Source of the DNA: Nitratifractor salsuginis DSM 16511
Lineage (GTDB): Bacteria > Campylobacterota > Campylobacteria > Campylobacterales > Sulfurovaceae
DNA length: 64,000 nt
Assembly (NCBI RefSeq): GCF_000186245.1
Contig: NC_014935.1
Location: forward strand, 372,001-436,000
Direction: 5' to 3'
The translations under genes and the position numbers were made by a program. Below, one piece after another: positions 1 through 64,000 of this stretch; within the stretch, counting starts at the first letter, position 1; the number at the start of each line of letters is the position of its first letter. The notes under the pieces were generated by a model. The model had not been told where the DNA came from, searched no databases, and saw nothing but the letters and a program-made list of their open reading frames with translations.

Positions 1-260
1 GGGGAGGGTGTATTTTATAGATCGGTTGCTTATTGCTCCTTTGAGATCCTTACTCATTTCCAGTCAATAGTCTCTCAATCCAAAATCTACGATCGTTCAT
101 CTGACAAAACCCCAATCTCAACATCATCATTATTTTTGATGATATTATCCCATTATAATCATTATTTTTTCATTTATTGTTGCAAAAGGTAACAAAAACT
201 TTATACATTAAAAAAATTACCTCTTTCATTATTAAATTAATTTATAGTGCGCTATACTTC
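1..260. other. AT-rich upstream region of the sox operon
   Basis: No gene is recognised here. The first 110 bases contain AATC-type heptad-like words (around 77-95) resembling the degenerate 7-mer repeats found elsewhere in the window. Bases 120-246 are very AT-rich, as expected of promoter DNA in Campylobacterota. A TATACT-like -10 candidate lies at 252-257, just before the inverted repeat at 261-278. No clear -35 is visible. Confidence 0.5.
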
Positions 261-278
261 ACTTGACCGAGGTCAAGT
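261..278. promoter_or_regulatory. Palindromic operator candidate upstream of soxC
   Basis: The sequence ACTTGACC-GA-GGTCAAGT is a perfect inverted repeat with 8-bp arms and a 2-bp spacer. It starts a few bases after a TATACT-like -10 and ends 31 bases before the soxC start, so a bound dimeric repressor would block transcription initiation or escape. Its regulator is not encoded in the window. Assignment as an operator is inference from symmetry and position. Confidence 0.5.
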
Positions 279-309
279 AACTATAGAATCAAAAGAAAGG
301 AGATTTTTC

Positions 310-1683
310 ATGAAGCATGAAAAGGACCGCATGGTCCACTCTCCGACAACTGCCGAGATGATCCAGGAGGTCGCGAAGCAGCTGGAGGAACTACCCAAAG
401 AGGAACGCAGAGACTTCCTGAAGCGTGGAGTCGCTTTCTCCGTGGGAGCCGCTGCGGCCATGGCCGGCGCAGGCGCCAGCCAATTGAGCGCCGAAGAGTG
501 CAAGGTCGACCCCGAGAATCTGCCGCCCCATATCCAAAAATGGGGTAAGGCTTGGGGGAGGGATGTCAATGCCTATCCCTACGGGATGCCTTCCAAATAC
601 GAATCCAACGTCGTGCGTCGGATCGTTCCCTGGCTGACGGCTGACCAGAAAGCTTCTGTCAGCTTTACCCCCTGGCAGGATCTCGAAGGGACCATCGTCC
701 CCAACGGTCTGCACTTCGTGCGCTGCCATGGTGGGGTCGTCGATATCAACCCCAAAGAGTGGCGCCTGATGATCCACGGCCTGGTGGAGCGTCCGGTCAT
801 TCTGACCCTGGAAGATCTCAAGCGCTATCCCAGCGTCACGCGGAAGCACTTTTTCTCCTGCCCCGCCAACAGCGCCATGGAGGCCCGCGGGCCCGGCCTG
901 AACTCTCTGCAGGTGACCCACGGGATGCTCTCCTCTTCCGAATACACCGGAGTCCTGATCAAGACCATCCTCGAAGATATCGGGCTCAAGCCCGAGGCGA
1001 AGTGGATGTTCTCCGAAGGTTCCGATCCCGCGAGTGTGGGACGTTCCGTGCCCATCGAGAAGGTATTGGACGACGCGATGCTGGTCTATGCCATGAACGG
1101 CGAAGCATTGCGCCCTGAGAACGGCTACCCCGTGCGCCTGCTCCTCCCCGGCTGGGAAGGGGTCATCCAGACCAAGTGGCTGCGCCGGCTCAAGTTCGAC
1201 GATAAAGCCTGGTGGGTCCGGGAAGAGACGACCAAATATACCGAGCTTCTCCCCGACGGCCATGCCAAGATGTTCAACTGGGTCTTCGAATCAGACTCGG
1301 TCATCACTTCTCCCTGCCCCGAGCGGGGTTGGGAAGGGCGTAAACCCGGCCCGACGAAGGTCGCCGGAATCGCCTGGAGCGGCAAAGGGAAGATCACAAA
1401 CGTGGATGTGACCCTCGACGGCGGCAAGACGTGGCACGAAGCCAAGATCACCAGCGAGGTTCTGCCCAAGATGATCACCCGTTTCGAATTCTATTTCGAC
1501 TGGGACGGCAAGCCGCTGATCATCGGAAGCCGCTCGACGGACGAAACCGGATACACTCAGCCCGAGCAGCAGCAGCTGATGGATGCCAGAGGTACCGAAT
1601 TCGTTTATCATAGAAACGCAATCCAATACTGGGAAGTCAAAGCAAACGGGGAGGTGAACAATGTCCAGATTCGTCGCGCGTAA
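310..1683 (+). CDS. soxC: SoxC, molybdopterin subunit of the Sox sulfane dehydrogenase
   Basis: SoxC is the molybdenum-cofactor subunit of periplasmic Sox(CD)2, which oxidises the sulfane sulfur left on SoxY during thiosulfate oxidation. The 457-residue product has a twin-arginine signal (RRDFLK at residues 33-38, then an Ala/Gly-rich hydrophobic stretch), a sulfite-oxidase-type Moco domain with a candidate ligand Cys near residue 184 (FFSCPANS), and a C-terminal Mo-co dimerisation domain. An upstream in-frame GTG at 247 is possible, but AAAGGAG before ATG 310 and the Tat layout favour 310. It is the first gene of the operon and overlaps soxD by 23 bp. The identification rests on family features and its pairing with soxD. 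Confidence 0.93.
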   Translation: MKHEKDRMVHSPTTAEMIQEVAKQLEELPKEERRDFLKRGVAFSVGAAAAMAGAGASQLSAEECKVDPENLPPHIQKWGKAWGRDVNAYPYGMPSKYESNVVRRIVPWLTADQKASVSFTPWQDLEGTIVPNGLHFVRCHGGVVDINPKEWRLMIHGLVERPVILTLEDLKRYPSVTRKHFFSCPANSAMEARGPGLNSLQVTHGMLSSSEYTGVLIKTILEDIGLKPEAKWMFSEGSDPASVGRSVPIEKVLDDAMLVYAMNGEALRPENGYPVRLLLPGWEGVIQTKWLRRLKFDDKAWWVREETTKYTELLPDGHAKMFNWVFESDSVITSPCPERGWEGRKPGPTKVAGIAWSGKGKITNVDVTLDGGKTWHEAKITSEVLPKMITRFEFYFDWDGKPLIIGSRSTDETGYTQPEQQQLMDARGTEFVYHRNAIQYWEVKANGEVNNVQIRRA

Positions 1684-2818
1684 TTTCGCTCTTATGACGG
1701 GTGCTCTGGCTTTGAGCGCCTCCATGGCCCTGGCGGGTGAAGCCGCTCCCAAGAAGCTGAGCTACACTCCCGCCGATCCCGATCACTACCCCTATCACGG
1801 TGTGGTCGAGAAGAACGGGAAGAAGATCAATATCGACGGTGCGGTCATGCAGGTCAAGGCGCCCATCAAGCTCAAAAAGGGCCAACTCAAATACGGCAAG
1901 GATGCCACGCCCAAAGAGATCGCCGGATGGAACGTCGATGTCCGGCCCGACGGCAAAGGTTTGCCGGCCGGGCAGATGACGGTCGAGCAGGGGGCCGAGG
2001 TCTTCGCCAATAACTGCGCCATGTGTCACGGTGACTTCGGCGAGGGGGTCGGGAAAAATCCCGTTCTCGTCGGCGGGCAAGGCACGTTGACGAATCAGGC
2101 GTTGACGGGTGGTGAAGACGGTCCCGAAAAGACCCTGGGCAGCTTCGCTCCCTACATCACTCCCTTCTTCTGGTACATCAAGATGGCGATGCCTCTGCCC
2201 ACGCCCAAGAAGCTGACCAACGACGAGGTCTACGGTATTATCGGTTACCTGCTTCAGCTCAACGAGATCCAAGTCGACGGCAAGGACATCGAAGATGATA
2301 CGGTGATCAACGCCGCTTTCCTCAAAAAAGTTCATATGCCCAACGAAAAGGGCTTCGAATACAACAACCTGCGCAAGCCCGACACTCACAATACCCGCTG
2401 CATGAAAGATTGCCGGGATATGAAGAAGTGGAAAGTGATGCACATCAAGATCGATGCCACCGAAAGCATCAAGCCGACGGTCGAAGTTCCCCGCTACAAC
2501 TGCGGCAAGCCCCTCTCCATCGGTGCCAACGGCTGCCCCGCGGCAGAGATGGAACTGCCCAAAAAAGCGGGCGGTGATGATGCTGCTGCCTCTGCCTACA
2601 AAGCGAGCTGTGCCGGCTGTCACGACTCGGGTGCAGCGGGTGCTCCCGTCGTCGGGAACAAAGATGACTGGGCATCCCGGATCAAAGAGGGTGAAAAGAC
2701 TCTTTATGAGCATGCGATCAAAGGATTCAACGGCATGCCTCCCAAAGGGGGCAACATGAGCCTATCCGACGATCAGGTCAAAGCGATCGTGGATTATATG
2801 GTCAAGCACAGCAAATAA
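1661..2818 (+). CDS. soxD: SoxD, diheme cytochrome c of sulfane dehydrogenase
   Basis: SoxD is the electron-accepting cytochrome c partner of SoxC in the periplasm. The 385-residue protein has an N-terminal signal peptide (about residues 1-26) and two c-type heme sites: CAMCH at 119-123 in the SoxD-type domain and CAGCH at 317-321 in a second cytochrome domain near the C-terminus. Between them is a Cys-containing segment (RCMKDC, near 247-251) that I associate with SoxD. The start ATG lies inside the end of soxC with GAGGTG just before it, so translation is probably coupled. Presence of SoxCD normally means full oxidation of thiosulfate to sulfate without stored sulfur. Confidence 0.93.
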   Translation: MSRFVARNFALMTGALALSASMALAGEAAPKKLSYTPADPDHYPYHGVVEKNGKKINIDGAVMQVKAPIKLKKGQLKYGKDATPKEIAGWNVDVRPDGKGLPAGQMTVEQGAEVFANNCAMCHGDFGEGVGKNPVLVGGQGTLTNQALTGGEDGPEKTLGSFAPYITPFFWYIKMAMPLPTPKKLTNDEVYGIIGYLLQLNEIQVDGKDIEDDTVINAAFLKKVHMPNEKGFEYNNLRKPDTHNTRCMKDCRDMKKWKVMHIKIDATESIKPTVEVPRYNCGKPLSIGANGCPAAEMELPKKAGGDDAAASAYKASCAGCHDSGAAGAPVVGNKDDWASRIKEGEKTLYEHAIKGFNGMPPKGGNMSLSDDQVKAIVDYMVKHSK

Positions 2819-2828
2819 GGAGTAGGAA

Positions 2829-3185
2829 ATGCAGGGAATGAAACGGTTGGTGGCGGCTTCGGTGCTCACCGGAATGCTGAGCGTGGGAGCGATGGCCGGC
2901 GGGAATGCCGATCTGGTCAAAGAGGGAGAGAAGATCTTCAACACAAAAAAGATCGGAAACTGCCTCGCCTGTCATGCGGCCAACGGCAAAAACATCAACA
3001 ACCCGGGGAACCTGGGGCCGAAACTGCAGGGACTCTCTGCATGGCCCGAGGAAGCGCTTTATGCCAAAGTCTACAACCCCTATACGACCAACCCGATCTC
3101 GGCAATGCCGCCGTTTGGGCTCAACGGGGTTTTGGACGATCATCAGATCAAGGCGGTTGTCGCCTATCTGAAAACCATCAAATAA
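2829..3185 (+). CDS. soxX: SoxX, monoheme cytochrome c
   Basis: SoxX is the small heme subunit of SoxAX, which couples thiosulfate to the SoxY carrier cysteine and passes on electrons. The 118-residue product has a signal peptide (cleavage after about residue 23), one CxxCH heme site (CLACH at 45-49) and a distal candidate Met ligand in the AMPPFG motif typical of SoxX. It starts 10 bp after soxD with GGAGTAGG as the ribosome-binding site. It could be labelled a generic class I cytochrome c, but length, the AMPPFG motif and position beside soxYZA support SoxX. Confidence 0.9.
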   Translation: MQGMKRLVAASVLTGMLSVGAMAGGNADLVKEGEKIFNTKKIGNCLACHAANGKNINNPGNLGPKLQGLSAWPEEALYAKVYNPYTTNPISAMPPFGLNGVLDDHQIKAVVAYLKTIK

Positions 3186-3213
3186 ACAAACTCAACACTT
3201 GAAAGGAAAGACA

Positions 3214-3696
3214 ATGGAAAGAAGAAAATTTTTGGGAATGGGTGCAGGAATGCTGGCAGTCGTCGCGGCTGCTCCTACTATGGTTATGGCAACCAACTAT
3301 CGGGAGAAACTCCCCAAGGCCTGGGAAATTCACAACAATGAAAAGTCCAAGGGTGAAGATATGAGCGGAGTGAACGCGGCGATCAAAGCTGTGTTCGGTA
3401 CCGACAAAGTCGAAGCGGGCAAAGTCAAGCTCAAAGCTCCCGATATCGCTGAGAACGGTGCCGTCGTTCCCGTCAGCATCAAGGCGCCGGGTGCCAAAAG
3501 AATCGCGCTGCTTCAGACAGCCGACCCCGAAGCCCTGGTAGCGATCTGGGATGTTCCCGAGCGCGGGATTCCCAATTACTCCATTCGGATCAAAATGCAG
3601 CAGACCGGTCACGTCGTGGTCGTCGCGGAGATCGACGGCAAGCTCTACAAAGCCGATAAAGTCGTCAAAGTCACCGTCGGCGGCTGCGGCGGCTGA
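3214..3696 (+). CDS. soxY: SoxY, sulfur-carrier subunit
   Basis: SoxY carries the sulfur intermediates covalently on a C-terminal cysteine while SoxAX, SoxB and SoxCD act on it in the periplasm. The 160-residue protein ends in the diagnostic swinging-arm motif GGCGG. The N-terminus has a Tat-like signal (ERRKFLGMGAGMLAVVAAA). I start it at ATG 3214, after GAAAGGAAAG, not at the in-frame TTG at 3199, which sits in the ribosome-binding site. It is followed by soxZ after 71 bp. Confidence 0.95.
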   Translation: MERRKFLGMGAGMLAVVAAAPTMVMATNYREKLPKAWEIHNNEKSKGEDMSGVNAAIKAVFGTDKVEAGKVKLKAPDIAENGAVVPVSIKAPGAKRIALLQTADPEALVAIWDVPERGIPNYSIRIKMQQTGHVVVVAEIDGKLYKADKVVKVTVGGCGG

Positions 3697-3767
3697 TGCC
3701 GCTTTTCCGGAGTCGGTCCCGAGTCACAAACAGTTAAACAGAATCCAAGCGAGAAAGGAAAGAAATA

Positions 3768-4061
3768 ATGAGAATCAAAGCGAAACTCAAAGGCGATAAA
3801 ACCGAAGTCAAAGTCATGATGAAACACCCCATGCTCAGCTACCGCGAAGCGAAGAAGAAAGGCAAAGAGGCCAACTTCATCGTTTACGTCACCGCCAAAA
3901 ACGAGGGGGCGGTCGTCTATGAAGTCTCTACCAGCCAATTCCTCTCCAAGAACCCCTATATGAAGTTCTACTTCAAAGGAGGCAAAAAGGGTGAAGAGGT
4001 CGAGATCACCTGGGTGGACCTCAAAGGAAAATCCAAGACAGGTAAAGCGAAGATCAAGTAA
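3768..4061 (+). CDS. soxZ: SoxZ, sulfur-carrier partner of SoxY
   Basis: SoxZ forms the SoxYZ heterodimer that presents the carrier cysteine arm to the Sox enzymes. The 97-residue product is the usual family length, has no signal peptide of its own (the family is exported with SoxY through the Tat pathway), and shows SoxZ motifs: KVMMKHPM near the N-terminus and a C-terminal Ig-like half with TWVDLKG. It has a strong ribosome-binding site (GAGAAAGGAAAG) and precedes soxA by 35 bp. Confidence 0.95.
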   Translation: MRIKAKLKGDKTEVKVMMKHPMLSYREAKKKGKEANFIVYVTAKNEGAVVYEVSTSQFLSKNPYMKFYFKGGKKGEEVEITWVDLKGKSKTGKAKIK

Positions 4062-4096
4062 CGGCCCCTTGCCGTTCGTCCTCAAAAGGAGAAGAG

Positions 4097-4993
4097 ATGA
4101 TTGCAAAGATGGCGAAAGCCTCCATAGCGGTGATGATCGGAGCGGCGGCGCTGAGTGCTGCTTCCTTCAATACCCAGGCGGAGAAGGATCGGCAGGCGCT
4201 GGTGAAGTATTTTGAAAAGAAATTCTCCGATCCGGTAAAAAACAGAGCTATGTTCCCCTATGCGACGGAAGATGAATTGAAAAACTTCATTCATCCGGTG
4301 AAATTCGAAGACTTCCGGATGGGCTCGTACGCCTACAACAAAGAGGGGCGTGATCAGTATGAAGAGATCAATGAGATGCCTCCCTATGAGGATAATGTCG
4401 ATGCGGGAGAAGAGCTCTACAACGAGACCAAGGGGATCAAACAGTGCTTTCCCGATCCCGCCATTGCCGGGGAGTACCCCAGGTTCGATACCCAAAAGGG
4501 CAAGGTGGTCACGCTGAGTGTCGCCATCAACGACTGCCTCAAAGCCCACGGCCAGAAGCCCTGGAAACTGACCAAGGGCAAGTTGGCGGACCTGGAAGCC
4601 TACTTCGCCGCCAAGAGCAAGGAAGCGGGCAAAAAGGTTCACATCACCATCCCCAGCAAAGAGGCGGCTGCCGCTTATGAGCGGGGCAAGAAGTATTATT
4701 ACTCTCAGCGGGGCTATCTCAAGCTCTCCTGCGCCACCTGCCATGTCCAGGGAGCGGGGAGCCGGGTGCGCCGTGAAGTCCTCTCCCCTCTGCTGGGCCA
4801 TACGACCCACTTTCCCGTCTATCGCCTCAAGTGGCAGGGACTGGGAACGCTGGAGCGCCGGATCAAAGGGTGTGAAAAGAATCAGGGGGAAAATCCCCAC
4901 AAGCCCGGTTCGCCCTGGATGAGCGAAATGCTCTATTTCATGGCTTATATGTCCAACGGCCTGCCTGTCGACGGGCCGGACATCAGAAAGTAA
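4097..4993 (+). CDS. soxA: SoxA, single-heme catalytic cytochrome of SoxAX
   Basis: SoxA forms the SoxAX heterodimer that attaches thiosulfate to SoxY. The 298-residue protein has a signal peptide (cleavage near residue 28), a retained heme site CATCH at 212-216 and a downstream Cys259 (IKGC) in the position of the cysteine (persulfide) axial ligand. The N-terminal domain has no CxxCH; Cys117 and Cys147 could form the disulfide that replaces the first heme in single-heme SoxA proteins. It therefore belongs to the monoheme SoxA type. AAAGGAGAAGAG precedes the ATG. Confidence 0.93.
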   Translation: MIAKMAKASIAVMIGAAALSAASFNTQAEKDRQALVKYFEKKFSDPVKNRAMFPYATEDELKNFIHPVKFEDFRMGSYAYNKEGRDQYEEINEMPPYEDNVDAGEELYNETKGIKQCFPDPAIAGEYPRFDTQKGKVVTLSVAINDCLKAHGQKPWKLTKGKLADLEAYFAAKSKEAGKKVHITIPSKEAAAAYERGKKYYYSQRGYLKLSCATCHVQGAGSRVRREVLSPLLGHTTHFPVYRLKWQGLGTLERRIKGCEKNQGENPHKPGSPWMSEMLYFMAYMSNGLPVDGPDIRK

Positions 4994-5003
4994 GGAGGGC
5001 GGA

Positions 5004-5453
5004 ATGAGAACGATGACAACACTGGCTGCGATCCTGGGGCTGGGAGCTGCTCTCACGCTCGGTGCTTCGGCGGATGAAACGGTGACACCGATGGTCGAAA
5101 AGGCTTCCAAACTGGATGTGAAGAAGGTTTGTGACGTCAAAGCCAACGGCCTGGAAAAAGTCCTTGCCGTCGCCGAAGAGTACAACCCCGAGGCGGTGAA
5201 ACTGGGTGTGGAATTCAAACGCCTGGGTATTACCAACAGCAAATACATCAAAGCCCTCAAAGAGGCGGTGAAAAACAAAGAGAAAAAAGTTACCGTGGAG
5301 TATAAATCCAAGGGTAAGATGAAAAAGAAAACTTTTGCGACCGATTATCTGGATTGGAGAGCCTGTACCTTTGCCGTACGCTCCCTTCAGCAGGTCAAAG
5401 AGGCGCAGGAGACTTATCGGAAGGCTATCCCCGGAGACGGGTACAAATTCTAA
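5004..5453 (+). CDS. Unrecognised secreted protein between soxA and soxB
   Basis: The 149-residue product starts with a signal peptide (cleavage near residues 22-24, ASADE). The mature part is about 125 residues, rich in Lys, Val and Ala and predicted mostly helical, with two cysteines (VCDV near 43 and RACT near 121) that could form a disulfide. There is no heme motif and no family I recognise. It is translated from GGAGGGCGG 10 bp after soxA and lies inside the operon, so a periplasmic role with SoxAX or SoxYZ is likely. It might be a functional counterpart of the small SoxAX-binding protein SoxK, but that is a guess from position and size. Confidence 0.75.
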   Translation: MRTMTTLAAILGLGAALTLGASADETVTPMVEKASKLDVKKVCDVKANGLEKVLAVAEEYNPEAVKLGVEFKRLGITNSKYIKALKEAVKNKEKKVTVEYKSKGKMKKKTFATDYLDWRACTFAVRSLQQVKEAQETYRKAIPGDGYKF

Positions 5454-5480
5454 GGTCGTTCTCTCTCAGGAGATCGGTCC

Positions 5481-5542
5481 CCATCCATGTAGGGTGGGCC
5501 ATGCCCACCTTTTCCCATCGGATGGAAGTTGGGTATTACCCA
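5481..5542 (+). terminator. Hairpins in the leader of soxB (attenuator or REP-like palindrome)
   Basis: The gap upstream of soxB holds a strong hairpin, GGTGGGC-CAT-GCCCACC (5493-5509), followed by TTTT (5510-5513), like a short intrinsic terminator. A second hairpin, TGGGT-ATT-ACCCA (5530-5542), follows, and CCATCC (5481-5486) can pair with GGATGG (5520-5525) around the first. Sitting inside an operon, this may reduce readthrough into soxB or protect upstream mRNA from 3' decay. The GGTGGGC/GCCCACC palindrome also resembles dispersed palindromic repeats seen in other bacteria. Confidence 0.55.
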
Positions 5543-5573
5543 CGCTATATCAAACCGTTTACAAAGGAACACA

Positions 5574-7358
5574 ATGAGTCAAATGAATCGACGTGAGTTC
5601 GTCTATACCTTAGCTATGCTCGGTGCCTCCGCCCCGCTTTTCGCCAACTCCCATATGCGGATCGCCCCCGAAGGAAAGCTGAGTGATTACTACAAGCTCA
5701 AGCCCTTCGGCAATGCGCGGATCCTGCACATGACCGACAGCCACGCGCAGCTCGTTCCCGTCTATTTCCGCGAGCCCAGCGTCAACCTGGGCATCGGAGA
5801 GAACTACGGCAAGCCGCCCCACATCGTCGGTGAGCACTTCCTGAAATATTATGGGATGGAGGGCAACAAGCGTCTGGAGTACGCGCTGACCTGTCTGCAC
5901 TTCAACGAACATGCCAAAGCGATGGGCCGCATGGGCGGATTCGCCCAGCTCAAGACCGTCGTCGATTTCCTCAGAGGAGATTTCGGCAAGGATAAAACCC
6001 TCCTGCTCGACGGCGGCGATACGTGGCAGGGAAGCTGGACCTCTCTGCAGACCCGCGGTAAAGATATGGTAGGGGCGATGAACCTTCTGGGAGTCGATGT
6101 CTGTACCGGACACTGGGAATTCACCTATACCGAGCAGGAGATTCTCGAAAACCTCAAAATGCTCAAGGCAGAATTCGTCGCCCAGAACGTCAAGGTCAAA
6201 GAAGACGCGATCATGGAGGAGAAGTTCAAGCCCTACGACGAGGATGAGGGCTGGGCCTTCAAACCCTATACGATGAAAAAACTGGGCAAGGCGCGCGTCG
6301 CCGTTATCGGCCAAGCCTTCCCCTATACCACCATCGCCAACCCCAAGCGTTTCATTCCCGACCTGACTTTCGGTATCGATACGGAAGGAATGCAGGAAGT
6401 GGTCGATATGGTTCGCAAAAAAGAGAAGCCCGATGCCGTCATCGTCATTTCCCACAACGGTTACGATGTGGATAAGAAGATGGCCCAGGTCGTCACCGGG
6501 ATCGACTTCATCATGGGCGGCCATACCCACGACGGTGTGCCCGAAGCCTATCCGGTCAAGAACGCCAAAGGGGTCACCTATGTCTGCAACGCCGGCTCCA
6601 ACGGGAAGTTCCTCAACGTCCTCGACCTGGATATCCAAAACGGCAAGATCAAAGACTTCAAATTTACCCTGTTGCCCATCTTCTCGGACCTGATCCCCGA
6701 GGATCCCAAGATGAAGCAATACATCGAAGAGGTCCGCAAGCCCTTCGCCAAAGATCTCAACCGGGTCATCGCTACCACCGAAGTGACCCTCTTCCGCCGC
6801 GGAAACTTCAATGGAAGCTGGGACCAGATTATCTGCGATGCTCTGCGCGAAGTGGGTGGCGCCGATATCTCCCTCTCTCCCGGGTTCCGTTGGGGAACCA
6901 GCGTCATCCCCGGCCAGGAGATCACCTTTGACGATCTGGCGACTCAGACGGCGATGACCTATCCCGAGACTTATGTGAAAGAGATGGATGGCAAAACGGT
7001 CAAAATGATCCTGGAAGATGTCGCCGACAACCTCTTCAATCCCGATCCCTTCTACCAGCAGGGCGGGGATATGGTCCGTACCGGCGGTATCTCCTATCGT
7101 TTCGACCCCACCGCAAAAATGGGCAACCGCCTCAGCCACATCACCCTGCTCAACGGCAAGCCCCTGGAGCCGAATAAGAAGTACAAGGTGGCCGGATGGG
7201 CGACGGTCAACTCCAAAGCCCCCGGACGCCCTATCTGGGAGATCACCGAGGAGTACCTCAAGGCCCACAAACACATCAAACAGCTCAAAGTGGACACTCC
7301 CGAGCTGGTCAATGTCAAGGGCAACCCGGGCATTACCTACAAGTGCAACTGCGTCTGA
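5574..7358 (+). CDS. soxB: SoxB, dimanganese thiosulfohydrolase
   Basis: SoxB hydrolyses the terminal sulfonate of S-thiosulfonyl-SoxY, releasing sulfate in the periplasm. The 594-residue protein belongs to the 5'-nucleotidase metallophosphoesterase family. Visible metal-site motifs are D55-S-H57, the DGGDTWQG block, GHWEF in place of GNHE, and GGHTHD; the C-terminal 5'-nucleotidase domain follows. The N-terminus is Tat-like (RREFVYTLAMLGASA). The start is ATG 5574 after AAAGGAACACA; an upstream in-frame ATG at 5529 falls inside the hairpin region and is rejected. Confidence 0.95.
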   Translation: MSQMNRREFVYTLAMLGASAPLFANSHMRIAPEGKLSDYYKLKPFGNARILHMTDSHAQLVPVYFREPSVNLGIGENYGKPPHIVGEHFLKYYGMEGNKRLEYALTCLHFNEHAKAMGRMGGFAQLKTVVDFLRGDFGKDKTLLLDGGDTWQGSWTSLQTRGKDMVGAMNLLGVDVCTGHWEFTYTEQEILENLKMLKAEFVAQNVKVKEDAIMEEKFKPYDEDEGWAFKPYTMKKLGKARVAVIGQAFPYTTIANPKRFIPDLTFGIDTEGMQEVVDMVRKKEKPDAVIVISHNGYDVDKKMAQVVTGIDFIMGGHTHDGVPEAYPVKNAKGVTYVCNAGSNGKFLNVLDLDIQNGKIKDFKFTLLPIFSDLIPEDPKMKQYIEEVRKPFAKDLNRVIATTEVTLFRRGNFNGSWDQIICDALREVGGADISLSPGFRWGTSVIPGQEITFDDLATQTAMTYPETYVKEMDGKTVKMILEDVADNLFNPDPFYQQGGDMVRTGGISYRFDPTAKMGNRLSHITLLNGKPLEPNKKYKVAGWATVNSKAPGRPIWEITEEYLKAHKHIKQLKVDTPELVNVKGNPGITYKCNCV

Positions 7359-7437
7359 GCCTGAGGGCCGGAGCATCCGTCCCGGGGCGATCCCGGCCCG
7401 GATTCAAATCTTTCCCCAACCCCATCAAGGTTCTTCA

Positions 7438-8268
7438 ATGACAGCATCTTTCCTAAATTCACCTCTGCGGATTCTTTTCCTGTTTTTTCTTTTTTTCTCC
7501 ACCCTTTTTGGCAGCTATGATGAGGGAGCGAAGATCTTCTTGAACCGATGCGGTACCTGCCATACCGGCTATGTCGATCCCGAGTTGCTCAAAAAGAATT
7601 TCTTTCAGAAAAAGAACCGCCTGTTGCATCTCAAGGCCCCGACGGTCAATATGTTGGTTTACGCTATGCTCCAGGGGCCCAAAAAAGTGGGGGATATTCC
7701 GGATAGGGAGATGCGGCGTGAAGAGATTGCCGCCTACCTCGAAGAGGTGTTGCCCCGCCTCGATATGGATGAGACACTCTTCACGCGAGGGCTTTTGCAG
7801 TATTTCGGGAAAAAATGCTCCATAAAGGGGCTTGACGAAAGAGATTATCTCGATCTGTCCGATTTTTTTATGGAATATATGAAACACCGTTTTGTGGCCA
7901 AGGCTCATAGCAAGAGACATTTGGAGAATCCCGGGAAGCTTGGACTGTTACTAAGTGAAGCGAAACGCAGCGGGAAGTATCTGATCGTCGAAGCGAGTTC
8001 TCCCTATTGCCACTACTGCAAACGGATGGATCGGGAAGTGCTGAGCGATCCTGAAGTTCAAAAGCTTTTGCGAAAACATTTCATCATGGCTGAAGTGAAT
8101 GTCCAGTCGACAGCACTGCCCGAGCAATTGGTGAAGGTCTATCGCCACATCACTCCCAGTTTTTTCATTCTCGACGGCAACGGTACCCTGCTCGGCCACT
8201 ATCCCGGGAGCTGGACCCGCAAGGATTTTCTCTCGATACTGAGGGAACATCTCCCGTCGCGAAGATAG
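7438..8268 (+). CDS. Periplasmic cytochrome c-thioredoxin fusion (SoxW-like)
   Basis: The 276-residue product has a hydrophobic signal (residues 8-26), a compact cytochrome-c-like segment with one CxxCH (CGTCH at 38-42), a helical linker, and a C-terminal thioredoxin-fold domain with CxxC (CHYC, 191-194) and a cis-Pro region (ITPSFFILD). The second half resembles SoxW/DsbD-type thioredoxins that keep the SoxY cysteine or SoxAX reactive. Starting ATG 7438 follows AAGG with the signal immediately after it. It lies 79 bp after soxB and is probably the last gene of the operon. Combining a heme domain and a thioredoxin in one chain is unusual; the function of the heme is inferred as electron supply or redox sensing. 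Confidence 0.8.
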   Translation: MTASFLNSPLRILFLFFLFFSTLFGSYDEGAKIFLNRCGTCHTGYVDPELLKKNFFQKKNRLLHLKAPTVNMLVYAMLQGPKKVGDIPDREMRREEIAAYLEEVLPRLDMDETLFTRGLLQYFGKKCSIKGLDERDYLDLSDFFMEYMKHRFVAKAHSKRHLENPGKLGLLLSEAKRSGKYLIVEASSPYCHYCKRMDREVLSDPEVQKLLRKHFIMAEVNVQSTALPEQLVKVYRHITPSFFILDGNGTLLGHYPGSWTRKDFLSILREHLPSRR

Positions 8269-8406
8269 CTCTGCTTCATAAGGTAACAGGCTTTTGGCCT
8301 TTTCTTTAAAATAATCCTCCTTAATAGGCCCCTTACCGATTCTAGGTTATCCTACCCTCATAGTGAGTCTGAGCATCACTGTAATCCACATACAAAAGGG
8401 GAAGAT

Positions 8407-8724
8407 ATGTCTCTGATGAAAGCTCCCGAAAATACACCGGTCTGGACCATCGAGTCCAACTGCAAAGCGTGTGACCTTTGTGTCTCTGTCTGCCCCGCGG
8501 GGGTTCTGGCCATGCGGCCCGATCCGCACACCGTGCTGGGTGCGATGATTACGATTATCGCGCCGGAAGATTGCATCGGCTGTAACGAGTGTGAGCTCAG
8601 TTGCCCCGATTTCGCGATCTATGTCGCAGACAAAAAAGAGTACAAATTCGCCAAGCTGAGCGATAAGGCAAAAGAGCGGGCGAAGAAGATCGCTGAAAAC
8701 AATTACATGGTGCTTGGCGCATAA
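8407..8724 (+). CDS. oorD: OorD, ferredoxin-like delta subunit of 2-oxoglutarate:acceptor oxidoreductase
   Basis: OorD supplies the iron-sulfur clusters of the cytoplasmic OorDABC complex, which interconverts 2-oxoglutarate and succinyl-CoA plus CO2 with a low-potential electron carrier. The 105-residue protein has two 4Fe-4S motifs: CKACDLCVSVCP and CIGCNECELSCP. It is the first gene of a tight four-gene operon; GGGGAAG precedes the ATG. In autotrophic Campylobacterota this enzyme runs in the CO2-fixing direction of the reductive TCA cycle. The 138-bp leader is unremarkable apart from a small TAGG-TTAT-CCTA hairpin. Confidence 0.92.
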   Translation: MSLMKAPENTPVWTIESNCKACDLCVSVCPAGVLAMRPDPHTVLGAMITIIAPEDCIGCNECELSCPDFAIYVADKKEYKFAKLSDKAKERAKKIAENNYMVLGA

Positions 8725-8735
8725 AAGGAGTTTAA

Positions 8736-9884
8736 ATGAGTAAAAGAGAAGTCATTTCAAGTGGAAACGATCTGGCGGCAAGAGCGGCGGTAGATGCCGG
8801 ATGCCGTTTTTTTGGCGGATATCCCATCACCCCCTCCAGTGAAATCATGCATACCATTTCCGACCTGCTTCCCAAAGTGGGCGGAGCCTGTATGCAGATG
8901 GAAGATGAGATCGCCGGTATCTGTTCCGCGATCGGTGCTTCGATGAGCGGGGTGCGCTCCATGACCGCCACCTCCGGTCCCGGAATCAGCCTCAAGGCGG
9001 AGAACATCGGGTTGGCTTTTATCGCCGAAGTTCCTCTGGTCATCGTCAACGTCATGCGCGGCGGCCCCTCTACCGGTCTGCCCACCCGCGTCCAGCAGGG
9101 GGATGTCCTTCAGGCAAAGACTCCGACCCACGGGGATGTCAAGTCGATCGTCCTCTGCCCCGGAAACCTGGAGGAATGCTACACCGAAACGGTTCGCGCC
9201 TTCAACCTGGCCGACCGCTTCATGCAGCCTGTCTTCGTCCTGCTGGATGAGACCCTGGGCCACATGCATGCCAAAGCGGAGCTTCCTTCACTTCAGGAAG
9301 TCGAAGAGGGGATCAAGCTGCGCCGCCAGTTTATGGGTGATCCTGCCGATTATCGCCCCTACGATGTGCCCGATGACGAGCCGGCGATCCTCAATCCGAT
9401 GTTCAAAGGGTATCGCTACCACTACACCGGTCTGCATCATGGCCCCACCGGTTTCCCCACCGAAGATGCGGAGATCTGTGACCGACTGATCAAGCGTCTC
9501 TTCAACAAAGTCGAAGCCCATGAGGATGAGATCGAGAGCTATGAAGAGTATCTTCTCGACGATGCCGAGTATCTGGTGATCGCCTACGGCTCTACCGCAC
9601 TGGCGGCCCGTGAAGCGGTCAACCGTCTGCGTGAGGAGGGGGTCAAGATCGGAATGTTCCGCCCCATTACCCTCTTCCCCGCACCCGATAAAAAGATGAA
9701 AGAGCTTCAGGAGCGCTTCGGTAACAAGGTCTATATGGCTGAGCTCAATATGGGACAGTATGTGGAAGCCTTCGAGCGTGCCAGCGGAATGCATCGTGAC
9801 GAATTCGTCACCCATTTCAAAGCCAACGGCCGGCCCATCTCACCTGCGGAAATGGTCGCGAAAATCAAAGAAGAACTGCTCTAA
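8736..9884 (+). CDS. oorA: OorA, alpha subunit of 2-oxoglutarate:acceptor oxidoreductase
   Basis: OorA is the 382-residue alpha subunit with the pyrimidine-binding half of the thiamine-diphosphate site (GGYPITPSSE near residue 28) and the conserved Glu region (QMEDEIAG). The middle part is the transketolase C-like domain. It follows oorD by 11 bp with AAAGGAG as ribosome-binding site. Family paralogues include pyruvate and 2-oxoisovalerate oxidoreductases; the D-A-B-C gene order and the short OorD-type ferredoxin support the 2-oxoglutarate enzyme. Confidence 0.92.
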   Translation: MSKREVISSGNDLAARAAVDAGCRFFGGYPITPSSEIMHTISDLLPKVGGACMQMEDEIAGICSAIGASMSGVRSMTATSGPGISLKAENIGLAFIAEVPLVIVNVMRGGPSTGLPTRVQQGDVLQAKTPTHGDVKSIVLCPGNLEECYTETVRAFNLADRFMQPVFVLLDETLGHMHAKAELPSLQEVEEGIKLRRQFMGDPADYRPYDVPDDEPAILNPMFKGYRYHYTGLHHGPTGFPTEDAEICDRLIKRLFNKVEAHEDEIESYEEYLLDDAEYLVIAYGSTALAAREAVNRLREEGVKIGMFRPITLFPAPDKKMKELQERFGNKVYMAELNMGQYVEAFERASGMHRDEFVTHFKANGRPISPAEMVAKIKEELL

Positions 9885-9893
9885 GGAGGCACT

Positions 9894-10727
9894 ATGGCGT
9901 TTAATTACGATGAATACCTGCGAACGGACAAGATGCCCACACTCTGGTGCTGGGGATGCGGTGACGGTGTAATCCTCAAAGCGTTTATCCGCGCGATCGA
10001 CAAACTGGGAATCAAAAAAGACGATATGTGTATCGTCTCCGGAATCGGATGCTCGGGACGCTTCAGCTCCTACATCGATTGCAATACGGTGCATACGACG
10101 CACGGACGGACCATCGCCTACGCGACCGGGATCAAAATGGCCAACCCCGACAAGCATGTCTTTTGTATCACCGGAGACGGGGACGGATTGGCGATCGGTG
10201 GTAACCACACCATCCACGGCTGCCGTCGGAATATCGATATCAATCATATCCTGATCGACAACTTCATCTACGGTCTGACCAATTCCCAGACCTCTCCCAC
10301 GACTCCCCAGGGTATGTGGACCGTCACGATGAAACGCGGAAATATCGACCCCACCTTCGATGCCTGTAAATTGGCTGATGCAGCGGGAGCCTCCTTTGTC
10401 GCACGCGAGAAGGTCAGTGAGCCCCGTAAGCTGGAGAAGGTCTTCGTCGAAGCCTTCAAGCACAAGGGATACTCCTTCGTCGATGTCTTCTCCAACTGCC
10501 ACATCAACCTGGGCCGGAAGAACAAGATGGCCAATGCGATGGAAAATCTCGACTGGATCGATTCGATCACCGTTTCGAAGAAAAAATACGATGCGATGAG
10601 CGAAGAGGAGCGTAAAGGCCTCTTCCCCACCGGCGTCCTCAAAAAGGACGAAGAGGCTCGGGAGTACACCGAGATGTATGAGAAGGTCAAAGAGGCCTGG
10701 CAGAACAATACCAAAGTCGAACTGTAA
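9894..10727 (+). CDS. oorB: OorB, beta subunit of 2-oxoglutarate:acceptor oxidoreductase
   Basis: OorB is the 277-residue beta subunit that binds the thiamine diphosphate diphosphate via Mg2+: GDGDGLAIGGNH (near residue 88) and the following NN-like DNFIYGLTNSQTSPTT block are the usual signature. An N-terminal WCWGCGDG motif and Cys residues near 16-19 and 52 may ligate an iron-sulfur cluster, as in related beta subunits. It lies 9 bp after oorA and 9 bp before oorC. Confidence 0.92.
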   Translation: MAFNYDEYLRTDKMPTLWCWGCGDGVILKAFIRAIDKLGIKKDDMCIVSGIGCSGRFSSYIDCNTVHTTHGRTIAYATGIKMANPDKHVFCITGDGDGLAIGGNHTIHGCRRNIDINHILIDNFIYGLTNSQTSPTTPQGMWTVTMKRGNIDPTFDACKLADAAGASFVAREKVSEPRKLEKVFVEAFKHKGYSFVDVFSNCHINLGRKNKMANAMENLDWIDSITVSKKKYDAMSEEERKGLFPTGVLKKDEEAREYTEMYEKVKEAWQNNTKVEL

Positions 10728-10736
10728 GGAGCAGCC

Positions 10737-11306
10737 ATGTCGAAAATTATCATGCGTTTTACCGGAGTCGGTGGACAGGGAGTGCTCCTGGCCGGCGAAA
10801 TCTTTGCTGCCGCCAAGATCAAGCAGGGCGGCTACGGGGTCAAAACCGCTACCTATACTTCTCAGGTCCGCGGGGGACCGACCGTGGTGGACATCCAGCT
10901 CTCCGATGAGCCGGTTCTCTACCCCTATGCCAACGACGGCGAAGTCGATCTGATGCTCTCCGTGGCCCAGATCAGCTACGACCAGTTCAAAAAAGGGGTC
11001 AAAGACGGTGGAGACATCATCATCGACCCCAACCTGGTCACGCCCACCGAAGAGGACAAAAAGCGCTGGAGAATCTATGCCATTCCCGTCATCACCATCG
11101 CCAAGGAAGAGGTCGGAAACGTCATTACCCAGTCGGTCGTCGCTCTGGCGGCTGCCAACACCTTCACCCGGGCGCTCGATGACGACCTGCTCATCGAAAC
11201 CATGCTGAGCAAAGTCCCCCCCAAGGTTCACGAAGCCAACAAAAAAGCCTATGAGCTCGGACGAAAATATGCGATTGAGGCTCTCGAAAAAGGCCCGATG
11301 AAATAA
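10737..11306 (+). CDS. oorC: OorC, gamma subunit of 2-oxoglutarate:acceptor oxidoreductase
   Basis: OorC is the 189-residue gamma subunit of the complex. It shows the family N-terminus GVGGQGVLLAGEI and the SQVRGG block. It is the last gene of oorDABC, starts 9 bp after oorB with AAGGAGC, and is followed by a hairpin at 11307-11324 that may terminate the operon. Confidence 0.92.
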   Translation: MSKIIMRFTGVGGQGVLLAGEIFAAAKIKQGGYGVKTATYTSQVRGGPTVVDIQLSDEPVLYPYANDGEVDLMLSVAQISYDQFKKGVKDGGDIIIDPNLVTPTEEDKKRWRIYAIPVITIAKEEVGNVITQSVVALAAANTFTRALDDDLLIETMLSKVPPKVHEANKKAYELGRKYAIEALEKGPMK

Positions 11307-11324
11307 GAGGATCTGCGGATCCTC
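11307..11324 (+). terminator. Terminator-like hairpin after oorDABC
   Basis: GAGGATC-TGCG-GATCCTC is a perfect 7-bp stem with a 4-nt loop directly after the oorC stop, followed by ATATTT. The U-tract is weak, so termination may be partial. Confidence 0.55.
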
Positions 11325-11327
11325 ATA

Positions 11328-11445
11328 TTTCGTGTTATGTGTTACGTGCTACGCAATTGTTTTTAACTCTCCAAGCCAAAATCAAAAATTTATAATCCAT
11401 AATCTTTTCTCTCCCCTTCCTCCATCTTCCATCTCAATTCGACTC
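11328..11445. repeat. Heptad repeat element between oorC and proC
   Basis: Degenerate 7-mers run in tandem: GTGTTAT, GTGTTAC, GTGCTAC (11332-11352), then AATC-type words around 11380-11410 and CCATCTT/CCATCTC around 11421-11435. The GTGTTAC words are the reverse complement of those at 14646-14670, so the element is inserted in the opposite orientation here. The array ends just before the proC -10 box. Confidence 0.65.
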
Positions 11446-11447
11446 GA

Positions 11448-11453
11448 TATAAT
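11448..11453 (+). promoter_or_regulatory. -10 box (TATAAT) of proC
   Basis: A consensus TATAAT lies 30 bases upstream of the proC ATG, directly after the heptad repeat element. No clear -35 hexamer is seen, as is usual for Campylobacterota sigma70 promoters. Confidence 0.6.
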
Positions 11454-11482
11454 CTTTTCAATCTTTCTATTTAGGAGTTTTG

Positions 11483-12229
11483 ATGAAGATCCTACTGATC
11501 GGTGCGGGAAATATGGGCGGTGCGATGTTGGAAGGCTTGCGGGAGTATGACGTAACCGTGGTGGAAGCCTATGAACCTCGGCGCAAAGAGTTGGCGGCGC
11601 TATACCCCAATATCACGCTGCAAAATACGATCCCTCCTTTGGACGGATACGTGGTGCTTCTGGCGATCAAACCTCAGTCTCTGGATGCTCTGGAAGTCGA
11701 GGGGAGAGCCGAAGCGCTGATCTCCATCCTGGCGGGAACCCCTTTGGCGAGGCTCAAAGAGAAGATCGATGCCGAGGCCTATATCCGGGCGATGCCCAAC
11801 ATCGCGGCCCTCAAACGTAAATCGGTCACCTCGGTCACCGGTGACGAATCCTTTAAAGAAGAGGCGCTGAAAATTCTCTCCTCCATCGGCAAAGCCATTT
11901 GGCTCAACAGCGAAAAAGAGCTAGATATCGCCACGGGCATCGGCGGATCGGCGCCGGCGTGGATGGCGCTGGTGGCCGAGGCTTTGGCCGACGGAGCGGT
12001 CAATCTGGGCCTGCCCCGTGCCGTGAGCTATGAGTATGTGGCGGCTTTGATGGACGGGATGGGGGCTTTGTTGGAAGAGGAACATCCCGCGCTGCTCAAA
12101 GACAAGGTGATGTCCCCGGGAGGCACTACCGCCGCCGGCTATGCCAAGCTCGAAGAGGGGGGTGTACGCGACAGCTTCATCAAGGCGATGGAAGCGTGCT
12201 ACCGCAGAAGCCTGGAACTGGGAAAATGA
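11483..12229 (+). CDS. proC: Pyrroline-5-carboxylate reductase
   Basis: ProC reduces 1-pyrroline-5-carboxylate to L-proline with NAD(P)H in the cytoplasm. The 248-residue product starts with the dinucleotide-binding motif GAGNMGGAM and has the family C-terminal dimerisation domain with the proline-binding signature (VMSPGGTTAAGYAKLEEGG). ATG 11483 after TAGGAG is chosen over the adjacent TTG at 11480. Length is slightly below the usual 260-280. Confidence 0.9.
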   Translation: MKILLIGAGNMGGAMLEGLREYDVTVVEAYEPRRKELAALYPNITLQNTIPPLDGYVVLLAIKPQSLDALEVEGRAEALISILAGTPLARLKEKIDAEAYIRAMPNIAALKRKSVTSVTGDESFKEEALKILSSIGKAIWLNSEKELDIATGIGGSAPAWMALVAEALADGAVNLGLPRAVSYEYVAALMDGMGALLEEEHPALLKDKVMSPGGTTAAGYAKLEEGGVRDSFIKAMEACYRRSLELGK

Positions 12230-12235
12230 TATAAT
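12230..12235 (+). promoter_or_regulatory. -10 box (TATAAT) of serS
   Basis: A consensus TATAAT follows the proC stop codon immediately and lies 29 bases before the serS ATG, suggesting that serS has its own promoter within the proC terminus. Confidence 0.6.
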
Positions 12236-12264
12236 CGCGCCAAAACCAGCCAAGGCAGTGAGCA

Positions 12265-13509
12265 ATGATCGATCTGAAATATCTCCAGAATAATTTTGAA
12301 GAGGCTTCGGCCCTTTTGCGCAAAAAGGGGGTCGGTGAAGAGGCCCTGAACCGACTCAAAGAGCGGTTTGAAAAGCTCAAAGAGTTCCAACGTGCCTTCG
12401 AAGAGAGCAAAGCGGAGCAGAACCGCCTCTCCAGGCTCTTCGGTCAGTATAAGCGTGAAGGCAAGGATGTGGGCGAACTGCAGGAGCGGGTAGCGTCACT
12501 GAAGTCACAGGTTAATGAGCTGCAGGAGCAGGCCCGCGAGGCGGAGAAGGCCCTGGTGGCCCTGGCGATGGGCATCCCCAACTTCCCCGACGAGAGTGTC
12601 CCCGAGGGGTTGGACGAAGAGGACAACGTGGAGATCAAACGGGTCCTGGAGCCAAGAGCTTTCGATTTCCAACCCAAAGAGCACTGGGAGTTGGCGGAGC
12701 AGAACGGATGGATCGATTTCGAACGGGGGGTCAAGCTGGCCAAGAGCCGTTTCGCCCTGCTCAGAGGGCAGGGGGCGAGGCTCCAGACAGCCCTGATCAA
12801 TTTTTTCCTCGACCGCAACATCGCCGCCGGCTTCGAAGAGTATGCCGTACCTTTTATGGTCAATTCCGAAATGCTCCGGGGAACGGGGCAGCTGCCGAAA
12901 TTCGAAGAGGATCTCTTCAAAGTCTGCGATGAGGATCTCTATCTGATCCCCACCGCCGAAGTGCCGCTGACCAACATTTACCACGATGAGATCCTCCCTG
13001 CCGAAGAGTTGCCGGTGCTGATGACCGCCTATTCCCCCTGCTTCCGCAAAGAGGCCGGAAGTGCCGGGCGGGATACCCGGGGGATGATCCGCCAGCATCA
13101 ATTCGCCAAGGTGGAGATGGTGGCCATTACCCGCCCCGAAGAGAGCGACGAGATCTTTCAGAAAATGGTTCAGCAGGCTTCCGACCTGCTCACCGAGCTG
13201 GGCTTGCCCCACCGCTGGGTGGAGCTTTGCACCGGTGATCTGGGCTTCTCCGCCGCCCGAACCGTCGACCTGGAGGTTTGGCTACCCGGACAGGGGAAAT
13301 ACCGGGAGATCAGCTCCATCTCCAACACCCGGGATTTCCAGGCTCGCCGCGCCAAGATCCGCTTCAAAGACGGTAAAAAAAACTGGCTGGTCCACACCCT
13401 CAACGGCTCAGCCCTGGCCGTCGGCCGAACCCTGGTCGCGATTATGGAGAATTATCAGCAGGCCGATGGAAGCATCGAAATCCCCGAAGCCCTCAAGCCC
13501 TACCTATAG
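12265..13509 (+). CDS. serS: Seryl-tRNA synthetase
   Basis: SerS charges tRNA-Ser with serine. The 414-residue protein has the expected two-helix N-terminal coiled-coil arm (about residues 30-100, rich in Glu/Lys/Arg) and the class II catalytic core: motif 2 ([21 protein letters not shown] region) and motif 3 ([17 protein letters not shown]). Length is typical. The gene is convergent with holA. Confidence 0.95.
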
Positions 13510-13532
13510 CAGGTGCCGATCGTCGGCGCCTG
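13510..13532. terminator. Hairpin between convergent serS and holA
   Basis: CAGGTGCCGA-TCG-TCGGCGCCTG forms a 10-bp stem with one G.U pair and a 3-nt loop directly after the serS stop, 9 bp before the holA stop. No U-tract follows on either strand, so it may act by protecting 3' ends or as a Rho-assisted terminator. Confidence 0.5.
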
Positions 13533-13540
13533 GGGGCACA

Positions 13541-14518
13541 CTACAAAAGACTCTGCAGGCGGATCAATACCCCATACAACTCTGTTTCTCTATAATCCGA
13601 TCGACTCTTTTTTAATTGCAGTTCCGAGCTGAGGAGATGGTCGTGGATTTTGATCCAGGTGGCCGGTTTGATGCGGGCCGAGAGTGCGGCTTTTTGCTGT
13701 TCGACGTGCTTGGGGAGTTTGTAGCCGAGGATCGCCTTGGAATCGGCCACTCCGTGAATGCGGATGTAGGCGTGAAAAAGGAAGATCTGATGGACGAAGA
13801 ATTGGGTGGCGCGGAGGATCTCATACTCGTTGGCTCCGAGGTCCAGGAGGCGTTCGAGGGTTTCGTCGATGGGTTTTTTGTTGAAGAGGTCGACAAGGAG
13901 TTTCTCCACCGCCAGGGGAGCGCTGGAGTAGACGAGTCGGTCGATCTCTTTGGTGCTGACGGGGCACTGGAGGATGGAGAGTTTCTCCAGCTCTTTGGCG
14001 GCGAGGGCGAGGTTGTTCTCCAGAAGGGTCAGAAGATGGTTCAGGGCGTAATCATCGATCTGCAACCCGAGCGCTTCGGCTTTGCGCCGGAGTATGGCAA
14101 CCCCCTCTCTGGGGTTGGGTTCAAAGAAACGCACCCAGATACCCCCCTTTTTCTCCGGAAAACTGCTTTGCATCCCTTTGGCATCCCGTGCCTCTCCCCG
14201 AAAATCGAAGAGGAAATAGTTGTCGGGATTCTTTTGGGTCAAAGCGATCAGGGTATCGAGCTCTTTTTTGGGGATTTTCTTGTCCCGCCGGATCAAAAGA
14301 AAATTGGTGCCCCCGAAGAGAGAGGATTGGGAGAGATAGCTCCTGGCCCGTTCGAAGTCGTACTCGTCGTGATACATCGCCAACAGAGTCTCCGAGGCAT
14401 CGAGCTCTTTGCGGTAGCGTTCGATGGTCTCTTCGATGAGGTATGCGTTGTCTCCGTAGAGAAGCACCGCATTGGGAAGGCCCTCTTTGAGCCGCTGTTC
14501 GAATTCGCGCTGATACAC
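13541..14518 (-). CDS. holA: DNA polymerase III delta subunit (clamp loader)
   Basis: HolA opens the beta sliding clamp within the clamp-loader complex. The 325-residue product has the family N-terminus (LYGDNAYLIEETI) and a degenerate AAA+ fold with a helical C-terminal collar domain. The neighbourhood holA next to an RNase R gene is one I recall from Campylobacterota. AGGAGGAAA is a strong ribosome-binding site upstream of the ATG at 14518. Confidence is lower than for catalytic genes because delta subunits are poorly conserved. Confidence 0.8.
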   Translation of the reverse strand: MYQREFEQRLKEGLPNAVLLYGDNAYLIEETIERYRKELDASETLLAMYHDEYDFERARSYLSQSSLFGGTNFLLIRRDKKIPKKELDTLIALTQKNPDNYFLFDFRGEARDAKGMQSSFPEKKGGIWVRFFEPNPREGVAILRRKAEALGLQIDDYALNHLLTLLENNLALAAKELEKLSILQCPVSTKEIDRLVYSSAPLAVEKLLVDLFNKKPIDETLERLLDLGANEYEILRATQFFVHQIFLFHAYIRIHGVADSKAILGYKLPKHVEQQKAALSARIKPATWIKIHDHLLSSELQLKKSRSDYRETELYGVLIRLQSLL

Positions 14519-14539
14519 TATTTTCCTCCTTTCAGGAGG

Positions 14540-14726
14540 AAAAGTGAGGAGTGAGGAGTAAGGAGTGAGGAACTATCGAATGAGGAATGAGGAATGAGGA
14601 ATGAGGAATTTTGGTATGCATTGCTTTGCAATGCTTTTTTCTTAATACATAACACGTAGCACGTAACACATATCAAGCGGCGTAGCCGCTCCCCAATGAC
14701 CAATAACCAATAACCAATAACTAAGC
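14540..14726. repeat. Composite heptad/hairpin repeat between rnr and holA
   Basis: The gap consists almost wholly of repeat modules: GTGAGGA-type heptads (14544-14571), four GAATGAG heptads (14578-14605), a hairpin GCATTGC-TTT-GCAATGC followed by TTTTTT (14618-14640), heptads of the CATAACA/CGTAGCA/CGTAACA type (about 14646-14672), a second hairpin AGCGGC-GTA-GCCGCT (14676-14690) and CAATGAC/CAATAAC heptads (14694-14721). The first hairpin with its T-run could work as a plus-strand intrinsic terminator. Confidence 0.85.
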
Positions 14727-16709
14727 TCACTCTTTCTCCAATTTCCGGATCTGCCTGGCGCGGATGACGGCGAGGGCGATGTCGGCTTCGACGAGTTCCA
14801 CTTCGATGCGGTCGAAAAGCAGGGCGTCGTATTCGGGGAGTTCTACGACGATGCCTTGCATTTCGCACTTGATGACCGCCTTGGCTCCCTTTTGCGTATC
14901 TTCGATATCGATCTCCACGATCTGGGCGGGGAAGTGCTCTCCCAGGTGCCGCTTGGCCCAGCGGGCGAATTTGCGGTCTCTAAAATCCCATTCGGCTTTG
15001 GTGGCGTTGCGTTCCAGTTCGCTGACCCGGACACAGAGGGGCTCGATGTTGCGCAGGAGGTACTCTTTGCGCTCCCGGTCCTTTTGCAGGTCAGCTTTGA
15101 TGAGGCGATGGAGGATCAGGTCGCTGTAACGCCGGATCGGCGAAGTGAAGTGGCTGTATTTGTCAAAGCCCAATCCGAAGTGCCCTACATTGAAGGGGGA
15201 GTAGGAGGCCCGGCGCAGGGATTTGATGATCAGGGCGTCCACCTCGGCGCCGAGCCCCATACGCTGAGCTTCTTTCTGGATGGCGCGGATAATGGCGGGA
15301 GATTCGCTCTCTTCCGAAACCTCCACATAGATCCCCACCGTGGCCAACTCTTCGAGCAGCTCCTCCATCTTGGCCCGGTCGGGGGCTTCGTGGATCCGGA
15401 AGATCGAATCTCCGTCTCCCTCAAAGCGTTTGGCGGCGGCTTTGTTGGCCAGAAGCATACACTCTTCGATAAGGCTGTGGGACGGGGTGCCGGTCTCGAT
15501 GGTGGTCTCCTTGAGCTCGTGATCGGGATCGATGGCCAGGCGCACCTCGTCGCTGCGGAAGTCGAAGCCTTTTTTGAGCCGTTGGCGTCTCAGGCGTTCG
15601 GTGATCTTCTGCAGGGGCAGCAGCCACTCCATAATCTCCGATTCTGTCTCGGTAAATGTGTCCTTTTTCCCTTCGAGTACCGCATCGATCTCATCGTAGT
15701 TGAAGCGGCGTTTCGAGTGGATCACCCCCTCGAAAAACTCCTCTTCCAGAGGCTGGAGGGTTTCTGGATCGAGCCGGATCTTGCTGATGAAGGCGAGCCG
15801 GTCCACGTGGGGTTTAAGCGAGCAGATATTCTCACTGAGTTCCCTGGGGAGCATCGGGAAGGCTTTGTGGGGTAGGTAAGTGGTGAAGCCCCTCACCTTG
15901 GCCTCCTTGTCGATGGGGCTGAAGTAGGGGACGTAGTGGCTCACGTCGGCAATGGCCACATAGAGGGTATGGCTGGCAAGGTCCAGATAGATGGCATCGT
16001 CGAAATCCTTGGCGGTGACGGGATCGATGGTGCAGAAGGGCAAATGGCGCAGATCCACGCGCCCCTCGATCTCCTGTGGCTGCACTTCGGCGGGGATCTC
16101 GAGGGCCTGCTCCACGCAGTCGGACGGGAACTTTTCCCCCTCACGCCCGTAGAGCAGCAGGCTGATGCGCTCATCTACGCGGGCGTCGCCCAGATGGCCC
16201 AGTACCTCTTTGACCTGGGAAGTGGCGGCATCGATCAGCAAAACGGTGCCGACTTTGAAGGCTTTGAGGTCCATCCCCGGCATGATCGCTTCGGTGGGTT
16301 CCCCGGTTTTGATATTGCGCACCGAGAAGTTACCTTCTTCGTCCCGATAAGTGTATCCGATGACGATCACATGGGCGGGGCGGGTGACGAGGATCACTTT
16401 GGCACTGGGGCGGCCGCGCCGGGCGATGATCCGCTTGACGACCACTTCGTCGCCGTTCTTGGCGTCGCCCAGGTCTCCGGGTTCGATTAGAAGGTCTTTC
16501 TCTTCTTTGTCCTCAGCTTCGACGTAGCCTTTGCCCTCCTGGGAGATCCAGAGCCGGCCCACGCGGTAGAGGGACTTCAGGCGCCAGAGTCCATCTTCTC
16601 CTTGGACGAGTGCGCCGATCCCTTCGAGGATCTCGTATTTGCTGTAGTCCTCCTCTTCGAGTTCCTGGGGGAGAAAGCCGCGGGTGAGTTGGATACCGAA
16701 AGGACTCAT
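14727..16709 (-). CDS. rnr: RNase R/RNB-family 3'-5' exoribonuclease
   Basis: This hydrolytic exoribonuclease degrades structured RNA in the cytoplasm. The 660-residue protein has N-terminal cold-shock-like regions, the RNB catalytic domain with the metal-binding signature TIDPVTAKDFDDAIYL, the HFTSPIRRYSDLILHR block, and a C-terminal S1-like region. I start it at ATG 16709, which follows AGAGGGA and gives MSPFGIQL. The open frame continues upstream to 16796, but that extension would translate the heptad repeats and is rejected. The short N-terminus is normal for epsilonproteobacterial RNase R as I recall it. Confidence 0.9.
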   Translation of the reverse strand: MSPFGIQLTRGFLPQELEEEDYSKYEILEGIGALVQGEDGLWRLKSLYRVGRLWISQEGKGYVEAEDKEEKDLLIEPGDLGDAKNGDEVVVKRIIARRGRPSAKVILVTRPAHVIVIGYTYRDEEGNFSVRNIKTGEPTEAIMPGMDLKAFKVGTVLLIDAATSQVKEVLGHLGDARVDERISLLLYGREGEKFPSDCVEQALEIPAEVQPQEIEGRVDLRHLPFCTIDPVTAKDFDDAIYLDLASHTLYVAIADVSHYVPYFSPIDKEAKVRGFTTYLPHKAFPMLPRELSENICSLKPHVDRLAFISKIRLDPETLQPLEEEFFEGVIHSKRRFNYDEIDAVLEGKKDTFTETESEIMEWLLPLQKITERLRRQRLKKGFDFRSDEVRLAIDPDHELKETTIETGTPSHSLIEECMLLANKAAAKRFEGDGDSIFRIHEAPDRAKMEELLEELATVGIYVEVSEESESPAIIRAIQKEAQRMGLGAEVDALIIKSLRRASYSPFNVGHFGLGFDKYSHFTSPIRRYSDLILHRLIKADLQKDRERKEYLLRNIEPLCVRVSELERNATKAEWDFRDRKFARWAKRHLGEHFPAQIVEIDIEDTQKGAKAVIKCEMQGIVVELPEYDALLFDRIEVELVEADIALAVIRARQIRKLEKE

Positions 16710-16733
16710 CGGAAAATCCCTCTGGGATATTCC

Positions 16734-16803
16734 GAATTGAGGATTGAGGATTGAGGATTGAGAATTACTTCCCAATGACCAATGACCAATGACCAATGAC
16801 TAA
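16734..16803. repeat. Heptad repeats between htpX and rnr
   Basis: GAATTGA followed by three GGATTGA heptads (16741-16761) and four perfect CAATGAC heptads (16773-16800) separate the two minus-strand genes. The CAATGAC word is shared with the array at 14694 and is the complement of GTCATTG at 43470-43495. Confidence 0.85.
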
Positions 16804-16812
16804 TACGACTCA

Positions 16813-17661
16813 TCACGCCCTCCTTAGTTGATATTTGATCTCTTCGAGGCGTTCAATCCGTTCTTCCGTTGTGGGGTGGGTGCGAAAGAGGTTGGCGACC
16901 TGGCCGCCGAGGCCGCTGAAGGGGTTGACGATGAACATATGGGCCGTCGAGGGGTCGGCATCGTGGATCACGGCTCCGCGCCGGGCGTAGTTGTCGAGTT
17001 TCGACAGGGCGCTCTGGAGCCATTCGGGATGGCCGGTGATCAGGGCGGCCCCCTTGTCGGCTTCGAATTCCCGGCTGCGGCTGATCGTCATCTGGATGAT
17101 GGTGGCCGCCAGGGGCATGATGATCATCAGCGCGATGGTGACGATGGGGTTGCGCTCCTCGTCCCGTCCGCCGAAAAACATTCCGAAATTGGCCAGCATA
17201 CTGATGGCACCGGCGATGGTGGCGGCGACGGTGCCGATAAGCATATCGTAGTGCTTGATGTGGCTGAGCTCGTGGGCGATCACCCCGGCGACCTCCTCTT
17301 CGTTGAGCAGGTCGAGCAATCCTTCGGTGACCGCGACGGCGGCGTGCTCATAGTCCCGCCCGGTGGCAAAAGCGTTGGGGACCGGATCGGGAATGATGTA
17401 GAGTTTGGGCATGGGAAGCCCCGCTTTGCGCGTCAGGTCCTCGACGATCCGATAGACCTGGGGAGCGTTGCTCTCATCCAGGGGGATGGCGTGGTAATGC
17501 GCCAGCACCTGTTTATCACTGTAGTAATAGGCGTAGAAGTTCATTCCCGCCGCGATGAGGAAAGCGAGGATCATTCCCCCCTTCCCGCCGATCAGACCGC
17601 CGAACCAGATAAAGAGCAGGGTCAGTCCGATCATCAGAAAATAGGTTTTGAATTTTTCCAT
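16813..17661 (-). CDS. htpX: HtpX-type M48 membrane metalloprotease
   Basis: HtpX is a zinc metalloprotease of the inner membrane that helps clear misfolded membrane proteins. The 282-residue protein has two N-terminal transmembrane segments (about residues 7-47), the zinc motif HELSHIKH (near 130), the third ligand in the SREFEAD block, and two further hydrophobic segments. Length matches the family (about 280-290). A second M48 peptidase of the Ste24 type lies at 40261-41553. Confidence 0.92.
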
Positions 17662-18090
17662 ATATAAATACTCCTGTAATTTATTCCATAATATATTATT
17701 ACCGCACCAGGTAAGTATCTCAAACTTTGAAAGAGTGGGAGTAGGTGAGCTGTGAGTAGAGAGATTTGAAGGACTACCCGTAGGTAATTCGAAAAGCTAT
17801 CTGTTTGCAGATCGCCTACTCCCGCTCTTCCCGAAGGGTGCGATGCTTTTGCCCATACTCTGCGTTAGATTTTTTTTGAATTCGCTTTGGCGAGTCCTGC
17901 AAAAATCTGCCTTGATTATGAACAAAATCATTACATCAAAGATTGAGATATTTACCTGGTTCGGTAATAAGCTCGTGGATTATAGTACATTATCTGTCCC
18001 GGCAATGCAAGTAGGGTCGCAATGACAGCTCAATGCAAGTGAGCCCGATGACGAAGGCGGCTGTGCTGCCAATCCTCATCCAAAATTGGC
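17662..18090. other. Intergenic region between htpX and ilvC
   Basis: No convincing gene. It contains a long inverted repeat with nested hairpins (17733-17827, listed separately), a CCC-GAA-GGG mini-hairpin near 17831-17839, a small 60-codon frame (17843-18025) without recognisable features or ribosome-binding site, and a weak direct repeat CAATGCAAGT at about 18003 and 18031. The plus-strand promoter of ilvC lies at its right end. Confidence 0.5.
17733..17827. repeat. Long inverted repeat with nested hairpins (possible structured RNA)
   Basis: The arms at 17733-17748 and 17812-17827 can form a 16-bp helix with no mismatch if two G.U pairs are allowed. Inside are hairpins TACC-CGTA-GGTA and ATCTG-TTTG-CAGAT. 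The left part also reads as degenerate GAGTRGG-like heptads. It may be a member of the heptad/hairpin family or a small structured RNA; nothing known was recognised. Confidence 0.5.
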
Positions 18091-19148
<1,058 letters not shown>

Positions 19149-19530
19149 TCTTTTGCTCCATTTCACCCCATCTTCCGGGGATGAGTTCAGTCAGCTACTT
19201 TATGTAGCCTCCTTCTCTCAAACCCCGAAATCTAGGGCAAACTGAAGCAAAATCTTCAGTTTGTCTTTTCTTGATTTGTCTGAATTTCAATTGTTCATAG
19301 CCTCCTTCACCCTAACATCCAGATCTCCGGCAAATCGGGATAAAACCTTCAGTGTATCTCTAATCTTTATTACTCCTAAGCTCTTTTACCCAAATCAGAA
19401 ATCCAGGTACCTCTCGGAAAAATATTCTGTTTGTCTACCTGATTTCACGAGTTCGGTTACTCGGTTGCTCATTACTCGGTTACTAACTCCTCATCCCTCT
19501 ATTTCATCGTGTCATTTTTGATTTGTGCGT
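19149..19530. repeat. Repeat-filled region downstream of ilvC (ilvC/hsrA repeat family)
   Basis: Bases 19163-19260 carry one copy of a repeat also found twice at 29866-30174: a CCCC...GGGG hairpin over a CTTC loop, then GAGTTCAGTCAG, a second hairpin GCTAC-TTTAT-GTAGC (19195-19209), CCTCCTTC and a CCCCGAAATC tail. Bases 19260-19360 look like a degenerate second unit with TAGCCTCCTTC. Bases 19449-19500 hold heptads (CGGTTACT, CATTACT and similar), the reverse complement of those at 44455-44490. No gene is seen. Confidence 0.65.
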
Positions 19531-19574
19531 AATGGATTTTGGATAAAATAAGACAATTTCTCAGAAGGGCAAAT

Positions 19575-20597
19575 GTGGGATTGAAGAAAAAGAGATCAGC
19601 CAGAGAACGTGCCGTAAAAAAGCGGAGTGAACTGCGTCAGCGAACCCTGCGGCGCTTCGCTCTCTCGGTACTGGGACTGTTGGGAATGAGTACGGTGTTG
19701 GGATTGGCACTGCTTGCCGGGGGAGGGGAGACAAAAAGCTCCAGGCCCACTTATTTGGCCCACAAGACATCGACGGTTACTGTAGCTCCGAAACAGCCCT
19801 CTTTGGTAGGGGAAGAGTATCCCAAAGAGGATCGAGTGGGATTCGGTCTGGAGGATCTCATCGAAAAGACCCGCAAAAGGGCCAAGGGGAAAAACGAGTC
19901 CCCATCCACAAAGGCCACTCCAAAAAAATCATCCTCGCCCGAGTTGGTTCTGATTATCGACGATGTCTCCCAGCCCCGACAGTTGGCGGCTATTCGGAAG
20001 CTTCCTTTTCCTGTCACTCCCTCTATTTTCCCTCCTTCTCAGATGAATAAACATACACCGAAATTGGCCAAAGGCCTTAGACACTATATGATCCATTTTC
20101 CCCTGGAATCGGGGAGCAAAAAGATGAACCGTTTTGAAAAGACTCTTTTTGTCCGGGATGATCCGGCCAAGGTCCGGAAACGGGTCGAGGAGATCCGACA
20201 CCTCTTCCCGAGCGCCCGCTTTCTCAACAACCATACCGGCAGCGTCTTCACTTCCAATTACCGGGCGATGTATCGGCTATACGGCTTTTTGAAAAAGGAG
20301 GGCTTCATCTTCCTCGATAGCCGGACCAGCGGACATTCCAAGGTACGGAAGATCGCGGCAGAGTATCATATGCCCTACCTTGGAAGGGATGTCTTCCTGG
20401 ATAATGTCCAGATTCCTCAAGCGGTTCGCACGCAGTTGAAACGGGCGGTTCGCCTGGCCAAAAAGAGAGGCTATGCCATCGCGATCGGACACCCCCATCC
20501 GGTGACGCTCAGGGTCTTGAAGCAGGCGGCTTCGCTTTTGAAAGGGGTCAAAGCGGTCTATCTGGATGATTTTTATCGGGAACACTATGGCCGCTGA
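19575..20597 (+). CDS. Divergent polysaccharide deacetylase family protein (YibQ/DUF610)
   Basis: The 340-residue product has a basic N-terminus, one transmembrane anchor (about residues 29-49) and a Ser/Thr/Lys-rich linker, then a domain with LVLIIDDVSQ, HFPLES, LNNHTGS, FLDSRTSG and IAIGHPHP, the order seen in divergent polysaccharide deacetylases. Several of these are metal-binding or catalytic blocks of the NodB fold. The domain would lie in the periplasm, probably acting on cell-wall or envelope glycans. Start choice is uncertain: GTG 19575 follows AGAAGGG at good spacing, while TTG 19539 would add 12 residues. It overlaps dprA. Confidence 0.8.
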   Translation: MGLKKKRSARERAVKKRSELRQRTLRRFALSVLGLLGMSTVLGLALLAGGGETKSSRPTYLAHKTSTVTVAPKQPSLVGEEYPKEDRVGFGLEDLIEKTRKRAKGKNESPSTKATPKKSSSPELVLIIDDVSQPRQLAAIRKLPFPVTPSIFPPSQMNKHTPKLAKGLRHYMIHFPLESGSKKMNRFEKTLFVRDDPAKVRKRVEEIRHLFPSARFLNNHTGSVFTSNYRAMYRLYGFLKKEGFIFLDSRTSGHSKVRKIAAEYHMPYLGRDVFLDNVQIPQAVRTQLKRAVRLAKKRGYAIAIGHPHPVTLRVLKQAASLLKGVKAVYLDDFYREHYGR

Positions 20598-21366
20598 TCT
20601 GCTTGAGGAACTCCCCGCAGAGTTCGAAACGCTCAAAAAGCCTCCGGAAAGACTCTGGTACCTGGGGAATCCGGAACTCTTGAAACGGCGCAAAGTCTCC
20701 ATCGTCGGGACGCGCCGACCTTCGGCCTATACCCGGGAAATGACCCATCGGCTCGCCAAAGAACTCGCGGCAAGAGGTGTAGTGGTGGTCAGCGGAGCCG
20801 CTATGGGGGTCGATGCGATCGCCCATCAGGGGGCGGGTCCTGCCTCGACCATTGCGGTGCTGGGGACGGGAGTGGATCTGCGCTATCCGGCTGTCAACGC
20901 CCCTTTGATCGAATCGATCGAGAAGGAAGGGCTCCTGCTCAGCCGCTTCGAGCCGGGGATGCGGGCGACCAACTGGAGTTTCGTCGTGCGTAACGAATTG
21001 GTCGTGGCCCTGGGGGAAGTCCTGGTGATCACCCAGGCGGATCGACAAAGCGGCTCGATGCGCAGTGCCGAGATCGCCGGGAAATTGGGACGGGAGATTT
21101 GGGTCCTGCCGCAACGTCTGGGTGAGAGTGAAGGGACTAATGATCTTTTGAGAGAGGGGGTGGCGAAACCCATCTACAGCATAGAGGAGTTTGCGGATCG
21201 CTTCGGCACAGTGCCAGCCAAAGAGCTTCCACTTGATGACTTTTTTTACTTTTGCCAAAAGAATCCGACAGTGGATGAGGTTTTGAACCGCTTTGGAGCG
21301 CGGCTCTATGAAGCGGAATTGATGGGAGAAGTGGAGATCAGGGACGGACGGGTTCGTCTGGCCTGA
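20587..21366 (+). CDS. dprA: DprA/Smf DNA-processing protein
   Basis: DprA protects incoming single-stranded DNA and loads RecA during natural transformation. The 259-residue protein has the Rossmann-like DprA core: VSIVGTRRPSAYT, GAAMGVDAIAHQGA and VLGTGVDLRYP. The C-terminal part has a short winged-helix-like region (TVDEVLNRFGARLYEAELMGEVEI). It starts inside the end of the deacetylase gene (11-bp overlap). Length suits short epsilonproteobacterial DprA. Its presence implies possible competence; the rest of the machinery is not in this window. Confidence 0.92.
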   Translation: MAADLLEELPAEFETLKKPPERLWYLGNPELLKRRKVSIVGTRRPSAYTREMTHRLAKELAARGVVVVSGAAMGVDAIAHQGAGPASTIAVLGTGVDLRYPAVNAPLIESIEKEGLLLSRFEPGMRATNWSFVVRNELVVALGEVLVITQADRQSGSMRSAEIAGKLGREIWVLPQRLGESEGTNDLLREGVAKPIYSIEEFADRFGTVPAKELPLDDFFYFCQKNPTVDEVLNRFGARLYEAELMGEVEIRDGRVRLA

Positions 21367-21372
21367 GGAGGG

Positions 21373-21957
21373 TTATTTCGCTACCGGTTTTGCCGGAGTA
21401 GTGTTGTTTTGTTCGTTCCCTTTTTCCGTCTTCATTTTCTCCAGGGTTTTGATCACACCTTCGAGGGTCTCTTCAGGCAGCAAACCCACTTGAGAGGTGA
21501 CATACTCGCCTTTTGAATTGAAGATGAGTAGAAATGGAATACTCCCTCTCCATTGTGCCCGACGGCTGATGTAATTTACCAGAGGCATCCCGGTACGATA
21601 ATCAACGACATCATAGTTGATTTTGTGTTTCGTGACGAAGCTTTTCAGGAGATCGGCAGGGGTGTCCTGGACTTCTATCGCCAAGACGGCTAATTTGCCT
21701 TTGTACTTCTTGCTGAGGTCGATGTAATGGGGAATGGACATCAGACAGGGAGGACAGTGGGTTCCCCAGAATTCTAGAAAGAGGATCTTCCCCCGATATT
21801 CTCGGATATCCAAACCGTTTTCCGTACCCTTGATGTGGAGTCTCTTGCCGGTGACGGTTGTCAGGGTCAGCCCTTTGTCCTGCTTGGCAGGCTCCTGTGC
21901 CTGCAGCAATGCTGCTCCTATAACGAAAAACAAAAAAGCGGTGAAAAATCTGCGCAT
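21373..21957 (-). CDS. TlpA-like periplasmic thioredoxin
   Basis: The 194-residue product has a signal peptide (cleavage near residue 20, LQAQ) and a TlpA/ResA-type thioredoxin fold with the active site FWGTHCPPC and a cis-Pro region (GSIPFLLIF). Proteins of this kind reduce or exchange disulfides in the periplasm, for example during cytochrome c maturation. The C-terminal tail is Lys/Thr/Pro-rich. It converges with dprA with a 6-bp gap. The substrate is unknown; the many c-type cytochromes encoded by the sox operon are plausible clients. Confidence 0.85.
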   Translation of the reverse strand: MRRFFTAFLFFVIGAALLQAQEPAKQDKGLTLTTVTGKRLHIKGTENGLDIREYRGKILFLEFWGTHCPPCLMSIPHYIDLSKKYKGKLAVLAIEVQDTPADLLKSFVTKHKINYDVVDYRTGMPLVNYISRRAQWRGSIPFLLIFNSKGEYVTSQVGLLPEETLEGVIKTLEKMKTEKGNEQNNTTPAKPVAK

Positions 21958-22025
21958 AAAAATCCTTTTCTTGATCAGATATTAAAGGAATTATAGCAGG
22001 CGGGTATGTCAAAGAGTAAACGAGA

Positions 22026-23381
22026 CTAAACGAAGATCCATTCGACGATCCTGGAGACCTCTTGGGTGATATAACATTTGATGCTGCTCTCTTCCAGTGG
22101 CTTGGCGGGGAGGACCGCTTTGGCAAAGCCCTGGGTCTCCAATTCCCGGAGCCGCTGCTGCAGCGCCGGGACTTCACGCACTTCACCCGTGAGGCTCACT
22201 TCACCGATGAAAACGGTCCCGGCGCTGAGCTCCCGGTCCCGATAACTGCTGAGTATCGCCGCGATCACCGCCAGATCGGCCGCCGGTTCGTTGATCCGGA
22301 TCCCGCCGCTGACATTGACGAAGACATCGTAGGTCCCCAGGGGCAGGTCGAGTTTTTTCTCCAGGAGGGCGAGGAGCATCTGCAGGCGGTTGTTGTCGTA
22401 TCCGGTAGAGCTGCGGCGGGGGTGGCCGTAGGATTCGGCAACAAGGGCCTGGATCTCGATGACGATGGGGCGGCTTCCTTCCATAATCACGGTCAGAGCC
22501 GATCCCGCCTGGAGCTTCTCTTTGTCGAAGAATTTTCCGGCGATGGAGACGGCATCCTTGAGCCCCTGCCGGGTCATTTCGAAGATCCCCACTTCGTTGG
22601 TGGAACCGAAGCGGTTTTTGAACCCCCGCAGCAGCCTCAGTTCCGAATTGGAGTCTCCTTCGAAATAGAGGACGGTGTCGACCATATGCTCCAGGACCCT
22701 TGGGCCGGCGATGGAGCCCTCTTTGGTGATGTGGCCGATGATGAAGATGGGGATTTGTCGGCTTTTGGCCAGGCGCATCAATTCGAAGGTGATGGTGCGC
22801 ACCTGGGTGACGGAGCCGGGGGCCGAAGGTGTCTCATCGGAATAAAGGGTCTGGATGGAGTCGACGACGATGAAATCGTAGTCGCGCTTTTCGATCTCGG
22901 TGAGGACCTTTTCCAGGTTGATTTCGCTGAGAAGGTAGAGCTCCGGATGGTTGGCATCGAGTCGATTGGCTCTCAGCTTGATCTGTCCGGCGGACTCTTC
23001 CCCGGAGACATAGAGGACCCGGCGTTTCTGTTGGGCTAGATTGCCGGCGATCTCGAGCAGCAGTGTCGATTTCCCGATTCCGGGGGCTCCGCCGATGAGG
23101 GTCAGGGAGCCGGGGACGATACCGCCGCCAAGTACCAAATCGAGCTCCCGGCTGCCGGAGGGGAAACGCTCGAAATGCTCTTCGCCCACTTCGGTGATGG
23201 GCCGGGCCTTGGCCGGGCCGGAACTCTTCTGCAGGCTCTGGGTCTCCTGGAGAAACTTGATCTGATCGCTGCTGAGTTCAATCAGACTCTCCCACTCGCC
23301 GCAATTGGGGCATTTCCCCATCCAACGGGGGGTTTGAAATCCACAGGATTGACATTCGAAGAGGGTTTTCTTTTTCGCCAT
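22026..23381 (-). CDS. radA: RadA DNA repair ATPase
   Basis: RadA is a RecA-like branch-migration helicase in recombinational repair and transformation. The 451-residue protein shows the N-terminal four-Cys zinc finger (CQSCGFQTPRWMGKCPNC), Walker A (GGAPGIGKST near residue 97), the RadA signature KNRFGSTNEVGIF and a C-terminal Lon-like domain. Length is typical. It precedes no clear operon partner but is co-directional with ftsY upstream. Confidence 0.95.
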   Translation of the reverse strand: MAKKKTLFECQSCGFQTPRWMGKCPNCGEWESLIELSSDQIKFLQETQSLQKSSGPAKARPITEVGEEHFERFPSGSRELDLVLGGGIVPGSLTLIGGAPGIGKSTLLLEIAGNLAQQKRRVLYVSGEESAGQIKLRANRLDANHPELYLLSEINLEKVLTEIEKRDYDFIVVDSIQTLYSDETPSAPGSVTQVRTITFELMRLAKSRQIPIFIIGHITKEGSIAGPRVLEHMVDTVLYFEGDSNSELRLLRGFKNRFGSTNEVGIFEMTRQGLKDAVSIAGKFFDKEKLQAGSALTVIMEGSRPIVIEIQALVAESYGHPRRSSTGYDNNRLQMLLALLEKKLDLPLGTYDVFVNVSGGIRINEPAADLAVIAAILSSYRDRELSAGTVFIGEVSLTGEVREVPALQQRLRELETQGFAKAVLPAKPLEESSIKCYITQEVSRIVEWIFV

Positions 23382-23489
23382 TGGGTCTCTTTTGTAGCTA
23401 AGTGAGTCGTATTTTAGTGGGAATTAAAGGCGGATCGTTTTTTCCGGGTCGATTTGACATTTTCGAAGAGACCGGGAGTGCTCTTTCGA

Positions 23490-24365
23490 TCAGGCCGGTA
23501 CAAAGATTTCGTCCAGGATGGTGTTGACGTATTCGTTGGCTTTGAAGGGGATCAGATCCTCGGGCTGTTCTCCGGTTCCGATGAAGTAGATGGGCATTTT
23601 GAGCTGATCGGCGATGCTCAGCACCGAGCCCCCTTTGGCGGTTCCGTCGAGCTTGGTGATGATGATGCCGTCGATCCCGATCATCGCATCGAAGGCTTTG
23701 GCCTGATTGACCGTCGAGCTTCCCTGGGTACCGTCGAGAATCAGCATTTTGCGGTGGGGAGCGCCGGGGAGGGCTTTGTCGGCGACCCGGACCATCTTTT
23801 TGAGCTCCTCGGCCAGATTGGTCTGGGTGTGCAGCCGCCCGGCGGTGTCGATGATCACGCGGTCGACCCCTTTCGCCAGGGCCGAACGGATCGTATCGAA
23901 GACCACGGCGGAGGGATCGTGCCCCTGCCGGGTGGCGACGATGGGGACCTGGAGCTTTTCTGCCCAGCGGCTCAGCTGCTCGATCGCCGCGGCGCGGAAG
24001 GTGTCCCCGGCACCGAGGATGACGCTTTTGCCCTCTTTTTGGTAGCGGCGGGCCAGTTTGGCGATGGTGGTGGTCTTACCCGCTCCGTTGACGCCGATGA
24101 TCATCTCGACGAAGGGGTGATAGGCATTGGGGTCGATCCACTCGGCCCGGTACTGAAAGACGGAGATGAGGGAGTTGTAGGCCTGGATACGGGTGATGGT
24201 TTCGGGCAGGCTCTCGAGCAGCCGCTCGATGAGTTCATAGTCCACATCGGCTTCGAGGAGGATCTCTTCGAACTCTTCTTTGGAGATTTTGGTCTTTTTT
24301 TCGGGGAGAACTTCACGAATCGCTTCGTTGGTTTTGCCGAAAGCCTTTTTCAAAAATCCGAACAT
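23490..24365 (-). CDS. ftsY: FtsY, signal recognition particle receptor
   Basis: FtsY is the membrane-associated GTPase that receives SRP-ribosome complexes at the Sec translocon. The 291-residue protein contains the NG domain only: G1 GVNGAGKTTT, DTFRAAAIEQL, DTAGRLHTQTNL and TKLDGTAKGG. The long acidic A domain of enterobacterial FtsY is absent, as is common in Campylobacterota. It starts 6 bp downstream of the lipoprotein thioredoxin gene and is probably co-transcribed with it. Confidence 0.95.
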   Translation of the reverse strand: MFGFLKKAFGKTNEAIREVLPEKKTKISKEEFEEILLEADVDYELIERLLESLPETITRIQAYNSLISVFQYRAEWIDPNAYHPFVEMIIGVNGAGKTTTIAKLARRYQKEGKSVILGAGDTFRAAAIEQLSRWAEKLQVPIVATRQGHDPSAVVFDTIRSALAKGVDRVIIDTAGRLHTQTNLAEELKKMVRVADKALPGAPHRKMLILDGTQGSSTVNQAKAFDAMIGIDGIIITKLDGTAKGGSVLSIADQLKMPIYFIGTGEQPEDLIPFKANEYVNTILDEIFVPA

Positions 24366-24371
24366 AGTTTC

Positions 24372-24989
24372 TTACTCCTTCTTTTGGGGGTCATCTTTGA
24401 GTTGATCGACGAGCGTTTGGAGCATCTCATAGGGGACGGCGCCGCGTATCTTCATCACATATTTACCCTTTTTGTAGAGAACTGTCAACGGCAGAGGCAG
24501 GGTCTCTCCCAATCCCAGCTCTTTTTGCAGGTATCGGGCGAGGGTGGCATTGTCGGGATGGAGGGAGAGGAAAAAGTCGGTCGAATAGCGCTGCATAAAT
24601 TTTTGCAGCTCCTTGGGATCGGGCGTTTGTCCCAGGAGGATCCCGATAACAAAAAGATCTTTGCGATTTTTTTGCTGCAGCGTCCCCAGAGCAGGGAGCA
24701 TTCCGCGGCAGGGACTGCACTCCGGAGAAAAGAGATTCAGGATCACGATCGGTTGGGAGATACGGGAGAATCGGGCCGCATTGCCCGAGAATTCCAGTGA
24801 GGTTTCCCGTCCCTCGATATCCCGAATACGGAAACGGGATTGGATTTTGGGTGTGAGCGGGGCAGGCGGTGAGATTGGGGAAGGCGCTTCGGCCCCGGGC
24901 TTTTGGGTAGAGCTTTGACTCTTTTTTTCACCGCAGCCCGAGAAGAGGAGTCCGATGAATAGTACCGCTGCGATCCACCTCTTTTGCAT
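24372..24989 (-). CDS. Lipoprotein thioredoxin (TlpA family)
   Basis: The 205-residue product has a lipoprotein signal with lipobox FSGC (Cys at about 19), a Pro/Ser-rich linker and a thioredoxin-like domain with CSPC (LFSPECSPCRGM) as the active site, then LPLPLTVLYKKGKYV with the cis-Pro. It would be anchored at the periplasmic side of the membrane. ATG 24989 after GAGGAAGAGG is preferred over an in-frame start 10 codons upstream. In epsilonproteobacteria a TlpA-like gene commonly sits between ftsY and the 5-FCL/rny pair, as here. Confidence 0.85.
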   Translation of the reverse strand: MQKRWIAAVLFIGLLFSGCGEKKSQSSTQKPGAEAPSPISPPAPLTPKIQSRFRIRDIEGRETSLEFSGNAARFSRISQPIVILNLFSPECSPCRGMLPALGTLQQKNRKDLFVIGILLGQTPDPKELQKFMQRYSTDFFLSLHPDNATLARYLQKELGLGETLPLPLTVLYKKGKYVMKIRGAVPYEMLQTLVDQLKDDPQKKE

Positions 24990-25083
24990 CCTCTTCCTCT
25001 GTGTTATAATCCCCGTCATTACCGGCTGTGCGAAAAATCAGCAGATTATAGCCAAGCCGAGATAAGAAGGAGGGTTTGGCCGG

Positions 25084-25653
25084 ATGGGATCCCGCTCTGA
25101 AGCGAAAGCGCATTTTCGTCGTGAAGCCCTCCGGATTCTGCGGCGTATCCCCCGGGGGCGTGCCCGGATCGAGGATCACCGGCTTCGGCGGGAGGTTATG
25201 GAGTATATCGACCGCCTTGCCCCCCGAAGCGTTCTGCTCTATCTGCCGCTTCCTTTGGAAGTGGATCTGCGCCCCATCATCAAGCAACTGCGGAAGCGGG
25301 GCATTGATGTCTTCGTCCCCTTTATGGAGGGTAAAAGTATCCGTCCGGTAAAATATAGATTGCCGCTACAAAAAAAAGCGTACGGCATTTATGAACCGAA
25401 AATTTCAAGACAGTATAGAGTTGGTAAGATAGATATAGCATTTATTCCGATCGTCGGTACCGATCCCACAGTGCGTCGTATCGGATTCGGGAAGGGATTT
25501 TATGACCGATATTTTGACAAAGAGAAAAAGAGAATCGGAAGAGTGGTTTTTCTGCAAAGGCGCTTATGCTACTCTCCCATCGTTTTGACCGAAGCCCATG
25601 ATGTTCGTGGGGACGATATTATTGCAGGACCGATGATCCTCATTCAACCCTGA
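25084..25653 (+). CDS. 5-formyltetrahydrofolate cyclo-ligase
   Basis: This enzyme converts 5-formyl-THF to 5,10-methenyl-THF using ATP, returning the folate to one-carbon metabolism. The 189-residue product has the family signature GFGKGFYDRYF near residue 138 and an Arg-rich N-terminus. GAAGGAGGG lies 11 bases before the ATG. It is divergent from the thioredoxin gene and 83 bp upstream of rny. Confidence 0.9.
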   Translation: MGSRSEAKAHFRREALRILRRIPRGRARIEDHRLRREVMEYIDRLAPRSVLLYLPLPLEVDLRPIIKQLRKRGIDVFVPFMEGKSIRPVKYRLPLQKKAYGIYEPKISRQYRVGKIDIAFIPIVGTDPTVRRIGFGKGFYDRYFDKEKKRIGRVVFLQRRLCYSPIVLTEAHDVRGDDIIAGPMILIQP

Positions 25654-25736
25654 AGAGACTCTGCCTTACGATAATCGGGATCAAACGCTCCCGGTACTTA
25701 TCTTGCCAAGCCTGACTGTCCGCAAGGACCTATCGA

Positions 25737-27260
25737 ATGGAAAATACACTATTGATCGCAGTATTGAGCCTTTTGGGCGGGGCCGGGATCGGCTTTGCCC
25801 TGGGGAGGCTTATGAGTGCCCGACGCTTCGACTATCTGAAGATCGAAGCCGAGGCCAAAGCCCGTACCATCGAGCAGGAGGCGGAGCGGCTTCTCCGTGA
25901 TGCCGAGATCCAGAGCCGTACCCGGGAACTGGAGCAGGAGAAACGCTTCAACGAGCGTTTGGCGGAGCTGGAACAGCGGAAGCGTTCCCTGATCGCCAGG
26001 GAACGGGAGCTGGAAGAGGAACGGGAGCGCCTGCATCAAAAAGAGACGCAGGTCGATGAGATAAGGACCCAGCTTGAACGGTTGGAAGCGAAGCGCCGAC
26101 GTCAAATTGAAGAGGACATCCGCAAGATCGAGCACCTGGCCTCCATGACCCGGGAAGAGGCGAAGCAACTGCTTCTCAAACGGGTCGAGGAGCAGTGCGA
26201 AGCAGAGTTGGCCGCCGTTGTCCGCAAGCGGGTCAAGCTGGCCGAAGAGGAGGCCCAGAGCCGAGCCAACTACATCCTGGCCCAGGCGACGACACGCTAT
26301 GCCGGTGAATTCGCCGGTGAGCGGCTTATCAATACCATCACGCTCCCCACCGACGACCACAAGGGGCGGATCATCGGAAAAGAAGGGCGAAACATCAAAG
26401 CGCTGGAGCAGGCGCTGGGGGTCGATATCATCATTGACGAAACGCCCGGCGTGATCGTCGTCAGCAGCTTCAACCTCTACCGCCGTGCCATCGCCACCCG
26501 GGTCATCGAGCTTCTTGTCGCTGATGGGCGGATCCACCCGGGCCGGATCGAGGAGGTCCACGCCAAGGTGGAGAAGGAGTTCGAAGAGAAACTCTATGAA
26601 GAGGGCGAGAATGTCCTGATCGACCTGGGGCTCTTCCCGATGCACGAAGAACTGGTACGAATGATCGGCAAGCTGAAGTATCGGGCGAGCTATGGGCAGA
26701 ACGCTCTGGCCCACTCCCTGGAGGTCGCCCGCCTGGCCCGGGTAATGGCGGCTGAAATGGGGGGAGACGAGAAACTGGCGATGCGGGCGGGCCTGCTGCA
26801 TGACATCGGCAAGGCGCTGACCCAGGATTTCGGCGGCTCTCACGTGGAGCTCGGCGCCGAGCTCTGCCGCAAATGCAAAGAGCACCCCACCGTCATCAAC
26901 GCCATCTACGCCCACCACGGACATGCCGAACCCGACGGTGTGGAGAGTGCAGCGGTCTGTGCCGCCGATGCCCTCAGTTCGGCACGGCCGGGAGCCCGCC
27001 GGGAAGTGCTGGAGAGCTTCACCCGCCGGGTCCGGGAGATCGAAGAGATTGCCAAGTCGGAAGAGGGGGTCGTGCAAGCTTACGCGATCAATGCCGGCCG
27101 GGAACTCCGCGTTTTTGTGGATGCGGGGAAGATCGACGATGACCGGGCGGCGAAAATGGCCCATGAGATCGCACGGGAGATCGAAGAGAAGGTCCAGTAT
27201 CCCGGAGAGATCAAAGTCAATGTCATTCGGGAGACCCGAACGATCGATTATGCCCGCTGA
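25737..27260 (+). CDS. rny: Ribonuclease Y
   Basis: RNase Y is a membrane-anchored endoribonuclease that starts mRNA decay. The 507-residue protein has an N-terminal transmembrane helix (residues 4-25), a long coiled coil (about 30-190), a KH domain with GRIIGKEGRNIK, and an HD domain with HDIGKA and the earlier ALAHSLEVA. All expected domains are intact and length is typical (about 510-520). It ends just before a terminator-like hairpin. Confidence 0.95.
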   Translation: MENTLLIAVLSLLGGAGIGFALGRLMSARRFDYLKIEAEAKARTIEQEAERLLRDAEIQSRTRELEQEKRFNERLAELEQRKRSLIARERELEEERERLHQKETQVDEIRTQLERLEAKRRRQIEEDIRKIEHLASMTREEAKQLLLKRVEEQCEAELAAVVRKRVKLAEEEAQSRANYILAQATTRYAGEFAGERLINTITLPTDDHKGRIIGKEGRNIKALEQALGVDIIIDETPGVIVVSSFNLYRRAIATRVIELLVADGRIHPGRIEEVHAKVEKEFEEKLYEEGENVLIDLGLFPMHEELVRMIGKLKYRASYGQNALAHSLEVARLARVMAAEMGGDEKLAMRAGLLHDIGKALTQDFGGSHVELGAELCRKCKEHPTVINAIYAHHGHAEPDGVESAAVCAADALSSARPGARREVLESFTRRVREIEEIAKSEEGVVQAYAINAGRELRVFVDAGKIDDDRAAKMAHEIAREIEEKVQYPGEIKVNVIRETRTIDYAR

Positions 27261-27270
27261 GTATTTCAGC

Positions 27271-27288
27271 AGGGGCTAATCGGCCCCT
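27271..27288 (+). terminator. Hairpin after rny
   Basis: AGGGGC-TAATCG-GCCCCT forms a 6-bp stem 10 bases after the rny stop. No U-tract follows; a TAGAATATAG stretch right after it may instead be the -10 region of the next gene. Confidence 0.45.
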
Positions 27289-27328
27289 AGGGTAGAATAT
27301 AGTATCAATTTTACAAAACGAGGTAATT

Positions 27329-27613
27329 ATGCGCAAGTGTATCGAAGCCCACATTCGGATGGAAGAGCGATATGAAGGGTTGAGCCTGACTTACGGCGAC
27401 AATCCCGAATTGAAAAAAGAGGTGTTCGACGCGGTGGAAGCGACGATCAAAGAGACCGGTCTGAAGCCCGAAATCTTCGACAATCCCTCTTCCGACCATC
27501 CCGAAAACGAAGGGATCTATCTGGAGTTTCATGAAGATGTCCAGCGGGAAGCCGGAGACTTTTTCCAGCGAGTCCTGGACAAACTCCACCTCGTTTGCGA
27601 GTCGGACGTATGA
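27329..27613 (+). CDS. Small protein of unknown function
   Basis: The 94-residue product is acidic, soluble and predicted alpha/beta, with Cys4 and Cys89 and no signal peptide. I recognise no family. Features visible: an amphipathic helix around residues 27-46 (ELKKEVFDAVEATIKETG) and a C-terminal helix (EDVQREAGDFFQRVLDKLH). CGAGG precedes the ATG and its stop overlaps the start of the cyclophilin gene (ATGA), which supports that it is a real translated gene. Confidence 0.7.
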   Translation: MRKCIEAHIRMEERYEGLSLTYGDNPELKKEVFDAVEATIKETGLKPEIFDNPSSDHPENEGIYLEFHEDVQREAGDFFQRVLDKLHLVCESDV

Positions 27614-28140
27614 TGCGAAAGATCTTTTTGGCCCTTCTCGTTATGGGCGGGGCTTTGATCGCCGGTCAAAAGGCTCCGATCGTGGTGCTTCATACCAATC
27701 GGGGGGATATCACCCTCAAGCTTTTCCCTAAAGCGGCGCCTCTGGCGGTCAAAAACTTCGTCGGCCTGGCGAAAAAGGGGTATTACGACGGGACGATCTT
27801 CCATCGGGTCATCAAAGGTTTTATGATCCAGGGAGGTGACCCGACCGGTACGGGACGGGGCGGCACGTCGATCTGGGGCAAAGAGTTCAAAAACGAATAC
27901 GCCCCCAACCTGGTCTTCGATCGTCCCTACCTCCTGGCGATGGCCAACCGCGGCCCCAATACCAACGGTAGCCAATTCTTCATCACAGTCGCTCCGGCCC
28001 CCTGGCTCAACGGCGGCTACACCATCTTCGGCAAAGTGATCAAGGGGCAGAAGGTAGTCGACGCCATCGACCGGGTCCCGACCGGCCCCGGCGACCGCCC
28101 GCTCAAAGAGCAGAAGATCCTCAAAGCGATCGTCAAATAG
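27610..28140 (+). CDS. Periplasmic cyclophilin-type peptidyl-prolyl isomerase
   Basis: This PPIase catalyses cis/trans isomerisation of X-Pro bonds. The 176-residue protein has a signal peptide (residues 1-20) and a full cyclophilin core with FHRVIKGFMIQGGDPTGTG and MANRGPNTNGSQFFIT, containing the catalytic Arg and the FxxR/QFFIT binding-pocket residues. It is therefore probably exported. ATG 27610 overlaps the preceding stop; ATG 27613 is equally possible. The stop is directly followed by cmoB, suggesting an operon. Confidence 0.92.
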   Translation: MMRKIFLALLVMGGALIAGQKAPIVVLHTNRGDITLKLFPKAAPLAVKNFVGLAKKGYYDGTIFHRVIKGFMIQGGDPTGTGRGGTSIWGKEFKNEYAPNLVFDRPYLLAMANRGPNTNGSQFFITVAPAPWLNGGYTIFGKVIKGQKVVDAIDRVPTGPGDRPLKEQKILKAIVK

Positions 28141-29046
28141 ATGGATCTGGAGGCTCTGCGCCGCGAGCGCCGTTCCTGGTTGAGGTGGAAAAACATCGCT
28201 CCCCTTCAAGAGGCCATTCAGGCACTTCCTGAACCTGAAGTCGAACGGGTCCTCTGGGATGCAGAGGCGGTCACCGCCGAGCTGGATCCCGGATATGATG
28301 CCCGTTTCGGCCGGCAGATCGAAGAGACGGCACGCCTGTTGATGCCCTGGCGCAAAGGGCCCTTCCGCCTGGGCAACCTTTTCATCGACAGCGAATGGCG
28401 CAGCCAGATCAAATACGGCCTGCTCGAACCTTATCTCGATCTACGCGACAAAGTGGTGGGAGATATCGGCTGCAACAACGGCTACTACCTCTTTCGAATG
28501 ATGGAGCAGGTTCCTGCCCGGCTGGTCGGTTTCGACCCTTCGGCGCTCTACTACTCTCAATTTCAATTTCTGGAGCGCTTTTTCCGCAGCGGTATCCGTT
28601 ATGAGCTTTTGGGAGTCGAGCATCTGCCCTTTTACGAAGAGCCCTTCGATACCCTTTTCTGCCTGGGGGTCCTCTATCACCGCAGCGATCCTATCGGAAC
28701 GCTCAAAGCGTTACGCCGGGGTTTGAAAAAAGGGGGAGAGCTCTTTTTGGATACCTTTATGATCGAGGGAGAAGGGGAGTATTGCCTGACACCGGCGCAG
28801 CGCTATTCCAAGATCCCCAATGTCTATTTCATCCCCACCATCGACGCCTTGAGAGGCTGGTGCCATCGTGCGGGTTTCTCCGAGGTGGAGATCCTGGCCA
28901 AGCGGCCGACCGATGTGACGGAACAGCGCAAAACCGATTGGATCGCTACCCAGAGCCTGGAGGATTTCCTCGATCCGGAAGATCCCTCCAAAACGGTCGA
29001 AGGATACCCCGCGCCTCAGCGTCTTTATGTCCGTTGTGTTGTCTAG
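28141..29046 (+). CDS. cmoB: tRNA U34 carboxymethyltransferase CmoB
   Basis: CmoB transfers a carboxymethyl group from carboxy-SAM to 5-hydroxyuridine at the wobble position of certain tRNAs. The 301-residue protein shows the SAM-binding motif DIGCNNGYY, the preceding WRKGPF/SEWRSQIKY block and FCLGVLYHRSDPI, all typical of CmoB. The ATG immediately follows the cyclophilin stop with no spacer, and the ribosome-binding site is weak, so translational coupling is likely. The CmoA partner is not in this window. Confidence 0.92.
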   Translation: MDLEALRRERRSWLRWKNIAPLQEAIQALPEPEVERVLWDAEAVTAELDPGYDARFGRQIEETARLLMPWRKGPFRLGNLFIDSEWRSQIKYGLLEPYLDLRDKVVGDIGCNNGYYLFRMMEQVPARLVGFDPSALYYSQFQFLERFFRSGIRYELLGVEHLPFYEEPFDTLFCLGVLYHRSDPIGTLKALRRGLKKGGELFLDTFMIEGEGEYCLTPAQRYSKIPNVYFIPTIDALRGWCHRAGFSEVEILAKRPTDVTEQRKTDWIATQSLEDFLDPEDPSKTVEGYPAPQRLYVRCVV

Positions 29047-29126
29047 AGATAAAATATCCAAGAAATCCTGAATTTTTGTTTTATTTTTAAATAAGCAAGC
29101 TTTCGATATAAATACGCTATGAAAAG

Positions 29127-29168
29127 AGAGAGTGTATCGATATATTTACCATTTTATGGGCACTCTCT
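29127..29168. promoter_or_regulatory. Inverted repeat in the hsrA-like promoter region
   Basis: AGAGAGTG (29127-29134) and CACTCTCT (29161-29168) are 8-bp inverted arms separated by 26 bp of AT-rich DNA, upstream of the regulator. A TATAAA-like -10 candidate precedes the left arm. It may be an operator or an RNA hairpin in the leader; only symmetry supports it. Confidence 0.35.
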
Positions 29169-29198
29169 TACAATTTTGGATTGGGCATGTGACGCGGA

Positions 29199-29858
29199 AT
29201 GAGGATATTGACAGTCGGTTTTGACGAAGAGTTTTCCAAAGAGGTTGAAAAAGAGATCGGTAAATACTTTATCTGTATCGTTGACAGTGCGCAGGATCTC
29301 TACGATGCGACAAACTTCACCTATTTCCGACACTACGAATTGATCATTATCGTCGATGAGGGGGTTCAGTTCTCTCTGGAGCGTTACATCAACGAGATCA
29401 AGAAGAAGAAAAAAGAGACCAAGATCATTCTGCTGACGGAGAAGCCGGAGCATCAGCGGGCCTTTTTCGCTCTCGGGGTGGATGATGTGATCTTCAACCA
29501 TATCTACGAGCCCGACCTCATCGCCGCTCGGGTCCTGGCCAATATGCGCAATCTCTACGGCACCAAAATCAACATCGACAAACTCTGCATCGACATCGTC
29601 AACAAAAAGATCGAATATGACGATAAGGTAGTCTCCCTCAACGGCAAAACCTTCGACATCCTCGCCTACCTGGCCCTGCGCAAGCAGAGGGTTTTCTCCA
29701 AAGACGAGATCATCAATGCCCTCTGGGAAGAGCCCGAGTATGTCAGCGACAATACCGTCGAGGTCGCCATCAACCAGATCCGAAAAAGGCTGAGGAGTAT
29801 TCTGGGGTTTCAGGTGATACATACCGTCCGACGCCGAGGCTACAAGTTCTCCTACTAA
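29199..29858 (+). CDS. HsrA-like orphan response regulator (HP1043 family)
   Basis: The 219-residue protein has an N-terminal receiver-like domain and a C-terminal OmpR-type winged helix. The C-terminal half (KTFDILAYLALRKQ, ALWEEPEYVSDNTVEVAINQIRK, VRRRGYKFSY) closely matches what I remember of the essential Helicobacter HsrA/HP1043. The receiver is atypical: the acidic pocket at the N-terminus is FDEE and the phospho-acceptor strand reads IIIVDEG, followed by a Lys-rich helix (NEIKKKKKE), so regulation without phosphorylation is likely. No kinase gene adjoins. In relatives this regulator controls central metabolism, respiration and its own expression. Confidence 0.85.
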   Translation: MRILTVGFDEEFSKEVEKEIGKYFICIVDSAQDLYDATNFTYFRHYELIIIVDEGVQFSLERYINEIKKKKKETKIILLTEKPEHQRAFFALGVDDVIFNHIYEPDLIAARVLANMRNLYGTKINIDKLCIDIVNKKIEYDDKVVSLNGKTFDILAYLALRKQRVFSKDEIINALWEEPEYVSDNTVEVAINQIRKRLRSILGFQVIHTVRRRGYKFSY

Positions 29859-30353
29859 GTCTTTCCATAGCACTCCGTCTTCGGGGGAGTTCACTCAGTC
29901 ACTTGCTCTAGAGCAGGCTCCTTCGGAACAACCCCCAAATCCGGAGCACTCTGAAAAGACTTCACCATAACTCTTTTTTGTTCCAGTTCGATCACTTATT
30001 TTTTATGTAAGCTCCCTCATTCCAGCCGAAACTTTGAACAAACCTAAAACAAATCAGGCGATTTCCATCCAAATCATAGCACCCCGTCTTCGGGGGAGTT
30101 CACTCAGTCACTTGCTCTAGAGCAGGCTCCTTCGAAACACCCCCCAAAACCGGTACACTCTGAAAAGACTTCACTAGTTCTCCTTTCCGTTCCCGTTCGG
30201 TCACTTGTTTTTATTTAAGCTCCCTTATTCCAGCCGAAGCTTTGAACAAATTTAGAACAGTGATTTCCTCTCCAATCCACAATCAAAAATCTAAGATCTT
30301 TCTTCCCAAATTCCGGAAATGATGTAAACTTCGCATATCTGATAATTCGATCT
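29859..30353. repeat. 209-bp tandem duplication downstream of the hsrA-like gene
   Basis: Two copies start at 29866 and 30075 (period 209 bp). Each has a first hairpin (CCCCG-TCTT-CGGGG in copy 2; one T.G pair in copy 1), the block GAGTTCACTCAGTCACTT, a palindrome GCTCTAGAGC, AGGCTCCTTCG, a C-run and ACTCTGAAAAGACTTCAC, followed by a more diverged half-unit with a TCACTT ... GCTCC skeleton and CTTTGAACAAA. The same skeleton recurs downstream of ilvC. Bases 30273-30300 contain AATC-type heptads. No gene is seen. Confidence 0.85.
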
Positions 30354-30365
30354 GAAGGAGTGTCA

Positions 30366-30752
30366 ATGAGTTTGAAAACCCATCTTGCCATCGATGAGGA
30401 CCTTTGTGGACGTGTGACCCGTCATGAAAAGGGCTATGCCGAAGTGTGGCTCCATACCTCGGAGCGGATGAAGGCGGATGATCGGGGTTTGATCCACGGG
30501 GGATTCCTCTTCTCAGCGGCGGATTATGCGGCGATGGCGGCGGTCAATGATCCCAATGTGGTTCTAGGGGCGGCTGAAGTGAAATTCCTGGCTCCCGTGC
30601 GTAAGGGGCAGAGTATCCGTTTCGTCGCCAGGATTGGCGAATCGAGCGGTAAGAGGAGGCGGGTCGAGGTTTCGGGCGAAGCGGAAGGGCGGCGGGTCTT
30701 CGAGGGAGCCTTCCAAGCCTTTGTTCTGCCGCGGCACGTTCTGGAGGGCTGA
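30366..30752 (+). CDS. Hotdog-fold thioesterase (PaaI-like)
   Basis: The 128-residue product has the hotdog-fold pattern with LIHGGFLFSAADYAAMAAV, the region that carries the catalytic acid and the substrate-binding helix in PaaI-type acyl-CoA thioesterases. Substrate cannot be inferred. ATG 30366 after GAAGGAG is chosen; GTG 30360 lies in the ribosome-binding site. Length is typical. It is convergent with the metallo-hydrolase, only 1 bp apart. Confidence 0.8.
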   Translation: MSLKTHLAIDEDLCGRVTRHEKGYAEVWLHTSERMKADDRGLIHGGFLFSAADYAAMAAVNDPNVVLGAAEVKFLAPVRKGQSIRFVARIGESSGKRRRVEVSGEAEGRRVFEGAFQAFVLPRHVLEG

Positions 30753-30753
30753 T

Positions 30754-31359
30754 TCAGCCCCGTCGCTGAACCTCGGCGAGCCAGAGGGGGAGATTGCGCT
30801 GTTCCCGTCGGAGGGTGCTCTGGGGCCCGTGGCCTGGGTAGAGCCGGAAATCCTCTTCGATCGTCATCGCCTTGCGCAGGCTTTCGGCCATCTGCTCAGC
30901 GCTGGAGTAGGGGAAATCCCAGCGGCCGATGGAGTCGCGGAAGAGAAAATCACCGCTGAACCAGCACTCCCCGATCTCGAGGACGGAACATCCCGGTGTA
31001 TGCCCCGGGAAATGGCGGAAAGTGACGGGGATCCCCCCGATCTCCAGAGTGCTGTCGGGGGCGACTTTGACATCGGGACGGCTTGGGGGCGTTCCCTGGC
31101 CGAAGGGGTCTCTCTCGAGCATAAAGGCATCGGCCTCCGGCACATAGAGGGGGATTTTCAGATGCTCCTGAAGCTCGGCGTTGCTCCAGACGTGGTCGAA
31201 GTGGCCGTGGGTGTTGAGGATCGCCACCGGGTTCTTCGCCTCCCGGAGGACCCATTCCGTCGCGCCCACTCCGGGATCGATGATCAGGGTCTTTCCCCCC
31301 GTTTCGACAAGGTAACAATTGGTTTGATAAGGCCCCATCGGGCAGGCTTTGATCTCCAT
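30754..31359 (-). CDS. MBL-fold hydrolase (glyoxalase II-like)
   Basis: The 201-residue protein has the metallo-beta-lactamase signature HGHFDH (near residue 51), a downstream metal ligand in FPGHTPG, the SGDFLF Asp and the GHGP His. It is of the short GloB/YcbL type that hydrolyses thioesters, though the glutathione dependence of this organism is unknown. Its start codon faces the DUF455 gene start with only 16 bp between. Confidence 0.85.
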   Translation of the reverse strand: MEIKACPMGPYQTNCYLVETGGKTLIIDPGVGATEWVLREAKNPVAILNTHGHFDHVWSNAELQEHLKIPLYVPEADAFMLERDPFGQGTPPSRPDVKVAPDSTLEIGGIPVTFRHFPGHTPGCSVLEIGECWFSGDFLFRDSIGRWDFPYSSAEQMAESLRKAMTIEEDFRLYPGHGPQSTLRREQRNLPLWLAEVQRRG

Positions 31360-31363
31360 CGGT

Positions 31364-31369
31364 TATAAT
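31364..31369 (+). promoter_or_regulatory. -10 box (TATAAT) abutting the DUF455 gene start
   Basis: A consensus TATAAT ends 6 bases before ATG 31376. A transcript started at the usual distance would begin at or next to the start codon, so the mRNA would be leaderless or nearly so. No ribosome-binding site is visible except CCTCC, which is the wrong strand sense. Confidence 0.5.
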
Positions 31370-31375
31370 GCCTCC

Positions 31376-32197
31376 ATGACTTTTTATTCCCTGGCCGAAA
31401 AGGCCCTGCAGTCTGCCGATATCGATGAAAAAGCTTCGGCGATCAGCCGGCTGATGCGCTATTGTAGCACAGGGGATGATCGCCCGGAGTCCGGTTTCGC
31501 CCCCTGGAGTTTCGAGGCTCCCTCCTATGCGTCACGCTGCCGTATCGTCGATCCGCGGGAGCTTCCCCGGCGCCGGAGCTTCGATACGCCCAAGGGCTTG
31601 GCGATCCTGCTTCACGCTATCGCCCATATCGAATACAGCGCCGTGGATCTGGCCCTCGACGCAGTCTACCGCTTTCCGGCGATGCCGACGGCTTTCCGCC
31701 GGGATTGGCTGGAGGTCGCGGAGGATGAGGTGCGCCATTTCCGGATGCTTGAGGCGATCCTCGAGGAATTGGGGTATCGCTATGGGGACTTCCCCGTCCA
31801 TCGCGGGCTTTTCGATGCGGCGAAGCATACTGAGGGGGACATTCTGCACCGTATGGCGGTCATCCCCCGCCACTATGAAGCCACGGGCCTGGATGTCAAT
31901 CCGAGGATCATGGAGAAGCTGCGCCCCTTTGCTCATAAGGAAGCGGTGGCTACGACGATCGAAGCACTCGAGACGATCTATCGTGAAGAGATCGATCACG
32001 TCCGCAAAGGGGACCGATGGTTCCGCTATTGCTGTGAACAGCGGGGGTTGGAGTCCGAGCGCACGTTTCGGGAGATCCTGGATCGCTACGATCTTCGGAA
32101 ACGTCAGGGGAACTTTCTCAATGTCCCCGCCAGAAAGGCGGCGGGTTTTACCTGCGCCGAGTTGAAGGATTTGGGGGCCGCGGAGTGTGAGGATTAA
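31376..32197 (+). CDS. DUF455 ferritin-like protein
   Basis: The 273-residue protein matches DUF455, a ferritin-like four-helix family with a likely diiron site. Candidate ligands are in HIEYSAVDLALD, EVAEDEVRHFRM and the later HKEAVATTIEALETIYREEIDHVRKG. The role is not established; relatives have been linked to tRNA hydroxylase-like or unknown oxidations. I start at ATG 31376; an in-frame start at 31349 would overlap the opposite gene. It is followed after 75 bp by the aminotransferase. Confidence 0.8.
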   Translation: MTFYSLAEKALQSADIDEKASAISRLMRYCSTGDDRPESGFAPWSFEAPSYASRCRIVDPRELPRRRSFDTPKGLAILLHAIAHIEYSAVDLALDAVYRFPAMPTAFRRDWLEVAEDEVRHFRMLEAILEELGYRYGDFPVHRGLFDAAKHTEGDILHRMAVIPRHYEATGLDVNPRIMEKLRPFAHKEAVATTIEALETIYREEIDHVRKGDRWFRYCCEQRGLESERTFREILDRYDLRKRQGNFLNVPARKAAGFTCAELKDLGAAECED

Positions 32198-32272
32198 CGC
32201 TGTGGAAACAGAATTCCGATAAAATATCCCACTTAAAAAATATAAATGACATGTGTCAGAAGGAATGAACGG

Positions 32273-33394
32273 ATGACCATCAGTTATGACGGGACGGGCC
32301 ACCTTCCCGATGAACTGCTTTCTCTCTTGACGGAGAGCAATGAAAAGGGCCTCGACGGCCAAGCAGAAAAGCTGGAGGAGCAGGCACGGCTTCTTTACGG
32401 TGCGCCTCATGTGCTCAGTACCGTCAACTCGACGGCCGCTCTGCATCTGGCGATGTGTGCTCTGGATTTGAAACGGGGAGACAAGGTGATCTGCTCGGTC
32501 AATGCCTTTGTCGATGTGCCGGAGGTGGTTCGCCATTTCGATGCGGAACCGATCTTCGTCGATTGCGATCCTTTCAGCTACAACATCAATCCGGAGCGCC
32601 TCGAAGAGGCCCTCAAAGCCAACCAGAGCAAAAAACTCCGGGCGGTCATCGTCAATCATATGGCGGGATTGCCGGCAGAACTCGAGACGATCTACGCCCT
32701 GGCCGAAAAGTATGATGTCGAGGTGATCGAAGATTTGACCGATGCTCCGCTGGTCCCCTGGCGAGGAGGGGTCCTCGGGGCGGATGAGCGGACGATCCTT
32801 GCGATCGCCGGCCTGGGGAGCAAAGTCAACGGGCGTTTCGATGCGGGGCTTCTCCTCTCCCACAATGAAGAGTGCTATGAACGCGGGATGCTTCTGCGCA
32901 ATCACGGAATGGTGCGGGAGAAGGAGAAGGCTCCCTATCTCTACGATGTCCAGTGTATCGGGTGCCAGTATCGTCTGGATGAGTACAGCGCGATCTATGC
33001 TTCCCTTTTGCTGGAAAAGCTGAATGAAGAGAACCGTCGAAGGCGGGAGATCGCAGAGATCTACTTCCGGGAGTTGGAGGGGCTGGCCCATCTGCGCTTG
33101 CCTCTCAAGCATGAGGAGCACACCTATTTCCGCTTTATCGTGGAGATCGACCGCAACCGGGACGCTTTCGCCCGCAAGCTGGCGGAGAAGGGGATCGAAA
33201 TAGCTTTGCACTATGTGCCCCTGCATACCACCCGCTACTACAAAGAGAAATACGAGCTCAAACTCTTCGACTTCCCCTGGGCGATGGGAATTTATCAGCG
33301 GGCGATGTCCCTGCCCAACCGCCCCGATCTGACGGACGAAGAGGTCCTCTACATCTGCGACGCGATCCGGGAGATCGACGCAGAGCATATCTGA
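32273..33394 (+). CDS. DegT/DnrJ/EryC1-family PLP aminotransferase
   Basis: The 373-residue protein is a sugar aminotransferase of the DegT family. It has the N-terminal STVNSTAALHLAM block, the PLP-phosphate/Asp region (EVIEDLTDAP) and a Lys in GSKVNGRFDAG at the place of the PLP Schiff-base lysine. Such enzymes aminate nucleotide-linked keto-sugars for LPS, capsule or flagellin glycans. ATG 32273 follows AAGGAATGAACGG. Next to lpxK it may serve surface-glycan synthesis, but the sugar is unknown. Confidence 0.82.
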   Translation: MTISYDGTGHLPDELLSLLTESNEKGLDGQAEKLEEQARLLYGAPHVLSTVNSTAALHLAMCALDLKRGDKVICSVNAFVDVPEVVRHFDAEPIFVDCDPFSYNINPERLEEALKANQSKKLRAVIVNHMAGLPAELETIYALAEKYDVEVIEDLTDAPLVPWRGGVLGADERTILAIAGLGSKVNGRFDAGLLLSHNEECYERGMLLRNHGMVREKEKAPYLYDVQCIGCQYRLDEYSAIYASLLLEKLNEENRRRREIAEIYFRELEGLAHLRLPLKHEEHTYFRFIVEIDRNRDAFARKLAEKGIEIALHYVPLHTTRYYKEKYELKLFDFPWAMGIYQRAMSLPNRPDLTDEEVLYICDAIREIDAEHI

Positions 33395-33407
33395 GGACAG
33401 AGCATTT

Positions 33408-34346
33408 ATGCAGGAGGGTAGGGGGATCGAAGCGTTCGCCGAGAGGCTTTTTTACCGCTCGGGCCTTCCTGAACGAATACTCTCAACCCTCTTGAGCCCT
33501 CTGGGATGGGGGTACGGGAGTGTGATGTGGCTGCGCCGGCACCTGGCTCGGCGCCGTAGTTTCGGTCTCCCCATCATCAGTGTCGGCAATCTGGTCGTCG
33601 GCGGAAGCGGCAAAACCCCCTTTGTCATCGCCCTGGCTTCCCGTTATGAAAATGTCTGGATCGTCTCCCGGGGTTATGGCCGCCAAAGCAGGGGGATGGT
33701 GCAGGTAAGCAGGCGGGGAGAGATCCTCTGTCCCGTCGAAGCCTCCGGTGACGAGGCGATGGAGATGGCCCTGGCGCTTCCCGAAGCCTCGGTCCTGGTT
33801 TCAAAGAACCGCTCTGAGGGGATCCGCCGCGCTGTGGAAGAGGGGGCAGAGCTGGTGATCCTGGATGACGGATTCAACCGCGTAGAGATCGAAAAGTTCG
33901 AAATCCTTCTGGAGCCCGAAGTGCTCCCCAACTGCCGGGTGCTTCCCGCCGGCCCCTTTCGGGAATTTCCTTCCACTGCGGCCAAGGCCGATCTGCAGCT
34001 TAAAGAGGGGCGGGAGTATCGCCGCCGCGTCCGCATCCTCGATCCCGCTCCCCGAATGCTCCTGGCCACCTCCATCGCCCGCCCGGAACGGCTGAAGCCC
34101 TGGCTCCCCGAAGAAGTCGTCGGGCACTACCGCCTTCCCGATCATCACTGGTTCGACGAAAAGGCCCTGGCCGAAGCACTCCGTCGCCACCGGGCCGATT
34201 CTTTGCTGGTGACGGGCAAAGATGCGGTCAAGATGCAGGGCTTTCAGCTCCCGCTATCGGTGATGGAGCTACAATTAGAGATCGATTCTTCCGTCTTCGA
34301 GGCGGTGGAGTGCTATCTGAAGGAGTTTCATGCAGCACAAGATTGA
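33408..34346 (+). CDS. lpxK: Tetraacyldisaccharide 4'-kinase (lipid A)
   Basis: LpxK phosphorylates the 4' position of the lipid A disaccharide at the inner membrane. The 312-residue product has the Walker A motif VVGGSGKTP (near residue 65), an N-terminal amphipathic/hydrophobic segment and the VILDDGFNR Walker B-like block. It lies 13 bp after the aminotransferase and overlaps argB by 17 bp. Confidence 0.92.
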   Translation: MQEGRGIEAFAERLFYRSGLPERILSTLLSPLGWGYGSVMWLRRHLARRRSFGLPIISVGNLVVGGSGKTPFVIALASRYENVWIVSRGYGRQSRGMVQVSRRGEILCPVEASGDEAMEMALALPEASVLVSKNRSEGIRRAVEEGAELVILDDGFNRVEIEKFEILLEPEVLPNCRVLPAGPFREFPSTAAKADLQLKEGREYRRRVRILDPAPRMLLATSIARPERLKPWLPEEVVGHYRLPDHHWFDEKALAEALRRHRADSLLVTGKDAVKMQGFQLPLSVMELQLEIDSSVFEAVECYLKEFHAAQD

Positions 34347-35181
34347 GATTGTCCAGACCCTGCTGGAGGCCCTCCCCTATATCAAAAAGTTCCGGGATGA
34401 GATCATCGTCATCAAATACGGCGGATCGGCCCAGGAGAGCGAAGAGCTCAAAGCGAAATTCGCCCAGGATATCGTCCTGCTCCACACGGTGGGGATGCGT
34501 CCCGTGGTGGTCCACGGTGGAGGCAAGAACATCACCCGATTGCTGTCGGACCTGGGGGTGGATACCCGCTTCATCGACGGGCAGCGGGTCACGACCCGGG
34601 AAGTGATGCGCGTCGCGGAGATGGTGCTCAGCGGCGAGATCAACAAAGAGATCGTCGCCCTGCTCAACTCCCAGGGGGCCCGAGCCGTGGGGATATCCGG
34701 GAAAGATGCCAACTTCCTCGAGGCGATCCCGAAAGACAGTGAGAATTTCGGCTATACCGGCGTGATCGAACAGATCAATACGGAGATCGTCGACAACATT
34801 CTCGACGACGGTTTTGTGCCGGTCATCGCCCCCATCGCGGGGAGCCAGACCCTGGGACACCCCGGCTTCAATATCAACGCCGATCTCGCCGCGAGTCGGA
34901 TCGCCGTCGCCCTGGGAGCGAGGAAGATCCTCTTTCTGACCGATACGCCGGGTGTCCTGGATGGGGAAGGGAAGCTGATCCCCACCCTCACCATCGACCA
35001 GACCCGCCGGCTCAAGGAGGAGGAGGTGATCCGCGGCGGCATGATCCCCAAGGTGGACGCCTGCATCGATGCGTTGCGCGGCGGGGTCAAAAAGGCCCAT
35101 ATTATCGACGGCCGCGTCGAACACTCCCTCCTACTGGAGATCCTGACTAGCAGCGGGATCGGGACCTGCATCGAGCTCTAG
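34330..35181 (+). CDS. argB: Acetylglutamate kinase
   Basis: ArgB phosphorylates N-acetyl-L-glutamate in arginine biosynthesis. The 283-residue protein shows KYGGSAQ, VHGGGKNI and FNINADLAAS, with an N-terminal helix like those of arginine-sensitive, hexameric kinases. AAGGAG precedes the ATG inside the end of lpxK, so translation is likely coupled although the pathways are unrelated. Confidence 0.95.
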   Translation: MQHKIEIVQTLLEALPYIKKFRDEIIVIKYGGSAQESEELKAKFAQDIVLLHTVGMRPVVVHGGGKNITRLLSDLGVDTRFIDGQRVTTREVMRVAEMVLSGEINKEIVALLNSQGARAVGISGKDANFLEAIPKDSENFGYTGVIEQINTEIVDNILDDGFVPVIAPIAGSQTLGHPGFNINADLAASRIAVALGARKILFLTDTPGVLDGEGKLIPTLTIDQTRRLKEEEVIRGGMIPKVDACIDALRGGVKKAHIIDGRVEHSLLLEILTSSGIGTCIEL

Positions 35182-35237
35182 GAGCGATCGACAAGGCGCC
35201 AAAGCCCCTTTCTGTGGCGTCTGGAGCCGCATTTTGC

Positions 35238-35243
35238 TATAAT
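35238..35243 (+). promoter_or_regulatory. -10 box (TATAAT) of thrC
   Basis: Consensus TATAAT 25 bases before the thrC ATG, after a short GC-rich stretch that can form a weak CGCCA/TGGCG hairpin behind argB. Confidence 0.55.
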
Positions 35244-35267
35244 GCGCCTAAAAACAGGTGAGATTTT

Positions 35268-36734
35268 ATGCAATTTATCGAAACCCGGGGGAATGACGGC
35301 AAGAACCCCGCAGCCGTCCCCTTTTCCGAGGCGATCCTCAATCCCCGCGCCAGTTACGGCGGGCTCTATGTGCCCGAATCGCTGCCGGATATGAGCATCG
35401 GCTTCCTCTCCGAATATCTCCAGAGCGACTACAAAACCCTCGCGTTTGCTTTGCTCAAAGCCTTCGAGATCGATATCGACGACGAACTGCTCCACAAAGC
35501 TTTGGAGCGTTACGACCGTTTCGACGATCCTAATAACCCGGTCCCCGTGGTCGGCATCGAAGAGGATCTCTATGTCAGCGAACTCTATCACGGCCCCACC
35601 CGGGCCTTCAAGGATATGGCATTGCAACCCTTTGGTGTGATCCTGAGCACGCTGGCGAAGCGCCGGAATGAGCGCTATCTCATCATGGCTGCCACCAGCG
35701 GGGATACCGGCCCGGCGACGCTGGAAACCTTCAAAAACCGGGAGAACATCAAAGTGACTTGCCTCTATCCCGAGGGGGGGACCAGCGATGTCCAGCGGCT
35801 GCAGATGGTCACCGAGGATGCTCCCAATCTCAAAGTGATCGGGGTCAAAGGGAATTTCGACGATACTCAGCACGCGCTCAAAGAGCTTCTCTCCTCCGAG
35901 ACCTTCCGCGAAGAGCTGCGCAAGCGGGATTTGAAACTCTCGGCGGCCAACTCCGTCAACTTCGGCCGGATCATTTTCCAGATCATTTACCATATCCACA
36001 GCTATCTGGAGCTCGTGCGTCAAAACGTCATCACCCTGGGCGAAGAGATTTACCTCGTGGTCCCCAGCGGAAATTTTGGAAACGCCCTGGGTGCCTACTA
36101 TGCCAAGAAAGCCGGCTTGCCCGTCCGCAAAATCCTGATCGCTTCCAACGCCAACAATATCCTCACCGACTGGATCCGCAAAGGGGAGTATGACTTGCGG
36201 GGACGCTGTCTGATCCAGACCGAATCTCCCGCTATGGACATCCTCATCAGCTCCAACGTCGAGCGGGTGCTCTACGACAAATTCGGCCCCGAACGGACCC
36301 GGGAATTGATGGAAGCTCTGAGCAAAGAGGGGCACTACAGCCTGACACCCGAGGAGCTCAAGAGTCTGCAGGAAGATTTCGACGCGACCTTCAGCAGCGA
36401 CGAAGAGGGGGAGAAGATCATCGCCCGCTATGCCGAGCGGGGCTACCTGATGGATCCCCATACCGCTACCTGCCTCAAAGCCTATCGGGAATTGCGCCGT
36501 GAGCCGCTGGCGACGGTGATCTATTCGACGGCGGAGTGGACCAAGTTCAGCCGGACCGTCGCCCGGGCCATCGGGATCGCGGCGGAAACGGACAAAGAGG
36601 CGCTCGATGCCGTCAGCCGTAAGCTCGGGGTTCTTATCCCCAAGGTCATCTCCGAACTTTTCAACAAACCGATCGTTCATACCACGGTGGTTGAAAAAGA
36701 GGAGATCATGCAGGAAATGCTCTCCTTTCTATGA
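35268..36734 (+). CDS. threonine synthase (thrC): Threonine synthase
   Basis: ThrC converts O-phosphohomoserine to threonine using PLP. The 488-residue protein is of the longer (E. coli-like) type. The PLP lysine is in TRAFKDMALQPFG, with the phosphate-binding AATSGDTGPATLE and the VPSGNFGNALGAYYAKKAG block. The gene overlaps the following LysM gene by 4 bp (ATGA). Confidence 0.95.
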   Translation: MQFIETRGNDGKNPAAVPFSEAILNPRASYGGLYVPESLPDMSIGFLSEYLQSDYKTLAFALLKAFEIDIDDELLHKALERYDRFDDPNNPVPVVGIEEDLYVSELYHGPTRAFKDMALQPFGVILSTLAKRRNERYLIMAATSGDTGPATLETFKNRENIKVTCLYPEGGTSDVQRLQMVTEDAPNLKVIGVKGNFDDTQHALKELLSSETFREELRKRDLKLSAANSVNFGRIIFQIIYHIHSYLELVRQNVITLGEEIYLVVPSGNFGNALGAYYAKKAGLPVRKILIASNANNILTDWIRKGEYDLRGRCLIQTESPAMDILISSNVERVLYDKFGPERTRELMEALSKEGHYSLTPEELKSLQEDFDATFSSDEEGEKIIARYAERGYLMDPHTATCLKAYRELRREPLATVIYSTAEWTKFSRTVARAIGIAAETDKEALDAVSRKLGVLIPKVISELFNKPIVHTTVVEKEEIMQEMLSFL

Positions 36735-38023
36735 AACGTTTTTCGCCGGGTTCCTGGCTGAAAGCTCTTTTGCTTCTCGGATTGGGAACGGGGTCGGCTG
36801 TGGCGCTGGACCGGTTTCCCACTCCGGGCTGTGACGAACCGGAGAATCTGACTCTTTTGCATCGCTGCAACCCCTATGCCGTCAAACTGATTTATGTCTC
36901 AACGGAGCAGATCCTCCCCGCCGGGAAAAAGAAGCGTAGCTTCGTCCGAAAGCTCGAACCGGTTCCCGGCCCCTCTTATCGAAGGCGCCTGACCCTGCAG
37001 CAGCTGGTCGACCGCTACATCCATTACGAAGAGCGGATTCAAGCGCTTCGACACAGACCCCGTCTGAATCCCCCTTCGCCGTCATTTTCCAAACCCATCG
37101 AACGTCCCACGCCTCCCGAGACAGTGCAAAAAGAGGAACACAATGCCACGAAGCCGGCTCCGACTCTCGCAGAGACCCTTGGAGAACGCAATGTGACAGC
37201 GATGTTGATAAAACCGGCTTCCCGATCCATCGAGGAGAAATTGCTCAAAGTCAATCAAACACAGGCGACGTTGAGCGCGCCCAGGGAGAAGCTCCCCGAG
37301 ACGATCGTGCACCGGGTGCAAGCGGGGGAGAGCCTGATCGGTTTGGCCCGCCGTTACAAGACCAGTAGCTACGATCTTCGCCGTTGGAATGGATTGAAAC
37401 GGGATCACCTGCTCCGTGTGGGTGAGAAATTGACGATCCATCCGGGGGTCAAGAGTACCCCCGAAGAGATCCGTGAAGGTTTGCTCCGGGAGACTTATGG
37501 ATATTACCGGGTAAAAAAAGGTGATACTCTTTTGAAACTGGCGCGGCGTTTCGGGGTCAAGTCCGCAGAGATACGCCGGCTCAACGACTTGCCCCCTTCC
37601 GCCCATTTGAGGGTCGGTCAGAAGCTGATGCTTCCTTTGACGCCCAAAAAGATCAAGGCTGTTTTGGAAAGAGAGAAGGGCTATACCTTCAAATATACCG
37701 GGGATCATCGTTTCAAGCATCGGATGCGGGTGGTGGCGACCGCCTACACTTCCCATCGGAACCAGACCGACAGCACACCCTTTCTGGCGGCGTGGAACAA
37801 TCGGATCCGCCCCGGGATGAAGATCATCGCCGTCAGTCCCGATTTGATCCGAAAATACGGCATCACCAACGGCACGAAGGTCAAAATCTCCGGCCTGAGG
37901 GGGATCTATACTGTCCGGGACAAAATGAACCCCCGCCTGCACAATCATATCGATATCTATATGGGAACCGACCGACGCCGGGCTTTGCGATGGGGGAGGC
38001 GGAGAGTCATTCTCTACTGGTAG
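36731..38023 (+). CDS. Secreted LysM/3D-domain cell-wall protein
   Basis: The 430-residue product has a signal peptide (about residues 1-25), a Pro-rich spacer, two LysM peptidoglycan-binding repeats (about 195-235, HRVQAGESLIGLARRYKTS, and 258-300, YRVKKGDTLLKLARRFGVK) and a C-terminal 3D domain (VVATAYTSHRNQTDSTP, then KVKISGLRGIYTVRDKMNPRLHNHIDIYMG), named for its Asp residues and shared with MltA/RlpA-like lytic transglycosylases. It is probably a peptidoglycan-binding enzyme or septal factor. Its ATGA overlap with thrC is notable since the functions are unrelated. Confidence 0.85.
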   Translation: MKRFSPGSWLKALLLLGLGTGSAVALDRFPTPGCDEPENLTLLHRCNPYAVKLIYVSTEQILPAGKKKRSFVRKLEPVPGPSYRRRLTLQQLVDRYIHYEERIQALRHRPRLNPPSPSFSKPIERPTPPETVQKEEHNATKPAPTLAETLGERNVTAMLIKPASRSIEEKLLKVNQTQATLSAPREKLPETIVHRVQAGESLIGLARRYKTSSYDLRRWNGLKRDHLLRVGEKLTIHPGVKSTPEEIREGLLRETYGYYRVKKGDTLLKLARRFGVKSAEIRRLNDLPPSAHLRVGQKLMLPLTPKKIKAVLEREKGYTFKYTGDHRFKHRMRVVATAYTSHRNQTDSTPFLAAWNNRIRPGMKIIAVSPDLIRKYGITNGTKVKISGLRGIYTVRDKMNPRLHNHIDIYMGTDRRRALRWGRRRVILYW

Positions 38024-38030
38024 GAAATGA

Positions 38031-38205
38031 GAAACTAGTAACTAGTAACGAGTAACGAGTAACCGAGGAAGGTGATGAGTGTTGAGCGTTGAGAGCTGAG
38101 TGTTGAGAATTTACTTGACACGTCACACTTAGCACTTAACACAGATCCTTGTCCTTGGTCTTGCGACTTGAGGGGCGTAGCCCCGTGCTTGTGACTTGCG
38201 ACTAA
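38031..38205. repeat. Composite heptad/GGGGC-hairpin repeat between convergent genes
   Basis: GTAACTA and GTAACGA heptads (38038-38066) are followed by a stretch from about 38080 to 38203 that can be read entirely in 7-nt steps: GTGTTGA, GCGTTGA, GAGCTGA, GTGTTGA, later CTTAGCA, CTTAACA, then GCGACTT, GAGGGGC, GTAGCCC, CGTGCTT, GTGACTT, GCGACTA. The hairpin GGGGC-GTA-GCCCC (38172-38184) lies within this register. It separates the LysM gene from uup. Confidence 0.85.
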
Positions 38206-40152
38206 TCAATTTTGTTCCATCTCCTCCAGCTTCTCGAGCAAGCCGAGATAGCGGTCGCTGAGGATACCGTACTCCTCTTCCGCTTTTGCCAACTCTTCGC
38301 TGACGGTGGAGAGGCCTTTTTGATTGTAGCACTCCGGATCGGCCAGGCAGGCGTTGAGCTCATCGATCCTGGCTTCGAGCTCTTCGATCCTAGGGGGGAG
38401 GAGCTCCAGGTCCCGCTGCTCTTTGTAGCTGAGCTTGACGCTGCGTTTGCGCTCCCTTTTTGGCTCCTCTCTCGGAGCCGTCTCGATCTCCCGCTCCATC
38501 GCCTCCAATTGGCCGATCTCCTTTTCCAGCTCCAGATATTCGGTATAGCTCTGGTGGGACTCTTCCACCGTGCCGTCGCCGCGTAGGATGAGGAGTTTCT
38601 GGGCGATCTTGTCGACGAAATAGCGGTCGTGGCTGACGAAGAGCACCGCCCCCTGGTAAGCCAGGAGTTTCTCTTCGAGGACATTGATGGTCTGGATATC
38701 GAGGTCGTTGGTGGGTTCGTCGAGGATGAGGCAGTCGTAGTGCTTGGTAAAGAGCAGGGCCAGGGCGACCCGGTTCTTCTCCCCGCCGCTGAGCTGGCCG
38801 ACCCGTTTGTCCAGATACTCCCTCGGGAAGAGGAAGCTGCGCAGATAGCCGTAGACGTGCATATTGCGCCCCATCACCTGCACCCGGTCCCCGCCGTCGG
38901 GGCAGAAGGTTTCGATGAGGGTGGCGTCGTCCTTGAGCATCTCCCGGTGCTGGTCGAAGTAGCCGATGGAGATCTCCACACCCCGTTTGATGGTGCCGCT
39001 TTCGGGTTGGAGGCGTCCCAGTAGCAGCTTGAGCAGGGTCGATTTGCCGCTGCCGTTAGGGCCGACGATGGCGAGCTTGTCCCGCTGGAGGATGCGGGTC
39101 GCAAAACCGTCGATCAAGCGTCGCCCGGCGATGCTGTAGTGCAGGTCCTCGATCTCGAAGAGCACCTTTTTCTTCGCCAGGGTCTTTTCCCCCTTCCAGC
39201 TGCGTTTCTCCCGCTCCAGCTCTACCCGGAGTTTACGGATCAGGAAGGGGTTCTCCTTGGCTTTTTCTCGAAGCTCAAAGACCCGCGCTTTGCGCCCCTG
39301 ATTGCGGGTTTGGCGGGCTTGCACGCCCCGGCTGAGCCACTCTTCTTCTTTTTTGAGCAGGCGCAGGAGGTTCTCGTGCTCTTTTTGCAGGGCGGCCAGG
39401 CGGCGCTCTTTTTGCTCCAGGTAGCTTTGATAGCCCCCCTTGTAGCTGACCAGTCTGTGCTTCTCCACCTCCACGATCCGGGTGGCGATGCGGTCGATGA
39501 AGTAGCGGTCGTGGGAGATAAACAGCAGGGTGAACTTCTCTTTAAGCAGCACCTCTTCGAGAAACTCCACCATATAGACATCGAGGTGGTTGGTCGGCTC
39601 GTCGAGCATCAACACGTCGGGGCGGCGCAGGATCAATCCCGCCAAGGCGACCCGCCTCTGCTCCCCGCCGCTGAGGGTACTCACCAAGCGGTGTTCATAC
39701 GTTTTGAGCTGAAACTCCTGAAGCACCCGCTCGATCTTGGCGTCGAGGTTCCAGGCGTTGTGGTGGTCCAGATAGGCGGCCACTTCGGCGTGCTCCCGGA
39801 GCAGGGCTTTGTCGTCGGGACGGGTGGCGATCGCTTCGCTAAGGTGCTGGTAGCGCTCCTGAGCCGCTTTGAGTTCCGTCAGCTGCGCTTCGATGGCATC
39901 CCGGGTCGTGAGCCCCGTGTCAAACCGGGGTTGCTGGGCCAGGAGTCCAAACTCCACGGAGCGGTCGACGACCCGTTTGCCTTCGTCGGGCTCTTCGAGC
40001 CCCGCGGCGATCTTGAGCAGGGTTGATTTGCCGCAGCCGTTTGGGCCTACGATGGCAACCCTTTCTCCGGGTTCCAGGTGAAACTCCATTCCGGAGAAGA
40101 TCTGTTTGACATCGTAATTTTTGTGAATATCGTAGAGGTCGATGTAGGCCAT
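38206..40152 (-). CDS. uup: ABC-F ATPase, Uup type
   Basis: Uup-type ABC-F proteins are soluble ATPases that act on ribosomes or on DNA stability. The 648-residue protein has two ABC cassettes (Walker A GPNGCGKST and GPNGSGKST; signatures LSGGEQRR and LSGGEKNR), the interdomain linker with RGVQARQTRNQGR, and a C-terminal coiled coil (about residues 560-645) typical of Uup. ATG 40152 is chosen; ATG 40164 four codons upstream is equally open and has no better ribosome-binding site. Divergent from the M48 peptidase. Confidence 0.88.
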   Translation of the reverse strand: MAYIDLYDIHKNYDVKQIFSGMEFHLEPGERVAIVGPNGCGKSTLLKIAAGLEEPDEGKRVVDRSVEFGLLAQQPRFDTGLTTRDAIEAQLTELKAAQERYQHLSEAIATRPDDKALLREHAEVAAYLDHHNAWNLDAKIERVLQEFQLKTYEHRLVSTLSGGEQRRVALAGLILRRPDVLMLDEPTNHLDVYMVEFLEEVLLKEKFTLLFISHDRYFIDRIATRIVEVEKHRLVSYKGGYQSYLEQKERRLAALQKEHENLLRLLKKEEEWLSRGVQARQTRNQGRKARVFELREKAKENPFLIRKLRVELEREKRSWKGEKTLAKKKVLFEIEDLHYSIAGRRLIDGFATRILQRDKLAIVGPNGSGKSTLLKLLLGRLQPESGTIKRGVEISIGYFDQHREMLKDDATLIETFCPDGGDRVQVMGRNMHVYGYLRSFLFPREYLDKRVGQLSGGEKNRVALALLFTKHYDCLILDEPTNDLDIQTINVLEEKLLAYQGAVLFVSHDRYFVDKIAQKLLILRGDGTVEESHQSYTEYLELEKEIGQLEAMEREIETAPREEPKRERKRSVKLSYKEQRDLELLPPRIEELEARIDELNACLADPECYNQKGLSTVSEELAKAEEEYGILSDRYLGLLEKLEEMEQN

Positions 40153-40214
40153 ATCTCTATCCATTTCGTCGCGGATTTTGCTGAGCCGATTATATCGCGG
40201 TTAGCTTTTGCTGG

Positions 40215-40220
40215 TATAAT
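40215..40220 (+). promoter_or_regulatory. -10 box (TATAAT) of the Ste24-like peptidase gene
   Basis: Consensus TATAAT 40 bases before the proposed GTG start at 40261. The in-frame ATG at 40219 lies inside this box and would therefore not be transcribed, which supports the GTG start. Confidence 0.6.
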
Positions 40221-40260
40221 GGCGGCAAATGCTGACAAATTTACTCTGAAAAGGTTTCGC

Positions 40261-41553
40261 GTGTCTGTGCTTTTCTGGATCATTTTTATCTATACTCTTT
40301 ATACCTTCGCCAAGATCTACCTTTCGGTGATGCAGATCGGCTATATCAATGTCGAAAAAAACCGTAAGCCGGTGCTGATGTCCCAGGGGCGCTATCTCGT
40401 CGCGGGCAACTACGCCATCGCCAAAGAACGCTTGGCTATCCTGGAGAGTTTCGCGGAGTATCTCCTCTTCCTCTGGTGGGTAATGGCGGGTTTCCGTTGG
40501 CTCCAGGGGGTCGTGGGGATCGACGAGAGCGTTGCCAATGCCGTGTTCTTTCTTTTCGGCTTTTTCACGATCAATTGGCTGGTGATGCTCCCGTTTGAAA
40601 TCTACAGCCGTTTCAAGATCGATCAATCCTTCCACTTCAACAAGATGACGCCCAAAATGTATCTCATCGATACCCTCAAGTCGGTACTTCTCTTTCTGGT
40701 GCTGGGTGGAACGCTCTTCGCGGCTCTGGCCTGGATCGTCACCCACGTCGGGCATTGGTGGCTCTGGGGCTTCGCACTCCTCTTCACCGTCGCTCTGCTG
40801 GCCAATGTGATCTACCCGACCATTATCGCCCCGATTTTCAACAAATTTACCCCGCTGCCCGATGGGGAGCTCAAAAGTAAGATCAAAGGGATGATGAAGG
40901 ATGCGGGGCTCAAGAGCGACGGGATCTTCGTGATGGACGCCAGCAAACGCGACAGCCGGCTCAACGCCTACTTCGGAGGGCTGGGCAAATCCAAACGGGT
41001 GGTACTCTTCGATACCCTGCTCGACAAACTGAGCGACAAAGAGCTGCTGGCGGTCCTGGGGCACGAACTGGGACATTACCGCCACGGCGATATCTGGAAG
41101 AATGTGGCGATGATGGGGGGCTTTCTCTTTGTGGCCTTCTACCTCTTCGGCCATCTTCCCGAAGAGCTCTATATCGAGATGGGGGTAGTCCCCACCGCCG
41201 GGGTGACGCTGGCGACGATCTTTTTGCTGCTGCCGGTGCTGAGCTTCGTCTATACCCCGCTGATGAGTATGCTCAGCCGCCACAACGAATACGAGGCGGA
41301 CCGTTACGGTTCGGAAGTGGGAGGCAAACAGCATCTGATCTCGGCCCTGCTGAAGCTGGTGAGTGAAAACAAATCTTTCCCCAAATCGGACCCTGTCTAC
41401 TCCCGTTTCTACCATACCCACCCGCCGATCCTGGAGCGGCTGGAGGCGCTGGGCTATGATCCCGAAAAGGTGGATATGGATGCCGAGCTGCCCCGGGAAG
41501 GGATCTTCGAATTCCTCCAAAATGACGAAGAGACCCGGGATGACGATCGCTGA
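40261..41553 (+). CDS. Ste24/CAAX-type M48 membrane metallopeptidase
   Basis: The 430-residue integral membrane protein has several transmembrane segments, the zinc motif HELGHYRHGD (near residue 268) and a third ligand in SRHNEYEADRYG. Bacterial members act on membrane or unfolded proteins. Start is GTG 40261 after AAAAGG with the hydrophobic first helix (VLFWIIFIYTLYTFAK) immediately following; longer frames reach upstream into the promoter. It overlaps prmC by 14 bp. Confidence 0.88.
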   Translation: MSVLFWIIFIYTLYTFAKIYLSVMQIGYINVEKNRKPVLMSQGRYLVAGNYAIAKERLAILESFAEYLLFLWWVMAGFRWLQGVVGIDESVANAVFFLFGFFTINWLVMLPFEIYSRFKIDQSFHFNKMTPKMYLIDTLKSVLLFLVLGGTLFAALAWIVTHVGHWWLWGFALLFTVALLANVIYPTIIAPIFNKFTPLPDGELKSKIKGMMKDAGLKSDGIFVMDASKRDSRLNAYFGGLGKSKRVVLFDTLLDKLSDKELLAVLGHELGHYRHGDIWKNVAMMGGFLFVAFYLFGHLPEELYIEMGVVPTAGVTLATIFLLLPVLSFVYTPLMSMLSRHNEYEADRYGSEVGGKQHLISALLKLVSENKSFPKSDPVYSRFYHTHPPILERLEALGYDPEKVDMDAELPREGIFEFLQNDEETRDDDR

Positions 41554-42352
41554 GGCACTTCGGGACGCCGCTGCGAGTCTCAGAGAGATTGCGGAGCGAC
41601 CGCGCCTGGAGGCGGAGATCCTGCTGGCACATCACCTGGGGTGTGAGCGGACTTCCCTGCTATTGAGGGAGGGGGAGACTTTGCCCCGGGAAGAGGAGTT
41701 TTTTGCTCTGATCGAGCGGCGCAAAGCCCATGAGCCCATCGAATACATCACCAACGAAGTGAGTTTCTACTCCGAGACTTTCTATATCGCCTCCGGAGCG
41801 CTGATCCCCCGTCCCGAGACGGAGCTTTTGGTCGAGGAGGTGGCGCATCTGATCCGGGAAAAGGGTTTGAAACGTATCGCCGAGATCGGGGTGGGAAGCG
41901 GAGCGCTCAGCGTGACCCTGGCGCGGATTTTCCCGGAGCTAAAGATCGTCGCTACCGACATTTCGCCCGAGGCGCTTTCAATCGCCGGGGTCAACGCGGA
42001 GCGTTTCGGTGTGAAAGATCGGATCGAACTGCGGCAAAGTTCCCTGCTGGATGGAGTGGAAGCGGTGGAGATGATCGTCTCCAATCCCCCCTATATCCCC
42101 GCGGGGACCGAACTGGAGCCCAATGTCGCCGACTACGAGCCGGAGACCGCCCTTTATGCTCCCGGTGATGGGACCGATCTGCTTAGGCAGATCGTGCTTT
42201 TGGGGCAAGAGCGCGGTATCCCCATCGCCTGCGAAATGGGCTATGACCAGCGGGCGGCGATGGAGGGTTTTTTCAAAGAGCAGGGGATCGAACATTATCG
42301 ATTTTACAAAGATTTGGCGGGCTTGGACCGGGGATTCTTGATAAATGATTGA
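41540..42352 (+). CDS. prmC: Release factor glutamine methyltransferase
   Basis: PrmC methylates the Gln of the GGQ motif in peptide-chain release factors. The 270-residue protein has an N-terminal helical domain, the SAM motif EIGVGSGALSVTLA and the catalytic NPPY (SNPPYIPAGTELE). The ATG lies within the end of the peptidase gene without a strong ribosome-binding site, consistent with coupling. Length is typical (about 275). Confidence 0.92.
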   Translation: MTIAEALRDAAASLREIAERPRLEAEILLAHHLGCERTSLLLREGETLPREEEFFALIERRKAHEPIEYITNEVSFYSETFYIASGALIPRPETELLVEEVAHLIREKGLKRIAEIGVGSGALSVTLARIFPELKIVATDISPEALSIAGVNAERFGVKDRIELRQSSLLDGVEAVEMIVSNPPYIPAGTELEPNVADYEPETALYAPGDGTDLLRQIVLLGQERGIPIACEMGYDQRAAMEGFFKEQGIEHYRFYKDLAGLDRGFLIND

Positions 42353-42460
42353 GGATGGAAGATTGAAGATGGAGAATTATGGATTTTGGATTAAGGTATA
42401 AACTTGCGACTTGAGGGGCGAAGCCCCGTGCTTGAGATTTGCGACTAAAATAAAAAGGAA
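42353..42460. repeat. Heptad/GGGGC-hairpin repeat between prmC and the DUF4149 gene
   Basis: GGATGGA, AGATTGA, AGATGGA, GAATTAT, GGATTTT, GGATTAA heptads (42353-42394) are followed by the module GCGACTT-GAGGGGC-GAAGCCC-CGTGCTT-GAGATTT-GCGACTA (42405-42446), whose hairpin is GGGGC-GAA-GCCCC at 42415-42427. The same module occurs at 38161, 44550 and 47990. Confidence 0.85.
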
Positions 42461-42466
42461 ACAAAA

Positions 42467-42946
42467 ATGAAAAAGTATTTTCGAATCGCCACGATGGCTT
42501 ATCTGATCTGGCTGGGGGCTATGCTGGGGGCCGTCATTTATGCGGGGGCGGTGGTCGCTCCGGTGATCTTCCATAGTGCCCAGTGGCTGGGGAGCGAAGT
42601 ATTGAGCCACTTCCAGGAGGGCTTGATTATGACCCGGAACTTTGTCCTGCTCAGCTACGCGGTGACGGCCACGATCATCTTCGTCTTTCTCTACGAGGGA
42701 TACAAATACAAAATGGGTGAGCGGGACAAGCTGACCCAGGCCGCCGCCTTTGTCGTGATCTTCACCGGGGCGATGTTCAATTGGTATTACCTCCCCGATA
42801 TCGTCACGATGCAGATGGCGGGGGAGCAGATGACCCAGAGCCAAGCCTTCATCAATACCCACAAAGGAAGCGAGCTCGATTTCAAAATTTTCGCTCTGGG
42901 GATCCTGGTGCTGATGATCCAGAATATGCGCAAGGCGTGTAAATAA
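42467..42946 (+). CDS. DUF4149-like membrane protein
   Basis: The 159-residue product has four hydrophobic segments (about residues 8-32, 60-78, 90-108 and 137-152), with Gly-rich first helix (WLGAMLGAVIYAGAVVAPVIF) as in DUF4149 proteins. Function is unknown. AAAAGGAAAC precedes the ATG right after the repeat element. Confidence 0.75.
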   Translation: MKKYFRIATMAYLIWLGAMLGAVIYAGAVVAPVIFHSAQWLGSEVLSHFQEGLIMTRNFVLLSYAVTATIIFVFLYEGYKYKMGERDKLTQAAAFVVIFTGAMFNWYYLPDIVTMQMAGEQMTQSQAFINTHKGSELDFKIFALGILVLMIQNMRKACK

Positions 42947-42978
42947 AGCAGGTAGAGTGTAGAGGGTAGAATATCAGT

Positions 42979-43467
42979 ATGAGTAAGTTGAGCCATCCGT
43001 TCGAGCCGATCGTTTTTGACGATACGGAGATTTTGATCCTGGGGACTTTTCCCAGTATCGACTCTTTTGACAAAGCCTTCTATTACGCCCATCCCCGCAA
43101 TCAGTTCTGGCCCATTCTCTCGGAGATTACCGGCTATCCGGTCAATAACCGGGATCAGAAGATCTGGCTGCTCAAGTCTTCCAAACTGGGGCTCTGGGAT
43201 ATGGTGCAAGGCTGCAGCCGAAGCAACTCCCTCGACAGCTCCCTCAGAGAGATCGAAGTCAACGACATCCTTGCGCTTCTGCAAAAGTATCCCTCCATCC
43301 GCAAGATCCTCTTTACCGGGCGCAAAGCCCAAGACCTTTTTGAGAAGCATTACGGCGACCTGAAGATCGAGCGGGATTATCTCCCCTCTCCTTCTCCCGC
43401 CTATGCGGGGATGAGCTATAAACAGAAGGTCAAAGAGTATCGGGAGAAGATCAATGTCGGTCGTTAG
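42979..43467 (+). CDS. DNA-deoxyinosine glycosylase (uracil-DNA glycosylase family 6)
   Basis: Family 6 enzymes remove hypoxanthine (deaminated adenine) from DNA. The 162-residue product has the UDG-fold motifs ILGTFPSIDS, the FYYAHPRNQFWPIL block and a C-terminal PSPSPAYA loop; an Asn in HPRNQFW is the likely key residue. Its last codons (Asn-Val-Gly-Arg-stop) are encoded by the first heptads of the repeat array that follows. Confidence 0.85.
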   Translation: MSKLSHPFEPIVFDDTEILILGTFPSIDSFDKAFYYAHPRNQFWPILSEITGYPVNNRDQKIWLLKSSKLGLWDMVQGCSRSNSLDSSLREIEVNDILALLQKYPSIRKILFTGRKAQDLFEKHYGDLKIERDYLPSPSPAYAGMSYKQKVKEYREKINVGR

Positions 43468-43600
43468 TCGTTGGTCATTGGTCATTGGTCATTGGGGAAG
43501 GGTATCGCCTTCGGCGATCTTTCAAATAGAAGCGTTGCAAAACAACGCAAACCAAAATTCCTCATTCCTCATTCCTCATTCCTCATTTGGCACAAGGAAT
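43456..43600. repeat. Composite heptad/hairpin repeat between the glycosylase gene and apaH
   Basis: GTCGGTC, GTTAGTC, GTTGGTC, ATTGGTC, ATTGGTC heptads (43456-43490) overlap the glycosylase stop codon. Two hairpins follow, ATCGCC-TTC-GGCGAT (43504-43518) and GCGTTG-CAAAA-CAACGC (43532-43548), then four perfect ATTCCTC heptads (43557-43584). These last are the complement of the GAATGAG array at 14578. Confidence 0.88.
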
Positions 43601-43605
43601 GCCAA

Positions 43606-44433
43606 ATGATCTGGGCCATCGGCGATCTCCAGGGGTGTTACGACTCCTTTCGGCGGCTCTTGGAGAAGATCGACTTCGATCCGCAGCGCGATACCCTCTG
43701 GCTGGCGGGGGATCTGGTCAACCGGGGGCCGAAGTCGCGGGAGGCTTTGGAGTATCTCTACCCGATCCGGGAGAGCCTGCGGATCGTGTTGGGCAATCAC
43801 GACATCGCCCTGCTGGCGGCCTGGTGGGGGATCAAGAGATCCAACCCGACCCTCGATCCCATCTTCGAGGATGAGCGGCACGAATTGTGGCTGGAGTGGC
43901 TGCGGCGGCAACCCTTTGTGCAGGTGGATTTGAATCTGGGTTATGTGATGGCCCATGCGGGTATTCCTCCCGAATTCGGCCTGGGAAGCAGCCTCCACTA
44001 CAACCGCATCCTGATGCGCAAACTCCAAAGCGAGCGCGCCCCTGAGTGGCTGGCGGCGATGATGGGCAAAAACGAGGATCATTTCGACCCTCTGGGTGAT
44101 GATACCCAGCACGAGCGCTATATGCTGGCCGGTTTTACCCGGATGCGCTATTGTTATCCCGACGGCCGCCTCGATTTCGACCAGAAAGGTCCTCCCACGG
44201 ACAAGGTGAGGAAAAAGGGGCTGATGCCCTGGTTCGAATGTCCGGTACGCAAAAGGGTGGATGAGAAGATCCTCTTCGGCCACTGGTCCACTCTGGGCTA
44301 TTTCGAGAACGATGAGGTGTGCTGCCTCGATAGCGGCTGCCTCTGGAAAGGCAAGCTCACTGCCCGGCGGCTCGATATGAAGGAGGGGGAGATTGTGCAG
44401 GTGGAATGTCCTGGGGGCATAGAGCCCGAATAG
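43606..44433 (+). CDS. apaH: Symmetrical bis(5'-nucleosyl)-tetraphosphatase
   Basis: ApaH cleaves Ap4A to two ADP, and decaps Np4-capped RNA. The 275-residue protein has the metallophosphoesterase motifs GDLQGC, GDLVNRGP and GNHD, and a C-terminal GHWS(T)LG His motif. ATG 43606 follows AAGGAATG; the open frame extends upstream through the repeat element, which would add repeat-encoded residues and is rejected. Confidence 0.93.
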   Translation: MIWAIGDLQGCYDSFRRLLEKIDFDPQRDTLWLAGDLVNRGPKSREALEYLYPIRESLRIVLGNHDIALLAAWWGIKRSNPTLDPIFEDERHELWLEWLRRQPFVQVDLNLGYVMAHAGIPPEFGLGSSLHYNRILMRKLQSERAPEWLAAMMGKNEDHFDPLGDDTQHERYMLAGFTRMRYCYPDGRLDFDQKGPPTDKVRKKGLMPWFECPVRKRVDEKILFGHWSTLGYFENDEVCCLDSGCLWKGKLTARRLDMKEGEIVQVECPGGIEPE

Positions 44434-44600
44434 TGAGGAATGAGGAAAGATAACTAGCAACCGAGTAACCGAGTAATGAGTAACCGAAGAATGAGAAAAT
44501 AGAAAATAGAAATGAGAAACTATTTAACGCTTCGCACAAAAATTTCTTGAGACTTTTGAGGGGCGCAGCCCCGTGCTTGAGACTTGAGACTGACAAAAAG
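44434..44600. repeat. Heptad/GGGGC-hairpin repeat between apaH and pepD
   Basis: Words GAATGAG, GCAACCGA, GTAACCGA, GTAATGA, GTAACCGA, GAATGAG (44435-44496) precede AGAAAAT repeats and the hairpin GGGGC-GCA-GCCCC (44560-44572), flanked by CTTGAGACTT on the left and GTGCTTGAGACTTGAGACT on the right. The words GTAACCGA and GTAATGA are the complement of those at 19455-19485. Confidence 0.85.
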
Positions 44601-44608
44601 GAAAATTT

Positions 44609-45898
44609 ATGACCAATCTAGAGAGAATTCTGACCTATTTCAAAACCATCGCTTCGATTCCCCATTGCAGCCGGGAGGCGGGGGAGCTTCGGGAGTATCT
44701 GGCCCGTTTCGGACAAGAGGTGGGGTATGAGGTGCTGGAGGATTCTGCGGGCAACCTGCTGATGCGCCGGGGTAAGCCGAAGCTCTGCCTCCAGGGGCAC
44801 TACGATATGGTCTGTGTGGGCAATGCGCCCGAGATCGAGCTCATCGAGCGCGAAAGGTGGCTGGAGGCCCGAGACTCCTCTCTGGGGGCCGATAACGGGA
44901 TGGCGATCGCGATGATGATGGCACTGATGGAGGAGGGGGCCGAGCTGGAGTTTCTCCTGACTGCCGATGAAGAGGTGGGGCTGGTGGGGGCCAAGGCCCT
45001 GGCTTTCGAGCTTCAAAGCCCCTATCTGCTCAATCTCGATACGGAGGAGGCGGGAGAGGTCTATATCGGGTGTGCGGGGGGCGTGGATATTGTCGGCCGT
45101 CGTAGCTGTGAGCGACTCCCCGACCATCGCCCCGCTTGGAGGGTGCGCCTCTGCGGTCTGCCCGGCGGCCACTCGGGAGTCGATATCGACAAGGGCATCC
45201 CCAACGCCATCAAGGAGCTGGCCCAAGCTCTGGCGGAGGATGAGGAGCTGGGGCTGGTCTCCTTCGTGGGAGGGGAACGGCGCAACTCGATCCCCGTTCA
45301 CGCCGAAGCGGTGGTCCGTTCGGCCAAACGCCCTGAACCGGGGGATGCTTTTGATTTCACTGTCGAAGAGGCGGAAGATGCCCAGGAGGGGGTCTTTGCC
45401 GATTCGGACAGACTCCTGCGGCTTCTGGCCACTGCCCCCCACGGCGTCGTCTCCCGCAACGAAGAGCTCCAGATTCCCCAACAGAGCCTCAACCTCGCCC
45501 AGGTGGACTTTTCCCTCTCCGGCTGCCGCATCGATTACAGCCTCAGGGCGATGAGTGACGGGGATCTGCAAAGCCTGGCGGATCGGACCGAAACCCTCCT
45601 GCACCGTTACGGCTTCGAAGTGAGCCGCGAAGAGGCTTACCCCGCCTGGAAGCCGGAGGTCAATGAATTTACGCTCAAGGTCGCCGAGTTCCTCAAAGAG
45701 GAGTTTGGGCATAGCGAAATGAAAGCGATCCACGCCGGCCTGGAGTGCGGGATCTTGAGCCAAAAATATCCGCAGATCAAAATGGCTTCCATCGGCCCTA
45801 CCATCGAGAATCCCCATTCGGTGCGGGAACGGGTGGATCTGGAGTCGGTAGAGCGGACTTTTGGGGCGTTGAAGAAGATCATTGGGGAAATTGAGTGA
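44609..45898 (+). CDS. pepD: Aminoacyl-histidine dipeptidase (M20 family)
   Basis: PepD hydrolyses Xaa-His and other dipeptides in the cytoplasm using two zinc ions. The 429-residue protein has metal-site motifs GHYDMV, SLGADNGM and ADEEVGLVGA, and NLDTEE, followed by a dimerisation lid domain. It is shorter than E. coli PepD (485). AAAGGAAAA lies before the ATG. Confidence 0.9.
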   Translation: MTNLERILTYFKTIASIPHCSREAGELREYLARFGQEVGYEVLEDSAGNLLMRRGKPKLCLQGHYDMVCVGNAPEIELIERERWLEARDSSLGADNGMAIAMMMALMEEGAELEFLLTADEEVGLVGAKALAFELQSPYLLNLDTEEAGEVYIGCAGGVDIVGRRSCERLPDHRPAWRVRLCGLPGGHSGVDIDKGIPNAIKELAQALAEDEELGLVSFVGGERRNSIPVHAEAVVRSAKRPEPGDAFDFTVEEAEDAQEGVFADSDRLLRLLATAPHGVVSRNEELQIPQQSLNLAQVDFSLSGCRIDYSLRAMSDGDLQSLADRTETLLHRYGFEVSREEAYPAWKPEVNEFTLKVAEFLKEEFGHSEMKAIHAGLECGILSQKYPQIKMASIGPTIENPHSVRERVDLESVERTFGALKKIIGEIE

Positions 45899-45960
45899 GG
45901 AATTAGGAGTGAGGAGTGAGGAGTTTCGGTATGCGTTGCTTAGCAACGCTTCGATTGGAT
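45899..45960. repeat. Heptad/hairpin repeat between pepD and the response regulator gene
   Basis: GGAATTA, GGAGTGA, GGAGTGA heptads are followed by the hairpin GCGTTGC-TTA-GCAACGC (45933-45949) preceded by GGTAT. The hairpin is the G:C variant of GCATTGC-TTT-GCAATGC at 14618, also preceded by GGTAT: both arms changed together. Confidence 0.8.
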
Positions 45961-45988
45961 TGAAAGATTACTGAGATTTCCGAAGGTT

Positions 45989-46672
45989 TCACTCCACTTT
46001 CAAATAATACCCTTCTCCCGGTCGGGTGTGGAGGAACTCTTTGCCGGTTTTGGCGCGGAGGCGGTTGATGAAGACCCGCACGGCGTCATCGGTGACTTCT
46101 GCTTCGGGCCAGAGTAGCTTTTTGATCGCCGGAGTATCGAGAAAGTATCCCGGTTCCTCCAGGAGGGCCTCGAGAAAGGTCCGCTCTCTTGCACTGAGCG
46201 GGATGGGGGCTCCCTGGTGTCGGAGGCTGCCGGAGTGGCGGTCATAGAGGTAGCCGGGGCGGATAGCGATCCTCTGTTTTTCGATGATCTTCGGGGCGAT
46301 GCTCTCCAGATACTCCAGCAGTTCCACAGGGTCGAAGGGCTTGATGAAATATTTGCTCACCCCGGTATCGATGGCTCCCAGGAGTTTCTCTTTGTCGCTG
46401 TAGGCGCTCAGGACGATCAGGGGTGTATCGGCAGAGAGCTCGTGGATGAAGCGCCCCATTGTCAAGCCGTCCATCCCCGGCATCGTGATATCGGTGATCA
46501 CCAGGTCGGGGCGCAGCTTTTTAAAAAGTTGCAAGCCCTCCTGACCGTTTTCGGCAATGCGAAAGTCTCCGAAATGGTGTCCTACGGCCCGCTGCATCAT
46601 CTCGGCTAGGGTATGTTCATCCTCCACATAGAGGATTCGTAGCTTTTTGAGGGAAGATCGGTCGGTTTTCAT
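45989..46672 (-). CDS. OmpR-family response regulator
   Basis: The 227-residue protein has a canonical receiver (acidic pocket YVEDEH; phospho-Asp in LVITDITMPGMDG; conserved Lys in FIKPFDP) and a C-terminal winged-helix DNA-binding domain (ARERTFLEALLEEPG ... TRPGEGYYLKVE). Its start overlaps the stop of the histidine kinase gene by 4 bp, so the two are one system. The stimulus and target genes are unknown. Confidence 0.9.
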   Translation of the reverse strand: MKTDRSSLKKLRILYVEDEHTLAEMMQRAVGHHFGDFRIAENGQEGLQLFKKLRPDLVITDITMPGMDGLTMGRFIHELSADTPLIVLSAYSDKEKLLGAIDTGVSKYFIKPFDPVELLEYLESIAPKIIEKQRIAIRPGYLYDRHSGSLRHQGAPIPLSARERTFLEALLEEPGYFLDTPAIKKLLWPEAEVTDDAVRVFINRLRAKTGKEFLHTRPGEGYYLKVE

Positions 46673-47898
46673 TGGGTCTCTCCCGGCGGTGAAATGGTTT
46701 TGGCGAGGGGGATTTTGATGACGAAAAGTGCCCCTTTGAGGCTGTTGAAGGCTTCCATCGAACCCCGAAAACTCTTTTGCACGATCATCCGGGACATAAA
46801 AAGTCCCAACCCGGTTCCCTGGGAACTGTGTTTGGTGGTGAAATAGGGTTCGAAGATTCGTTCCAGTGCCTCGGGAGGGATCCCCCCGGCATTGTCTTCG
46901 ACGACGATAACGGCGTTGTTCTCATCCCGGCTGAGATGGATCCGTAGCCAACGTTCCTCGTCGTCGCTCTCCCCGAAAGCCTCTTTGGCGTTTTGAAGCA
47001 GATTGACGAAGACCTGGGTCAATTCATTGGGAATGCCGGTGACCCGGAGGCTCCGGTCCCCTTCGATTTTGACCCGGATGCGCTTCTTCTCCAGTGCCTT
47101 GCGAATGAGGGAGAGGGCATCTTCGAGGCTGGAGTGGATCGGAAAGGTGACGCTGCTGCGGTCGGGTTTGAAGAAATCCATAAAACTGTCCAGCGTCTGG
47201 GACATACTTCGGATGATTTTTCGGCTCTGGGTGTAAAGCTCTTCGGCGGCATCGGGATCGTTTCGGCATGCTTCTTTGAGGCTGTAGAGCGAGAGGTTGA
47301 GCTCGGTCAGGGGTTGGCGCCACTGATGGGCGATATTGGCCATCATCTGCCCCAGGCTGGCGAAACGGGATTGCCACAGCAGCATCCGCTGTTTCTCTTC
47401 GTTTTTCGCCACCTCTTCCCGGACCCTCTCTTCGAGGTTGCGGTTGAGCTCCTGGAGCTGCCGGGTCTGCTGTCGGACCCGCTCTTCGAGATTGCGGTTG
47501 AGCTCCGCCAGCTCCCGCTCTTTGGCTTCGAGCTTCATCCGAAGCTCCACTTCCCGGGTCACATCGTAGCGGATGGCCACAAACTCCTCGATCTCCCCCC
47601 GCTGATCGAGAATGGGAACGATCGTGGTATTGACGTAGAAGGTACTGCCGTCTTTGGCAAGGTTTTTGACAGTGGCTTTGTAGGTCTTTTTGGCCAGGAT
47701 GGTTTTCCAGAGCCGGAGGAAATTCTCGGCGGGAACGTCGGGATGGCGCACGATGTTGTGGTTTTTCCCGATGAGTTCCTCTCGGCTGTATCCTGAAATT
47801 TTGCAGAATTCATCGTTGGCGAAGGTAATGATACCGTTGATGTCGGTCCGGGAGACGATGTTGGAACTTTCGATCGCCTCGATATATTGCTGGAGCAT
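46669..47898 (-). CDS. Soluble PAS-domain histidine kinase
   Basis: The 409-residue protein has an N-terminal PAS domain (about residues 5-120) with ITFANDEFCKISGYSREEL and HNIVRHPDVP, a pattern I associate with Aer-like redox/energy sensors. A coiled coil with a partly duplicated ELNRNLEERVR unit (about 140-175) follows, then a HisKA-type region with HQWRQPL, and an HATPase_c domain (NLLQNAKEA, EDNAGGIP, GTGLGLFMS). No transmembrane segment is seen, so it senses a cytoplasmic signal, possibly redox state if the PAS binds FAD or heme. Confidence 0.88.
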   Translation of the reverse strand: MLQQYIEAIESSNIVSRTDINGIITFANDEFCKISGYSREELIGKNHNIVRHPDVPAENFLRLWKTILAKKTYKATVKNLAKDGSTFYVNTTIVPILDQRGEIEEFVAIRYDVTREVELRMKLEAKERELAELNRNLEERVRQQTRQLQELNRNLEERVREEVAKNEEKQRMLLWQSRFASLGQMMANIAHQWRQPLTELNLSLYSLKEACRNDPDAAEELYTQSRKIIRSMSQTLDSFMDFFKPDRSSVTFPIHSSLEDALSLIRKALEKKRIRVKIEGDRSLRVTGIPNELTQVFVNLLQNAKEAFGESDDEERWLRIHLSRDENNAVIVVEDNAGGIPPEALERIFEPYFTTKHSSQGTGLGLFMSRMIVQKSFRGSMEAFNSLKGALFVIKIPLAKTISPPGETQ

Positions 47899-47985
47899 AG
47901 GGCAATTATCTCTTAATAAGCTTTAAATCCGGGAAAGAGCGCAGAAAAAGTGAAGAGAAGTAATAATATTGTTTCTTTAGCAAAA

Positions 47986-48026
47986 ATCTTGCGACCTGAG
48001 GGGCGAAGCCCCGTGCTTGCGACTTC
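47986..48026. repeat. GGGGC-hairpin repeat module next to hpf
   Basis: CTTGCGACCTGAG precedes the hairpin GGGGC-GAA-GCCCC (48000-48012), followed by GTGCTTGCGACTT. This is the cleanest short copy of the module, located between the kinase start and the hpf stop, right at the 3' end of hpf on the minus strand, where it could help define the mRNA end. Confidence 0.85.
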
Positions 48027-48575
48027 TTAATAGAGTCCGTATTTCCCGTCGGCACGCTTGTACATAACCCGCAGGCGCCCTTCATTGTCGTTGAAGACGA
48101 TGAATTGGCGTTTGGGATCGGAGGCGAGCAGTTCACGGGCCTCTTCGAAATCAAGGGGCTTGTGGAGCTCCAGGTCCATCGGGACGATGTCGTCGTCGAT
48201 GTCGTTGACGAAGTCGAGCTGCTCCTCGGCCTCTTCGATTTCACTCTCCAGCTCACGCAGGCTCAGGTTGCCGCTCTTGTCCTTGATCTTGTCGGCATAG
48301 CGGCGCAGGCTCTTCTTCATCCGCTCCAGGGCCAGGTCGATCGCGGCGTAGACATCTTTGTCCCGCTGGGTGATGACGACGGTGTTCTTATCTTTGAGGT
48401 TGACGACGAATTCGACGTTGTACCCTTTCTTTCCGTTCTTCTCATCCCCGGAGATGATGCAGTGGACGGAGATGATCTCCAGGTTGTATTTCTCCAAGCT
48501 ATCGATAGCGCTCTCGATATAGTTCTTGATGGGTTCGGTCAGTTCGAAGTGTCTGCCTGCGATATGTTTGTTCAT
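48027..48575 (-). CDS. hpf: Long-form ribosome hibernation promoting factor
   Basis: HPF binds ribosomes in stationary phase and dimerises them to 100S particles. The 182-residue protein is the long form: an N-terminal S30Ae/RaiA domain (NKHIAGRHFELTEPIKNYIE) of about 100 residues, an acidic linker, and the C-terminal dimerisation domain ending in RADGKYGLY. A consensus -10 (complement of ATTATA at 48613-48618) lies upstream. Confidence 0.93.
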   Translation of the reverse strand: MNKHIAGRHFELTEPIKNYIESAIDSLEKYNLEIISVHCIISGDEKNGKKGYNVEFVVNLKDKNTVVITQRDKDVYAAIDLALERMKKSLRRYADKIKDKSGNLSLRELESEIEEAEEQLDFVNDIDDDIVPMDLELHKPLDFEEARELLASDPKRQFIVFNDNEGRLRVMYKRADGKYGLY

Positions 48576-48612
48576 TCAGCGATCCTTTGTCAAATAGATT
48601 AAGAGTATTAAA

Positions 48613-48618
48613 ATTATA
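48613..48618 (-). promoter_or_regulatory. -10 box (TATAAT) of hpf
   Basis: On the minus strand this reads TATAAT, about 38 bases before the hpf start codon, in an AT-rich context. No -35 consensus is evident. Confidence 0.55.
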
Positions 48619-48755
48619 GCAGAGGGATGCTCAGGTGGAGTTTGCCTTTTGTCTGCTCTTTCTTGGTTTGGGAGAAACCGAAGCCGATTTTGTAATTTTT
48701 TCAAATCGGATTAACAGTTTTGAGACAGTGGCGCTATGATGAGATAAAAAAGTGG

Positions 48756-49412
48756 TCAAGAACCGGGCTGGCCCTCTATATAGGCGTAGCCGGTCTCTTT
48801 GGTGATGATGATGCTTAAGGGATTGAGACTGGAATCCTTAAAACCGAATGTCAGTTTGCAATCCCTCGACATATAGCTGCTGCTATCGGGGGTGCCGCTA
48901 CCGAGAAATCCCACGTGGGGGCGACCGAGGTGATCAAAACCTATCGTCTGCGTGCCGTTGCAGTCCCCTGAAGTCGTTAGAGAATTGACACCGTATTTTT
49001 TCCCAATGAAAATATTGGGGCTTTCGTCGGCATTGATTGCAGTCGTTGCACCACCCGCATTATAGATATATTTACCGTTGGCGGGATCGATAGCCGTTTC
49101 GTTTTTGTCGACGTTGGTGTCATTGTCCGTATCGGAACTGATCGTGTAGAAATTGTTCAAGACATTGGAAGAAGAGACAGTGAACTGAATCGCCCAAAAT
49201 CTTCCTTGCCACTTCGGATCGTTGAAGCTCTGCTTATCATCTATCAAGGCCAGGTGTTGGGTATAGCGGATGGCAGAAAGAATATTATCCGCTGCCTCCT
49301 GCCTTATGTCCCGTTTCAGTCTTGGAATCGCCAAGGCTGCGAGGATACCGATGACGACGATGACGAAAACCAGTTCGATCATCGTAAAACCGCGACTCCT
49401 TCTTTTTGTCAT
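48756..49412 (-). CDS. Type IV pilin-like protein (major pseudopilin candidate)
   Basis: The 218-residue product has a class III prepilin signal: basic leader (TKRRSRG), then FTMIELVFVIVVIGILAALAIPRL with Glu at mature position +5. The C-terminal part (about 170 residues) contains several Cys and Gly-rich, Asn/Asp-rich stretches and no known fold. ATG 49412 after AGAAAGAAG is preferred to a start 7 codons upstream. It is the last gene of the cluster, 17 bp after the preceding prepilin gene. It resembles GspH/FimT-like minor pilins in layout. Confidence 0.85.
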   Translation of the reverse strand: MTKRRSRGFTMIELVFVIVVIGILAALAIPRLKRDIRQEAADNILSAIRYTQHLALIDDKQSFNDPKWQGRFWAIQFTVSSSNVLNNFYTISSDTDNDTNVDKNETAIDPANGKYIYNAGGATTAINADESPNIFIGKKYGVNSLTTSGDCNGTQTIGFDHLGRPHVGFLGSGTPDSSSYMSRDCKLTFGFKDSSLNPLSIIITKETGYAYIEGQPGS

Positions 49413-49429
49413 AATCTTCTTTCCTTCTC

Positions 49430-49909
49430 TCATATCTTTTGCAGTGTTCGTCTGTGATAAGCTAGCCAGGGACCCGAAGGATTGTCGGGGTCCTTGTATT
49501 CCACATAGACATCGACGATGATGTTTAGAGGCGTCTTTTCGGTCACGACATTATTGGCGAAAGTTCGCGTTGCCGCACAGCTGGCGATTTGATCAGCATG
49601 ACCGATATAGGCGAGGCGTACCCGGATGCGGTAACCCTTGCCGTGTGCAGGATCAGCCCCGTAGTTGCCATCGATATCACTCAGGCAATTTCCCGTACCG
49701 TTGCGGTCATTGGCCGTAACGGCCATAACGGCATATTCGGTGTAACTCTTGGCTAGGAGCATCGCTTGCTCACGTTGGAACTGCGCAGTAGTTTCCTTGA
49801 CCATTTTGCCCGAGAGGCTAAGGATTAGGACCGCCACCGTCGCCATAAGGACAATCACGAAGATCGCCGTGATCATCGAAAAGGCTTTTCTCATTTCTCT
49901 ATTTTTCAT
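49430..49909 (-). CDS. Prepilin-like protein lacking Glu5 (GspK/PilX-like)
   Basis: The 159-residue protein has a short basic leader and the hydrophobic helix FSMITAIFVIVLMATVAVLILS. Unlike classical pilins the +5 residue is Thr instead of Glu, as in tip-forming GspK/PilX-type minor pilins. The rest is a small soluble domain with three Cys. Its ATG overlaps the stop of the preceding prepilin gene (TGATG). A role as initiator or tip subunit is inferred. Confidence 0.8.
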   Translation of the reverse strand: MKNREMRKAFSMITAIFVIVLMATVAVLILSLSGKMVKETTAQFQREQAMLLAKSYTEYAVMAVTANDRNGTGNCLSDIDGNYGADPAHGKGYRIRVRLAYIGHADQIASCAATRTFANNVVTEKTPLNIIVDVYVEYKDPDNPSGPWLAYHRRTLQKI

Positions 49910-50775
49910 CAGAACACCGCCTTCTCTTTACACACTGATATATTGCAATCTTCGCCAATGTCTTCCGACGCGCAAATTTTGAATCGGATCGTCTGACCAT
50001 CTCCCCGAAACTTAAAGACCGTCACATTTTTTAGGAGAAGAGATTTTGGAGTTCCGTTTGGAATCGCCCAGCCGGGAATGGGGTCAAATGAATAATAGAG
50101 ATAGAGGTCTCCATTCTCAACCGAAAGGGCGTAGGAGGTCCAGGCGAGTTTGTAGTGTTCGACGATACGGGGAGCAGGGGAAAGAAGGGTGAGCCTGGTG
50201 TCATTGTCTCCCAAATTGTTTACAAGATGTGCATTAGGGTCATCAGGGAAAAAGACGGCGGGATTGAATCCGCCGGGGAATGTGCCTCCGTTGAGATTGG
50301 TAATGATCGTGCGAGCCCGGCTCAGTTTTGAACCTTTGCTGTCGAGGTGAGTGCTGTCGCTGGTATTGAGATCGATGAAGCCACTCCAGCCGGGCAGTCG
50401 ATCTGCGGTGCTTCCGATCGAGTTGAAGCTATCCATATCGGCACCGACCCATTGAAGCACTGTATAGCTGTTGCTCGGCAAGCTCATCGGTTCCGTGATC
50501 TCTTCGACAGTTCCGCCACCGGTAGGTGAACTGCCGGTGGCGTCTTTGCGAACCACGGTGCCGGGAATCGCAGCGGCGAGCCGATTGGCGATCTGTAGAG
50601 CCGCCAGTTCCGTTTTGATCTCGGCTCGGTGTTGGGCCCGCTGGAGGATGTAGCTCTTGTAGACTTTGGCGATCATCTCCGAGCCGAGGGAAGCAACAAC
50701 CCCCAGGACTACGATGACAAAGATCAGTTCGATCATACTGAAAGCATCTCTCTTGTTTTTATGAAAACGCTTCAT
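49909..50775 (-). CDS. Prepilin-like protein (PilW/GspJ-like)
   Basis: The 288-residue product has a basic leader (KRFHKNKRDA) and FSMIELIFVIVVLGVVASLG, a full pilin N-terminal helix with Glu5. The large C-terminal domain (about 250 residues) has a Cys-rich tail (KICASEDIGEDCNISVCK) that may hold disulfides. Length and layout resemble GspJ/PilW minor pilins. It is coupled on both sides by TGATG overlaps. Confidence 0.83.
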   Translation of the reverse strand: MKRFHKNKRDAFSMIELIFVIVVLGVVASLGSEMIAKVYKSYILQRAQHRAEIKTELAALQIANRLAAAIPGTVVRKDATGSSPTGGGTVEEITEPMSLPSNSYTVLQWVGADMDSFNSIGSTADRLPGWSGFIDLNTSDSTHLDSKGSKLSRARTIITNLNGGTFPGGFNPAVFFPDDPNAHLVNNLGDNDTRLTLLSPAPRIVEHYKLAWTSYALSVENGDLYLYYSFDPIPGWAIPNGTPKSLLLKNVTVFKFRGDGQTIRFKICASEDIGEDCNISVCKEKAVF

Positions 50776-51548
50776 CAGAAATGCCTCTCTTCCAGCTTAG
50801 TTGCCCCGATATTACAGCTGAAGGCTTTTAGGATGATGGTTTTTTGAAGTTCGGATACACCACTGTTGCTGGTAAGCGTTACATTGATCTTTTTGATATT
50901 TGTAGAGGCACTATGAGCCCCTGGAAAATTGAATGTGATTTTTTTATCGGAGCCCGGGTCGATATAGCCACCGCCTCCGGGGGAGTCCGAAGCGTAAGAG
51001 ACCATTGTCGTGATGCTGATATCGGTGGTCTTTTCCACATAGTCTGAAGTGCAGGTCGTCGTAACAGGCGAGCCCTCGTTTGAAAGATGATAAGGGGGCT
51101 CTCCGTTGAAATCATCAATGTCATCTTCTTGACCTTTGCTTTCTCCACTGTCAAGGCCCAGGATCGTGGAAGCGTTAAGATCGTCATTCCCGTCGGATCG
51201 GATAAATTTCCTGTAACTCTCTTTTGGGGTTCCTGCTCTGCGGCCCGATTTGTTCCCATCGGGCAAGAGGACTTCATCCAGACCCGAGTCTCCACTAGTG
51301 ACATGCAAAACAGGGTCCAGGAAACTCTCATTGGCATCGTTCTCATCCCAATGGTAGCCTATCACCATGTTAAGATGGGCGGCAGCTTCGTTGATCGCTT
51401 CCTGCTGGATGGCCACATAGCCGCTTTTCTCTACCGTTCGGATCAAATTGGGAGCGGACATCAGGACAATCCCGATGATGACAATGGCGAAGATCAGCTC
51501 GATCATCGCGACGGCAGGCCGAGCTTGATGGAATAGAGTTCGTTTCAC
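50775..51548 (-). CDS. Prepilin-like protein (MSHA/PilV-like)
   Basis: The 257-residue protein has an N-terminal pilin helix AMIELIFAIVIIGIVLMSAPNL after a basic leader; the cleavage-site residue would be Ala-Val-Ala instead of Gly, which is unusual. Glu5 is kept. It begins at GTG 51548, directly after the stop codon of the giant exoprotein gene, so translation is coupled. The C-terminal domain is Asp/Ser/Gly-rich without recognised family. Confidence 0.8.
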   Translation of the reverse strand: MKRTLFHQARPAVAMIELIFAIVIIGIVLMSAPNLIRTVEKSGYVAIQQEAINEAAAHLNMVIGYHWDENDANESFLDPVLHVTSGDSGLDEVLLPDGNKSGRRAGTPKESYRKFIRSDGNDDLNASTILGLDSGESKGQEDDIDDFNGEPPYHLSNEGSPVTTTCTSDYVEKTTDISITTMVSYASDSPGGGGYIDPGSDKKITFNFPGAHSASTNIKKINVTLTSNSGVSELQKTIILKAFSCNIGATKLEERHF

Positions 51549-54500
51549 TTACCACTCCAGCCTACGTAGTTTTTTCTTGCTGGCGTTACTCTCAACCACA
51601 TTGCCGGTACCGCCATATCCTGCCCAGTTACTGGTACCGATGAAACGGACACGGTAGAAGGGAGCGGGCTCGGCTTCTTTGTAGGGATTATAGATCAGCC
51701 AGGGGTCGGTTCCGGTAAGGTTGATATCGACGGTCAGCGGACGGTTGGTCGAATTGGCCGTTACGGTAACCTGGTCGTTTTTGCCGTTAGTGATAGCCGG
51801 ATTATTATCAACCGTTCCATTGCTATCGTCCGGTGATGGCACTAAGAATACATTTCCATCGCCATCAACGCTGTAATGATTAGTGTTGAGATACCACTCG
51901 TACTCATTGGTCATTTTGAAATTTGGATTGGGCATAATCGTAGAGTTAAGGTCATCGTAATAAACGACAATGGAGATCGGGGTTTTGGTACGGTTGCTTT
52001 CTATGTCATCGTAGAAGAATTTGGAGGGTTTGGCACGGCCGTAGAGGAAGGTGACATTGTCATCCAATGTCAAATCCCCAGAGATTTGGTGATTGCTTTT
52101 CTCATCTGCATAAAGAAGACCAGGCTGACTTCGATAGCTTATGTTGAAATCATTGAAGTGGATGAAACGGGGATTGATCGGCTTGGAGATATTTCGATCG
52201 AAGTTCAATCGTAGCTTCAACTTTACTGATCCGTTCATATCTTTGGTATAAAAACCTTGGTCCTGGGAAATATAAATCTTTTGATGTGAAGTATCGACTT
52301 TGACTATTGAAGTATTGTTTTCGAAATCCAAAGTACTTCCGGGTACCGGACGAATGATAGTGTCGTGGCTATTATTCTCCTGGATGACAGAGGAGATGTT
52401 CCGGTCTGGCACTGTGCTAACATTCTCATTGAACTTCGGACTCGTATAATAGACAATGGAGAGATTCAAATCCGTATTCTCCGCATAACAACCGGAGACA
52501 AAATTGCTCAACTGCGCTCCATTTTTTCCTGATGCATAAAAGGTTCCATCCAAGTTGTAACTCATACCAAGGTCATCCGCATTCATTTTGGGTGGCGTAT
52601 TGATATAGATGAAGGTTTGGCTATGTGTTCTGGTATTTGGACCGATGTGGGCTTGGATACCAGTTAGGTTAAAAGTGTATGGGAAAAATGTGATATTCAG
52701 ATCTCTGTAGATGGTCTTGGCGTCACTGTTGTTATGATCAGAGGAAATATTGCATCCGTTGAGCCCAGGGGTCGTGCCACTCTGGACAGAACCATTATTT
52801 TCTATGCAATCGGTATTTTGACCCGTCTTAAAGTAGGGGGAGACATGATGCACCATATATTGGGAGATATGGTCGACCCTGGTCCATTCCGAGTCTGTTA
52901 TATTCAGATGATATTCACCCACCTGGTTCACTGGCAGCGTTTGATGCGCCGTCCCTCCCGCAAAAGTGAAACTGTTGTTTTTGTCACTCGTATCATTACA
53001 TTTGGATACATTAACGGAACTGCCTGGGCTCCAGACAAATGTAGCATCAACTTTGGAAGTGTATCCGGGAGATGAATTGTTGCTTTCATGGGTAGTCGCA
53101 TTGGCATCATACAGATAGTAATACCCCGCAGCGAGATTCACCTTGGGCAGCGCGGAAGCATTATTGGTGACAGGCCTGCTGATGGAGGATGGAGATGCCG
53201 TCCCATTCGCGTCTGTAATGTTCACATAGAACGCTTCGGGTCGGATGGCAAAGTTGTCCCGGGAACAGAGTCTTTCGGTGACATATCCATAAATACATTG
53301 TAGGCAAGCCTTGACATCCTCTTTCGTAAGGTCGCCATCACATTGTGACTCTATTGTATCAGTGGAATTTTTACAAGTATTTTGATTGCCGTAATTTGGT
53401 AGATGGACAATAGAATATTGGTTACCATTTTTTTCAAATTCTACCAGATTGCCATTTTCATCAAGAGGTGTGGTAATGAGAAAGGCACTATTGGAAGCCG
53501 CTCTATCGAAAAAGCCTAATCCATTTATATCACTCGCACTTAAATTGTCAAGATGTTTACCCGCATCTATGAGTCCCCACGCTCTACCGTGACTAATCCT
53601 GGTAGCGTTCTCATCGGTACAAGTGGCGTCTGTATAGTGGAATCCATCCGCACTGATCGTTTCGACCGCTGCGGCTATGAGATAGTCGGTGCTGCCAATT
53701 TCGTTGTATTTGCCGTCACTGCCGGGCTCCATAAGCTCCAATTTGTAATTTTGATCCCGTCTTTTGACGATCTGCGTGGGTAGATTGTAATAATAATCCG
53801 GATCATGGCCGGATCGATACATGGCTTGGTGTACGACGTTAAACTGGCCAAAGGTGGGCTGATAAAAGCTGTTGTCTTTACATATTCCCACATTTTGCAA
53901 AGGCATGGATTGATGACCGAGAGGGATCACCTTTCCATCGATCGTCACAGTCATGTCATAGTCGATATTTACGTGAATGGGCATATTGATATTTTCTCTG
54001 AGCAGATCCAAACTATAATAGACATAGAAATGCTCCAGAGATCCGACACTGCCAATACTTATGTTGCGGTCGTAAGCATCCCCGACCTCTCTTCCCTGAT
54101 CAGGGAGAGGTTCAATATGACTGTTGGGCTTTGCGATTAATGTTGAATCTCTTCTGTATTTAGCCTGGGAGACGTTGATGTCTTCGATATTGACTTTGAG
54201 ATTTGAAACAGTAATGTCGGAGTTTTCCTGGTTACGGACATAGAGTTTGACATCTAAGGGTGCAGTGGTTTTGAATTTGCCATTGATCGTCATCCCTTGA
54301 GTATCCGAAGCAACAATGTAATTGCCGTTTTGACCATAGGTATAGTCATAGCAGAGATCAAGCGCGCGGATTTTGGTTGAAAAGACGAGCAGCGAGGGGA
54401 AATAGGTATCCTGATGCGAAGTAAATTGGAACTTGGCTCCATACTCTTCATTAAGAATAATACCCTTGGCCCCCGGGGTTGTCCCAACGCTATATTCCTG

Positions 54501-56153
54501 AATGTCGATACCATTGTTATTGATGAGCTCAGGGCCACGCGAGGCGTTGACATCGACTCTGGAGTTAAAAGCGTTATCGGAATCGGGTGCGATACTTCGG
54601 AGGGATGTGTTATAACGTTCACCCGCCATCAAAAAGTCGTCTCCGGTAAGGTATTTGTCTCCCTCGGCGGCAAAAGCATAGAGTTTGGAATCTACATCAC
54701 CCGCTTTGGGAGTCAGGAAACCGCTAACAGAAATGTCTACATTCCCCAAATCCTTATTGACTTGTTTAAATCCATCGAATATCGAAATGTTCCTGGCCTC
54801 ATCGGAATTGGGGTCTTTATAGACGACGACCAATGTCCATGCGCCATAATTTCCCAAACCATCTTTAGGAGTCTTTGACCATGTTTCACCAGTACTTGTG
54901 TAAAAACTTGATGTGTCGATGTAATATTTATTATCGCCGGGGAGAACTAAATCTGTCACATCTGCGCTGGCGGAATAGGTTCTTATATAGTTAACTGATT
55001 TAGTATAGTCGAGATCCAAAATATCAGCTATAATCGGTTTCCACTCTCCTGTATCACCTATCTTCAGCTTGATTTTACTTGCATCACGTTTGGATGTGCT
55101 ATCCCAGGATAGATTACTACTCGTTGCGTCTTTTCTCCCCTGCCAGTAGAGACGTGCATAGACGATTCTGGCGTCATTAGGGATCGAGAGTTCCGACCAG
55201 GATTGCGGGGCCTTTTGGAGGTCGGTGCTGGCATTGGTTGCTGTCCCCGAAGGCTCCACACAGTTACCGTTCCTGTCATGGACGCAGAGGACTGTATTGC
55301 CGATGACTTTGACATTGCCGTAGATGTTCTCCTGGTGGCGCAACTCAAAGTCACGGCCGCCGGAGCTTTCGCTGGTATTGGAAATAGTGATCGTGACTGT
55401 GGCGGGATCCGAGCAGGCATTGTGTGTGTCACATGCTTTATAAGTAAAAGTGTCTGTTCCCGTGTATCCTGAATCGGGAGTATAAGTAATGTCCGGTTCT
55501 GAACCACTCAACTGTCCATGGCTGGGGCCTTCGATTATCGGGTATGATTGGATATGATCACCTGGATCGGGATCGCTGGCGTCGAGATGAATGGTTACAG
55601 ACGTGTTAAGCTTTGTCGTGACATTGACATCATTGGCGCTTGGCGGTTGATTTGGTGCTGGTGTGAAATCGATATGAAGTGTGAAGTTTCCATGATTGTT
55701 CCAAACATAGTTATATAATTCTATTTTATAAGATGCATCAGCATTAACAGAATAATTCATATCAATATTATTGTTAGATTCTTCGTCATCCGTTAATAAA
55801 GACGAACAGTCTGAATTGTATAATTTACTATCAGTATCGGTGTCGGCTCCCGTACTATATATATGAACAACTCCGTTAGAAGGCGCTGTGAATTGGTAGT
55901 AATAATATCGACCTGAGTTCCAACCTGATTGCCAATAATAAGCAAGATCAACAGTGAAACTTGAAGGGATAGCAACATTCTCAGCTGTGCTGCAATCATC
56001 TCCGGTTGCAGCATTTAACGAATTTGGAAGTAATGGCAAAAGTAGCAAAACTGATAATAAATAATAATTCATTTTTGCAGAATTTTTTTGTAAAAATAAT
56101 CTATTCAAAAAAAAGGATAAATAGTTTAAAAATGATTTAAAGTTTTTCATCAT
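51549..56153 (-). CDS. 1534-residue secreted exoprotein of the pseudopilin cluster
   Basis: A large exported protein of unknown function. Residues 28-48 form a signal peptide core (MNYYLLSVLLLLPLLPNSLNA) preceded by a 27-residue extension; 51-164 resemble a PPC-type beta domain (DDCSTAENV, YYYYQFTAP, Asp-rich loops); 170-258 are an Ig/cadherin-like domain (DASDPDPGDH ... YTPDSGYTGTDTFTYKACD). The remaining 1270 residues are Asn/Ser/Asp/Tyr-rich beta-type sequence with scattered cysteines and no family I recognise; the C-terminus ends TSNWAGYGGTGNV, reminiscent of MshQ-like proteins. First gene of the cluster; AGAAAGG precedes ATG 56153. ATG 56072 would remove the extension but lacks a ribosome-binding site. 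Likely an adhesin or pilus-tip protein. Codon use and base composition are AT-rich compared with neighbours. Confidence 0.8.
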   Translation of the reverse strand: MMKNFKSFLNYLSFFLNRLFLQKNSAKMNYYLLSVLLLLPLLPNSLNAATGDDCSTAENVAIPSSFTVDLAYYWQSGWNSGRYYYYQFTAPSNGVVHIYSTGADTDTDSKLYNSDCSSLLTDDEESNNNIDMNYSVNADASYKIELYNYVWNNHGNFTLHIDFTPAPNQPPSANDVNVTTKLNTSVTIHLDASDPDPGDHIQSYPIIEGPSHGQLSGSEPDITYTPDSGYTGTDTFTYKACDTHNACSDPATVTITISNTSESSGGRDFELRHQENIYGNVKVIGNTVLCVHDRNGNCVEPSGTATNASTDLQKAPQSWSELSIPNDARIVYARLYWQGRKDATSSNLSWDSTSKRDASKIKLKIGDTGEWKPIIADILDLDYTKSVNYIRTYSASADVTDLVLPGDNKYYIDTSSFYTSTGETWSKTPKDGLGNYGAWTLVVVYKDPNSDEARNISIFDGFKQVNKDLGNVDISVSGFLTPKAGDVDSKLYAFAAEGDKYLTGDDFLMAGERYNTSLRSIAPDSDNAFNSRVDVNASRGPELINNNGIDIQEYSVGTTPGAKGIILNEEYGAKFQFTSHQDTYFPSLLVFSTKIRALDLCYDYTYGQNGNYIVASDTQGMTINGKFKTTAPLDVKLYVRNQENSDITVSNLKVNIEDINVSQAKYRRDSTLIAKPNSHIEPLPDQGREVGDAYDRNISIGSVGSLEHFYVYYSLDLLRENINMPIHVNIDYDMTVTIDGKVIPLGHQSMPLQNVGICKDNSFYQPTFGQFNVVHQAMYRSGHDPDYYYNLPTQIVKRRDQNYKLELMEPGSDGKYNEIGSTDYLIAAAVETISADGFHYTDATCTDENATRISHGRAWGLIDAGKHLDNLSASDINGLGFFDRAASNSAFLITTPLDENGNLVEFEKNGNQYSIVHLPNYGNQNTCKNSTDTIESQCDGDLTKEDVKACLQCIYGYVTERLCSRDNFAIRPEAFYVNITDANGTASPSSISRPVTNNASALPKVNLAAGYYYLYDANATTHESNNSSPGYTSKVDATFVWSPGSSVNVSKCNDTSDKNNSFTFAGGTAHQTLPVNQVGEYHLNITDSEWTRVDHISQYMVHHVSPYFKTGQNTDCIENNGSVQSGTTPGLNGCNISSDHNNSDAKTIYRDLNITFFPYTFNLTGIQAHIGPNTRTHSQTFIYINTPPKMNADDLGMSYNLDGTFYASGKNGAQLSNFVSGCYAENTDLNLSIVYYTSPKFNENVSTVPDRNISSVIQENNSHDTIIRPVPGSTLDFENNTSIVKVDTSHQKIYISQDQGFYTKDMNGSVKLKLRLNFDRNISKPINPRFIHFNDFNISYRSQPGLLYADEKSNHQISGDLTLDDNVTFLYGRAKPSKFFYDDIESNRTKTPISIVVYYDDLNSTIMPNPNFKMTNEYEWYLNTNHYSVDGDGNVFLVPSPDDSNGTVDNNPAITNGKNDQVTVTANSTNRPLTVDINLTGTDPWLIYNPYKEAEPAPFYRVRFIGTSNWAGYGGTGNVVESNASKKKLRRLEW

Positions 56154-56540
56154 AACGCCTTTCTTAATTCTATACTATCCTAAAATACGGATGTATTGAT
56201 ACACTCCCTCAAGCATATAACACAGATCAACTGGTATATACTCAAACTCCCCGGCACCCTTCTCTTCCGGAACAGTTCAACCTTTTTCCGTTCAGTCCCT
56301 CAAAAATAATATAACGTAAGGGAGATTAAAGAGATATGAAAGGTAAGTATCCCAATAAAAACTATACTTTCTGGAAATAAGAACATATTTGAAAAATAAG
56401 ATGTTGATTTAAAGATCGCTAATATTTTTGTTGAGAGGTACCTTGTTGGTATTCTTGCGCTGTCGTCCAACATAGGAGTAGAAGCCTTTACCAAAAATTG
56501 GATAAAATTTATTCTAGTGTCCAAAGCAGGAGAACGAGAG
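56154..56540. other. AT-rich divergent intergenic region between the exoprotein cluster and bamD
   Basis: No gene is supported; a short minus-strand frame (56300-56635) overlaps bamD and has no ribosome-binding site or recognisable feature. The region presumably holds the promoter of the minus-strand exoprotein cluster on its left and that of bamD on its right, where a GGATAAAAT stretch (about 56500-56508) is a -10 candidate. Its composition matches the AT-rich cluster. Confidence 0.45.
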
Positions 56541-57197
56541 ATGAGACTGATTGTAAAATATTCATTGTTGGCTATTTTGACAGTGACCTTGGGAGGTTGC
56601 TTCGGCATAGGAGAAAAGAAGCAGGAGTACAACAAATCGGCTCAGGCGTGGTACGATGCGATCCAGAGCTCCATTTCCCACGATGAGCTGGAGAAGGCGG
56701 ACAAGCAGTATCTCTCTCTGCGGAGTGAGCATATCGACTCGGCTCTGCTGCCGACGGCGATGCTGGCGCTGGCACAGGCGCATATGGCCGATGAAGAGTA
56801 TCTGCTGGCCAATTACTATCTGGATGAGTTTCTCAAGAAATATGCCCGCGGGGCCTGGGCGGAATATGCCCGTTTCCTCAAGCTCAAGGCTTCCTTCCTT
56901 GGGATCCACGATATCAACAAGGACCAGAAGCTTGTCGCCGATACCTTGGCACAATGCCAGAGCTTCTACGCTTCACACCGTGGAAGCCGCTATGCGCCGC
57001 TGGTGCAGACGATGATCGTCCGTCTGGAAATGGCCCAGTATCTGCTTAATGCGGATATCGCCCATCTCTATGACCGCATCGGCAAAGCCGAAGCCGCCAA
57101 GATCTACCGCGAGAAGAACACCCACTACGTTTTCAAGCCCGAGCAGATCGAAGATCCTGAGAGCGGTTTCCTCTCTTCGCTCAATCCCTTCGATTGA
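56541..57197 (+). CDS. bamD: BamD, outer-membrane assembly lipoprotein
   Basis: BamD is an essential lipoprotein of the BAM complex that inserts beta-barrels. The 218-residue product has a lipoprotein signal with lipobox TLGGC (Cys near residue 20) and TPR-like helices (LPTAMLALAQAHMADEEYLLANYYLDEFLKK block). ATG 56541 has AGGAG at 8-base spacing; GTG 56517 would place the signal behind a charged extension. Located upstream of lon, an arrangement I recall from Campylobacterota. Confidence 0.9.
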   Translation: MRLIVKYSLLAILTVTLGGCFGIGEKKQEYNKSAQAWYDAIQSSISHDELEKADKQYLSLRSEHIDSALLPTAMLALAQAHMADEEYLLANYYLDEFLKKYARGAWAEYARFLKLKASFLGIHDINKDQKLVADTLAQCQSFYASHRGSRYAPLVQTMIVRLEMAQYLLNADIAHLYDRIGKAEAAKIYREKNTHYVFKPEQIEDPESGFLSSLNPFD

Positions 57198-57219
57198 TCC
57201 CCGGGCCCGCGTGCCCATC

Positions 57220-57248
57220 TTGACATATTCTTCCATTTCCTGTATATT
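57220..57248 (+). promoter_or_regulatory. Near-consensus sigma70 promoter of lon
   Basis: TTGACA (57220-57225) and TATATT (57243-57248) are separated by exactly 17 bp and lie 51 bases before the lon ATG. This is the only perfect -35 box noticed in the window; most promoters here show only a -10. No HrcA/CIRCE-like inverted repeat is seen. Confidence 0.75.
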
Positions 57249-57298
57249 CTTAAAGAAAATTTAAGACTTTATAAACAGTGACTAAAAAGGATTGAGCA

Positions 57299-59716
57299 AT
57301 GCAACTTAGTGATTATGATAAATTTCCAACCGTCCTTCCAATCGTAGCCGAGGATGAACTTTTCTTCTACCCCTTTATGATCAGTCCGATCTTCCTCAGC
57401 TCTCAGCCTGATATCGATGCGGCGACCATGGCGATGGAGAACAACTCTCTGCTCTTTGTCGCCACGACCAAACCCGGACACGAGGGGGAACGGACCCACG
57501 AAGCAATTTATCCCGTGGGCGTGGTCGGCAGCATTATGCGCAAAGTCCATATGCCCGACGGCCGAGTCAAGATCCTCTTCCAGGGTCTGGCCCGGGGCCG
57601 GGTGCTGGAGCCGGTGGAGGGCGAACCCCTCCAGGCGAAGATCGGCATTATCGAGAACGACAGTTACAACCAACTCAAAGTCGATGCGATGCTGGGAATC
57701 CTTCGGGAGAAGATCCGGCAGCTCAGCCAGCTCAACAGCACCATCCCCGCCGATCTGGTCAAAACCATCGAAGAGAATGACGAGCCCCACCGCATCGCAG
57801 ACCTTGTCTCTTCGATGCTCTCGCTGCGCAAAGAGAAGGCGTACGAGCTCTATACGATGGAGAACATCGAGGAGCGGCTCTTAGGGCTCATCGATATCAT
57901 CACCGGACAGATCGAAGCCCTGAAGGTCCAGCGGGAGATCAGCTCCAAGGTCCACAACAAAATCGAGCAGACCAATAAGGAGTACTTCCTCAAGGAGCAG
58001 CTCAAAGAGATCCAGAAAGAGCTGGGGGTTGATACCCAGCGCGAAGAAGAGATCGCTGCCTTCCGCGAGAAGCTCGAAGAGATCAAACCCTATCTCGAAG
58101 AGGACGCCTACAAGGAGATCAAAAAGCAGCTCGACCGCCTGGCACGGATGCATCCCGACAGTGCCGATGCGGTGGTGCTGCAGAACTATTTGGAGTGGGT
58201 CTTCGAAATGCCCTTCGGAAAATTCTCCAAAGGGCAGTTGGATGTGAAAAAGGTGGCTGAAGAGCTAGACAAGGACCACTATTCCCTCGAAAAACCCAAA
58301 GAACGGATCGTGGAGTACTTTTCCGTCAGAGAGTTGGCAGAGCTCAGAGGCAAGAAGGAGACTGAGAGCAAAGGAGTCATCCTCTGTTTCGCCGGACCTC
58401 CAGGCGTGGGAAAAACCTCTCTGGCCAACTCCATTGCCAAAGCCCTGGACCGTCCATTGGTGCGAATCGCCCTGGGGGGTCTGGAGGATGTGAATGAGCT
58501 GAGAGGACACCGCCGTACCTATGTTGGAGCGATGCCCGGCCGGATCGTCCAAGGGCTTATCGAAGCTAAGACGATGGATCCCGTAATGGTCCTCGACGAG
58601 ATCGACAAGGTGGGGCGCACCCATCGTGGAGATCCGACTTCGGCCTTGCTAGAGATTCTGGATCCTGAGCAGAATACCCACTATCGGGATTACTATCTCA
58701 ACTTTTCCATCGATCTGAGCAAAGTAGTTTTCATCGCTACCGCCAACGAGCTGGGCTATATCCCCGCTCCACTGCGGGATAGGATGGAGATCATCATTAT
58801 CAACAGTTACACGCCCGAAGAGAAATTCGAGATTGCCAGACGTTATCTGATCCCTCAGGAGCTCAAGAAGCACGCCCTGCGTCCCGATGAATTCAGCATC
58901 TCCAAAAAGGCACTGCGCCTGCTCATCGACGAATACACCCGGGAACCCGGGGTGCGGAATTTGCGGAGAAAGATCGCGACCCTGATGCGCAAAGCGGCGC
59001 GGATGATCCTGGAGGATCCCAAGATCCAGCATATACGGATCAATGCAAAGAATCTCCCGAAATTCGCAGGCAAGAAGGTCTTCGAATTCTCCGTCATCGA
59101 TGAAGAGCCTCAAATCGGTGTGGTCAACGGCCTCGCCTGGACGGCAGTAGGAGGTGATGTTCTGACCGTCGAAGCGATCAAGATCAAAGGCAAGGGGTTG
59201 ATGCAGCTGACGGGAAGTCTGGGGGATGTGATGAAAGAGTCTGCCCGGATCGCCCACAGTGTGGTCAAGATCCTCATCGATGAAGGGAAAGTGAAGATCC
59301 CTCGATCCGTCATTCCCCGTACTGCCAAGGAGCAGGAGGAGGGTAAATATCCCGATGCCAGCGAAGTCTACAAACGTTACGACTTGCACCTCCATGTCCC
59401 CGAGGGAGCTACGCCCAAAGATGGCCCCAGCGCGGGGATCACGATGGCAACGGCAATTGCCTCGATCTACAGTGAGCGTAAGGTCGACAACAAGGTTGCG
59501 ATGACCGGAGAGCTGACTTTAACAGGCAAAGTCCTTCCCATCGGAGGCCTCAAAGAAAAACTGATCGCCGCGTACAAGGCGGGAGTGAAAAAAGCGCTGA
59601 TTCCCGAAAAGAATTATGAGCGGGATCTGGAAGATCTTCCCAAAGAGGTGCTCGAACATGTGAAGATCATTCCGGTAACGATTATAGAAGAGGTGTTGGA
59701 AGAGGCGCTCCTCTAA
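57299..59716 (+). CDS. lon: Lon ATP-dependent protease
   Basis: Lon degrades misfolded and regulatory proteins in the cytoplasm. The 805-residue protein has the N-terminal LAN domain and a coiled coil, the AAA+ domain with Walker A GPPGVGKTS and Walker B MVLDEIDKV, and a C-terminal protease domain with the Ser-Lys dyad (Ser in KDGPSAGIT; Lys in IGGLKEKLIAA). AAAAAGGATTG precedes the ATG. All catalytic residues are present. Confidence 0.97.
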   Translation: MQLSDYDKFPTVLPIVAEDELFFYPFMISPIFLSSQPDIDAATMAMENNSLLFVATTKPGHEGERTHEAIYPVGVVGSIMRKVHMPDGRVKILFQGLARGRVLEPVEGEPLQAKIGIIENDSYNQLKVDAMLGILREKIRQLSQLNSTIPADLVKTIEENDEPHRIADLVSSMLSLRKEKAYELYTMENIEERLLGLIDIITGQIEALKVQREISSKVHNKIEQTNKEYFLKEQLKEIQKELGVDTQREEEIAAFREKLEEIKPYLEEDAYKEIKKQLDRLARMHPDSADAVVLQNYLEWVFEMPFGKFSKGQLDVKKVAEELDKDHYSLEKPKERIVEYFSVRELAELRGKKETESKGVILCFAGPPGVGKTSLANSIAKALDRPLVRIALGGLEDVNELRGHRRTYVGAMPGRIVQGLIEAKTMDPVMVLDEIDKVGRTHRGDPTSALLEILDPEQNTHYRDYYLNFSIDLSKVVFIATANELGYIPAPLRDRMEIIIINSYTPEEKFEIARRYLIPQELKKHALRPDEFSISKKALRLLIDEYTREPGVRNLRRKIATLMRKAARMILEDPKIQHIRINAKNLPKFAGKKVFEFSVIDEEPQIGVVNGLAWTAVGGDVLTVEAIKIKGKGLMQLTGSLGDVMKESARIAHSVVKILIDEGKVKIPRSVIPRTAKEQEEGKYPDASEVYKRYDLHLHVPEGATPKDGPSAGITMATAIASIYSERKVDNKVAMTGELTLTGKVLPIGGLKEKLIAAYKAGVKKALIPEKNYERDLEDLPKEVLEHVKIIPVTIIEEVLEEALL

Positions 59717-59728
59717 AAAGGAGAAGAA

Positions 59729-60112
59729 TCAAGAATCGAGATTCTGGGTCCAATAGCGGATCCGGTTGATCAGGTCGTTTTCATTGATCGGCTTGATGAT
59801 GAAGTCCTCTGCACCTAGATCGAAGACGGCGCTTTTCTGCGTATCGTCCGTAGAGAGGACGATGACAGGGATGCGACTATTTTCCGGATCAGATCGGAAA
59901 ATTTTCAAAAACTCTTTTCCGTCAAGTACAGGCATAAGAATATCCAAGAGGATCAGATCCACATCAGGATTCTCCCGGACGACCTGTAAAGCTTCGGAAC
60001 CGTTCTCCGCCTCGAGGATTTGGGAAACCAGATCCGGATGGCGATGGAGCAGAGCCTGAATCAGCTTGCGGTTGATGAAATCGTCATCGACGACCAAGAC
60101 TTTCAAGGCCAT
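59729..60112 (-). CDS. Single-domain CheY-like response regulator
   Basis: The 127-residue protein is a stand-alone receiver: acidic pocket VVDDDF, phospho-Asp in LILLDILMPVLDG, Thr/Ser in VLSTDD and Lys in IIKPINE. It has no output domain. It starts exactly where the hybrid kinase gene ends (shared base at 60112), so it is likely the terminal or a diverting receiver of that phosphorelay. Convergent with lon, 12 bp apart. Confidence 0.9.
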   Translation of the reverse strand: MALKVLVVDDDFINRKLIQALLHRHPDLVSQILEAENGSEALQVVRENPDVDLILLDILMPVLDGKEFLKIFRSDPENSRIPVIVLSTDDTQKSAVFDLGAEDFIIKPINENDLINRIRYWTQNLDS

Positions 60113-62514
60113 TATTTTTCCCCTCTCTCTTCAAGGAATTTTTTGAAATTCTCTCGAGTCATTTTTTCGGTATAGATTATGCTGTTCAAACCCAAGATGC
60201 GTTCGGGGTGTTCCGCTTGGCTGGTTAAGACGACCAGAACACCGCTCTCTTTCAGTTTATTGACCAGGGCATCATCGAGCATCTTCTCATCGAGGAAAAC
60301 CATGGAAACAGGTTGGGAAGAGAGGATCGCCAATGCCTCTGCCGGCGTTTCGGCTATACGGTAGGGATAGCCGAGAGCCTCGAGCAGTTTCGACAAAAGT
60401 TTACGGCTGAAAGGCAGGTTCTTTGCGATGAGGATCTCTTTCGTTTCCATCCCTTTGCCTTCCTGTGCAGTAGCGGCTACCTCTTTGGGGGCTGAAGAAG
60501 AGGAGTCCGTGCCGCTTTGTTCCTGTGGCTGCAACGATTCAAGGATCTGGGCAGCGTGTTCCTGGGGAGTCGTGACCAGGGTTGCTTTATCCTTGAGAAA
60601 TTTGTTGAGAATATAAATCAGCTCCGACATTTCGATCGGTTTGGAAATGTACTCATCCATTCCTTCAGCAAGGAAACGTTCGCGATCCCCTTTGAGAGCA
60701 TTGGCGGTCAGGGCGACGATGGGCACGTGGGGGAGTTCTTCATCCTCTTCATATTCGAGGATTTCGTGTGTCGCTTCGATTCCATTCATAACGGGCATCT
60801 GGATATCCATGAAGATCAAGTCGTAGTCGTTTCCACGACGTAGCTCGAAAGCCTCCAGGCCATTGTTGGCGATATCGACATCGAGGCCCAAGCCTTCGAG
60901 AATATTTTTTACCAATTTTTGATTGATGATATTGTCTTCCACGACGAGGACTTTGCCGTGGTAGCGTGTCTGGACTGTCGTTGTAGTGCTTTTGAGCTCC
61001 TTTTCCCCCATTTCATAGCGGGAGATGCTTTTGAGCATATCAAGGATTTTGGTGTAAGTGGCCGGTTTGAAAAGGATATTCTCGTTAGTAAATTTATAAT
61101 CCTTCAACTCTTCCCGGGAAGTGACCCGTGCCAAAAGATAGAGATCTTCTTCCGGCAAGCGGTCGAGGACTTCCCTCAAGCTTTGGGGAATTCGGTCGAA
61201 ATCCATAAGCAGCGCAGGACAATTTCCCTCGGAAACGAAGGTATGCAGTTCCTGGGCAGAACGGAAAGGTTGCAGTTCCATACCGAAATAATCTGCATAG
61301 CGCTGGAGATATTGGTTGAATCTATTTACCTCATCCCCCTGGTAGATACAGAGGATGACGTCGGTGAAAGCATTGCGATAATCTGTCTCTTCATCTCTGA
61401 TCTCTTCCAGGGGAAGGGTGAAGGAGAAAGTACTGCCTTTACCCTCTTCGCTTTCGACAAGCAGTTTGCCTCCCATCAGCTCCACATACTCTTTGGTGAT
61501 GGTCAGTCCAAGACCTGTTCCCCCATATTTACGGGTAATGGAACTGTCGGCCTGGGTAAAGGGTTCAAAAATCTTTTTGATCTGCTCTTGGGACATGCCG
61601 ATGCCGGTATCGATGACCCTGAATTCGATCAGGGATCGATCCCCCTGGGTTGCCTCAAGCTTCTCGATCTCTACGCTTATTTCTCCTCCGGCTTCGGTGA
61701 ATTTGACGGCATTGTTGAGGAGATTGGTCAGGATCTCTTTGATCTTGGTGGGATCTCCTTTGAGGCGCGAACTAATGGAAGGGTCGATGAAATAATAGAG
61801 TTCAATGTCGTTTTCAGCGGCAACCACACCGAAATTATCGATGGTATTATCAAGCTCATGATGGGTTTCGAAAGTGATATGCTCCACTTCAACCTTGTTA
61901 CTCTCGATTTTGGAGAGATCGAGAATATTGTTGATGATATTGAGCAAATTATGGGAACTTTTCTCAATAATATTGGCAAATTCCTGCTGTTCGTCATTGA
62001 GCGGCGTACTTTTCAAAAGTTCGGTGAAGCCGATAATTCCATTCATTGGTGTCCGGATTTCATGGGACATATTGGCGAGGAAAAGTGATTTGGCTTGATT
62101 CTCCTCCTGGGCAGTCCGACGATCCTCTCTGGCTTGTCGGACGATCTCTTGGAGGAGTTCGAAGGCTTTTCGATATCCCCCCGGTGCCTCCAGATCGACT
62201 TTGCTGAGATCACCGACTATTTCCGAGTAATGCTCATCTTCGTCTCCGAAATCTTCCACGAGATATTTCAGGGCCTTTTTAAACGTCGTATTGTAGGATC
62301 TGATGGTCAGAGCGGTATGTCGCGTCAAGTAGAGGATCAAGAGGGCCAGAAGAACTAGGACCCCCAGAACCGTTCCCAAAATCGTTGGAGAATGGAGATA
62401 GCGGGTAATTTGTGCCGGATCGAGCTGACTCAGCCAATAGAATCCTCCGGCAATTAGGAGAAGTGCACCTGCGGCCAAAGTTCCGATGAGCGTGAGTTTG
62501 TTGGTGATTTTCAT
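60112..62514 (-). CDS. Membrane hybrid histidine kinase with three receiver-like domains
   Basis: The 800-residue protein has two N-terminal transmembrane segments (about residues 9-30 and 44-63) with a very short periplasmic loop, a coiled linker, HisKA with phospho-His in [11 protein letters not shown], HATPase_c ([24 protein letters not shown]), a degenerate receiver-like domain (about 390-500, no clear phospho-Asp), an intact receiver ([29 protein letters not shown]), an Ala/Gln/Ser-rich linker and a third degenerate receiver ([22 protein letters not shown]). Start follows GAGCATCGAG. It is flanked by an Hpt protein upstream and a CheY-like protein downstream. The signal is unknown; the small periplasmic part suggests internal or membrane-derived input. 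Confidence 0.88.
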
Positions 62515-62529
62515 GGTCTCGATGCTCCT

Positions 62530-64000
62530 TTATTCGTTGAGCTGTTTGAGAAAGTTGTCCAGGCTCATCAATTGACCTGCAAATTTTCTGATCCGTTCCG
62601 GAGCCCGTTCAATGTCGTTGTCGAACTGGAGCTCATAAAGATTCTCAACCATCGCTTCGACACGGAGGTTGCTTGCCGCCCCTTTGAGCATATGGGCGGT
62701 TTTTTGCAATTTGTCCAAATCTTTCTCTTTATAGGCTTCGATCAGGACGGGGAGATAGTCGTGCCCCTGTTGGGCAAAGTCGGTGACGAATTCCTGTACG
62801 AGATCTTCAGGAAGGTTCAACTCTTCCGCTGCGACGTGAAGGCTGAAGGAAATGGGAATGGGCTCCACCCCTTCGAGAAAGGCTTCTACGGAGACTTGGG
62901 GTTTCGGCGCTTCGGGGACTTTCTCCTCCGGTTTTTCGACCTCTTCTATAGGGGCCTGGGGTGTCGGAGATTCCTGTGCCGCAATCTCTGTTTGTGATTC
63001 TGATACGGTTTCAGGAGTTTCGGGTGTTACAGGGTGACTCGCCGCAAGAGAATCAAGTAGATTTTCCAGGGAATCGACAATGGCGGTGCGATCCTCGGGC
63101 TCTGCTTGCTCCAGGAGCGAAAGCATCCGATCCAGGGGGGAAAGTTGGAGCAGGAGCAGGGCATCCTTCAAAATCGAGACGGCTTCATGTCGCTGCTGGG
63201 AATCATCATTCAGTAATTGTTCACGCATCTGCTTCAGGTCCAGGGTCAGATCTCGAAGCAGACCGAGATACTCCTCACTCCCCAGATTCAATTGGGCGGC
63301 ATTAGCTTTGAGGTCGGGATGGAACTCTTTGGTGATCTTTTCCCATTCAGCCTCTTCGGGGACAGGCGGCTTGTTCCCTTCGCCCTCTTCGATAAGCGGG
63401 GTTACCTCTTGGGGGGCTGCTTTTTCAAGTTCGAGAGGGAAGCTCTCTTCTTCAATGAGTTCCAATAGAGGCTCTTCTTCCTGCTCCACTTCCAAAGGTT
63501 CCTCTTTTAAAAGCGGAGCTTGAGTCTCTTCTTCGGTGGGGAGTTCCTCTTCCAACTGTAGTTCGATTAGAGGCTCTTCTTCTGCCGTTGCCGGTTCCTC
63601 ATTCAAAAGCGTGGCAGGCTCCTGAATTTCGGGTTGGAGGACTTCCTCTTCGGTCGGAGTTTCTTCCTGCAGCGGTAAAAGTTCTTCGATTTCTGGTTCG
63701 GTACTCGTTTTCGTATTTTCCGAAGTTTTGGAAGAAGGGCTTTCTCCTTCTTCGGTAAGGAGTTCAAGCAAGGCTTCCAACTCTTCGTCCACCTCCTCGC
63801 CTGCTTCTTCGATAGGACTAGGTGTTTCAGTACTTGCAGCTTCTATTGCAGGTTCGGCTTCGAGGCTTTTTCGGATCTCTGTCCTGAAAAGCCGCCAAAT
63901 CCCCAGTGCCGAATCCAAATTCTCTTCTTCATAGGATAGAGTGCGCCCGTCTTCGAGGATAAGAGACGGCTGCTCACTGCTTAGACGGACACTGCCGTTG
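62530..64000 (-). CDS. Acidic Hpt-domain protein (5' end beyond the window)
   Basis: The open frame runs unbroken to the right edge, so the N-terminus is missing; at least 489 codons are present. The C-terminal 100 residues are an Hpt domain with the phospho-His in HMLKGAASNLR. The middle and N-terminal parts are very rich in Glu, Leu and Pro, with many EEP-type motifs (EEPATAEEEP and similar), probably flexible. It lies 15 bp upstream of the hybrid kinase and would carry phosphate between its receivers and the CheY-like protein. The acidic tract makes its length hard to align with known families. Confidence 0.82.
   Translation of the reverse strand, partial: NGSVRLSSEQPSLILEDGRTLSYEEENLDSALGIWRLFRTEIRKSLEAEPAIEAASTETPSPIEEAGEEVDEELEALLELLTEEGESPSSKTSENTKTSTEPEIEELLPLQEETPTEEEVLQPEIQEPATLLNEEPATAEEEPLIELQLEEELPTEEETQAPLLKEEPLEVEQEEEPLLELIEEESFPLELEKAAPQEVTPLIEEGEGNKPPVPEEAEWEKITKEFHPDLKANAAQLNLGSEEYLGLLRDLTLDLKQMREQLLNDDSQQRHEAVSILKDALLLLQLSPLDRMLSLLEQAEPEDRTAIVDSLENLLDSLAASHPVTPETPETVSESQTEIAAQESPTPQAPIEEVEKPEEKVPEAPKPQVSVEAFLEGVEPIPISFSLHVAAEELNLPEDLVQEFVTDFAQQGHDYLPVLIEAYKEKDLDKLQKTAHMLKGAASNLRVEAMVENLYELQFDNDIERAPERIRKFAGQLMSLDNFLKQLNE

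Follow-up and report, generated by a model that had tools for sequence, protein, structure and literature searches.

A conserved cytochrome c–thioredoxin fusion gene behind soxB in Nitratifractor salsuginis and its putative role in Sox thiol chemistry

SoxW and SoxS, encoded within alphaproteobacterial sox clusters, are exported proteins with a thioredoxin fold, and to our knowledge none of those described has a cytochrome domain. SoxS reduces false mixed disulfides on the carrier protein SoxYZ (PMC10451225), SoxY–SoxY disulfides have been seen in vitro (PMC5336275), and the reduction of SoxW by SoxV is stated in the title of a work cited in PMC2147049, where soxV is reported to be absent from Arcobacter butzleri RM4018. 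A sox-linked thioredoxin is thus already known, and one found in the place corresponding to that of the gene studied here was named soxW: in Sulfurovum indicum, it lies between soxH1 and dsrE, it was upregulated together with these neighbors 2.17–3.83-fold under thiosulfate, and heme is unmentioned (PMC10045233). Judged by this place, the S. indicum soxW appears to be the same gene as the one described below.

The window analyzed is a 64,000-nucleotide stretch of the genome of N. salsuginis DSM 16511, in which a sox operon of the order soxC-D-X-Y-Z-A-SAXB-soxB-fusion gene lies on the forward strand. It includes soxC (247..1683, TIGR04555), a soxD-like gene for a cytochrome c subunit with two cytochrome c domains, named from its place after soxC (1661..2818), soxX (2829..3185, TIGR04485), soxY with a GGCGG carrier arm (3199..3696, TIGR04488), soxZ (3768..4061, TIGR04490), soxA (4097..4993, TIGR04484), a gene for a protein resembling the SoxAX-binding protein, SAXB (5004..5453), and soxB (TIGR04486), whose longest frame is 5529..7358 and whose start is probably at about 5562. 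The small SAXB-like protein scored far under its family cut-off (NF052674, 17.8 bits against 95), yet its gene occupies the expected interval between soxA and soxB. It should be noted that soxCD and soxXYZAB share one operon here (247–7358), as reported for Arcobacter butzleri, unlike the two separate sox clusters of the described Sulfurovum. The last gene of the operon, the SoxW-like cytochrome c–thioredoxin fusion, starts approximately 80 bp past the stop codon of soxB on the same strand. Directly 3′ of it is a terminator-like hairpin (8288..8300, forward strand), hits of this kind being no rarer than in shuffled sequences, and beyond the hairpin an apparent ferredoxin/2-oxoacid oxidoreductase operon starts, as judged by inspection.

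The fusion gene (7438..8268, forward strand), defined by its ORF and by family comparison, extends from an ATG at 7438 to a stop codon at 8266–8268 and encodes 276 residues. Both motifs, CGTCH and CHYC, are in this single frame, which confirms the sequence-only reading of a CxxCH and a CxxC site in one exported 276-residue chain behind soxB. Export is predicted from a Sec-type signal peptide recognized by inspection (residues ~1–25, 7438..7512; Arg followed by FLFFLFFSTLFG). Next come a class I cytochrome c domain (residues ~26–150, 7513..7887), delimited by profile matches and the predicted model, with the CGTCH heme-attachment motif at residues 38–42 (7549..7563), and a thioredoxin domain of the DsbD-gamma/Thioredoxin_7/Thioredoxin_2 type (residues 158–276, 7909..8265), recognized by domain, fold and profile matches. 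The latter contains the redox-active CHYC motif (residues 191–194, 8008..8019) and a Thr-Pro pair at the expected cis-Pro loop (residues 239–240, 8152..8157). The domain search revealed no DsbD_TM match in the fusion protein, and no long hydrophobic stretch was seen besides the signal peptide.

Among 175 genomes of the family to which the window belongs, 92 had matches to this protein, as did several further families of the order; some of these matches were thioredoxin-only. The 106 aligned sequences comprised, besides the query, 84 full-length, 12 thioredoxin-only and 9 heme-only relatives. CxxCH was kept in 84/84 of the full-length relatives and CxxC in 84/84 of the full-length and 12/12 of the thioredoxin-only ones; thus, the motif whose loss in orthologues would have spoken against the initial reading is conserved, and the survey of the domain combination which that reading proposed revealed a conserved fusion widespread in related sulfur bacteria. 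In an alignment of 64 rows, the invariant residues were G30, C38, C41, H42, N54, N60, L65 and P68 in the heme half and C191, C194, P228, T239, P240, G257 and L268 in the thioredoxin half. A chance CxxCH was rejected, since the motif is invariant across the 84 other full-length relatives at ~27–54% identity to the query, and a frameshift, two genes read as one or an assembly chimera was rejected since the same fusion is present in dozens of genomes. Single-domain relatives of ~140 residues are widespread. A search of phages for relatives of the fusion gave none, and a search of plasmids gave one, in Sulfurovum mangrovi. Adjacent pairs of the heme–thioredoxin gene were observed in genomes G065, G074, G080, G091 and G108, and at locus L038 (G063:C1:1760000-1779000) a block of ~3.88 kb apparently occurs three times, with two tandem heme–thioredoxin genes per copy. 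A third subfamily of fusions (L052, L053, L086 and similar loci) is not sox-linked; its neighbors, named by eye, are S1/CvfB-like and endonuclease/exonuclease-like genes.

In all of the 81 soxB/gene pairs, the fusion-family gene had the orientation of soxB and lay downstream of it, and two types of cluster were distinguished. Type 1, to which the window belongs, has the order soxCDXYZA-SAXB-soxB-fusion, with a gap between soxB and the fusion gene usually shorter than 120 bp, and the type-1 soxB sequences of relatives within the genus were 81–87% identical. Type 2 consists of soxXYZAB, with no soxCD over the stretches read and a soxB of ~40% identity; at the loci inspected, its fusion gene follows a porin gene and/or a gene for a SoxH-like metallo-hydrolase and often precedes a gene for a periplasmic DsrE. 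The S. mangrovi plasmid has the same gene order, the product being annotated there as DUF255 plus a hypothetical protein. The sequence-only reading had linked the protein to the thiol chemistry of SoxY or SoxA, and such a link is supported by the 81/81 position downstream of soxB together with the DsbD-gamma-like fold.

The Thioredoxin_7 match in the query had an E-value of 2.4e-13, and AlphaFold2 models were obtained with pLDDT = 92.8 and pTM = 0.71 for the query and 94.8 and 0.83, respectively, for a relative with the axial Met, the pTM of 0.71 meaning that the mutual placing of the two domains in the query is not firm. The thioredoxin half was superposed on DsbD-gamma 2fwe (Z = 16.3, rmsd = 1.9, 115 residues), and that of the Met-type relative was superposed on 3f9u, 2lst and DsbH; the Foldseek and VIA-align match lists were filled by this half. 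Its profile matched the 2lst, DsbD and DsbH structures. SoxS was not among the PDB matches of the profile at E = 0.001, with which kinship is still compatible. The features of the SoxW type, namely, location in the sox cluster and a thioredoxin fold with CxxC and cis-Pro, were found, and the likeness to SoxW is one of place and fold.

The cytochrome half of the query alone matched Cytochrome_CBB3 with a sub-threshold score (16 bits, cut-off 27 bits), and among members of the family this domain was matched by 50/51 and Cytochrom_C by 42/51. The profile of Met-type N-terminal domains matched solved cytochromes c6 at both ends (3dmi, E = 3.5e-7), and that of the Lys-type domains matched c6 more weakly (E ~3e-4); the hhalign comparison of the heme domain with SoxX gave a probability of 76%, and the axial Met was assigned from the c6 matches in place of the SoxX alignment. 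In the predicted model, helices extend over residues 27–38 and 134–154, and CxxCH follows the first of them. The maturation machinery attaches heme to the CxxCH of exported proteins, and heme binding by the fusion protein is strongly implied.

The axial Met of c6 ("aMPafggrlsdeei") aligned with a Met of most relatives ("tMPsmkgkiseeei"), which is invariant in type-2 and heme-only members and present in most of the non-sox members. The query has in this column Lys126 (7813..7815), placed there both by profile–profile alignment of the two clades and by the c6 alignment. Lys was found in 27/30 of the type-1 rows; the three exceptions, all close relatives, have Thr, Thr and Pro, each with His as the next residue. 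The row L111, labelled type 2, also has Lys but carries a type-1 soxB, its contig ending before soxCD would appear; its inclusion gives a count of 28/31. Met was found in 36/36 of the other type-2 rows and 9/9 heme-only rows, and the 17 non-sox rows had 16 Met and one His. The type-1 rows formed one side of a supported branch (starred in the tree, SH-aLRT 96), so the Met-to-Lys change was probably a single event. The protein is thus a variant, as distinct from a standard His/Met cytochrome, and the alignments predict Lys as the distal heme ligand in the query's clade. Residue 126 is eight residues ahead of the C-terminal helix of the model, and Met80 of mitochondrial cytochrome c has a similar spacing before its C-terminal helix. 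Two other residues common in the Lys clade were judged less likely than Lys126 as replacement ligands: M92, which is not invariant, and M72, for which the proximal side is expected by analogy with cytochrome c. Adjoining Lys126 is Cys127 (7816..7818), present only in the query among the Lys-clade rows aligned, and possibly an alternative ligand or a stray or reactive thiol. In TsdA, the His/Met-ligated state of the hemes has potentials of +172 and +266 mV and the His/Lys state −129 mV (PMC6879331). By analogy, the Met-to-Lys change would lower the heme potential from ~+200 mV towards ~−130 mV, which established chemistry would place near the range of CxxC dithiol/disulfide couples.

The reading that we favor, with a probability of roughly 45%, is that the protein joins a periplasmic SoxW/SoxS-like thiol–disulfide reductase to a c-type cytochrome whose heme is coupled to the CxxC or gates it. 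DsbD would keep the thioredoxin domain reduced, and this domain would clear false mixed disulfides or SoxY–SoxY disulfides from the carrier cysteine of SoxYZ, with the SoxA cysteine perhaps as a second target; the thiols of SoxYZ thus cleared would keep the Sox cycle running. The covalently attached heme would trade electrons with the CxxC or gate it, and in the query's clade the change of the distal Met to Lys would bring its potential close to those of dithiol/disulfide couples. We infer SoxYZ as the substrate, the heme–thiol coupling and the electron direction; for the thioredoxin half, a SoxYZ thiol role is suggested by its being sox-encoded and DsbD-gamma-like, a SoxS-type job being the simplest reading. 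The redox states of heme and thiol may be coupled, and the heme domain is absent from 12 orthologues. The earlier proposal that electrons are drawn directly, without DsbD, was not supported, as the genome also encodes a full DsbD (663-aa frame, C1:883064) and a CcdA-like protein; a heme with His/Met ligation, as expected in most of the family, would have a potential far too high to reduce a CxxC disulfide, and only in the Lys clade, which includes the query, would the potentials come close. A bolder form of the favored reading is that, in the SoxCD-type Sox systems of Campylobacterota, a Lys-ligated low-potential heme in direct electron exchange with the CxxC would make respiratory or SoxCD-derived electrons, and not DsbD alone, set the thiol state of SoxYZ, the protein being a heme-driven thiol reductase or a redox sensor; this we regard as rather improbable.

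The opposite direction of electron flow, in which the CxxC dithiol or a SoxY persulfide would be oxidized and the heme would pass electrons to respiratory cytochromes, making the protein an oxidase or persulfide shuttle, is unlikely, although several observations are in its favor. Most members have the axial Met and thus probably a high-potential His/Met heme able only to accept electrons from thiols, a His sits between the cysteines of CHYC, and the periplasmic DsrE and SoxH-like neighbors in type-2 clusters point to a sulfur relay. However, DsbD-gamma and related reductases are the nearest matches of the thioredoxin half, and Lys in place of Met in the query would lower the potential, opposite to what an electron acceptor calls for.

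A CcsX/ResA-like helper of cytochrome maturation, reducing the apocytochrome CxxCH disulfides of SoxX, SoxA and SoxD with the cytochrome domain as a docking module or internal client, would suit an operon that encodes several c-type cytochromes in a phylum that uses system II with a reducing thioredoxin protein (PMC4460558), and 3f9u, titled cytochrome c biogenesis-related, was among the top structural matches. The fusion gene, however, is present in only a subset of genomes, where it is tied to soxB, and the precedent in sox operons is that of SoxYZ-directed thioredoxins (PMC10451225), which makes such a helper improbable.

The halves might also have independent functions, a small electron carrier and a SoxW thioredoxin being fused solely for co-expression and co-localization with no heme–thiol electron traffic. 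The thioredoxin-only orthologues, which occupy the same place as the fusion, and the heme-only paralogues, which belong to another family (f8) and another locus, indicate that the halves are separable modules, and the fusion state needs 8 changes on the tree of the thioredoxin domain. In one member of the window's genus (L057:7012-7485, forward strand), the heme domain was apparently lost in frame, with the signal peptide and the thioredoxin domain kept; the loss was judged from the protein alignment, as MAFFT misaligned the 5′ part, and it is provisional because the assembly is fragmented. The soxCD-type clusters of eight genomes of genus g4 and of G140 had no fusion gene in the stretches read. 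In genus g4 (L149–L156), these clusters end, in place of the fusion, with genes for MOSC-like and periplasmic DsrE-like proteins. It was concluded from the thioredoxin-only orthologues, the L057 loss and the gene absence in g4 and G140 that the heme domain is strongly kept but not obligatory. On the other hand, 84/96 of the relatives having the thioredoxin half kept the fusion, and these span several family groups and both sox types; moreover, the change at the ligand column is limited to a single clade, where Lys was then mostly retained, so that functional independence of the halves seems slightly less probable still. That the Lys-clade domain no longer binds heme, its CxxCH being a relic or binding something else, is very improbable: the axial Met is gone and the cytochrome match is weaker than in the Met clade, but C, C and H are invariant throughout the Lys clade despite divergence to ~33–49% identity to the query, and the CxxCH of exported proteins is where the maturation machinery attaches heme.

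The fusion gene has the place that a sox thioredoxin would be expected to have and bears on the upkeep of the SoxYZ carrier thiol in Campylobacterota. If heme and CxxC do exchange electrons, one-electron respiratory chemistry and two-electron thiol chemistry would be joined on one small soluble protein, and the natural series of Met-heme fusion, Lys-heme fusion, thioredoxin-only protein and no gene makes such a link directly testable. No description of the heme fusion, of its conservation or of the Met/Lys split between the sox types was found in the open-access papers searched.

Comparison with known systems reveals that the fusion is, like SoxW and SoxS, sox-encoded and, by prediction, exported. 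With DsbD-gamma, DsbH and the Thioredoxin_7 proteins, its thioredoxin half shares the fold and the active-site arrangement; unlike them, it is soluble, fused to cytochrome c and without a transmembrane part, and the transmembrane beta and periplasmic alpha and gamma domains that define DsbD are not combined in it. The heme domain has in common with cytochrome c6 and cbb3 subunit III the CxxCH, the N- and C-terminal helices and, in most of the family, the position of the axial Met, whereas its ~125 residues include an extended middle part with conserved LKAPT and GDP motifs. The protein of PDB 2l4d, a SCO1/SenC family protein/cytochrome c, is by its molecule name also a thioredoxin fold joined to a cytochrome c; we take it from this name to belong to a copper-chaperone family and presume that it is not sox-linked. 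The closest parallel to the ligand change is heme 2 of the sulfur enzyme TsdA, His/Lys in A. vinosum and His/Met in C. jejuni, where Lys208 adjoins Met209 (PMC6879331), and a Lys-Met pair recalling it is present in some members of the fusion family (L061, L110); TsdA, however, is a diheme protein without a thioredoxin domain, and the ligation of the fusion is predicted by alignment.
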